The position numbers were made by a program, and so were the translations under genes. Source: a virus. Taken from it: DNA of 34,224 bases. The notes beneath the pieces are model-generated. The model searched no databases. It was not told where the DNA came from and worked only from the letters and a program-made list of their open reading frames with translations. Shown one piece after another: positions 1-34,224 of this stretch; position 1 is the first letter of the stretch, and every line of letters starts with the position of its first letter. The stretch covers positions 1 to 34,224 of IMG/VR virus record IMGVR_UViG_3300047481_000142; one strand, written 5' to 3'.

Positions 1-1402
1 CTTGCCTTTTGGTTCGTGTTTGTTTTTCGGTATAGGCTACAGCATCTTCCAATGCGGCTAATCCTTTCTGTTCAGAGTTCTTGCTCATACCTGTATCATA
101 TAGTTCATCACCGTTATAGATACGCACCTGCCAACCCATTCCGGTATCAACTAAGTCGTGTCTAAAGTTGCCTACCTTGACAGATTTTACTACATTCTTT
201 CCTGAGCCCTCCGCCACATCTTGTATAGATTGTATTTTCTCACCCTGTCTCCATGAGTATACAGGTTTCCCATTTCGCTTAATAATACAAGCATTTTTTT
301 CCCTATCGTAACCAAGAAATTTACGTGCCTTGTTTATAGCATGATCTTGATCGTAACATTCATAATCCTTGCCTTTGTATTCAACCGACCAATTATCATC
401 GTCTTCCGCCACACCTTGCAGATCACCTGCTTTGACTTTGGCATATTTGCCCATGACGCTATTTGGATTTACTTTACCAGCTGCCACTTTCCACGACGGA
501 GCTGCTGTTTTCTTGGTCAAAGGATTAAATTTAAGTTTTTCTTTTCTGCCACCTCTAACTGCTGCTGATGATTTTGATATGTAATCATTGACAGTTGAAC
601 TTTTTAATTCATTTACTTTTGATTCTTCAAAAGGTTTGCTGGTTTCTACGGTCATTGCATAATTCTTTTTATGCTTTTCATCACCGCGCTTCATAGCTGC
701 CTTTTTATCTTTGTGAGAGCCAAACCCGCCGCCACCTACTGCGGCCATTGCGTTCTTAGCTACAGGATTTGGTTGAACTGGTTTATTTTTATTGTTTTTC
801 TTTTCGCCTACAAATTCTTTTGCTTTCATTTTTTTCACCTTTGGCGCTTTAACCATTCCTAATTTTACCGCTTGAAATAATTCGTCTGCAAGTTCAACTT
901 TAGGAACTCCACGAGCAAATTCTTCAAAGTTATCGCCAGTAGCAGCAGCTCGCATTTTACTAGCACTCATGCCTTCTGCACCTTCTGCATCAGGATCTCT
1001 AGCACCTGCATTCACGACATTGATACTGTCAAAGTTATATTCTGTTCCGTTGTATTTGGTAAGGAGGCTTTCAAAGCTGTCCAAACGATCGCTACCAGCA
1101 ACATAGACTATTTTTTTATAACCATCAGCTTCTAATTTTTTCATTGCGTCTATAATTGTACGGACACTAGCATCACCTATGTTAACACCTGGAAAAAATG
1201 CAGATGCAAATTTTAACTTTTGATCAAATGTTAGCGGATCAGTTTTATGATTTTGTGTATGACTGAGGAATAAAAAATGATCACCCGGAACTTTTTTAAT
1301 AGCCCCTACTAATTTCTCATGACCAATTGTTGGCGGATTCATTCTACCAAATGCTACTACGGCAGTTTTAATTGTATCTTCAAAAAGTTCGCGGAGTTTC
1401 AC
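1..1402 (-). CDS. Nucleotidyltransferase-domain protein, 3' end beyond the window
   Basis: Open frame of at least 467 codons running off the left edge with no stop, so the C-terminus is missing. The GTG start at 1402-1400 overlaps the stop of the upstream gene as GTGA, the coupling style used throughout the window. The first ~150 residues look like the cytidylyltransferase/NMN-adenylyltransferase superfamily. GRMNPPTIGHEKL (about residues 19-31) carries the (T/H)xGH nucleotide-binding signature, VAGSDR is mid-domain, and MSASKMR is in the place of the ISSTxxR motif. After a Lys/Ala-rich linker (about residue 170 on) comes a long region I do not recognise, containing short Trp/Gly-rich segments. 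The substrate is unknown; NAD-related or sugar/lipid-head-group transfer is possible from the fold alone. The fold call is seen in sequence, the function is inference. Confidence 0.8.
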   Translation of the reverse strand, partial: MKLRELFEDTIKTAVVAFGRMNPPTIGHEKLVGAIKKVPGDHFLFLSHTQNHKTDPLTFDQKLKFASAFFPGVNIGDASVRTIIDAMKKLEADGYKKIVYVAGSDRLDSFESLLTKYNGTEYNFDSINVVNAGARDPDAEGAEGMSASKMRAAATGDNFEEFARGVPKVELADELFQAVKLGMVKAPKVKKMKAKEFVGEKKNNKNKPVQPNPVAKNAMAAVGGGGFGSHKDKKAAMKRGDEKHKKNYAMTVETSKPFEESKVNELKSSTVNDYISKSSAAVRGGRKEKLKFNPLTKKTAAPSWKVAAGKVNPNSVMGKYAKVKAGDLQGVAEDDDNWSVEYKGKDYECYDQDHAINKARKFLGYDREKNACIIKRNGKPVYSWRQGEKIQSIQDVAEGSGKNVVKSVKVGNFRHDLVDTGMGWQVRIYNGDELYDTGMSKNSEQKGLAALEDAVAYTEKQTRTKRQ

Positions 1403-1734
1403 TTATAGTCTCCGCGATCGATGTATGATTTTTGTTCTGCTGCTATCTTTTTAGCTAGTTCAATGATTTTTTCTGGAGGAAAGAATGTATTCTTTTCTGG
1501 TAACTGATAAGTTTCGCAATACTTGTCAGCACAATAACTTAATGGTTTAATATAAAGTTTGAACGCTTCGTCGTCGTTAGGGTTTTGTTTATGTTTGTCT
1601 ACAGCAGGAAAGAAGTACTTGCTTAGTGTCTCATCGTCATTGTCTAGAAATACTTTGAGATCGTCAAGCCAATTAACATCTTCCTCTGAATTAGCAAAGT
1701 TCATAGGACTCTGAAACAGTTCTTTCAAAAGCAT
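1399..1734 (-). CDS. Conserved-type phage protein of unknown function (111 aa)
   Basis: A 111-residue acidic protein with no signal peptide or membrane segment. It is rich in Asp/Glu/Asn near the N-terminus (EEDVNWLDDLK, DNDDET) and has two Cys close together (YCADKYC, about residues 67-73). The start overlaps the stop of the preceding gene as TAATG (1736-1732), and its own stop overlaps the next GTG start, so it is translated as part of a coupled three-gene unit with the nucleotidyltransferase-domain gene. I do not recognise the family and see no catalytic motif. Confidence 0.75.
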   Translation of the reverse strand: MLLKELFQSPMNFANSEEDVNWLDDLKVFLDNDDETLSKYFFPAVDKHKQNPNDDEAFKLYIKPLSYCADKYCETYQLPEKNTFFPPEKIIELAKKIAAEQKSYIDRGDYK

Positions 1735-2669
1735 TACCAGCTCCTACAAGACCAATAGCGTGCCTTCCAACGTGGACCTGGATTTTTACAATTATGACGA
1801 GCACGGAAACTCTTACGACGTTTTGGGTTGCTCTTTTTAATACGCATTTTCTTATCGCCAAAGTTTACTTTAACAATATTACCATTTGGTTTACGTACAT
1901 AGACTTTAGATTTCTTAACATCACCAGCCATCTTCTTGCCTAGTGGTACTTCTCTACCCCGATATTTGGCTTCATCAACATCGGCGTCTACCGCTTCTGG
2001 GAAGTCTCCAGCAAAGCTACTCATATAACGATCGCCTTTGATTTTAGGCTGCGGCTTTGGAGTAAGGTCTTTTTGTATTGCTGCTTGAAAATCCTTTGGA
2101 CTTTGAGCTGCCACATTTGCTAACGATTCCTTATCGTTAGTTTTAAGCATATTATACATCTTTAAGAATTTAACAATCATAGGCAACGGTAATTTTGTTT
2201 TTGTACCGTCTTTAAATTGTATCGGATAGTTACCTTCCACGTCGTAGGCTTTACGAGCCTGCATAACAATATGCTGTACTTTATCCTTGTCTGGATCTTC
2301 TGGCTTTTCATCTTCGTCGTCAAAGTCAAAACGACCTTCACCTACCTTAACACAATTATCTACGGTCTTGCCACCTTTCTTTTTGGTGCCCATTCGCTTG
2401 TAGCCTTTCCAGCAGGCCTTGCCATCCACACCTTTTTGTTTTTCTTCGTAGATTATTTCGCCCTCCAGCATTACTACACCGTTTTCACTAAGGTGTGTTA
2501 GGCCAGTTTCGTCTAGTTCTACAACGATCCCGTCTTCAGTAAAGCCCACTACTTCAGTAACTACTTCAAAGTCTGGGCTAAAACTGAATCCTATTTCATC
2601 CCCTAATTCAGGGACTGCTGATTCTTGTACATTTTCAATAGCTGATAATTTGTTTAATAGGTCTCTCAT
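1734..2669 (-). CDS. Unknown phage protein with Cys/His-containing basic C-terminus (311 aa)
   Basis: A 311-residue protein with three visible parts. The acidic N-terminal third has a CWKGYKRMGTKKKGGKTVDNC segment split by Lys/Gly. The middle is helical and Lys-rich. The strongly basic C-terminus ends with RARHNC...ARYWSCRSW (last ~25 residues), whose Cys/His spacing suggests a small metal-binding or nucleic-acid-binding tail. The first gene after a late-promoter-like GATAAATA 25 bases upstream, with a GAGAG ribosome-binding stretch before the ATG. It is the head of a coupled operon with the two genes that follow. A role in the virion or in packaging-associated DNA binding would fit the basic tail but is inference. 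Confidence 0.75.
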   Translation of the reverse strand: MRDLLNKLSAIENVQESAVPELGDEIGFSFSPDFEVVTEVVGFTEDGIVVELDETGLTHLSENGVVMLEGEIIYEEKQKGVDGKACWKGYKRMGTKKKGGKTVDNCVKVGEGRFDFDDEDEKPEDPDKDKVQHIVMQARKAYDVEGNYPIQFKDGTKTKLPLPMIVKFLKMYNMLKTNDKESLANVAAQSPKDFQAAIQKDLTPKPQPKIKGDRYMSSFAGDFPEAVDADVDEAKYRGREVPLGKKMAGDVKKSKVYVRKPNGNIVKVNFGDKKMRIKKSNPKRRKSFRARHNCKNPGPRWKARYWSCRSW

Positions 2670-2693
2670 AGTATCTCTCGTAAGATGATACTA

Positions 2694-2701
2694 TATTTAT
2701 C
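2694..2701 (-). promoter_or_regulatory. T4-type late promoter-like motif
   Basis: On the minus strand this reads GATAAATA, one base from the T4 late -10 box TATAAATA. It lies 25 bases upstream of the ATG at 2669, in the only intergenic gap (2670-2713) of this stretch. Same motif and spacing recur before the 2398-aa fibre gene and the sod group. No sigma70-like -35 box is evident. Confidence 0.55.
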
Positions 2702-2713
2702 GCTTTGGATTGT

Positions 2714-3070
2714 TTAGTGATTATATCGAATTTGCACTATTATACCGTTTTGCAAGTTGTATGCGGCTCTAATCCATACAAAATTGCCGGTAAAATTCAT
2801 AGAATGCGTAGTAGACCATGCTGTACTGTCACTACCTACGCCAATCACTGTATCAGCTATATCAACCCAGTCATTATCGCCTGGGTATAACTCTAAAGTA
2901 CCCTGTAGTTTTATTACGCCAATAAAGTTGTCTACCTGATAGATAGCAGTATGCACCCCATCAGATTGATTATGATAAGCAGCACCTTGTTTTTTGCTGC
3001 TGTAAACAAAGGTACTGTCCTGTGCTTCTGTTGAGGTAGTTGAAACTAAGAGTAAGCTTTCTTTGGACAT
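2714..3070 (-). CDS. Small beta-rich probable virion protein (118 aa)
   Basis: A 118-residue protein with alternating hydrophobic pattern and few charged residues, typical of a compact beta-sandwich. The C-terminal stretch NFTGNFVWIRAAYN followed by GIIVQIRYNH (about residues 92-118) resembles a module repeatedly seen in small structural proteins of marine phages. No signal peptide or membrane segment. The start follows the previous stop by only three bases, without a clear Shine-Dalgarno, so reinitiation after the upstream gene is likely. Structural role is inference from composition. Confidence 0.65.
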   Translation of the reverse strand: MSKESLLLVSTTSTEAQDSTFVYSSKKQGAAYHNQSDGVHTAIYQVDNFIGVIKLQGTLELYPGDNDWVDIADTVIGVGSDSTAWSTTHSMNFTGNFVWIRAAYNLQNGIIVQIRYNH

Positions 3071-3073
3071 CTA

Positions 3074-3745
3074 TTATTTATCGCTTACCAGATATTCATA
3101 TACACGCCCAAGAACATTAGGATTACGCATCTGCACCATTAACAAAGTATGTTCGTCAGCTACATACATATATCTCCTATCCCAATACCAATCTGTGTTA
3201 ATGAACCATGACTCTGTAGTAGTGGAGATACGTACTGAATTTTGTTTAGCTAACCATGCAACATATTTTACTTTTTCTTCTTTGCTGTTTTTTAGCTTGT
3301 GAGGTAAAAGAAAAACTTTGAACTTGTATTTGTTGTGCGGCAATTTTTTGCAAATAATGTACTTGTTACTGTCCAGTTCACTAATATGATTTTGATTAGG
3401 TATAAACGATACTCTAAGAACATCATAAAAATGTTTACAAATTTTGTTATGCACTTCATGGTCGTTAGTATAGAAATCTATAGTGTCTCTTTCTATTCTT
3501 TTACAATAATCTCCTTGGAGAGACATGATAAAATTACTCAATGCTATAATATGATCTTTATTTCTATAGGCCTTATTAATAGTATCACTGTTCATGCCTC
3601 TGTATGTAGGCAAAGGAGATTCTAGTAGTTTAACAGTTTCCTCAAGGCTTTTCATCCTATAGATACCAATACCAGGCATATTTAGACTGGCCTTATATAG
3701 ATATTTGTTATAGAACTTACGAGATGTATACTTAAGTTTCTGCAT
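3074..3745 (-). CDS. Conserved phage protein of unknown function (223 aa)
   Basis: A 223-residue basic protein rich in Tyr, Asn, His and Lys. It has no membrane segment and no recognisable catalytic motif. The C-terminal part, KYVAWLAKQNSVRIS then RRYMYVADEHTLLMVQMR (about residues 160-205), is the most distinctive segment; from memory, similar proteins recur in aquatic phages and metagenomic contigs without assigned function. The start lies 14 bases inside the end of the ClpA-like gene, so it is probably translationally coupled to it. Confidence 0.7.
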   Translation of the reverse strand: MQKLKYTSRKFYNKYLYKASLNMPGIGIYRMKSLEETVKLLESPLPTYRGMNSDTINKAYRNKDHIIALSNFIMSLQGDYCKRIERDTIDFYTNDHEVHNKICKHFYDVLRVSFIPNQNHISELDSNKYIICKKLPHNKYKFKVFLLPHKLKNSKEEKVKYVAWLAKQNSVRISTTTESWFINTDWYWDRRYMYVADEHTLLMVQMRNPNVLGRVYEYLVSDK

Positions 3746-6041
3746 TATTTTCTACTTTGGCCATTTTCAGAGCCTTGCGTTCTGCTTTAGATAACACTTT
3801 TGGTAAATCTTCTACAGTAAATGCAATGTCATTATTGAAAATTTCAACTTTTACAATGCCACCGTCTTTTAGATCACCAAATAACATTCTGCGACTTAAC
3901 GGACTCTTAATCTTATTATCAATTAGACGTGCCAGCGGCCGTGCGCCCATCTTACTGTCGTAGCCTTGTTTGGCTAACCAGCGGCATGATTCAGCATTTA
4001 CCACAATCTCAATGTTTTTGTCTTTGAGTTGTTGATTAAGTTCAGCAACATATTTTTTAACAATCTGAATAACAACCTCATTAGACAGCTTGGTAAACTT
4101 AATAACAGCGTCTAACCTGTTTCTAAATTCTGGAGCAAAAAACTTCTTGACAGCCTTATCGTCTTCACCGTCCTTGGCTAGATCGCCAAACCCTATAGTA
4201 TTGCTTTCGTTATCTCTTGCACCCAGATTAGATGTCATAATAAGAATACAATTGCGTCCGTCGGCCTGCTTGCCATTTGAACCTGTAACGAATCCGTTAT
4301 CCATAAACTGTAATAGAATATTACTGACATCCGGATGAGCTTTTTCAATTTCGTCCAGCAGTAGAACACAGTTTGGCGTTTCTTGTAATTTAGTGATTAG
4401 TTGTCCAGCATTATCCTCGTAGCCAACATAACCCGGGGGAGCTCCGATTAGTCTGGCTACAGAATGCTTTTCTTGATATTCACTCATATCAAATCTAACC
4501 AGTGGCATACCCATTTTATCACTTAATTGTCTAGCAGTTTCAGTCTTACCGCATCCGGTTGGTCCCAAAAACAAAAAGCTTCCAACTGGTTTGTTTGGCA
4601 ACTTCATGCCAGCTTGAGCTACAAAGATTTTATCTAGTAAATTATCAACAGCACCGTCTTGACCATAGATAACGGCTTTCATCTTGTCTTCTAGATCAGA
4701 TAAGTTCTTACTTTCCTTTTGTGCAACTGTTTCTAGAGGCATGTTAATCATTTTACTTAATTCATAAGTAACCTGTTCAACGTCCACAATTTGATCGACT
4801 GCTTCATCGGTCATGTCATCGCGTAGTTTATATCTAGCCGCAGCACAATCTATGATATCAATAGCTTTGTCCGGTAATTTCTTATCGCTCATATACTTGA
4901 CGGACAATTTTACAGCCTGTTCAATACCTGCATCAGTAATTTTAACTTTGTGATGCTGTTCGTAATATTTTCTAATACCCTTAATAATTTTTAATGTAAG
5001 TTCGGGTGTGGGTTCGTCAATAGTAATACGTTGGAAACGGCGCATCAACGCACGATCCTTTTCAAAGTGCTTGCGATATTCTTCCCATGTAGTAGATGCA
5101 ATTAACTTAATAACGCCCTTGGTTAATACAGGCTTGAGAATATTTGCAAGGTCGTTTGAACTTTGATTAGCTGCACCTGCACCCTGCATCATGTGTGCTT
5201 CATCAATGAAAAGAATAATCTTACCTTTCTTTTCTAGCGCAGTCAGTACAGCTTTAATACGTTCTTCAAAGTCTCCACGATATTTACTACCGGCAAGTAG
5301 AGAACTTATGTCCAGTGTAAAGACTTGATGATCCTGAATGAACTTAGGAACTTTCTTTTCAAAGATCTTACGTGCCAATCCTTCTGCAATAGCAGTTTTA
5401 CCTACACCGGGTTCTCCAACCATTAAAACATTACACTTGTTTCTTCGTGCCAAAACTAACTGTATTTTTTCTAATTCTTCATCACGACCAATTACTGGAT
5501 CAATCTTTCTTTGTTTGGCATGCAAACTTAAATTTGTACAATAAGTGTTGATAATCTTATCAACTTGAGCTGCTGGTACCACTTGATGTTCTGTTTCTTC
5601 TTCTTCGTAAATGATATTTTCGTGAACATGCTTAACAAATTTTTCTTTGTTAATTCCGCCCTTGTTTAGAAAGTAAAATGCAAAACTGTTTTTCTCACTT
5701 AGTATACTGACAATGATATCATAAATTTCTATTTTTTGCCTGCCGCTGAAAAGCACTTGACTGAAAGAACGATTCAATACTCTTTCAACAGAATGAGTTT
5801 TTTTAGGTTTAGCTATGTTCTTACCTTTAATTTCATTAAGGTTGTTTTTAATGTAGTGTTCTAAATTAGTTTTGATAAAGTTAGCATCGCCGCCTACGCT
5901 TTCTATAAGTTTGTAGGATTCTTTATCGCACAAAATACCAAAAGCAAGATGCTCAATAGTGATATATTCGTGTTGCAATTGTCTAGCAACATTTACTGAA
6001 AATTCAAATACATTCTGTAAATTCTGACTTGGTTCAATCAT
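3732..6041 (-). CDS. clpA: ClpA-like ATP-dependent unfoldase
   Basis: A 769-residue Hsp100 unfoldase, close to the ~758 aa of E. coli ClpA. The N-domain (about 1-150) has the Clp N repeat pattern. First AAA+ module: Walker A GEPGVGKT (209-216), Walker B ILFIDEAH, pore loop KYRGDFEER. Second: Walker A GPTGCGKT (493-500), LLDEIEKAHP, pore loop GYVG. The ClpP-docking tripeptide IGF is retained at about 616-618 after SNLGAR, so it could dock on host ClpP; no phage ClpP is present in the window. Likely role is ATP-driven unfolding of host or phage proteins, possibly redirecting host proteolysis. The ATG at 6041 has AAGGA nine bases upstream. A dnaJ-like gene lies immediately upstream in the reading direction. 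Confidence 0.95.
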   Translation of the reverse strand: MIEPSQNLQNVFEFSVNVARQLQHEYITIEHLAFGILCDKESYKLIESVGGDANFIKTNLEHYIKNNLNEIKGKNIAKPKKTHSVERVLNRSFSQVLFSGRQKIEIYDIIVSILSEKNSFAFYFLNKGGINKEKFVKHVHENIIYEEEETEHQVVPAAQVDKIINTYCTNLSLHAKQRKIDPVIGRDEELEKIQLVLARRNKCNVLMVGEPGVGKTAIAEGLARKIFEKKVPKFIQDHQVFTLDISSLLAGSKYRGDFEERIKAVLTALEKKGKIILFIDEAHMMQGAGAANQSSNDLANILKPVLTKGVIKLIASTTWEEYRKHFEKDRALMRRFQRITIDEPTPELTLKIIKGIRKYYEQHHKVKITDAGIEQAVKLSVKYMSDKKLPDKAIDIIDCAAARYKLRDDMTDEAVDQIVDVEQVTYELSKMINMPLETVAQKESKNLSDLEDKMKAVIYGQDGAVDNLLDKIFVAQAGMKLPNKPVGSFLFLGPTGCGKTETARQLSDKMGMPLVRFDMSEYQEKHSVARLIGAPPGYVGYEDNAGQLITKLQETPNCVLLLDEIEKAHPDVSNILLQFMDNGFVTGSNGKQADGRNCILIMTSNLGARDNESNTIGFGDLAKDGEDDKAVKKFFAPEFRNRLDAVIKFTKLSNEVVIQIVKKYVAELNQQLKDKNIEIVVNAESCRWLAKQGYDSKMGARPLARLIDNKIKSPLSRRMLFGDLKDGGIVKVEIFNNDIAFTVEDLPKVLSKAERKALKMAKVENNAET

Positions 6042-6091
6042 TAAATCATTCCTTAAAATTTTTACTATTCTAACACATTAAAGAGAGTAGG

Positions 6092-6925
6092 TCAACGGGT
6101 TCCTGTCTTTAATTGTTTCACTAACTTGATGGCCTCTTGGCTTAGGTTCTTTGGTATATCTACTTGAATCTTAATTAATAAGTTGCCTCTTTGTTTTGAT
6201 CTTACATTAGTAATACCTTCACCCCTACAACTTAACATGGTTTCTGGTTGTGTACCAGCAGGTACATTTACTGTCAGCGTTTTTTTATCTAAAGTTGTTA
6301 TGGTAAACGATGATCCTAAAATCGCATCCCAAGCTGAAATACTTTTTTTCATCATTAACATATCACCGTCTCGTTGAAAGACTGGGTGAGGATTAATTTT
6401 TACATTTACAATTAAGTCGCCGGGCGGTAGATCGGACATGCTTTGATCTCCCATGCCCTTGTATTTGATTTGTTGATTAGATTCAACACCGGCGGGTATA
6501 TGGATATTAATTAATTTTTTTGAACCACCAGGCGTACTTATTTCTGCATTTATATCTTTTCCTGTAAGTACATCTTCTAGGTCGATAGCTACCAATACAG
6601 ACAAGCTCTTGTTTCTACGCTGCGGTCTGCCAAAACCAAAGTTTCCAAAAATATCTTGAAAGTTTTCAGATCCAAAATGAAATTCAAAGGGCCCGTGATT
6701 AAATCCGCTGCTGCTGTTATGATTGTTATTTGGATCTAAACCCATGTCCACCATACGACGCTTTTCAGGATCGCTTAGTGTTCTATAGGCTTCTTCTATT
6801 TCTTTAAATTTTTTTTCATCACCGCCTCTATCGGGATGAAATTTCATAGCCATCTTGCGATATGCTGCTTTTATCTCATCATCTGAACTGTTTTTGTTAA
6901 TACCTAATGTGTTGTAATAATTCAT
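6092..6925 (-). CDS. DnaJ/CbpA-like co-chaperone without zinc finger
   Basis: A 277-residue J-domain protein. J-domain at about 1-68 with HPD at 30-32, then a Gly/Phe/Asn-rich linker (about 70-105), then two DnaJ C-terminal substrate-binding domains. The CxxCxGxG zinc-finger repeats of canonical DnaJ are absent, so it is of the CbpA (type II) kind. Expected to stimulate the ATPase of host DnaK; no phage DnaK is in the window. The ATG at 6925 was preferred over an in-frame TTG-type extension to 6961, because the extension would run through the terminator hairpin at 6938-6968 and the J-domain begins exactly at this Met. Adjacent to the ClpA-like gene, suggesting a shared protein-remodelling task. 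Confidence 0.93.
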   Translation of the reverse strand: MNYYNTLGINKNSSDDEIKAAYRKMAMKFHPDRGGDEKKFKEIEEAYRTLSDPEKRRMVDMGLDPNNNHNSSSGFNHGPFEFHFGSENFQDIFGNFGFGRPQRRNKSLSVLVAIDLEDVLTGKDINAEISTPGGSKKLINIHIPAGVESNQQIKYKGMGDQSMSDLPPGDLIVNVKINPHPVFQRDGDMLMMKKSISAWDAILGSSFTITTLDKKTLTVNVPAGTQPETMLSCRGEGITNVRSKQRGNLLIKIQVDIPKNLSQEAIKLVKQLKTGTR

Positions 6926-6937
6926 ATGTATAAAGAA

Positions 6938-6968
6938 AATAAGGTTGCCACATAGTAGCAACCTTATT
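6938..6968 (-). terminator. Rho-independent-type terminator hairpin
   Basis: Perfect 11-bp inverted repeat (core AAGGTTGC / GCAACCTT) with a 9-base loop. On the minus strand it is followed by a T-rich run (ATTTTCTTTA). It lies between the stop of the 75-aa secreted protein and the start of the dnaJ-like gene, so it probably ends or attenuates transcription coming from the lysis block. A/T-rich sequence also flanks the other side, so it could act in both directions. Confidence 0.7.
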
Positions 6969-6993
6969 ATTTAATAGAGCATATTGCTCGGCG

Positions 6994-7221
6994 TTATTTT
7001 TTTGCTGGGGGAATCTCTGTTCCTTCGTGCTTCTTATGCTTTTTAACTGTTCGACATTCCTCTTTTGGTTTGCCGTTCTTGTCTTTTACTGGTTTGCCTT
7101 CTTTATCTAATACTGGAACACATACTTTTTTGGTTTCTGGCTCAGCTGGTTTTTTATCTTCAGCATATGCTGGCATTGCTAAAGTTAGTGCTAGACCTAG
7201 TGCTAAAATAATGTTTTTCAT
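6994..7221 (-). CDS. Small secreted Lys-rich protein with signal peptide (75 aa)
   Basis: Begins with a clear Sec signal peptide: basic start MKN, hydrophobic core, likely cleavage after AYA (residue 20). The mature part is only ~55 residues, hydrophilic, very Lys-rich. It has two Cys that could pair (KVCVP and EECRT) flanking a short internal repeat KEGKPVKDKNGKPK. No lipobox. The ATG has AAGGAG six bases upstream. It is the last gene before the terminator at 6938-6968 and follows the lysis block, suggesting a periplasmic role late in infection. The family is unknown to me. Confidence 0.8.
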   Translation of the reverse strand: MKNIILALGLALTLAMPAYAEDKKPAEPETKKVCVPVLDKEGKPVKDKNGKPKEECRTVKKHKKHEGTEIPPAKK

Positions 7222-7230
7222 AATTACTCC

Positions 7231-7785
7231 TTATAGTTCTGGTTGGTCAGGTTGCATTGGTCCAACCTTACCTGTTCTTGATGTAAATGTTCCGCCGCCA
7301 AATCCGCCTGTCTGCGGAGCTGCTCCAAATGAGCCTGCGCCGCCAAATCCGCCGCCCATTGCCCCTGGGTTACCGTATGTCTGGGTAACTGTTGTGGCCA
7401 TTGGTGCACCAAAGTTGGGCGCAGCTGGCTGTCCCACTGGTGGTGGAGGTGTATATGTTGTTCCGACATTTGCTGGTAGTTGGAGACCACCATTATTAGC
7501 TCCTCCTAGTTTTTCCTGTGTACGACCATAGGCTGCAATACCAAGCACAGCACCCATAGCAATATGGAATAGACCTGCACCTTGTAGTGTAATAGGTTGC
7601 CATTGAATATTAACTTGTCCGTGTCCCATTGCCTGTACCAAACTCCACAGAATTGGGAACATTACAAAGTCAAAGAAACAGACAACCATATATAGCCATC
7701 CCATCATGGGACGCCATTTTGAATTCATCCAATCTTCTTTCTTCTTTTCAGAAGCACTCATTTTTGCATATTCTTCGTTTGACAT
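7231..7785 (-). CDS. Holin-like membrane protein (GTA 3TM holin type)
   Basis: A 184-residue protein. SKWRPMMGWLYMVVCFFDF (about residues 22-40) is the start typical of the GTA-type three-transmembrane holin family (Trp-Arg-Pro then a membrane helix). Membrane segments lie at about 28-50 and about 68-85. The C-terminal ~100 residues are an unusual Gly/Pro/Ala/Phe-rich low-complexity tail (PPPPVGQPAAP, GGGFGGAGSFG). AGGAG is six bases before the ATG. It sits downstream of the endolysin and spanin genes, in the right place to permeabilise the inner membrane. Holin assignment is by motif and context; the long tail is not typical of the family. Confidence 0.65.
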   Translation of the reverse strand: MSNEEYAKMSASEKKKEDWMNSKWRPMMGWLYMVVCFFDFVMFPILWSLVQAMGHGQVNIQWQPITLQGAGLFHIAMGAVLGIAAYGRTQEKLGGANNGGLQLPANVGTTYTPPPPVGQPAAPNFGAPMATTVTQTYGNPGAMGGGFGGAGSFGAAPQTGGFGGGTFTSRTGKVGPMQPDQPEL

Positions 7786-7803
7786 TACACGCTCCTGCTG
7801 ATA

Positions 7804-8316
7804 TTATAATGGTAGCCACATCCACATGGCTTGACTAAACATTAGTGTGCCTGCTGCACCTACAGCAAGACTTACATAAAACATTGGCATGCTTACAGCT
7901 AGAATACTAGCAGTTAGCAGAACAATGGCAATTTGAAGAGCCGATCCAGTCCATGTAAACCAAGGACTGCGATTTTTTGCAGCATCTCTTTCTTCTTCAA
8001 GTGCCTTTGCTTTTGTCATAATATCTTTTTTATCGGTTTCCATTCGAGCAACTTCTGCACGGAACTTGTTCACATTTTCTGGTTTAGTTGCTTCAGCAGC
8101 GGCTGTTTCATATAGAACAGCGCGAATATTCTTTGCTTGATACCATGCCCATTGATTATTGGCAGCAATGGTATTATTCATAATTTTACTGCTGTTGCTG
8201 CCACCAACCATTGTATTGATAGCTAGAATAGCTGCTAGAAAGACGATGACAAATCCTGCCTTGTCTTTAATTTGTGCTTCACGCTCTGAACGTGAAGGGG
8301 GTTTTACTTCACTCAT
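7804..8316 (-). CDS. DUF4337-like membrane protein (170 aa)
   Basis: One N-terminal membrane helix (about 21-38), a polar helical stretch with WAWYQAKNIRAVLYE and a charged coiled-coil-like segment (about 85-115), then two C-terminal hydrophobic helices (about 122-165). The W-x-x-YQAKxIR motif and this layout match DUF4337, a bacterial membrane family of unknown function. Start preceded by TAGGAGCG. It lies between the holin-like gene and the lipoprotein genes, so it may modulate lysis timing or envelope integrity, but no function is established for the family. Confidence 0.7.
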   Translation of the reverse strand: MSEVKPPSRSEREAQIKDKAGFVIVFLAAILAINTMVGGSNSSKIMNNTIAANNQWAWYQAKNIRAVLYETAAAEATKPENVNKFRAEVARMETDKKDIMTKAKALEEERDAAKNRSPWFTWTGSALQIAIVLLTASILAVSMPMFYVSLAVGAAGTLMFSQAMWMWLPL

Positions 8317-8340
8317 TTGTCGCTCCTATATACGTACTTA

Positions 8341-8607
8341 TTAAAAACTTAGTATACTTTTCTTTGGTGGTTCTACTTTAACAGGTTCATTTTTGCATCT
8401 ATCTGCAAGAGCGATCGCACCTACCTTAGCACCATTATCGCCATTCTTAGCAATTTCCGTTACAGCATTCCAGCAGGCTGTTTGTGCAACTGTGTTGTCT
8501 TTGCTGATTGACTTGGCGCTGTCAACATATAGTTGATAATCTTTCGTGCTTAATGCGCTGCAACCTGTGAGTAAAAATGCTGCAAATATAATAGTTAAAT
8601 ATTTCAT
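8341..8607 (-). CDS. Small lipoprotein (88 aa)
   Basis: An 88-residue protein with a lipoprotein signal: MKYL start, hydrophobic core, lipobox LTGC with Cys16. The mature part is helical with three further Cys/Trp-rich spots (QTACWNAV, ADRCK) and a Pro/Lys-rich end. The ATG at 8607 was preferred over an upstream in-frame alternative start near 8646 because AAGGA lies at proper distance and the signal peptide begins here. It starts one base after the stop of the second lipoprotein gene. A candidate second outer-membrane component of the lysis system, or a superinfection-exclusion lipoprotein; both are inference. Confidence 0.8.
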   Translation of the reverse strand: MKYLTIIFAAFLLTGCSALSTKDYQLYVDSAKSISKDNTVAQTACWNAVTEIAKNGDNGAKVGAIALADRCKNEPVKVEPPKKSILSF

Positions 8608-8608
8608 A

Positions 8609-8899
8609 TTATTTGTCCTTGTCATAGGTTTTCTTAACCTTGTCATACCATTCTGCCCATCCGTCTACTTTATTAGAGCACTGATAGTATAGTGTATAAT
8701 TATCTACAATTATCTTAAACACTTCTGTCATAGTATTGGTGTCTGCTGGAACCTGTTTGAGTTCTTCGCATTTAGGCATTTGATTTGTAGCAGAATCTAT
8801 ATATGGCTCAGGAAAGTTAGGTTTGGCTGCTGTGAGTTTTGGTAGTAAACTACAGCCTTGAAGTGTAAAAATTAAACCGATTATGATTAACTTTTTCAT
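8609..8899 (-). CDS. Probable outer-membrane spanin lipoprotein (o-spanin, Rz1-like)
   Basis: A 96-residue lipoprotein with lipobox LQGC (Cys16). The mature region has a Pro-containing N-terminal linker, two further Cys (KCEEL, YQCSN) and a helical charged C-terminus. Its ATG overlaps the stop of the inner-membrane spanin candidate by four bases (8899-8896), the classic arrangement of paired spanins. In such systems the o-spanin is anchored in the outer membrane and contacts the i-spanin across the periplasm to fuse the membranes at lysis. It is longer than lambda Rz1 and less Pro-rich, so the call rests mainly on lipobox plus context. Confidence 0.75.
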   Translation of the reverse strand: MKKLIIIGLIFTLQGCSLLPKLTAAKPNFPEPYIDSATNQMPKCEELKQVPADTNTMTEVFKIIVDNYTLYYQCSNKVDGWAEWYDKVKKTYDKDK

Positions 8900-9447
8900 T
8901 TTTTATCCTCTTTAGGAGGACGAGCTGCACCTGCGTTTAGTTGATCTATCAGTAAAGAAGGTACTTTACATTGCTCGTTAACACGTTTTAGTTCATCAAT
9001 CTGTGCTTCAAGTTTCTTACGCTCTTCTTCGCTGAGATTCTTTTCTTTAACGATCTCTTTTACTACTTCTTTAGTATCGCCTTTTATATAACGATCTATT
9101 GTCTTGGTAATTGTTTTACCTCTATTAGCAACGGCTTCATCTCGCTCAGCCTGCACTTTAGAAAGATCTTGATTGATCTGTTTAAATTCTGCTTCTTGTT
9201 TAGCAACTAGTTCTTTCAGTCGAGCATGTTCTGCCTTGTACTTTTCTTCGTTGGCAATAACACCTTGGAAGTAAACACCCACTAATAGTAATAGAACACT
9301 ACCTACTTGAATAGGCAAACGATAGGTTGATACAAACGGAATAAATTTTAATACCCAGGCTGCTAATACACCTAGCACACCTGCTATCAATACTAGACTC
9401 CAGAACCAGTCAGGTAAGAGTCCAAGCATGAATGTTATTTGCCACAT
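8896..9447 (-). CDS. Probable inner-membrane spanin (i-spanin, Rz-like)
   Basis: A 183-residue protein. Two hydrophobic segments near the N-terminus (about 16-38 and 46-66) are followed by a long periplasmic coiled coil rich in Lys/Glu (about 67-160). The end, CKVPSLLIDQLNAGAARPP, resembles Rz-type C-termini. Classic Rz has one membrane helix; the extra one is a difference. Start overlaps the endolysin stop as TAATG and stop overlaps the o-spanin start, so the three lysis genes are translationally coupled. Confidence 0.8.
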   Translation of the reverse strand: MWQITFMLGLLPDWFWSLVLIAGVLGVLAAWVLKFIPFVSTYRLPIQVGSVLLLLVGVYFQGVIANEEKYKAEHARLKELVAKQEAEFKQINQDLSKVQAERDEAVANRGKTITKTIDRYIKGDTKEVVKEIVKEKNLSEEERKKLEAQIDELKRVNEQCKVPSLLIDQLNAGAARPPKEDKK

Positions 9448-10076
9448 TAGTGAATACCTAGTACATGTAGAGCGTGATTATAATGTTTGATACGATCATC
9501 AAGTCCAATAGTACCACCATTGATTTTCTTAGTTAATGTAAGAATATCACCTTTGTCTGCCCACTGGTTTAAATTGTTTTGTTCCCAAAAGAAACAGGCC
9601 GACTGAACCGCGCCTTCAAATGTTTCTAGATATTCGGGAACATCTTCTACATCCATGTCAAGACTGGCAGCAAAGAATGTGTAATTGTTTTTGCCAGTCA
9701 ATTGAATCAATCCACGACCGCAGTATTTCCATCCGTCACCTGATTCTTCAGGACCGTTACCCATTCTACTTGCATAGACCCTATTGGCAATCATCTTTGG
9801 TTTATTTGCATAGCGAGCAGCTATAGCGTCGTCGGGAAAATATTTGCCAAATACACGACGTAGGCTTGGTGCTTTGTAGTTTAGATTTTCTTTTAGGAAT
9901 TTAAAACCGCCGCTTTCATGTGCGCATTGTGCGATAAAAGCTGCCACACGATGTGTTGTGTTTATTTCGTATTCCGGTAAAATTTCGCAAATAGCATTAT
10001 ACCAATAGTCCAAATATTGATTCTTACCTATCATTTCCTGTAGGTGAGATTTTTGAAAATCAAATGTAAAACTCAT
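9447..10076 (-). CDS. GH19 chitinase-like endolysin
   Basis: A 209-residue single-domain muramidase/chitinase-like lysin. The motif AHESGGF holds the expected catalytic Glu at residue 54, and YCGRGLIQLTGKNNY (about 117-131) is the GH19 substrate-cleft signature. The C-terminal helix pattern LTKKINGG follows the family. No signal peptide, so it should reach the peptidoglycan through a holin. Phage GH19 enzymes cleave peptidoglycan glycan strands. First gene of the lysis cassette in the reading direction; AGAGGA precedes the ATG. Confidence 0.92.
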   Translation of the reverse strand: MSFTFDFQKSHLQEMIGKNQYLDYWYNAICEILPEYEINTTHRVAAFIAQCAHESGGFKFLKENLNYKAPSLRRVFGKYFPDDAIAARYANKPKMIANRVYASRMGNGPEESGDGWKYCGRGLIQLTGKNNYTFFAASLDMDVEDVPEYLETFEGAVQSACFFWEQNNLNQWADKGDILTLTKKINGGTIGLDDRIKHYNHALHVLGIH

Positions 10077-10078
10077 TT

Positions 10079-10816
10079 TTAAATCCTCTGTAGTAGCATT
10101 TTTTGACCGTTGTTGTCAAAAACTAAAGTATCGCCCAATTTGGTTATGTTGTAGTCACCAAGTACTTTAGTTAACCAAAATACTTCGCTCGCTGATCCTG
10201 TATCTAGTGACACAGGATCTGTATTATTTTCTAATACAGTTTGATCGCCTTGATTCAAAAGCCTCAATTGCACTTTTTGATTGAATGGCTTATGAAATGT
10301 TATTATGTCACCTTCCAATGTAAGATCATCCATAAGTGTTTTGTTAAAGAAACTTTTAACACCTTCTGTTCTAACATTGTTTAAGTGTGCGTCGTAGTCA
10401 ACAGGTGTAGGAGGAACAATCTTTGATAATGCTTCTGTAGTCACTTCAAAGTCCTTACCCATCCTATGATATCTAAACTTCCAATCATCTATGCCAGTTA
10501 ATTTTCTAATACCGTAGGAAAGTTCTTTAATCTGTTCTGCTAGATTAGGAGTTCGATTTAATTCAACAAATACAAAGTAATCTCCGTCAGCATTTTCTCC
10601 AGCACTGACATCACTGTCCAGTACAAATGGATAACCTTTTTCAATAAATTCCATCATGTCCTTAGCAGGATTTCTATCTTTTACCTTGAAAGTTATTACA
10701 CAAACATCTCTATCTTCGCCCATTTTAGATTTGTGACTGTCTATTTCAAACAGTTCAGAAATCATATCTTTAAGGTCTAACGGACGAAGTCCTTCATTAA
10801 GCTGCTGGTTGTGCAT
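10079..10816 (-). CDS. Conserved-type phage protein of unknown function (245 aa)
   Basis: A 245-residue soluble protein with no signal or membrane segment. The N-terminal half is mixed alpha/beta with an Asp/Gly-rich centre (SDVSAGENADGDYFVFVEL); the C-terminal half looks beta-rich with short repeating turns (GDQTVLENN, GDYNITKLGDTLVFDNN). The start lies 20 bases inside the previous gene, with AGGA upstream, so the two are coupled. No family recognised. The position beside the lysis cassette does not by itself say it is a lysis protein. Confidence 0.7.
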   Translation of the reverse strand: MHNQQLNEGLRPLDLKDMISELFEIDSHKSKMGEDRDVCVITFKVKDRNPAKDMMEFIEKGYPFVLDSDVSAGENADGDYFVFVELNRTPNLAEQIKELSYGIRKLTGIDDWKFRYHRMGKDFEVTTEALSKIVPPTPVDYDAHLNNVRTEGVKSFFNKTLMDDLTLEGDIITFHKPFNQKVQLRLLNQGDQTVLENNTDPVSLDTGSASEVFWLTKVLGDYNITKLGDTLVFDNNGQKMLLQRI

Positions 10817-11327
10817 TTGCCATATCCTGTACTTGTGCTTCAGCTGCGTCTGGCACAGCGGCCATTACGTTACGCTTACTTAACATATCTTCTATTTTAT
10901 TTTTATCTAGATTACGATAACCACGGTTAATGTCATGCATGAGCTTTTTTGGCATGGTTATTCTTACCATCCAAATGTCTTTATGATCAATTTTACCTTT
11001 TTTAGTTCCTGGACGAATATCATCTGGAGTTTTGATCTTACGTACCTTTGCCAGTTTGGATTCAGCGAATTCTACCTTGCATCCGTATTCTAGTAGACGT
11101 TTTCCGCCCACAGGTTCTGGCATGCGTTCTTTAGGCCACATAAATGTGCATTGAACATAGTAACGGCTTTCTTTAGGTCCTTCTACAAGCTCACCGTCAA
11201 ACCAGTTATCATATACATAGATATCTAATTCGTCAATAACACGCTCAAAATCCTTTAATAGGTTTAGGCTGTTATTAGACCCGTAGATGTTTTCTATATT
11301 GCTTATAATGTCTTTTAAATCGGCCAT
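10797..11327 (-). CDS. Conserved-type phage protein of unknown function (176 aa)
   Basis: A 176-residue soluble protein with a central stretch RYYVQCTFMWPKERMPEPVGGKRL split over about residues 55-80, and a basic helical segment KKLMHDINRGYRNLDKNK later on. The C-terminus is Ala/Gln-rich. The ATG at 11327 was chosen over a TTG at 11339 because GGGAG lies six bases before it. First minus-strand gene after the divergent boundary with phoH. Coupled to the next gene by a 20-base overlap. No function recognised. Confidence 0.7.
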   Translation of the reverse strand: MADLKDIISNIENIYGSNNSLNLLKDFERVIDELDIYVYDNWFDGELVEGPKESRYYVQCTFMWPKERMPEPVGGKRLLEYGCKVEFAESKLAKVRKIKTPDDIRPGTKKGKIDHKDIWMVRITMPKKLMHDINRGYRNLDKNKIEDMLSKRNVMAAVPDAAEAQVQDMANAQPAA

Positions 11328-11341
11328 ACTATCTCCCAATG

Positions 11342-11349
11342 TATTTATT
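11342..11349 (-). promoter_or_regulatory. Late promoter-like motif ahead of the 176-aa gene
   Basis: Minus-strand AATAAATA in the divergent gap between the 176-aa gene and phoH, 14 bases before the ATG at 11327. Core ATAAATA as in the other candidates; the short distance to the start makes it weaker. Confidence 0.35.
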
Positions 11350-11393
11350 CCAGCTAGTTTTTTAACTTAACTTATAAAAAAATGTTTTGGTTG

Positions 11394-11400
11394 TTAAATA
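11394..11400 (+). promoter_or_regulatory. Late promoter-like motif ahead of phoH
   Basis: Plus-strand TTAAATA five bases before the first inverted repeat of the phoH leader. The same TTAAATA variant precedes the 181-aa fibre gene. A start point just downstream would make the whole hairpin region part of the transcript. Confidence 0.4.
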
Positions 11401-11405
11401 CTTGT

Positions 11406-11471
11406 GTGTCCGGGTACGGACGCTACGGTAAAAGGTCCGTGCCTAACACGTTAACAAGGAGGCTAACCTTA
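11406..11471 (+). promoter_or_regulatory. Structured 5' leader of phoH with alternative hairpins
   Basis: Three inverted repeats share strands and so cannot all form at once. Hairpin A is 11406-11423 (GTCCG/CGGAC core, loop GGTA, 7 pairs with one wobble). Hairpin B is 11413-11443 (GGTACGGAC with GTCCGTGCC, 9 pairs with one G-U, loop of 13). Hairpin C is 11438-11450 (CGTG/CACG). The Shine-Dalgarno AAGGAGG (11456-11462) sits in a weak AAGG/CCTT fold just before the ATG at 11472. The arrangement looks like a switchable leader; no known riboswitch class was recognised. Confidence 0.5.
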
Positions 11472-12209
11472 ATGAAGAGAAAGAAAGCAGCTCTACTGAG
11501 AGCAACGCAGTCAGGTAATACAACAAATGTAGTTAACATAGCAGATAATTCCAAGTATCAAAAACGTCCTAGAGTTCAAATATATCCCAAGAACTTAAAT
11601 CAAGAAAACTATCTAATCAAACTAAACAACACAGAAAAAATGATAATTTTCGCTATCGGACCAGCCGGTACGGGTAAAACCCTGTTGGCTGTACAATGGG
11701 CTATAGATCAACTCAAGTACGGTGATGCTACTAGAATTGTCATAACTAGACCTGCTGTATCAGTAGATGAGGATCATGGATTCCTACCTGGAGATCTTAA
11801 TCAAAAGATGGAACCATGGACCAAGCCAATAATGGACGTGTTCTCTGAAAACTATAACGCCAGAGAGTTAGAAAATATGATAAGAGAGGGGGTGATTGAA
11901 ACTAGTCCGTTAGCCTATATGAGAGGACGAACATTTAAAAACGCTGTAATAATTGCAGACGAGATGCAAAACGCTACGCCTAGTCAGATGAAAATGCTGC
12001 TGACACGACTAGGACAGGGATCTAAGATGATTGTTACTGGAGATTTGCAACAAGCAGATCGCCCAACTAATAATGGGCTTCTGGAGTTCCTTAAGTTGTA
12101 TAACAACTTTGCAAACCACAGGTATGTAGATCTATGCGAGTTTACTATCAGCGATATTGAAAGACATGAAGCTGTAAAGGAGGTGTTGTCTATTTACGGA
12201 GACTGTTAA
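11472..12209 (+). CDS. phoH: PhoH-like P-loop ATPase
   Basis: A 245-residue PhoH-family protein. Walker A GPAGTGKT at 63-70, Walker B VIIADEMQN, and the family signature MTGDLxQ-like MIVTGDLQQADRP. PhoH proteins are ATPases related to helicase domains, some tied to phosphate starvation and RNA metabolism; they are common in marine phages. The ATG at 11472 has AAGGAGG nine bases upstream; a further-upstream in-frame alternative at 11382 would translate through the hairpin leader and is rejected. It is the only plus-strand gene for about 20 kb, converging with the 78-aa gene with a four-base tail overlap. Confidence 0.93.
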   Translation: MKRKKAALLRATQSGNTTNVVNIADNSKYQKRPRVQIYPKNLNQENYLIKLNNTEKMIIFAIGPAGTGKTLLAVQWAIDQLKYGDATRIVITRPAVSVDEDHGFLPGDLNQKMEPWTKPIMDVFSENYNARELENMIREGVIETSPLAYMRGRTFKNAVIIADEMQNATPSQMKMLLTRLGQGSKMIVTGDLQQADRPTNNGLLEFLKLYNNFANHRYVDLCEFTISDIERHEAVKEVLSIYGDC

Positions 12210-12442
12210 TCAAGATAAGGCTTGAGCTTATCGCCTAATAGTCTTTTGTACATTTCTAACATGTCGTCAAAGGTGGCCTCAGGATTGAGGCCATTTTTGA
12301 CACACTTCTTTTGTTTGAAATCTAGAATCACTTTTGATTCTTGAATGTGTCTATTACTGATTGAGTTTTTGAACTCAGTAATTTCATCCCACTTACCATT
12401 TGGTCTTTTGAAGTAGGTAACCAACATATATCTAGATTTCAT
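12206..12442 (-). CDS. Small unknown protein (78 aa)
   Basis: A 78-residue basic protein with no membrane segment. It starts MKSRYMLVTYFKRPNGKWDE, a beta-hairpin-like opening, then a Lys-rich helix-forming part with one Cys (KKCVKNG). The start overlaps the previous stop as ATGA (12442-12439). It is the last gene of the clamp-loader run and ends tail-to-tail with phoH. In T4-like genomes the small clamp-loader subunit (gp62) lies after gp44, but I see no similarity to gp62 here. Unknown function. Confidence 0.7.
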   Translation of the reverse strand: MKSRYMLVTYFKRPNGKWDEITEFKNSISNRHIQESKVILDFKQKKCVKNGLNPEATFDDMLEMYKRLLGDKLKPYLD

Positions 12443-12927
12443 TCTACAGGGTCTCCCTTGTCATCAACTTCTATCCAAGTATAATCACCCAGCCACTTTA
12501 CTTTGCAGATGTATTCATATGTATCCGGCGGAGCCGTATACCAGTCATTGGGTCCTAGATGGCACAATACTGTATGCTTGTGTCTATGATCAAATGCCAG
12601 CCAATATGTTTGTCCGTGATAAACCTGAAATTGATATTTGGCTGCATGAACAGCATCCGTAATTTCTAATCTACGTTTGATACTAGCTGCCTGCTTTTGT
12701 AATACAGCTACCAATTCCATAATACGGTTATACTCTTGCTGCCCGTGCATTCGAGCAACATTAACCATAATATCTTTTTGTTTTGCAACGGGTATTAGAT
12801 CGAAACTTGGCCCACCTACTTCCGTAGGATAAGGAGTGATATTTTTATTAAAAAAGGATACTAATGATCCTCCAATATCAGCATCGTAACTGTTTTTACC
12901 TTTAGCTGAATTCTTTTTATCACTCAT
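12439..12927 (-). CDS. DUF2452-like protein (162 aa)
   Basis: A 162-residue protein with NPYPTEVGGP-type opening (TPYPTEVGGPSFDLIPV, about 32-48), a long helix VARMHGQQEYNRIMELV, and a beta-rich C-terminal part YQFQVYHGQTYWLAF...LGPNDWY. This order matches DUF2452, a family of unknown function that also includes a small vertebrate protein (C1orf50). No membrane segment. It overlaps the clamp-loader gene by eight bases and the 78-aa gene by four, so it is co-expressed with replication genes. Assignment is by motif recall; function unknown. Confidence 0.7.
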   Translation of the reverse strand: MSDKKNSAKGKNSYDADIGGSLVSFFNKNITPYPTEVGGPSFDLIPVAKQKDIMVNVARMHGQQEYNRIMELVAVLQKQAASIKRRLEITDAVHAAKYQFQVYHGQTYWLAFDHRHKHTVLCHLGPNDWYTAPPDTYEYICKVKWLGDYTWIEVDDKGDPVE

Positions 12928-13840
12928 TTATTCTTGCCAGTTTTATAAGTGTAGCTGACAAATTGATTTCTGGATCGATGGCTAGAGTATGATCAACACA
13001 ACCTTGTTTAAGAACAAGTACAGCCTGATATTGTTTACGTTCATCTCCAAAGATTTCAATATTGTCATAGAGCCAACGATAAACATCCTGCATTTCTTCA
13101 GCGCGAATTTTTCCACACAGTAATTTTCTTGCGCCATAGATATCACCGGCTTTAAACAGATTGACCATATCAAACTTCCAGTCTGCTTCGCCTGCGTCTT
13201 CTCTGTTTGGAGAATTCAGTTTACCTTCTTGGCTGTTTTGTTGAACAAGTTGAATGCACTTACGAAGATCTGGGTAGGCAACCTTAACATATAAATCCAA
13301 GGTGTCTAGATCAAATTCAATATTTTCTTCAACTAAAACAGTGGCAACCCTAGCGGTATATTCTGTTTGGTCAGTTCGTTCCATATGGAAACCCTGGCAT
13401 CGACTATGCAGAGCAGGGATAATACGGCTAGGGTAATTACAAGTAAGTATAAACCTAGCGGTTTGATGATATTCTTCCATAACACCGCGAAGCGCGGCTT
13501 GAGCATTTGGAGACAGGTAATCTGCTTCATCTAATAGTACCACCTTAAAAGGACCAAAGGGAATCATCGCAACAAAGTTAGTGATTTTATCTCTAACATC
13601 GTCTACGGAGTTTGTACGGCTAGCATTAATTTCTAAAACGTCATAATCTTCAATGCCAATTTCATTGATAAGAATACGAGCTAGAGTGGTCTTGCCAATA
13701 CCGGCAACACCACTTAGTAGCAGGTGAGGAAAACTCTTATCTTTAATCCAAGTTTCAACTTGGCGACGTTGTGCGGCATCTCTAAACACATAGCCGTCGA
13801 TAGTCTTAGGACGATACTTTTCTACCCAAAGTTCTTTCAT
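12920..13840 (-). CDS. 44: Sliding-clamp loader large subunit (gp44/RFC-like)
   Basis: A 306-residue AAA+ ATPase. N-terminal WVEKYRPKTID is the RFC-box opening; Walker A GVAGIGKT at 44-51; Walker B VVLLDEAD (DEAD at 104-107); Sensor 1 LTCNYPSRI; SRC arginine-finger motif HSRCQGF (SRC at 146-148). A C-terminal collar domain follows. In T4-like phages it assembles with a small subunit to open the sliding clamp and load it on primer-template DNA. Length is near T4 gp44 (319 aa). Its ATG overlaps the stop of the 55-aa membrane-protein gene as ATGA. Confidence 0.95.
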   Translation of the reverse strand: MKELWVEKYRPKTIDGYVFRDAAQRRQVETWIKDKSFPHLLLSGVAGIGKTTLARILINEIGIEDYDVLEINASRTNSVDDVRDKITNFVAMIPFGPFKVVLLDEADYLSPNAQAALRGVMEEYHQTARFILTCNYPSRIIPALHSRCQGFHMERTDQTEYTARVATVLVEENIEFDLDTLDLYVKVAYPDLRKCIQLVQQNSQEGKLNSPNREDAGEADWKFDMVNLFKAGDIYGARKLLCGKIRAEEMQDVYRWLYDNIEIFGDERKQYQAVLVLKQGCVDHTLAIDPEINLSATLIKLARINE

Positions 13841-14004
13841 ACCATTTCCTCTAGAATACCTAACATTTCTGCAAGAATAAATAAAGCACCAGCCGGAACT
13901 AGAAATCCGTAGATTAAAGTAATACCTGCACCAATTCTAAATCCGCTTTTTACAAGGCTCACATAAAAATGCCCCTTGCTTGTATCTTTAGGTTGAATTT
14001 CCAT
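13837..14004 (-). CDS. Small membrane protein (55 aa)
   Basis: A 55-codon frame fills the otherwise empty gap between the cytidylyltransferase and the clamp loader. It begins MEIQPKDTSKGHFYVSLVKS, followed by a hydrophobic stretch rich in Gly/Ile/Leu/Ala (about residues 23-50), which is one or two short membrane helices, and ends LGILEEMV. Its stop TGA overlaps the clamp-loader ATG (13840-13837), and its start lies 17 bases inside the upstream gene. The double overlap supports real translation. No function recognised. Confidence 0.72.
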   Translation of the reverse strand: MEIQPKDTSKGHFYVSLVKSGFRIGAGITLIYGFLVPAGALFILAEMLGILEEMV

Positions 14005-14422
14005 TTCTCAGTACCTTTTCTGTTTCTGCTGCAACTACACGATTACGTAGTTCGGTGGTAGAGAAACTATGCCGACGTTTGTTAAAATAAAGTTCCATGC
14101 CCATATTATCACCTGTAAACTCTCTTTGCATATATTCCTCTCCTAATATTCTAACATTAATAGGATAAGAAAGCAAGATGTCCGCAAGTTCTTTTTCTGT
14201 GGCATAGGGTATAACTTTGTCCACATACTTACAGGCTTCAACTTGAATGAATCGTTCAAACACTGATTGAACAGGTTTATTCTTTTCTGTTGGACGATCT
14301 ATAGTTGGATCAGTTTGTAGACCAACTATAAGATAGTCGCATTGTTGCTTGGCTTCTTCAAGCATGAGCAGATGCCCTGCGTGAAAAAGATCAAATGTTG
14401 AACAGGTGAATCCAATTCGCAT
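13988..14422 (-). CDS. TagD-like cytidylyltransferase
   Basis: A 144-residue single-domain nucleotidyltransferase, the usual size of glycerol-3-phosphate cytidylyltransferase (TagD, ~130 aa). GFTCSTFDLFHAGHLLML holds the HxGH motif at residues 14-17; ILGEEY is mid-domain; FSTTELRNRV (about 119-128) is the ISTTxIxxR-type end motif. Such enzymes make CDP-activated alcohols or ADP-sugars; the substrate here cannot be read. Together with the sugar dehydrogenase upstream it hints at surface-polysaccharide or virion-glycan chemistry (inference). Ends inside the start of the 55-aa gene. Confidence 0.85.
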   Translation of the reverse strand: MRIGFTCSTFDLFHAGHLLMLEEAKQQCDYLIVGLQTDPTIDRPTEKNKPVQSVFERFIQVEACKYVDKVIPYATEKELADILLSYPINVRILGEEYMQREFTGDNMGMELYFNKRRHSFSTTELRNRVVAAETEKVLRNGNST

Positions 14423-14423
14423 G

Positions 14424-14783
14424 TTAATCTTTCAAAAATTGTTTTAGCTCCGGAGGTGCCCATCCAAGTGGTTTCAGTACCTTGCCGTCTTCACGTTTGC
14501 GAACTTTGCCGGTGTCTCGATCAATCTTGGCAAAGTTAGTGCGCATGACTTCTTTCCATGCACCTTCTCCGTCTGCACCCATGCTGTGTATGGCCCCTAT
14601 GGTAACAACAAGAATGTCAATGAGTGCGTCCAATTGTTCAACTTGATCTTTAGCGTCGTTGAATTCTTTGACTTCTTCTTCTATCAACTTTTTATAAAGT
14701 ACAAACTGTCCTGCGTTGATCTCACCTACTGTTTGATCACAGGCTCGCATAAACTTTTCTTGATCTCTAAATGGGTTAGACAT
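14424..14783 (-). CDS. MazG-like NTP pyrophosphohydrolase
   Basis: A 119-residue all-alpha NTP pyrophosphohydrolase. LIEEEVKEFNDA followed about 12 residues later by DALIDILV gives the ExxE...D metal-binding signature. The C-terminal FAKIDRDTGKVRKREDGKVLKP segment is typical of the phage MazG/HisE-like subgroup. Phage members are thought to hydrolyse (d)NTPs or alter ppGpp. The ATG at 14783 was chosen over an upstream in-frame start at 14804, because AGGAG lies six bases before it; it overlaps the end of the sugar dehydrogenase gene by eight bases. Confidence 0.85.
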   Translation of the reverse strand: MSNPFRDQEKFMRACDQTVGEINAGQFVLYKKLIEEEVKEFNDAKDQVEQLDALIDILVVTIGAIHSMGADGEGAWKEVMRTNFAKIDRDTGKVRKREDGKVLKPLGWAPPELKQFLKD

Positions 14784-15570
14784 TTTTTCTCCTATGCTTG
14801 GCATTTATTGATTCTACTCTTTGCATTAATTCAAATTCTAATCCGTGATCCAGTGCTTCTTCACAGACGGCTGCTATGTCTTTAGGAAAGCAAAAACCTC
14901 CCCAGCCGTACTGACCGTCACTACCGGGCACGTCTGTATGCGTGTTTCCAATCCTTGTGTCTTTGCGAATAATACTTTGAACGTCTTTCCAATTCCCGTC
15001 TAGTACTTCCGACAGCTCTTTGAAGTCGTTCATAAAAGTCACCTTCATGGCTAGATAACTATTGATCATATACTTGTAGAGGCTAGCAGTGACAATGTCT
15101 GTATAGATAATTTCAGTTTGCCGTACTTCGCACATTCCCCTCAGTATAGCCCTTGCTGCCAAACTAGCCCACGTTTGATTGCCTCCTATCACACACAACT
15201 TGCCATACTTGTAATCAAATATAGCATTCTTAGCTGTGAGAAACTCTGGAGCATGAACAAGGTTAGGATATTGTTCTTGTAGTTTTTTATAGGCACTAGG
15301 GGGTGCAGTGACCTTTGAAATAATTGGGATTTGAGTTGATATATTGACAAACAAAAGGTTTTTCAATACTTCTTCTAATATGGTCGTATCACAGTGACCA
15401 TCCTCTGTGCTAGGACTAGGAACACAGATAAAGATAGCTTCTCTATCTGTAAATTTTTCTAAGCCAACACTATTGGATATACGAGGATCGTTGATTATAA
15501 CGTCATCGTTGAGGTGGGCATGGGCTATGGCAGATCCAACAAAGCCAGATCCGATTATTCCTATTCGCAT
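14776..15570 (-). CDS. Shortened UDP-glucose/GDP-mannose dehydrogenase-like protein
   Basis: A 264-residue protein with the NAD-binding and central domains of the UDP-sugar dehydrogenase family. GSGFVG at 7-12 (Rossmann loop); VHAPEFL (Glu109 matching the catalytic Glu); LYKYMINSYLA (Lys166, Asn170); GWGGFCFPKD with catalytic-type Cys227. Full enzymes are about 390-450 aa; the C-terminal UDP-binding domain is missing, and the frame ends cleanly with a coupled downstream gene, so it is not an obvious frameshift. It may oxidise a different or smaller substrate. Located with a cytidylyltransferase gene. Confidence 0.85.
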   Translation of the reverse strand: MRIGIIGSGFVGSAIAHAHLNDDVIINDPRISNSVGLEKFTDREAIFICVPSPSTEDGHCDTTILEEVLKNLLFVNISTQIPIISKVTAPPSAYKKLQEQYPNLVHAPEFLTAKNAIFDYKYGKLCVIGGNQTWASLAARAILRGMCEVRQTEIIYTDIVTASLYKYMINSYLAMKVTFMNDFKELSEVLDGNWKDVQSIIRKDTRIGNTHTDVPGSDGQYGWGGFCFPKDIAAVCEEALDHGLEFELMQRVESINAKHRRKNV

Positions 15571-15575
15571 ATAAT

Positions 15576-15818
15576 TTAATCTTTTAGAATCTTTATTATA
15601 CGCTTTTGTTCTTCTAATTTCAAGAAGTCTATTTCCAAATCGCCAAAGCTTGGCGACTTAGATAAAATGTCATCTACTAAAAACTTTATTTGATAAAGAT
15701 CCTGTTTACAGCCCCATGATGTAAATCCGTCATTGTAAGGACTGTTTACTTCTCTAGCGATAGAATGAAGTTGGGATATAACATCTCCTACATCCCAACT
15801 TTTCTTTCTCATATGCAT
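15576..15818 (-). CDS. Small unknown protein (80 aa)
   Basis: An 80-residue protein, probably helical, with SWDVGDVISQLHSIAREV near the start and a Lys/Ile-rich end (KRIIKILKD). Single Cys. Two in-frame Mets (1 and 3) are both possible starts; the first overlaps the stop of the GroES-like gene as TAATG. Five bases separate it from the dehydrogenase gene. No family recognised. Confidence 0.65.
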   Translation of the reverse strand: MHMRKKSWDVGDVISQLHSIAREVNSPYNDGFTSWGCKQDLYQIKFLVDDILSKSPSFGDLEIDFLKLEEQKRIIKILKD

Positions 15819-16177
15819 TATACAGAGTCTTTAATCAAAATATCTGCTGCACTAGGCGGCTCATCTGATACTGCTATAATTGCATCAATATCCACCTTTT
15901 GAATTTCTTTAACGCCGTCGCCATCGTCTATGGTCATTTTTCTTGTCCAACGACCATGTTCGATCAAGATCCATTGACCAATGATGACATCCTGTTGTTC
16001 AGGACCAACCTTATAAACCTTGGCCCAACGAGGTTTGACACCATGTGATTGACCATTATCTGATCTAAGAACGATACCACTCTTAAGTGTTACCTCACCA
16101 AAATCCATATCTGAAACTATTACATCCTTGTGTAGTGCTCTAATTTTGATATGTTTGACGCCGTAGTTAAAACTCAT
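15818..16177 (-). CDS. Candidate GroES-like co-chaperonin (gp31-type)
   Basis: A 119-residue beta-rich protein. The layout fits a co-chaperonin barrel: IRALHKDVIVSDMDFGEVTL (near the GroES opening RPLxDRVLV), a variable segment with SGIVLRSDNG, then PRWAKVYKVGPEQQDVIIGQWI (like GxVxAVGxG...VKxGDxVLF) and a metal/acid-rich region DDGDGVKEI where the roof would be, followed by DAIIAV (the GroES ending EDILAI-like). T4 gp31 replaces GroES for folding the major capsid protein. Sequence identity to GroES is low and this is partly pattern inference. Start preceded by AGAGGT. With ClpA- and DnaJ-like genes in the same window, it would complete a phage chaperone set. Confidence 0.6.
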   Translation of the reverse strand: MSFNYGVKHIKIRALHKDVIVSDMDFGEVTLKSGIVLRSDNGQSHGVKPRWAKVYKVGPEQQDVIIGQWILIEHGRWTRKMTIDDGDGVKEIQKVDIDAIIAVSDEPPSAADILIKDSV

Positions 16178-16179
16178 GA

Positions 16180-16407
16180 TTACCTCTTGCTTCCTCTCGC
16201 ACCAGCTTCGATAGCTTCGCGTGGATTGTTCTTGTAGTAATCAGCCAGCACCTGTTCGCGAGTTCTAATAATTTTGCCGCCAGGTCCTAGTTCGTCGCCT
16301 CTCGCATTGACACGCATATTTCCTACAGCTGGAGTAGTTTCGTTCTTAAGATTAAGCTTTTCAAAATCTACTTCCTTGCCTCTCATTGTTCTAATTGTTT
16401 TACCCAT
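16180..16407 (-). CDS. Small basic unknown protein (75 aa)
   Basis: A 75-residue basic, probably disordered or nucleic-acid-binding protein. It starts MGKTIRTMRGKEVDFEKL, has NMRVNARGDELGPGGKIIRTRE in the middle and ends in Arg/Gly/Ser/Lys. AAAGGAG precedes the ATG, and the start lies inside the previous gene (eight-base overlap). Similar sequences recur, by memory, in aquatic T4-like phages without an assigned function. Confidence 0.7.
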   Translation of the reverse strand: MGKTIRTMRGKEVDFEKLNLKNETTPAVGNMRVNARGDELGPGGKIIRTREQVLADYYKNNPREAIEAGARGSKR

Positions 16408-16876
16408 TTGTATCTCCTTTGAAGAATTCTTCTATTGGTAAATCGTATTTAACACTATCTATCTTATGCACACCTAATAAAAAGAGTACATAACTTGCCA
16501 CAGAGCTCCCACGCCCTACACCCCAAACTACATTGTTTTTTCTAAGGGTGTCCACAATATATTTCATTGTTTTGAGCAAAATCAACATATTGTGCTTTTT
16601 ATATAGATCTAGCTCTTGCTCTATTCTGTTGTAATTATGCTCGGGACATAGATCTCTTATATACTTTTCTATGTCCAAATTTTGATATTCATAGGGTATG
16701 AACCATGTATCTTTATTGATACTGTCTTTTGGCACACTATAATCTAAATGTTCTGCGTCCAATATAGACTTATACTTAGACAGAGCAGGATCGTTTGACA
16801 GACTGTACTCTAATACAGAAGGTCCAAATTTCATTACCCCTTCTATAAGATCATCTATTGAATTATTTGTTGACAT
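16400..16876 (-). CDS. Protein with a DnaE-palm-like segment, lacking polymerase catalytic site (158 aa)
   Basis: A 158-residue protein. The C-terminal region (about 100-152), YIVDTLRKNNVVWGVGRGSS and then VASYVLFLLGVHKIDSVKYDL, closely follows the palm entry of bacterial DNA polymerase III alpha (GxGRGSxxxSxVxYxLxITxxDPxxYxL, then FERFLN). The next element in DnaE, the PDxDxD catalytic aspartates, is absent because the protein ends a few residues later. So it is either a remnant or a small nucleotide/DNA-binding module. Coupled on both sides. T4-like phages use a B-family polymerase, which makes this fragment odd. Confidence 0.7.
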   Translation of the reverse strand: MSTNNSIDDLIEGVMKFGPSVLEYSLSNDPALSKYKSILDAEHLDYSVPKDSINKDTWFIPYEYQNLDIEKYIRDLCPEHNYNRIEQELDLYKKHNMLILLKTMKYIVDTLRKNNVVWGVGRGSSVASYVLFLLGVHKIDSVKYDLPIEEFFKGDTNG

Positions 16877-17099
16877 TTATAAGTTGATCCAAATCAGTGT
16901 CGTAGGGTCCTTGAGCTTTGGCTAATAACCTTTTAGACATCTCTTGTTTGTATATTGTAACAAAAGTTCTAATTTGTGTCAACAATTCTGGCTTTCCTAA
17001 TCGTTGGGCTAAGAAATATTTGCGAGATAATTCTTGAAGTTTTTCTTCAACTTCATTATCTTTTAATTTGCTAAGGTCTTCCTCAAGAGGATGAAACAT
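16863..17099 (-). CDS. Small helical unknown protein (78 aa)
   Basis: A 78-residue protein, mostly predicted helix: LKDNEVEEKLQELSRKYF then QIRTFVTIYKQEMSKRLL. No membrane segment. The start overlaps the stop of the 191-aa protein as TAATG (17101-17097) and its own 3' end overlaps the DnaE-like gene by 14 bases. Family recognised only as recurrent in marine T4-like phages, by memory; no function. Confidence 0.7.
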   Translation of the reverse strand: MFHPLEEDLSKLKDNEVEEKLQELSRKYFLAQRLGKPELLTQIRTFVTIYKQEMSKRLLAKAQGPYDTDLDQLINVNK

Positions 17100-17674
17100 T
17101 AGGTAAACAGTCCAACGTTATTGATAAAGATAATATCAGGGCTATGACGCCATACTTCTAAAATACGACGATCAGTACCTGAACTTAGTGTGATGGTTGT
17201 GAAACCATTTCTCTTATAGGCAAGACTACCTGTTACAGCAAATGACAGAGTTTGACTTGTACCATCTGTGTAAAGTTCCAAAGTAATTTTTCCTAAACCG
17301 GGAGTAACAGTATTGACTGGTAAATTTACAAAATCCATGGCAACTGCACCGCCTGCTGTGCCAAACCTAAAAATTTGATAATTACCGTTTAAATAATCCA
17401 CTTGGCAAGTAGCCACGTTCCAATTACCTGCATTAAAAACCTTTTCTTGATTAGCAACAAATTTAGCATTAGTGATCTCATTTAAATTGAAATCATTGGC
17501 AGCATTTAATCTCGCTGCTCCTGTTGCAGAGTCTTGTAAGACTTCTAGTTCTTCTTTGGCATAGCGAAGACTGGTTTTGATAGTATCAAAATTGTCACGA
17601 AACACCTGTGTGTCGTTGTCCTCTCCTGCTACAGGAAAGTTTTCGTTTATACTTGCGTAGTTAATGTTGCTCAC
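17099..17674 (-). CDS. Probable tail/baseplate-associated adhesin component (191 aa)
   Basis: A 191-residue protein. The N-terminus INENFPVAGEDNDTQVFRDN with FDTIKTSL is a variant of the attachment module of the neighbouring fibres (x-N-D-x-(S/T)-x-x-x-(R/F)-x-x-F-x-x-(V/I)). The rest is beta-rich (QTLSFAVTGSLAYKRNGFTTI). The start is a GTG overlapping the previous stop as GTGA (17674-17671). It closes the adhesin operon in the reading direction. Likely virion-exposed. Confidence 0.7.
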   Translation of the reverse strand: MSNINYASINENFPVAGEDNDTQVFRDNFDTIKTSLRYAKEELEVLQDSATGAARLNAANDFNLNEITNAKFVANQEKVFNAGNWNVATCQVDYLNGNYQIFRFGTAGGAVAMDFVNLPVNTVTPGLGKITLELYTDGTSQTLSFAVTGSLAYKRNGFTTITLSSGTDRRILEVWRHSPDIIFINNVGLFT

Positions 17675-20199
17675 GGTAATTTTTCTCCACGTTGCGGAAA
17701 TGCTAGATATTTATTATCTATAACCCCATTCAGAACGTCAATCAGATAACGATCTGCTGTAAAATCAATCAATTTAAAATCAAAATCACTGGCTTCTATT
17801 CTAGAAATCAGTGCTGGCCCGTAACCGGGATTTGTAAAACATAGCACCAAAGCTTTCACATAGCCTGTTTCTACAAATGCTCTGTCCTGTATACTGCGCA
17901 TCCAAAGTGGTAAAAAGCTTCTATCTCTTTCCCCTGTGGCCTGTATACGTTTCCTCATATTTTTAAAGCTATTTGGAAACAGTCTTTGATGATCGCTGTC
18001 GCTGACCAAAGGTATATCACTGTCTACTTTTATTGAATCATAGCTTAACAATACCTTGCTGTTTATATTGTCCGGTAATTGAACTGTCTGTGATATGCTT
18101 TTCCCATCTTTTTCAAATTCGTCAATCACTTCTACATAGACAGCTTCATAGATGGTTTCTTGCGTAACGGGATCCTTGGCCAATGCATAATTCAAATTTC
18201 CAAATTTGATTTGCTTTCTATAATGATTTCTACTCATAGCCTGGACATATTTGACAGCACTCACACTTTCAATTCCAGCATAGAGCAATATCTTTAATTC
18301 TGTTTGAATTCCAAAGTTTGGATCGCCATATCTATAAATTTCTTGCGGTCTAAAAATAAAACTGTCTGTGATGAAATTGAACCAATCTAATCTTTTACTC
18401 TTAGTTTGAAAAGCCTTAAGGTATAAGTTTGCAAAAGTTTTTGTATTGTCCGCAACTACTTTTAGAGTAAATGTTTTTTCTAATTCACTAAAATTAGCAC
18501 TATCTCTAGCTTTGATAGTAAATGTAAAGATTTTATCAAAACTTGTAGCACCACCATCATAGGTCCCTGTAAATGTTCTGCTGCCTGTAGACGAGTCTGA
18601 TGCTGCATCAGTGCGTTCAAAAAATCTTGTAAGGCCAGGCCCATTATCGTCTTCAAACTGTCGTACCTTACCAAGTATTAGACCTGTTGATAAAAATTCA
18701 AGACCTGGTGGCAACGTACCGCTAATAAAATCGTAAATTACTCTACCGCCGTATCGGAGACTACGAGCTTCAACAAATTTTTGGCTGGGCTGATTTGGAA
18801 TGATAGTACCAAGATCCCCATCGCTGACCCATTCTATGGCGCTTTCTATTTCTCCAATAATATCGATAAAGAAAGTTTTTTCCGTGGTCGATACACCTCT
18901 ACTCCAGTAGATACTGTCCACTGCATTAGGTACTTGATTTAAATTATTCTTAGTACAGATATAGACAAATATAGTTCCGCCAGGACCTGGATAACGAACA
19001 GCCTGTCCTACTTTGTAGCTGACTGTGCTGCTCCAATTACCCAACATTACTGTATAGGTCAACTCATTTAGAGTTGCTGGATAATTTACCGCCTGCATGG
19101 TAAATGTATAACGTTTGGTTACTGCACTTTGATAAGGAACTTTACCTGCTATTTCTCCGGTAATACTGTCTAGAACCATGCCAGGAGGCAGCGTACTGAG
19201 AGATCCATCTGGATTATTCTGTAATAGAATATAGGTAATTGTGCCTGATAGGCTGGGCGGATCATAGACGTCTAGATATACTGTTAGATAATTGTTAGCT
19301 CTCCAGCGTCCAAGATTGCTTTCTGTGATCCAAATTGGTACGCGATCACCAGTGTTGTCTGCACGAAATAAATTAGTATCTACTTGTACAATGCTGTTGT
19401 CAGCCTGTAGGAATTCTTCAGTGACTACCCATATGCGGAATAGTCTACGAACTTCGTTGGCTCCATCGCTGACGCCAACGATAAATGTATAAAATCTACT
19501 GAGACGTCTTGGAGCATTACTAGGTTCGTTGTAGTCATAGGTAACATTATCAAATAGATAACTGTCAAAACCATTACTGCGAGATTCTGCTATGTCTAAT
19601 GACATAATATCAAAAGGCGCACTATCATAACCGCCAGGTCCTGCGATATCGATTGCAAATACAGGATCAGTGAATCCGCTTATACGTCCTGTACGACTGA
19701 GAGATAGACCGGGAGGTAATTCTCCACCATTTGGTACAATATAATATTCTAATGTGTCGCCTGCATTTTCATCTACATCTTCTGCTTCAAGTTGAAAATC
19801 AACTTGTGCGTTGTCAAGCACAAAATAGTTTTCTCCTTGACCTACATTAAGAAAGCCTTCTTTGGTAATCCAAACAGGCTCGTCACTGCCATCAACATCT
19901 ATTTGAAATGTCCTATCCTCAATGTCTTCACCGTCGTCAGCACGTATAACGAAACGACTTTCTGTATAACGTCTTACTTCAGTAGGACTGCCTTTAATAT
20001 AAACAGATGTTTGAGTGCTATCCAAATATGTACTATCAGTTAATACACCTGCATCTAATCTTAGACCTCTTGGCAGTCTTCCTGCAATTAAGCTAAAAGT
20101 AACAGGCCCAACATTAGAAGTGGCCTGTAGAGGTATATTAAGAATAACACGTTCGGTTACTATTCCTAATCTACCTTCAGGAGTTTGCCAAGTTATCAT
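17671..20199 (-). CDS. Large virion protein with Ig-type (He_PIG) repeats and a chitin-binding-like module
   Basis: An 842-residue protein. The motif LPxGLxLxxxxGxIxG recurs about four times: RLPRGLRL near 41-50, LPPGLSLSRTGRISG at 161-175, LPPGMVLDSITGEIAG near 337-352, LPPGLEFLSTGLILG near 496-510. This is the He_PIG/cadherin-like Ig fold found in adhesins. Between the third and fourth (about 388-432) is a W...Y..GQAVRY..YIC...P......YW pattern like CBM5/12 carbohydrate-binding modules. Probably a tail- or baseplate-mounted receptor-binding or bridging protein. AAGGAG precedes the ATG. Function is inference from domains and position. Confidence 0.85.
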   Translation of the reverse strand: MITWQTPEGRLGIVTERVILNIPLQATSNVGPVTFSLIAGRLPRGLRLDAGVLTDSTYLDSTQTSVYIKGSPTEVRRYTESRFVIRADDGEDIEDRTFQIDVDGSDEPVWITKEGFLNVGQGENYFVLDNAQVDFQLEAEDVDENAGDTLEYYIVPNGGELPPGLSLSRTGRISGFTDPVFAIDIAGPGGYDSAPFDIMSLDIAESRSNGFDSYLFDNVTYDYNEPSNAPRRLSRFYTFIVGVSDGANEVRRLFRIWVVTEEFLQADNSIVQVDTNLFRADNTGDRVPIWITESNLGRWRANNYLTVYLDVYDPPSLSGTITYILLQNNPDGSLSTLPPGMVLDSITGEIAGKVPYQSAVTKRYTFTMQAVNYPATLNELTYTVMLGNWSSTVSYKVGQAVRYPGPGGTIFVYICTKNNLNQVPNAVDSIYWSRGVSTTEKTFFIDIIGEIESAIEWVSDGDLGTIIPNQPSQKFVEARSLRYGGRVIYDFISGTLPPGLEFLSTGLILGKVRQFEDDNGPGLTRFFERTDAASDSSTGSRTFTGTYDGGATSFDKIFTFTIKARDSANFSELEKTFTLKVVADNTKTFANLYLKAFQTKSKRLDWFNFITDSFIFRPQEIYRYGDPNFGIQTELKILLYAGIESVSAVKYVQAMSRNHYRKQIKFGNLNYALAKDPVTQETIYEAVYVEVIDEFEKDGKSISQTVQLPDNINSKVLLSYDSIKVDSDIPLVSDSDHQRLFPNSFKNMRKRIQATGERDRSFLPLWMRSIQDRAFVETGYVKALVLCFTNPGYGPALISRIEASDFDFKLIDFTADRYLIDVLNGVIDNKYLAFPQRGEKLP

Positions 20200-20207
20200 A
20201 ATACTCC

Positions 20208-20753
20208 TTAGATAGCGCCTAGGTCAACGTTGAATGGTCCGGGCAATAAAAAAGTTCCAAAGTCTACGTTGGCCGCCGCAGATAAAATTTGTATGGTAGA
20301 AGTATACTGAGAAGTAATTGGGCCAAAATCAAATCCCAAAAGCACAGCATTTAGATCTATGTTTGTATCTACAGTAAGATATTGACCGCTACCACTAGTT
20401 GTAATATTACTGCCACCCTGTATGGTTATGGCAGTATTATTTGAAGCTAATACTGATCCGCTATTACCATCGATTCTCACGAATGCATCGGGTTGAGTGC
20501 AATTAAATTGTATGCTGTCGTTGAATTCTGTAACAGCCATTTTAGTCCCAGACACAAGATTGCGAAAATAAAGTACATTGTTTACCTGTTCTTTATAAAC
20601 TCGTGCTCCGGATTCTTGTGCATTTATACCTGTTAGATTAAATGCAGATTGAAGTTCAGCAAAATTAGCGTTGACTTTTTGAAACGCTGTTCTTAAATCG
20701 TCACCTAGTCCGTCGTTTACTAGATTACCTATATTAATTGTTTGTACTGTCAT
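20208..20753 (-). CDS. Short tail fibre paralogue (181 aa)
   Basis: A 181-residue fibre. Residues 5-35 (INIGNLVNDGLGDDLRTAF then QKVNANFAELQ) match the N-terminal attachment module of the next fibres; the rest is beta-rich with Ser/Thr/Asn-rich turns (SGSVLASNNTAITIQGGSN). Much shorter than the others. Candidate late-promoter motif lies 18 bases before the ATG; the ribosome-binding stretch AGAGCGGA is weak. Confidence 0.85.
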   Translation of the reverse strand: MTVQTINIGNLVNDGLGDDLRTAFQKVNANFAELQSAFNLTGINAQESGARVYKEQVNNVLYFRNLVSGTKMAVTEFNDSIQFNCTQPDAFVRIDGNSGSVLASNNTAITIQGGSNITTSGSGQYLTVDTNIDLNAVLLGFDFGPITSQYTSTIQILSAAANVDFGTFLLPGPFNVDLGAI

Positions 20754-20771
20754 AATCCGCTCTCTTTAGTA

Positions 20772-20778
20772 TATTTAA
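20772..20778 (-). promoter_or_regulatory. Late promoter-like motif in the fibre cluster
   Basis: Minus-strand TTAAATA in the 28-base gap between the 586-aa and 181-aa fibre genes, 18 bases before the ATG at 20753. It would give the distal adhesin genes a separate late transcript. Same variant as ahead of phoH. Confidence 0.35.
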
Positions 20779-20781
20779 TCG

Positions 20782-22542
20782 TTAGCTCAATCTTACAAAA
20801 ACCTGCCCACTAGTGCCAGTTTTATGATAGGGATAACCCACAGCAACTCCAGCAATTGCAGCCGCCGCATCGTCGGCATACGGTCCAGGAATACCTGCCC
20901 ACGCTGTGGTTTGTACTGTGGCATCTGGGAATGTTAAATCACCATCTTCGCCAAATCTCCAAATACGCTGTGTGGAATCTGTGAGATTGACTTTGATTGA
21001 AACATCACCTTCTGATTCTATGTTTTTGGCTATGTCGGCGACACCCGTAAGGTTACCAGAAAAGTTTGCTGCTGTTAGGGTATTAGTTGCCGAGTTAAAA
21101 GTTAAATCAACATCGGCTCTTAAATCTTGTGTGGCGGATCTGTTCTCAACAAAAGTAATTGAATAGTTGTAGTCTATACCATTGGTATTCATAATGTCAA
21201 CTGTGGCCGCATTACCTGTATAAGCAGTAGTCTGCACAGTAGCATCAGGGAATGTTAGAAGGCCATCCTCACCAAAACTCCATCTACGCAGAGTGGAATC
21301 TGACAAGTTGATCTCAATGTTGATGTTGCCTTCGCTGCGGATATTACCACCTAAGGTTATATCACCTGCCACTGACAAAGATACATTTTGTATAGTCACA
21401 AGGTTATTTTCAATAACCAGATTGTTGTAACCTCCAACAGTGAAATTGATCTGCGAAGCAAGACCATTTATGTTTTCTACATCCACATTGTTGCTGTTGA
21501 CATTGACAAAATTTCCTACAGCCACTGTAAGTTCTGTGGCATAAATCTTATTACCTACTGCATCTATCATCAATGTGCTGTCATCAGCAAACACTGATCC
21601 TTTGAAATCAGTAGGAATACTGGCTGCTGTGATGAATCCTGAATCGTTGGTAAGTTGGCTAGTCAGTGTTGGTACTGTAGGAGCACCGCTTAAAACATTG
21701 TAAGGAATAGATCCGCTGACAGCATCAACTAACAAGGTGCTGTCGTCTGCGAACACCGAACCTTTGATGTCAGCATCTATGCCGCTGGCATTGACCCAAG
21801 AGCCACCGTTCCACGTCAAGACATCACCTACTGAAGGTGAATTAGCACTGACATCTGTGAGATTGTCTAATACTAGATATTCACCGTTCTCCTGAACGAT
21901 GCGATTGTTGTTCAATGTTAGGTCGCCGTTGTCGTCTATCTTAAGAGCATTACCACCGATAAAAATAGTATTGTTGCTAACATATAAACTACGCCAAGGT
22001 TTTGCAGACGATCCTAGATTCCCGCCGTTGGCCACATTAGGTAAAATATCACCTCCAACGTTTACATCGCTGCTAAGATTTGTAACTTGGTCTATGGTGA
22101 TTGCACTACTGTCTGTGGTAGTGATAGTATTGCCTGCAATTTCTATAGTGCCTAATTCTGCTGTTGTTGAGACCAGTTTACGATCAACTGCGTTTACCAT
22201 TACACTACTATCATCTGCAAACACAGAGCCACGAATATCGCCAACTAAGTTACCTGTAACATTACCAGTTACATTTCCTGTCAAGTTACCTATTACATTC
22301 CCTGTTACATTCCCTGTTACATTTGAAAACACAGGACCAACAATCTTACCTGCTACAGCATCAACAAGTAGGGTTGAATCGTCTGCAAATATAGAACCTA
22401 CTATGTCTCTTACTGACGGTTCGTTGAATATGGCATTATATAGTTCAGTAAAGTTTGAATTTACTTTGGTAAATGCGCTGCGTATACTGTCGCCAGTTCT
22501 GTCATTAGATGTTGTACCAACATTGATTACTTGCTTTGCCAT
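20782..22542 (-). CDS. Tail fibre protein with repeats (586 aa)
   Basis: A 586-residue fibre. N-terminal module VINVGTTSNDRTGDSIRSAF-TKVNSNFTELY (5-36). Then four copies of a GS(V/I)FADDS(T/S)-type unit (starting about 49, 105, 261 and 315), a V-T-G-N tetrapeptide tandem run (74-101), and a C-terminal half with two near-identical WRFGEDGDLTFPDATVQTTA-type segments (WSFGEDGLLTFPDATVQTTA earlier, then WRFGEDG...), typical of trimeric receptor-binding fibres. Start preceded by GGAGCG. Coupled in a fibre series; modules suggest growth by duplication. Confidence 0.87.
   Translation of the reverse strand: MAKQVINVGTTSNDRTGDSIRSAFTKVNSNFTELYNAIFNEPSVRDIVGSIFADDSTLLVDAVAGKIVGPVFSNVTGNVTGNVIGNLTGNVTGNVTGNLVGDIRGSVFADDSSVMVNAVDRKLVSTTAELGTIEIAGNTITTTDSSAITIDQVTNLSSDVNVGGDILPNVANGGNLGSSAKPWRSLYVSNNTIFIGGNALKIDDNGDLTLNNNRIVQENGEYLVLDNLTDVSANSPSVGDVLTWNGGSWVNASGIDADIKGSVFADDSTLLVDAVSGSIPYNVLSGAPTVPTLTSQLTNDSGFITAASIPTDFKGSVFADDSTLMIDAVGNKIYATELTVAVGNFVNVNSNNVDVENINGLASQINFTVGGYNNLVIENNLVTIQNVSLSVAGDITLGGNIRSEGNINIEINLSDSTLRRWSFGEDGLLTFPDATVQTTAYTGNAATVDIMNTNGIDYNYSITFVENRSATQDLRADVDLTFNSATNTLTAANFSGNLTGVADIAKNIESEGDVSIKVNLTDSTQRIWRFGEDGDLTFPDATVQTTAWAGIPGPYADDAAAAIAGVAVGYPYHKTGTSGQVFVRLS
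22240..22323 (-). repeat. 12-bp tandem repeat encoding V/I/L-T-G-N units
   Basis: Seven consecutive 12-bp units in the 586-aa fibre gene, encoding N-V-T-G tetrapeptides with V/I/L variation at residues about 74-101. On the plus strand it shows as repeated (T)TTACATT(C)CCTG-like segments. The unit is a multiple of three, so slippage would change fibre length without a frameshift. Confidence 0.75.
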
Positions 22543-22553
22543 TTATCGCTCCG

Positions 22554-24326
22554 TTAGTTCAGTGCCGCTATTCTAGCTTGAAAATTCGCAAAGTCTGTGC
22601 TTGCCGCTACAACAGTTTTTAATTCTGCTAGATTTATAACTCTACTGCCTTTTAATGTTAACGTTTCTAATATTGTTATATCGTTTTGAAAAGTAACATC
22701 TGTGTTAAATGTTGTTTGTACATCCACAGTTAATCCGCTCGAATCAGTGGTTGAAATAGTACTACCAATAAATTCTAAGACATTACTGTAGATAATTTCT
22801 TTACTAATTGCATTATACATCAACGGAACACCGCTGCCAGTAGTCCTAATTGGGTCAACAAAGAATCTGCCTGTACCGTCGCTGTTCACAGCCGTGCCAG
22901 TCGCATTTAAAATAATTGAGTTTGCGTGTTGATTTGTATTGCCAGCAGCCGCCCCAATTGCTACTGAGTTTGCACCTTGCGAGGTAACACCTACATTAAC
23001 GCCAATGGCCACGGCATTAGCGCCTTGATTTGTTACTCCGGAATTGCCACCGATTGCTACAGCACCACTACCTTGTGAAGTTTGTCCAGCAATGACTCCA
23101 ATAGCAACTGAATTGGCGCCCTGTGAAATTTGTCCAGCTAACCTTCCTATAGCTACCGCTTGAGCTTGTTGATCCGTTACTCCAGCATTATCACCTAAGG
23201 CAATTTTAGTTTCACTTGTTCTTAATGTTGTAGCTTCTATGTTACCGTAGACTGTGAAAGAGTTGCCATCTATGATTTGTGTGCTGTCATCTGCAAACAC
23301 TGAACCTACTAAATTCCCTGTTAAATTACCTTGAAATCCTGCTGCTGCTGTTATAATCTGTCCCGATACATTACCACTGGTACTATCTATAATTAAGGAA
23401 CTGTCAATACCAAACACACTTCCTTTGATATCAATAGTATTATTGACTGTGAATGTAATTGTGTCGGTGCTAGGATCCGTTGTTATCAACATTCCGTATC
23501 CACTGGTAAAGTTTAAAATATCGTTAAAGTTACCTGGGTCAGCCTGGACTTGGTTAATAAAGTCTCCGTCAACTCTCACAGTACGGAATGTGGGACTGGC
23601 AGGACTGGTGTTTTCAATTGTAATTGTTCCTGTGCCCCCGCCCGGAGTAACACTGATGCCTGAACCTGCTATGACTCTTTTTACACCCAGGTTAGTAATT
23701 GTGACATTGCCTGTTGCTGTACTTACCGCAATTCCTCCAGTTTCGCCTGCCAAACTTAGTACACCCAAATTAGTCAGTGTTGTTACACCACTTACTGTGC
23801 TTGCACCAATTTGACTGGCTGTACCCAATACACTTAATATACCACTGTTAGAAATTGTAACAGTATCTGTAGTTGTGTTGGTTGTAATTGTAATACCACC
23901 ATTGCCACTGGCCATGGTCAAAGTGTCTGTGTATGCATCTGCATCAATTGTGCTTTGTCCACTGACTGCCACACTCTTAAAACTTGCTTCTGCAGGATTA
24001 CGAATAAGTTCGCCGTTGACTGTTGAACCTGCTGGCAAGTTAACTATGCCTGCACCGTCAGCGGTAATGATTGCACTACCAAGATATAGACTGTTACCTG
24101 CTAGGTAAAGATCCCTCCATCGATATGTTGGACTTCCAAGGTCGTAGGTTTCTGTCGCGCTTGGACTTACGTTTGAACTAAGGCTAGTGAAGTCAACAAC
24201 GCTGCCCAGTGCTCCTCCAATGGTGGCATATATTTCGTCAAAGTTTGCATTTATTTTAGTAAACGCATCTTCTACTGTGCTCCAAACAATTGGAGGACTT
24301 CCTGAGTTTATTGTTTGCTGTGCCAT
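22554..24326 (-). CDS. Tail fibre protein with YadA-like repeats (590 aa)
   Basis: A 590-residue fibre. N-terminal module is a weaker version (TINSGSPPIVWSTVEDAFTK then INANFDEIY). Middle holds GSVFGIDSSLIIDS and GSVFADDSTQIIDG segments shared with the 586-aa fibre. Residues about 372-470 form a repeat of about 16 residues with AVAIG...AG...QGAN units, as in YadA-head left-handed beta-rolls of trimeric autotransporters. This implies a trimeric adhesin. C-terminus is helical (VVAASTDFANFQARIAALN). The start overlaps the giant-fibre stop as TAATG (24328-24324). Confidence 0.88.
   Translation of the reverse strand: MAQQTINSGSPPIVWSTVEDAFTKINANFDEIYATIGGALGSVVDFTSLSSNVSPSATETYDLGSPTYRWRDLYLAGNSLYLGSAIITADGAGIVNLPAGSTVNGELIRNPAEASFKSVAVSGQSTIDADAYTDTLTMASGNGGITITTNTTTDTVTISNSGILSVLGTASQIGASTVSGVTTLTNLGVLSLAGETGGIAVSTATGNVTITNLGVKRVIAGSGISVTPGGGTGTITIENTSPASPTFRTVRVDGDFINQVQADPGNFNDILNFTSGYGMLITTDPSTDTITFTVNNTIDIKGSVFGIDSSLIIDSTSGNVSGQIITAAAGFQGNLTGNLVGSVFADDSTQIIDGNSFTVYGNIEATTLRTSETKIALGDNAGVTDQQAQAVAIGRLAGQISQGANSVAIGVIAGQTSQGSGAVAIGGNSGVTNQGANAVAIGVNVGVTSQGANSVAIGAAAGNTNQHANSIILNATGTAVNSDGTGRFFVDPIRTTGSGVPLMYNAISKEIIYSNVLEFIGSTISTTDSSGLTVDVQTTFNTDVTFQNDITILETLTLKGSRVINLAELKTVVAASTDFANFQARIAALN
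22912..23212 (-). repeat. 48-bp repeat encoding YadA-head-like units
   Basis: About six copies of a 16-residue unit with consensus (S/A)VAIGxxAGxTxQGAN inside the 590-aa fibre gene. Copies differ at several positions, so this is an old coding repeat, not a recent tandem expansion. The unit predicts a left-handed beta-roll in a trimer. Confidence 0.75.
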
Positions 24327-27300
24327 TAGTTTCTTCCCACGGCTACTTCAATTAAGCCGATATGATCTGAATCGTAATCCTGTAGTGCTTTGCCAATTAC
24401 AGTACCAGTCTTTGCTTCGGTACCCGCTGAAACCGCAGTTCCTAATGCTACACCAGTGACCAGCAGGTCGCCTTTTCTGATCTTACCAACTACACGACAA
24501 GGCACACGACCTTGTAGCGCAACTTGATTTTTCAATCCAGGACAACCACCGTTCATTGAATAAGCAGCATTATCACTGACCACTCCAGCCACTCTAGTAT
24601 CTGCAAATCGATTACTGATTGTGACTTCTTTTTCTCCACCAAACACTAGTACAGTACCTACTGTATATTCTTTGTCGCCTTCGTAGAATTCAGCTAGGTC
24701 AGCTGCATAGGTAGCTTGGAAGCGACTAGTTCCTACCAATGTCCAACGACCAGTTACTGTACCTGCTGTTGCTTCTGCGCCTGTACTGATTGATGTACAG
24801 TTTAGTAACGAGCTTACACTTATACCTGATGAATCAATAGTAGCGAATGTTGAAGCACCGTCTTGGCTACGGAATATGTGTTTGCCGTTATTGTGATAGC
24901 TGATCTTGTCAGTGCCTGAGACTGAACCATCACCAATTAGTATGCCTTCCTGGCCTAGATATCCGTAGTATTTGATAAATCCACCAGTACCAACTGCGGC
25001 TGTATCAATGGCTACCTTACTGTCAACTTGTAGCTGAGCTATGTCTAAGTTTCTGGCAGCAAAGTCGCCGTTGGTGTCTCTGTAGACCAGTGTATTACCT
25101 GTAGCTGCTGTGGCATGATCTACAATACCAAAATGAACATCTGCTGTGTAATTGCCTACACCGCTGTTTGTTCTACGAAGATAACCTGTGCCTGTATTGT
25201 ACTGTTCTTTCTTTACAGCTAAACCTTCGTCTATGACAGTGGCGAATGTAACTTCTGCTACATTGGCCGTGGACGATGAACTGTTTCCTAATACTCTATC
25301 TGATCCAATTTGAGGAAGTTTATTAAGTGTAATGCCATTTGATTTTAACTGTACCCAACCGCTGCCCGCAGGAGTTATTGTAAATTCTGCATCATTAAAG
25401 CTGGCCAATCCTCTATCTGCTTGTGTAATGCCTGTGGCATTTACTCTCGTGCTGGCTGCAATCATTGACAGCTTACTTTGATCAATAGCTGCGGCAGCGT
25501 TGATGTTGGCATTGTCAATAACACCATCGCTGACCACCGTTGTAATTACGTTAGTGGTACTGTCGCCGGACTGTATTTCAAAAGTAACCTCGCCGGTAGG
25601 AGTTACGTTAATGATTGTATTTCCAGTTCCATCCAGCGCCAATAGTTGACTTGACTGTATGGCACTGAAATTAAACAAGTCAGTACCGTCGGTATCCTTT
25701 AGATTGCTAATCTTGATATCCTGCAAGCGAGCAGCATCAGTGCCAAATGTTGGCGTAGCTAGGTTGGCAATCTTGTAGTTGTTCATGTCCATACTAGATG
25801 GACCTAACCACTGTAGGCTACCATCTAGAGCCATGAAACCTTTGTTCACAGGAATACGTTCTGCCGCTGCAACCACAGCACCTGAATAATCTAAGCCTAG
25901 TCTACGGCTTATGTAGGTTCGGATAGCTGCTTCAGTTGGTACAGCGTCAACACGACCCTCGTCCATAGCAGTTGAGAATTCGCTGATAGTTGTACCACGC
26001 TTGAATCCTAAACCGTCCAACTGGCTTAGCGCAATGCTAGCCGAGAACGTAACTGTACCAGTACCCTGGTCAACACGGAAGAATGGACCTACTGAGAAGT
26101 TACCAAACTGGTCTGTGGTTACGAAGAATGTACGACCAGAACCACGTTCCTGCATCTGCGATCTAAGTACCAGTTCTCCAGTTTCATTATCTGCCTGTGT
26201 AGAATAGGTAGGCACAGAAGCTATTGAATTAACCGGTGGTCCATAAATTTCGTTTGGATAGTTAGTGTCTGCGTAAGATCCAGTACCAATTTCCAACAAG
26301 TCGTGTGAGGTAACACGAGTTAGAGAAATTCTAATTGTAAGTGTTCCCTTAGATAAGTTTGAAGGAGCCGGTACAGCACCCTTCAGTGTTCTTGGATTGT
26401 TGAATCTTGTTACCGGAACTTGAAATGCTGGATTGACTGTAATTCTTGCATAATCTGTGCCCAGCGATCCTGGAGTTTCGTAATTGGTTATTTCGTATTC
26501 AGTGCCTTCATAGACAAATTTATAATTTAAACTTTGACTGATACCGTTGGTTATTCTTTCCTCATCGGCCTGTCCAAGTCCGCCAATGGCCAGCTGAGTA
26601 TCGCCTCGTTCTCCTAAGCAGCGTCTTACTGTTATAGTGCTACCACCTGCGGTAGTAACCACAGAACCTTCTGCATGGAATACAATAGTACCTGCGGTAG
26701 GTGTTAGAGCAGAAGTAATTACAATACTGCCAGTGGCCACACTCTTGCTGTAAATTGTTGTATTTGCTGCTAGACCACCGGTGGCTACAACAGCGATAGT
26801 TCCGCCTGTTGTTGTACCACCGGTGGTTGTGTTTGCAACGGTGACCGTGGTATTTGTACAACTAATTACAGTATATGTTCCGTTATATCCAGCTGTGGCA
26901 AAGCCACTAACAGTAATTTGCTGTTCAGGTAGATACGGAGGTAATGCTTGACCTGTAAATGTATATGTACAATTTGTGCCGTCGCCAGCAACAGTTACTC
27001 CTGTGATATTGGGTCTAGCATAAATTCTTTGCCCAATTTCTAAAGTCTCAACACAAGTAATATTGCTAATTGTTGCGAAGAATGGTCCAGCGCCAGTTAT
27101 GCTGCCAATACTTGGACCTGTAGCAAAAATAAGACTAGTTGTAACACCAATAAGTGTACTGTCTATATGATGTGTATTGCTGACACTAAATGTAGCAGCT
27201 CCTAAATTAGCATCAGTTACATAATAAACATCTGTAGCTGTGATATTAGAAGGATAACTAGACGCACTAAATCTTACAGGAGTTCCTGCTGTAAAACCAT

Positions 27301-30300
27301 GTGATGCAGATGTTGTAAATGTATTACCTGCCAGACCAGTTACTGTAAATGTAGTACCGGTAGCTGGTGGAGGTTCATAAGAGACCAATTCAATGTAGTC
27401 ATAGTTTTCACGTAATTGAGTTAGAGTCAAACCATATGGACTTAAAGTTGGAACACCACTGAACGAACCAGTGAAGGTTAAATTGGTACCTGTGCTTGTC
27501 GCACTAATGTTAAATGTTGTTGGAGAACCTACTGCGCTAACATAATATACGCTGCCGTCTTCAACACTGGGACCTGCTACTATTTCATTTGGTAATACAG
27601 AACCTGCCGGCTCAATAAATCTTACTTGGTATCCTACCTGTTGTCTGTGAGGAATATCTGTAGTAATTACACCTGTACCTAAATTGATATTAGTAATAGT
27701 ATAGGTCTCAACTTCGTATCCATCTGTGTACTCAGTAAATTCAAGTACACGATAAACAAAGTTACTGTCATTCAAAATCAACGCTGTTGACGGACGAGTA
27801 GCAACATTTAGCGTATCGCCAAATAATACATGGAAACTGTTATTTCTAATAGTCACTGGTTGACCATGGGATACCGCAGACACCAAACCTCCTGAAGTAG
27901 AAATGTTCAGTCTAGCACGTTTCGTAGCAACATCATCTATGACCACAGTGGTAACAGAATATCTGTTAATGGCATTACCGTGATTGATTTCTAGTTCACT
28001 GCCCGGTAATGGCAGATAATCGGAATAGTTAACGTAAATGCCAACTTCTCCGCGCTCATTAATTGTTGACGTAGATGCTGCGTAAACTGTGGCAGTTTGC
28101 CCCATGTCAGTGTAGAAGCCGGTTGGAGTTGGAACTTCTAATGGATCTGAACCTTCTGCAACAAGAGCAAAGTTACCATGTGCGCTGGATCCACCTACAG
28201 ATCTAATCTGTCCACCGTTTAAGGAGTAATAGGAAATTTGGCAGTAGTAGGTAAACATAGATACCGCTTCTGTCAAACCACCATTGGTTACTAAAACACC
28301 GTAGCCAAGATCAGCAACCTGTGTAAAGTCGTTGCTCAGCATTGAACGGTTTCCAGGCATTAGTACTTCGTACACTCGTACAAAGCTGTTAGTTCCTGTA
28401 CCGTTGCCAGTAAAGTCTAGTACAGTTGTGCTGCCTGATGTTGCAGTGATCTTAAATGTTGTTACAGTGAAGCCAGAAAGAACAACGTAATATTCTTGTC
28501 CAGCTGTTATGCCTGTTGGCAACGTTCCCGTAGTGGCAAATTTTATTATTGCCCCAACTTGTAAACCGTGACCGCCTGCTACTGTTATAACATCAGTAGT
28601 ACCATTAAATGTACAAGTTACTGAGCCTGGAGTAGCCGTAAAGGGAGTAAGTTCATCAATAATGAATTGAGCTGTGCTAAAACCACCTGTTGTTGGCGTT
28701 GGAAGACCAACACCAAACGTATAACCTCTGATATAGTTGACTCTGTATATTTCATCGTCAACAATAAACGAACAGGGAGTCTGTGGAGGTCTTAATAGAC
28801 CAGATACTCGCAATAGAGTATTGCTGTCTTTACTGTCGATAATGAATTGTTGATTGCCGGTAAAGCCGTCAACAAACATACCGCCAGCAAATGTTTTTGC
28901 ATTTATACTTCTACTAAACGCTGCTGACTCCTGACAGTAAGGTGATTTGGCCAACACTTGTCCTTCCGGATCAAGCGCCATAGCAAAGCCACCATGACCT
29001 TGATAAGTCATAGCACGTAGGATCACAGCGTCATTACACAAGAACACATCCATATCACCGTTGTCTTTTGGATAGTTCACTGTGCCGCTATTACTAATAA
29101 CATCTACCACGGCATCGACTAGTAGATCAAATACTGTTTCTGATCCTGATTCGGCGACAATACCTTCGTCAAAAATTTGAGGTTCGTCTGGACTTGCTGT
29201 TACCTGTCCTGCAAGAGTATAGGTAGTGCCAACTGCTATGTTGTCTAAGACATCTTCAATCAATACTTTTAATCTTTGAATACCTGCTACAGTTTGACTT
29301 AATTGTGCGCCAATGGCCAAAGCAGGATCACCAAATTCTGTAGCCGCACCTTTGTATTTTAGAGCAGCAGATATGGTGCGGTTTTGACCACCCCACTTGA
29401 GATCAAACACCATAGAATCTAACAATAGACCAATGTCACGATAACATATTTCTTGATTGTATTCAAATGATGTTGAGAACGGTGCAATATTATTAGCAAT
29501 TTGATAATTCTGCCAACCAACTACCTGTTCCTGTAAGAAACTTCTGTTGTTGGAAATTAAGGTAGCAGCACTTCGATAGTTGCCTTTGTTATTGATTAAA
29601 GGATATACCGGCTGCGTTGAATCTGTCAAATAATGATAACCGTATAACTGTGATGTGACAGTTAGACCGTCTATGATTGGATCGCGTCTAAAGTGTAAGA
29701 ACGCCCAAGGACTTGAGCTTTCGTAACCAACCTTTGGTCTAATAATAGTTCTACGGAATTCATCGCCAATAATAGCCACATTCTGCGGAACCCTCAAAGG
29801 ATAGTTTTCCTCATAGATACCACTTTCAACAAATACACTTATTTGTATATTTTTTGTGATGTCACCAAAGCTTATTGGTTCACCTATTTCAAAAGTACCA
29901 CTGATAATGTCAACATCAAATTCTTCATTACCATCACTGTCTAATGTGCCGTTGTGTGCTAGAATTTGTGCCAATGCACCTGAGTTCTCTCCTCTTAGAT
30001 ACAGACCCTCTCTGATATCTTTTTGTGCGTTGGCAGCAGGACTTGATTCTGCTGGATTGCCTGTGAAGTCTGTTCTGTAGTTGGCTGTGTATAATCTAAA
30101 TCTTGGTAAGCTTACCAATACACTTGGCAATGATGTAAATCCGCTACCGCCATTGGTTACTGTGATACTGAGAATTACACCTGCACCGCTGACATCAGCA
30201 GTACCAAATGCACCTGAGCCACCACCTCCAACAAATCTTACACTAACTAGACCGTAACCCGATCCTCCACTGCCCACTGAGACACTTGCTACTTTGAAAG

Positions 30301-31522
30301 TTAGATTAAGAGTACAACCTTCCTTTACACCTGTTGAACTGCCCGGGCATGATGTCGCAGCACCAGTTGATGGTGATGGCAGGGCTGTATAACTACCTGC
30401 TGTGATTTGTCTAATACTTGTTACGGGCCCGCGACCTCCAGTACCGCCTGGTCCTACAGCTAGTACTTCGTATCTAGCCTGCGTTCCGGTTCCGCCTACA
30501 ACTGTAAGTACATCGCCTGGAAGATAATTTGATCCGCCTGTGGCGATTTCTACCGTATCTACTTTCATGTAGATAAAACTTGCTGAAAAACCTGCGCCAG
30601 TAGTTGCAGTGATATCGTCAATTTCTGCTAGAGTAACTGCTTCGTCACCGTTATTCCAAGTTAATACTTTCTTATATGGACCAATTTCTAATGGGGCTTC
30701 TAGTAATAATTCTTCTGCTCTTTTAAGAGCTGATTCTAATGTTCTATAGGCATACGGTAATGATCTACCTTGTTTATCGTTACCTACTCCTGGACGATCG
30801 TCTCGACCTGATGTTGCAACATAAAGATTTACTCTACTGCTAAATCCAGAGTTATCCACATAACTTTTTGTTGCTGCAATTAATCCACCATAGGCTGTAT
30901 CGTCTTGTTCAACAGGGTCTCTTGAAAGGATCAATGGCCCAGTCATTGTGCCAAAGTTGGTATTGGTTTGTCCTGTAGCAGGATCAATAGCATCTATACC
31001 AGCTAAGGAAATTTTACCATCAGCATATCTCTTGTTTACTGCAAGTCTATCCGCACTAGACGTAGCTGCACCGTGAATAGCATTCATTCTTGATACGGCA
31101 TCGGATAATTCGATGGTACTGGCAAGATCTAACAAGTTACCTAAAGGATATCTTGTGCCACCACTAGATGCATTTAAGGGACCACCTAAGTTTGGAGTAG
31201 GATCGCTTTGGATATCACTGAATGTTGAGTTAATGGTTAACTCATTTATATTAGTATCAAAATCTAATAGTATACCAGTACCAGCATTTAATGTTCTAAA
31301 TGCCAGACCGTCAGTGGTAGTATTAACAGTGACGATGGCATTTTCTTGTCCTAGATAAGTTTCTGGAGTATCATCTAAACCAATAAAGGTTAGTAATTCA
31401 CCTAATCCAAGTGCAGAGTAAAGTTCTCTGAAATTATCATTGACTGCTCTAAAGCTATCACGGATGCTGTCACCTGTACCATCGTTTCCAATAGTACCAA
31501 TATTAATAATTTTTCTGCCCAT
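24326..31522 (-). CDS. Giant tail fibre / adhesin (2398 aa)
   Basis: A 2398-residue protein, over a fifth of the window. N-terminal module IINIGTIGNDGTGDSIRDSF-RAVNDNFRELY (5-36) for attachment. Further regions: Gly-rich segments with GGSGY/GGSGF turns (about 320-490); a pectate-lyase-like stretch with VESGIYEENYPLRVPQNVA and IIGDEFRRTIIRP (about 562-597), suggesting a right-handed beta-helix; many HGFxxG-type beta units; VDAVPTEAAIRTYISRRLG late; and a C-terminal domain (about 2270-2398) starting ADLAEFYEGDKEYTVGTV, with RVAGVVSDNAAY and VALQGRVPCRVVG, which resembles C-terminal domains of other T4-like fibres and may be an autocleaving or trimerising chaperone. The ATG is preceded by AGGA and a late-promoter-like motif 32 bases upstream. 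Confidence 0.9.
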   Translation of the reverse strand: MGRKIINIGTIGNDGTGDSIRDSFRAVNDNFRELYSALGLGELLTFIGLDDTPETYLGQENAIVTVNTTTDGLAFRTLNAGTGILLDFDTNINELTINSTFSDIQSDPTPNLGGPLNASSGGTRYPLGNLLDLASTIELSDAVSRMNAIHGAATSSADRLAVNKRYADGKISLAGIDAIDPATGQTNTNFGTMTGPLILSRDPVEQDDTAYGGLIAATKSYVDNSGFSSRVNLYVATSGRDDRPGVGNDKQGRSLPYAYRTLESALKRAEELLLEAPLEIGPYKKVLTWNNGDEAVTLAEIDDITATTGAGFSASFIYMKVDTVEIATGGSNYLPGDVLTVVGGTGTQARYEVLAVGPGGTGGRGPVTSIRQITAGSYTALPSPSTGAATSCPGSSTGVKEGCTLNLTFKVASVSVGSGGSGYGLVSVRFVGGGGSGAFGTADVSGAGVILSITVTNGGSGFTSLPSVLVSLPRFRLYTANYRTDFTGNPAESSPAANAQKDIREGLYLRGENSGALAQILAHNGTLDSDGNEEFDVDIISGTFEIGEPISFGDITKNIQISVFVESGIYEENYPLRVPQNVAIIGDEFRRTIIRPKVGYESSSPWAFLHFRRDPIIDGLTVTSQLYGYHYLTDSTQPVYPLINNKGNYRSAATLISNNRSFLQEQVVGWQNYQIANNIAPFSTSFEYNQEICYRDIGLLLDSMVFDLKWGGQNRTISAALKYKGAATEFGDPALAIGAQLSQTVAGIQRLKVLIEDVLDNIAVGTTYTLAGQVTASPDEPQIFDEGIVAESGSETVFDLLVDAVVDVISNSGTVNYPKDNGDMDVFLCNDAVILRAMTYQGHGGFAMALDPEGQVLAKSPYCQESAAFSRSINAKTFAGGMFVDGFTGNQQFIIDSKDSNTLLRVSGLLRPPQTPCSFIVDDEIYRVNYIRGYTFGVGLPTPTTGGFSTAQFIIDELTPFTATPGSVTCTFNGTTDVITVAGGHGLQVGAIIKFATTGTLPTGITAGQEYYVVLSGFTVTTFKITATSGSTTVLDFTGNGTGTNSFVRVYEVLMPGNRSMLSNDFTQVADLGYGVLVTNGGLTEAVSMFTYYCQISYYSLNGGQIRSVGGSSAHGNFALVAEGSDPLEVPTPTGFYTDMGQTATVYAASTSTINERGEVGIYVNYSDYLPLPGSELEINHGNAINRYSVTTVVIDDVATKRARLNISTSGGLVSAVSHGQPVTIRNNSFHVLFGDTLNVATRPSTALILNDSNFVYRVLEFTEYTDGYEVETYTITNINLGTGVITTDIPHRQQVGYQVRFIEPAGSVLPNEIVAGPSVEDGSVYYVSAVGSPTTFNISATSTGTNLTFTGSFSGVPTLSPYGLTLTQLRENYDYIELVSYEPPPATGTTFTVTGLAGNTFTTSASHGFTAGTPVRFSASSYPSNITATDVYYVTDANLGAATFSVSNTHHIDSTLIGVTTSLIFATGPSIGSITGAGPFFATISNITCVETLEIGQRIYARPNITGVTVAGDGTNCTYTFTGQALPPYLPEQQITVSGFATAGYNGTYTVISCTNTTVTVANTTTGGTTTGGTIAVVATGGLAANTTIYSKSVATGSIVITSALTPTAGTIVFHAEGSVVTTAGGSTITVRRCLGERGDTQLAIGGLGQADEERITNGISQSLNYKFVYEGTEYEITNYETPGSLGTDYARITVNPAFQVPVTRFNNPRTLKGAVPAPSNLSKGTLTIRISLTRVTSHDLLEIGTGSYADTNYPNEIYGPPVNSIASVPTYSTQADNETGELVLRSQMQERGSGRTFFVTTDQFGNFSVGPFFRVDQGTGTVTFSASIALSQLDGLGFKRGTTISEFSTAMDEGRVDAVPTEAAIRTYISRRLGLDYSGAVVAAAERIPVNKGFMALDGSLQWLGPSSMDMNNYKIANLATPTFGTDAARLQDIKISNLKDTDGTDLFNFSAIQSSQLLALDGTGNTIINVTPTGEVTFEIQSGDSTTNVITTVVSDGVIDNANINAAAAIDQSKLSMIAASTRVNATGITQADRGLASFNDAEFTITPAGSGWVQLKSNGITLNKLPQIGSDRVLGNSSSSTANVAEVTFATVIDEGLAVKKEQYNTGTGYLRRTNSGVGNYTADVHFGIVDHATAATGNTLVYRDTNGDFAARNLDIAQLQVDSKVAIDTAAVGTGGFIKYYGYLGQEGILIGDGSVSGTDKISYHNNGKHIFRSQDGASTFATIDSSGISVSSLLNCTSISTGAEATAGTVTGRWTLVGTSRFQATYAADLAEFYEGDKEYTVGTVLVFGGEKEVTISNRFADTRVAGVVSDNAAYSMNGGCPGLKNQVALQGRVPCRVVGKIRKGDLLVTGVALGTAVSAGTEAKTGTVIGKALQDYDSDHIGLIEVAVGRN

Positions 31523-31553
31523 AGTAAATCCTAAGTGTTTGGAATTCTATGGT

Positions 31554-31561
31554 ATTTATCC
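31554..31561 (-). promoter_or_regulatory. Late promoter-like motif for the giant fibre
   Basis: Minus-strand GATAAATA followed by C, 32 bases upstream of the fibre ATG at 31522, in the divergent gap before the zinc-ribbon gene. Probably drives the fibre operon as a late transcript. Confidence 0.55.
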
Positions 31562-31592
31562 AAAGTTTTTACAAGCCTAATGTAAATAACTT

Positions 31593-31880
31593 GTGTATTT
31601 GCATAATAAAATTCAAGAAAATCAATACGTTAGACGCAGTAAACTAGGTTGCGAACACAGTTATCGTAGAAGAAAAACTATTGCGGTGTTTCGCTGTGAC
31701 AATTGTGATATTAAATTTGAAAGAGAACTTAAGAACATGCAGAGTAAGAGACTCAGCAATAATTTCTTTCATTGCTGCCCAAACTGCGATTCAAAAAGGT
31801 TTGCTCAACGTAAAGGTGTTGAGCACAAAAAAATATGGAATATGTCTACAGATGTAGATATTCCCATCGATAAGATTTAA
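31593..31880 (+). CDS. Zinc-ribbon protein of unknown function (95 aa)
   Basis: A 95-residue basic protein. FRCDNC and about 25 residues later CCPNC give a four-Cys zinc ribbon; before it is the basic [17 protein letters not shown] with another Cys/His pair. The fold suits nucleic-acid binding. The start is not secure: it is a non-ATG codon with no good Shine-Dalgarno, and the true N-terminus could be a few residues downstream. On the plus strand, diverging from the giant-fibre gene and converging with iscA with a four-base tail overlap. From memory, similar small proteins occur in T4-like marine phages, function unassigned. Confidence 0.7.
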
Positions 31881-32197
31881 ACTCTGAAACTTTCCCCGCA
31901 GCCACAGCGATCTTTTTCATTTGGATTTTGAAATTCAAATCCTTCGTTAAGTCCGGTACGAATCCAATCCATTTCTATACCATCAAGATAGGCCATGCTT
32001 TTGCCATCTACATATATGTGAACGCCTTGAGATTCAAACACACGATCTCCCTCGTATATTGAATCTACATATTCAAGAACATAGGCAAGGCCCGAGCATC
32101 CTGTAGTTTTAACTCCTATCCGAATACCCACGCCCTTGCCTCTGCGTTCTAATTGCTGTTTGACTTTGGCTGCTGCTGTCTCAGTGAGTGAGATCAT
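31877..32197 (-). CDS. iscA: IscA/HesB-type Fe-S cluster carrier
   Basis: A 106-residue A-type carrier of normal length. The three conserved cysteines are present: TGCSGLAY (Cys34) and CGCGESF (Cys98, Cys100), at nearly the E. coli IscA positions (35, 99, 101). A-type proteins bind iron or a [2Fe-2S]/[4Fe-4S] cluster and pass it to apo-enzymes. The start lies inside the end of iscU (17-base overlap), so the pair is made together. No iscS, iscR, hscA or fdx is in the window, so the host would supply sulfur. Confidence 0.93.
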
Positions 32198-32570
32198 GCT
32201 TGTCTTTATAGTCCTTGATTGCTGCTTTTATTGCATCTTCAGCTAGGATAGAGCAATGTATTTTCACAGGAGGTAATGCAAGTTCCTCAGCTATTTGCGT
32301 GTTTTTGATGCAAACAGCATCATTAATGTGCATACCCTTAACCCACTCAGTAACCAAAGACGAACTGGCGATTGCTGAACCGCAGCCGTATGTCTTGAAA
32401 CGAGCATCTCTAATAATACCATCTTTGTCTACCTTTATCTGTAGTTTCATAACATCACCGCAAGCAGGTGCACCAACCATACCAGTACCAATATCACTAT
32501 CGGACTTATCAAAACTTCCCACGTTTCTGGGGTTTTCATAATGATCTACTACCTGTGAAGAATAGGCCAA
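32181..32570 (-). CDS. iscU: IscU Fe-S cluster scaffold
   Basis: A 129-residue scaffold, the normal IscU length (~128). All functional residues align with E. coli numbering: Cys37 and Asp39 in GAPACGDVM, Cys63 in [10 protein letters not shown], His105 and Cys106 in the KIHCS segment, preceded by the LPPVK motif (99-103) recognised by HscA. The start is a TTG at 32570, with AAGGAG six bases upstream and sequence that aligns immediately. Likely to build [2Fe-2S] clusters with sulfur from host IscS. It is followed by iscA and preceded by a secreted His-rich protein gene. Confidence 0.95.
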
Positions 32571-32580
32571 TCTTTTCTCC

Positions 32581-32892
32581 TTATTGTTTAACTAGAACTT
32601 CTGTGTCAACCCCGTTTATAATCATTGTCTGTTTGGTATAGACAATACCATTAATCATAACTTGATTAGGCTCTAGCACCACAGTCTGTGGCGGCTGATT
32701 AACGATCACAGGATTTGGACGAGTAGCCATGTAAACTACTGTACCACCTATCAAGGCAGGAACTACCCATCCGTGACCGTGATGCCAATGATGTCTGTGA
32801 TGAAAGTTATGGTGTCTAAAACCGTGTCCGTGATGCTGTGCAAAAGCAGTTCCGCTGAGACAGAACAATACTGCGGCAATAATTGCTTTCAT
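32581..32892 (-). CDS. Secreted His-rich membrane-associated protein (103 aa)
   Basis: Sec signal peptide with likely cleavage after AFA (residue 18). Immediately follows a His cluster: 12 His within residues 20-40, interspersed with Gly/Arg/Phe/Trp. Then a hydrophobic Gly-containing segment (about 43-57) and a beta-rich C-terminal part (VMINGIVYTKQTMIINGVD). The His cluster should bind transition metals in the periplasm. No lipobox. AGGAG-type site precedes the ATG. Located between iscU and a 39-aa membrane protein gene, next to the superoxide dismutase. Metal handling is inference. Confidence 0.8.
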   Translation of the reverse strand: MKAIIAAVLFCLSGTAFAQHHGHGFRHHNFHHRHHWHHGHGWVVPALIGGTVVYMATRPNPVIVNQPPQTVVLEPNQVMINGIVYTKQTMIINGVDTEVLVKQ

Positions 32893-32914
32893 AATCTTCT
32901 CCTTGTATTATATT

Positions 32915-32929
32915 AACGCCTAAGGCGTT
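32915..32929 (-). terminator. Intergenic hairpin without U-tract
   Basis: Perfect 6-bp inverted repeat AACGCC/GGCGTT with a 3-base loop between the 39-aa gene and the His-rich protein gene. The minus strand continues AATATAATA, not a T-run, so it is a weak terminator at best; a pause, processing or stability element is as likely. It splits the sod group from the isc group. Confidence 0.4.
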
Positions 32930-32937
32930 GGATCAGT

Positions 32938-33057
32938 TTACTGTTTTTTTTGAACGAAAGAAAATACTTTTTCCTTAATCATCTTAGCCCAGAAGGGCTC
33001 TGGAAAATGCCAACCCACAAATGCTCCTACTAAAATCCAAAATAGTGTATCAATCAT
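32938..33057 (-). CDS. Small membrane protein (39 aa)
   Basis: A 39-codon frame begins with ATG at 33057, with AGGAG eight bases upstream, just after the sod stop. One hydrophobic helix with Trp (LFWILVGAFVGWHFP, about residues 5-19), then a basic amphipathic tail (AKMIKEKVFSFVQKKQ). The ribosome-binding site and the fit in an otherwise empty gap support a real gene. Small one-helix proteins of this kind recur in T4-like phages; function unknown. Confidence 0.7.
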   Translation of the reverse strand: MIDTLFWILVGAFVGWHFPEPFWAKMIKEKVFSFVQKKQ

Positions 33058-33058
33058 T

Positions 33059-33625
33059 TTATTTCTCCTGGTTTAGACGTTTATTGACAATGTCCCAATT
33101 GACAATACGCCAAATGTTTTTAAGATAGTCAGCCTTATCCTGCTGATAGTCTAAGGCCCACGCATGTTCCCATGCATCGATCAATAGAGCTATTTTCATA
33201 TCTTTCTTGTATTCGTGATTGTGTATAGTGTGTAAAGATCCGTTGAGATCCATATAAATCCAATTTGAGCCTTGTGCAGCCATGAATTCTTTTTCAAATG
33301 CTGCTTTAAACTGATCAAATGTTTTAAATTTTTTATTGATTAATTCTTCACTAGCGCCTGAGGGACTGTTGCCGCTTTTTGGGGGCTGTAGGTTACCAAA
33401 GAACAGATTGTGTAATACTGCCCCGCCATAATTAAATTTTGGATCGCCTTCGCCTTTGTTATATCTTTCCGAGTATTTGGCAGCAAGTCCGGAGTAATGA
33501 TAGTCCAAAGTTGCCTTACTCATAACAGGTTCCAAATCTCTTTTACCAAAAGATAGAGGCTCTTGATCAATCTTTTCTTTCTTAGATTCTGTAAGGTTAA
33601 ATGTTTTTAAAAAATCAAAACTCAT
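33059..33625 (-). CDS. Fe/Mn-type superoxide dismutase
   Basis: A 188-residue SodB/SodA-family protein. Metal ligands all present: His43 in LDYHYSG, His72 in GGAVLHNLFF, Asp150 and His154 in LIDAWEHAWALDY. The active-site Tyr corresponds to Tyr51. Differences: the KHH segment after the first ligand is replaced by SGLAA; the outer-sphere position before His72 is Gly (as in Mn enzymes), and the Gln/Asn region reads HNHEYK, where some archaeal enzymes have His. So metal and activity are not certain. No signal peptide, hence cytoplasmic. The ATG at 33625 overlaps the upstream stop as ATGA; an alternative start 21 bases earlier is less likely. Confidence 0.88.
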   Translation of the reverse strand: MSFDFLKTFNLTESKKEKIDQEPLSFGKRDLEPVMSKATLDYHYSGLAAKYSERYNKGEGDPKFNYGGAVLHNLFFGNLQPPKSGNSPSGASEELINKKFKTFDQFKAAFEKEFMAAQGSNWIYMDLNGSLHTIHNHEYKKDMKIALLIDAWEHAWALDYQQDKADYLKNIWRIVNWDIVNKRLNQEK

Positions 33626-33831
33626 AGTACGAATGCCATTATGCACAAAAATATTGTAAAAATAATTAGGTAGTAGCCGTAACGTTCTTGTTCTTCTGGA
33701 TTTATAACACTTAATCCTTCAACTCTAATCTTTAGACGAGCCCATTCTTCTAATTCTTCATTACTAAGTGTACCTGGAAAATGTGTCCCAGTCCAATACA
33801 ACCTTTCTTCTCTATCGTTAATTTTATACAT
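33622..33831 (-). CDS. Small membrane protein, C-terminal anchor (69 aa)
   Basis: A 69-residue protein. The first ~50 residues are polar (NDREERLYWTG, NEELEEWARLKIRVEG); the last ~18 form a hydrophobic helix (YLIIFTIFLCIMAFVL), so it is probably tail-anchored in the inner membrane with the rest in the cytoplasm. The start follows a GATAAATA motif by 28 bases; only a weak GAGC site is near. Stop overlaps the sod ATG, so it heads the sod-isc operon. Unknown function. Confidence 0.7.
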   Translation of the reverse strand: MYKINDREERLYWTGTHFPGTLSNEELEEWARLKIRVEGLSVINPEEQERYGYYLIIFTIFLCIMAFVL

Positions 33832-33859
33832 TATATGCTCATTTTATAGTAGACAAATA

Positions 33860-33867
33860 TATTTATC
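33860..33867 (-). promoter_or_regulatory. Late promoter-like motif for the sod-isc group
   Basis: Minus-strand GATAAATA preceded by GC, 28 bases before the ATG at 33831. Same GC-GATAAATA form as at 2694-2703. It would make the superoxide dismutase and Fe-S genes late transcripts. Confidence 0.5.
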
Positions 33868-33875
33868 GCTAAATA
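33868..33875 (+). promoter_or_regulatory. Divergent late promoter-like motif
   Basis: Plus-strand GCTAAATA, immediately adjacent to the divergent GATAAATA, 22 bases before the ATG at 33898. The two form a back-to-back pair in a 66-base divergent gap. Confidence 0.35.
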
Positions 33876-33897
33876 ACTCGCTAAGGAGAATATACCT

Positions 33898-34221
33898 ATG
33901 GAATTATTAATCTTACTAGGACTTGCAGGCGCTCTTATTTACGGTGCTTATCGTTTTGTTCTCAAGGATGCCTCTGAGGTCAAAACAGAAGATAAACCAG
34001 CTGATCCAACTCCAGTTGCGGAACCAGTTGCCGCACCTGTAGTAAACGCTTTGGACGTAAACAAGGACGGAAAAGTTGATGTGGCAGACGTTAAGGCAGT
34101 AGTTTCTAAAACTAAGGCTCGTGTAAAGAAAGCAGCTGATGTTGACGGCGATGGTAAAGTAACCAGGGCCGATGCAAAAGCCGCTGTTAAGAAAATTAGA
34201 ACTAGAAAATCAAAGGCCTAA
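33898..34221 (+). CDS. Membrane-anchored EF-hand protein (107 aa)
   Basis: A 107-residue protein with an N-terminal membrane helix (about residues 2-20; no clear cleavage site), an Ala/Pro/Val-rich linker, and two EF-hand/dockerin-like calcium loops: DVNKDGKVDVAD at 53-64 and DVDGDGKVTRAD at 81-92, each with the D-x-(N/D)-x-D-G pattern and Asp at position 12. The tail is strongly basic (KKIRTRKSKA). AAGGAG nine bases before the ATG. Complete within the window. Calcium binding is predicted from motif; the role in the infection cycle is not known. Confidence 0.8.
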   Translation: MELLILLGLAGALIYGAYRFVLKDASEVKTEDKPADPTPVAEPVAAPVVNALDVNKDGKVDVADVKAVVSKTKARVKKAADVDGDGKVTRADAKAAVKKIRTRKSKA

Positions 34222-34224
34222 TCT

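Follow-up and report, generated by a model that had tools for sequence, protein, structure and literature searches.

The window analysed here, a 34-kb virus contig of 34,224 nucleotides, carries phoH on the plus strand (11472–12209, 245 aa; Pfam PhoH, E 9e-70; PHROG 170, E 6e-75) amid minus-strand genes for structural proteins, an endolysin, a Clp-type ATPase, and a clamp loader, and the gene arrangement around phoH is much like that of the PA5oct relative Callisto, a Pseudomonas phage. phoH is a very common auxiliary phage gene, present in thousands of phage records. The literature describes PhoH proteins as RNA helicases, of which some at least are sequence-specific and whose role in jumbo phages is unknown (PMC7824862). 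The start codon of phoH is the ATG at 11472, preceded by an intergenic gap of 132 bp, and its Shine-Dalgarno sequence, AAGGAGG, is read at 11456–11462 on the plus strand, 9 nt before the ATG; it is kept in relatives and, as the initial annotation had stated, sits in a weak fold of its own, a mini-fold of 4 bp. The frame of phoH also stays open upstream to an ATG at 11382 (11382–11471), 5′ of the late start point, from which automatic annotation could wrongly lengthen the protein by 30 residues. Beyond the gene, where phoH converges with the next minus-strand gene, the space between the two gene ends contains a hairpin (GATAAG-GCTTGAG-CTTATC, 12214–12232), and neither of its flanks has a clear U run. 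Farther along the window, 17671–20199 encodes a protein of 842 aa that has a putative Ig-type (He_PIG) domain and matches no PHROG, adjoining a baseplate protein like T4 gp9/10.

A T4-type late promoter box, GTTAAATA, occupies 11393–11400 on the plus strand and includes the TTAAATA motif (11394–11400) noted at the outset. In the T4 late promoter, an 8-bp box lies roughly a helical turn 5′ of the start and begins at −13 (PMC2988020). Since the box of the window is taken to begin at −13 likewise, it extends to −6 and the +1 is predicted at 11406, so that the phoH transcript would begin at the first base of hairpin A. The initial annotation had named a transcription start downstream of the hairpins as evidence against its reading, and the predicted start lies instead at their first base. 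The genes upstream of phoH are on the opposite strand, and a read-through transcript carrying the leader is not evident. In 134 distinct phoH leaders the +1 was set from TTAAATA, GTAAATA, or CTAAATA, with G found at the predicted position in 114 of them, among the matches listed. The gap 5′ of phoH (11342–11400) holds divergent late promoter boxes, one TAAATA on the minus strand at 11347–11342 for the leftward genes and the other on the plus strand at 11395–11400 for phoH; the minus-strand box (TATTTAT) is found again in relatives.

Downstream of the box, the leader can be folded in two ways which share one 5′ strand and cannot coexist. Helix A, the 5′ hairpin from the predicted +1 (11406–11423, plus strand), lies exactly where it was first placed, GTGTCCG-GGTA-CGGACGC, with 7 bp between 11406–11412 and 11417–11423 and a loop at 11413–11416, and is seen in transcript-prefix folds of 18–38 nt. 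In the minimum free energy (MFE) fold, the same strand is engaged by an outer helix, P1, of 4 bp (11406–11409 with 11446–11449, plus strand), and by helix B (11412–11421 with 11435–11444, plus strand), both exclusive with A; helix B had been described as a 9-bp hairpin and is real, with its size revised to 10 pairs. Prefix folding of the window transcript gives A at 18–38 nt, B from nt 39, and P1 from nt 44. The hairpins of the window are real and beyond chance, the fold of 11406–11450 having −22.5 kcal/mol versus −12.2 ± 2.5 in dinucleotide shuffles (z −4.09, 0 of 200 shuffles), and the local GC island is likewise present, with a GC content of 0.48 at 11400–11499 against 0.26 at 11300–11399. 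A third hairpin, claimed at 11438–11450 (CGTG-CCTAA-CACG), comprises 4 bp and is absent from every predicted ground state of the window leader. Comparative support goes instead to the 3′ strand of helix B pairing with the ribosome-binding region: imposing A in constrained folds frees this strand, which then forms helix C (11432–11470, plus strand), a putative ribosome-site sequestor in state A that is exclusive with B and pairs 11432–11436 with 11466–11470 (AAGGT with ACCTT) and 11441–11444 with 11460–11463 (GCCT with AGGC).

The loci of relatives were collected with phoH proteins and a single RNA pattern as queries, giving at least 395 loci in the first round. Cut at the predicted +1, these comprise 134 distinct leaders among the matches listed, 79 in a main clade and 55 divergent. 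The main clade keeps GTGTTCGG..ACGGACAC..ACGG..GGTCCGTGCC.TAACAC..AAGGAGGGCTAACC, and its +1 is always G. Outside the main clade the letters vary freely while the topology is constant, namely a 5′ strand with one neighbouring partner and another farther 3′, as in L309 (GTGTTCGG-AGT-CCGAGCAC with TGCTCGGA and GAACAC), L370 (GCAGGGAA-GGAC-TTTCCTGC with GGAAA and CCCTGC), and L385 (GGGAC-GCAT-GTCCT). An exact-core search of IMG/VR found nothing, the core of the window being unique. The degenerate RNA pattern occurred in 97 places, and among the matches listed with enough downstream DNA all precede phoH except those in L114 and L150, which lie in coding DNA and were rejected as chance. Erwinia phage Hena1 has a near match over 24 nt (E 0.3), which was also taken as chance, and a scan of genome contigs recovered only distant phoH genes.

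The exchange of one fold for the other was scored by requiring 4 or more bp that involve the 5′ end within the first 24 nt and, in the full fold, no more than one third of these early pairs remaining, with the 5′ end re-paired downstream. By these criteria A gives way to P1/B in 107 of the 134 distinct leaders among the matches listed, despite wide sequence differences: in 79 of 79 main-clade leaders, where 18.0 are expected from dinucleotide shuffles and 0.000 at equal stability, and in 28 of 55 divergent leaders (6.7 and 0.28 expected, respectively). The criteria were kept unchanged for a held-out set of 51 leaders of at least 45 nt from 21 families, each less than 80% identical to any earlier leader, in which 18 of the 21 new families (3.8 expected) and 45 of the 51 leaders pass. 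Relatedness was allowed for by an arm-swap permutation, in which arms were exchanged between families within windows set by position, complementarity playing no part in their choice, the leaders having been grouped into 20 families by strict-threshold clustering for the first such test. Cognate arms bind better both for helix A and for P1+B, with p=1e-5 in the 20 families and p=2e-5 in the 21 new families in either case, and control windows show no cognate preference (p 0.97–0.99 in the first 20 families, 0.93–0.99 over both sets). Helix C gave p=2e-5 in the first 20 families and no support in the 21 new distant families (p=0.38). Shuffles preserving P1/B rarely yield an A-like hairpin (Fisher 1.3e-13; 11 of 20 families with p<0.05); hence A is not a by-product of B.

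In alignment A1, 96.7% of P1+B cells are paired and four pairs are changed on both sides; the P1/B pair counts exceed 500 of 500 shuffles, the percentage paired in helix C beats the shuffles (6/500), and the counts of helix A alone fail to do so (72/500). Position 4 covaries with both of its partners, C4 being matched with G in A in 9 of 9 cases and with G in P1 in 6 of 9. Compensatory changes between homologous leaders, whose lack the initial annotation would have counted against itself, thus exist in alignment A1 and in the cross-family tests. The tree-aware covariation test that it had suggested, performed on 79 and 84 leaders with our own script modelled on R-scape, found none of the pairs in the alignable clade to be significant (the best pair of A reached p 0.007, or E 0.2 across the pairs proposed), since the helices hardly vary in so conserved a clade. 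Given this near-invariance, the case rests on the comparison between families and not on that within the clade. Judged by these comparisons, both exclusive folds have been kept by selection across very divergent phages, in agreement with the switching layout and the selection for pairing that were first proposed, and the out-of-sample set agrees.

The element appears to be particular to phoH. Late leaders elsewhere on the same contigs are short, their median length being 33 nt, and among the matches listed the exchange criteria are passed by 107 of 120 phoH leaders of at least 45 nt as against 8 of 33 other late leaders of that length, 5 of these 8 being phoH leaders cut at another start codon. 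A covariance model gave one strong match per contig, namely the phoH leader, in 16 contigs of 37–364 kb. A second match of the model in L070 (7267–7329, minus strand) reads as coding sequence and was dismissed as chance.

The cost of opening the region from the Shine-Dalgarno sequence to the start codon was predicted to be 7.1 kcal/mol in state A versus 4.5 in state B in the main clade, with A costlier in 79 of 79 leaders, and 9.1 versus 5.0 kcal/mol in the other leaders, with A costlier in 34 of 34. For the window leader itself the values are 4.2 (A) and 3.4 (B) kcal/mol, a gap of less than 1 kcal/mol, and in the new distant families opening is costlier in state A in only 14 of 21. The cognate Shine-Dalgarno region widens the difference in cost between the two states over swapped-in regions in the first families (3.3 versus 1.9, p 0.001); because the region of a foreign family shrinks the difference, the match appears to be specific in the wider clade of the window. 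No such cognate effect was seen in the new families (1.6 versus 1.9, p 0.52). The models indicate that, in the window's clade, the ribosome site differs in accessibility between the exclusive folds; the Shine-Dalgarno specificity was not replicated in distant families. State A looks to be OFF and state B ON in this wider clade, which we deem likely from the modelled costs, and the same readout for the window sequence itself is uncertain. The predicted state balance, B minus A, has a median of −3.7 in the main clade and −3.2 elsewhere (range −9.9 to +7.0). B is the predicted ground state in most leaders, so that the untriggered leader would be ON, and A+C is the predicted ground state in three groups (L201, L379, and L384).

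Taken together, we consider it rather probable that the leader of the late phoH mRNA would act as a bistable cis-acting element, and we infer that the leader RNA would switch in the cell. The 5′ strand from the predicted start would pair either with its adjoining strand (A) or with the farther 3′ strand (P1, enclosing B). From the order of synthesis, A is expected to form first on the nascent RNA, with displacement or sequestration to follow. Once nucleotides of about 39–44 have emerged, with the ribosome-binding site still unmade, the 3′ strand could displace A and P1/B would form, a state that should keep the Shine-Dalgarno sequence accessible (ON). Should A be held, the 3′ strand would still be free as the Shine-Dalgarno sequence emerges and could pair with it through helix C (OFF). 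As no loop letters are common to the families, a conserved metabolite aptamer is less likely than a trans factor, or else a kinetic cue, that works on the structure, and the phoH product itself, an RNA-helicase-type ATPase, is a candidate feedback factor on its own leader.

In a specific form of this proposal, the PhoH helicase, or some other RNA-binding protein of the phage such as a RegA-like repressor, would bind or remodel the leader and shift it between B (ON) and A+C (OFF). The single copy per contig, always at phoH among the matches listed, the lack of any loop letters conserved from family to family, which a structure-acting helicase would lead one to expect, and the description of PhoH as an RNA helicase with at least some sequence specificity (PMC7824862) are all consistent with such feedback; binding is, however, a candidate property only, and phages with short phoH leaders (L061–L080) also encode PhoH, so that this form is rather unlikely as it stands. 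The broader notion of a phage-wide, structure-only RNA switch without an aptamer, in which the PhoH helicase picks between the two folds of its own leader, is more doubtful still. A contending account is that of a 5′ stabilising leader, whereby both folds would keep the first nucleotide paired against 5′-end-dependent decay and A would be a folding intermediate without any control of translation. 5′ hairpins are a known means of stabilising bacterial mRNAs, and the ompA-type 5′ stem-loop stabilisers, like the phoH leader, have their 5′ end paired at or beside the +1. Among 113 leaders, nt 1 is the first base of A in 94 and of P1/B in 99, the 5′ nucleotide thus being paired in either state at a start site that is itself predicted, and the lack of support for helix C in distant families also suits this account. 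However, one stable hairpin would suffice, and the second exclusive partner kept in some 30 families would be unneeded for protection; the phoH leader departs from the ompA type in precisely these two alternative partners of the 5′ strand, both conserved. In the window's clade, moreover, the Shine-Dalgarno region fits the freed strand better than swapped regions do, and other late mRNAs of the same contigs are mostly without the element. Stabilisation of this kind is judged rather unlikely.

The exclusive folds, the sequestration of the Shine-Dalgarno sequence, and the near-balanced states resemble a translational expression platform, and the conserved linker ACGGT of the main clade might be read as part of a metabolite riboswitch with a ligand-binding aptamer. 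Translational riboswitch platforms indeed share with the phoH leader the three strands, exclusive pairing of sequestor and anti-sequestor, and ordered co-transcriptional folding. Unlike them, the phoH leader has no conserved aptamer and no unpaired letters common to the families, its loops and linkers differing; it measures about 65 nt in total and is associated with only one gene, and the Rfam comparison initially suggested (Rfam 15, the window and 11 related loci) returned no family above the gathering threshold, all of which makes a riboswitch very unlikely. A DNA-level element, such as a promoter palindrome or protein-binding site for which RNA folding would be irrelevant, might be suspected from the position of the leader beside a late promoter and between divergent ones, but helices are kept by G-U pairs (in A, for example, U4-G16 and U5-G15), a pairing that would not be favoured in DNA palindromes, and the pairing pattern is common to families that have no common sequence; this is highly improbable. 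The weak pairing of the Shine-Dalgarno sequence in both states is reminiscent of an RNA thermometer, an idea with even less to commend it, since in ten tested leaders the predicted state balance keeps its sign over the range 5–45 °C and the opening of the Shine-Dalgarno sequence is little changed by temperature, one leader (L376) excepted. Least credible of all is a transcription attenuator of the terminator/antiterminator type: exclusive hairpins do stand at the transcript start, but no U run follows A, B, or C in the window or in the relatives inspected.

The bistable leader favoured here finds its closest likeness among the T4 genes e, soc, 49, and I-TevI (PMC3014915), where, as at phoH, a T4-type late promoter lies just upstream and one of the states has the Shine-Dalgarno sequence masked by a strand 5′ of it, the type of gene control being alike. 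The late transcript of T4 gene e lacks the inhibitory 5′ strand, and it is the choice of promoter that does the switching (PMC3014915). By contrast, the predicted +1 of phoH at 11406 precedes every strand of the element, and the late transcript would hold both exclusive folds. The manA, wcaG, and PhotoRC-II motifs (PMC2864571) are similarly structured leaders from metagenomes and T4-like marine phages; they belong to different genes, phoH is not named in the main text of that paper, and the phoH leader has no Rfam match. A literature search found no paper describing the phoH leader. The phoH leader is accordingly filed under bistable leader control and not as a riboswitch, T4 gene e being the nearest documented phage case.

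That a leader found only at phoH has both of its folds surviving a near-total turnover of sequence suggests that the amount or the timing of PhoH is worth controlling. The leader also offers a concrete RNA for testing PhoH helicase activity, and if PhoH were truly to act on it, phage PhoH would gain a first defined RNA target and control circuit. Being a clear example from nature of two structures selected simultaneously, it may furthermore serve as a benchmark for methods that predict alternative folds.

Several leaders depart from the common arrangement. In the L327 lineage near the main clade, with 57 nt before phoH, and in L039, A is lost and P1 and B are kept with other letters; these leaders might be used as a naturally occurring variant that lacks the switch. 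In the cultured PA5oct-group phage Callisto (L396:2925–3002), ATAAATA is followed by an 8-bp 5′ hairpin at the +1, before phoH, and no clear second partner was found for this hairpin. The distant phoH genes L061–L080 have short leaders with neither A nor B, and, about 30 nt before phoH, their predicted +1 bears a common GCAGGTCG in place of the long structured leader.
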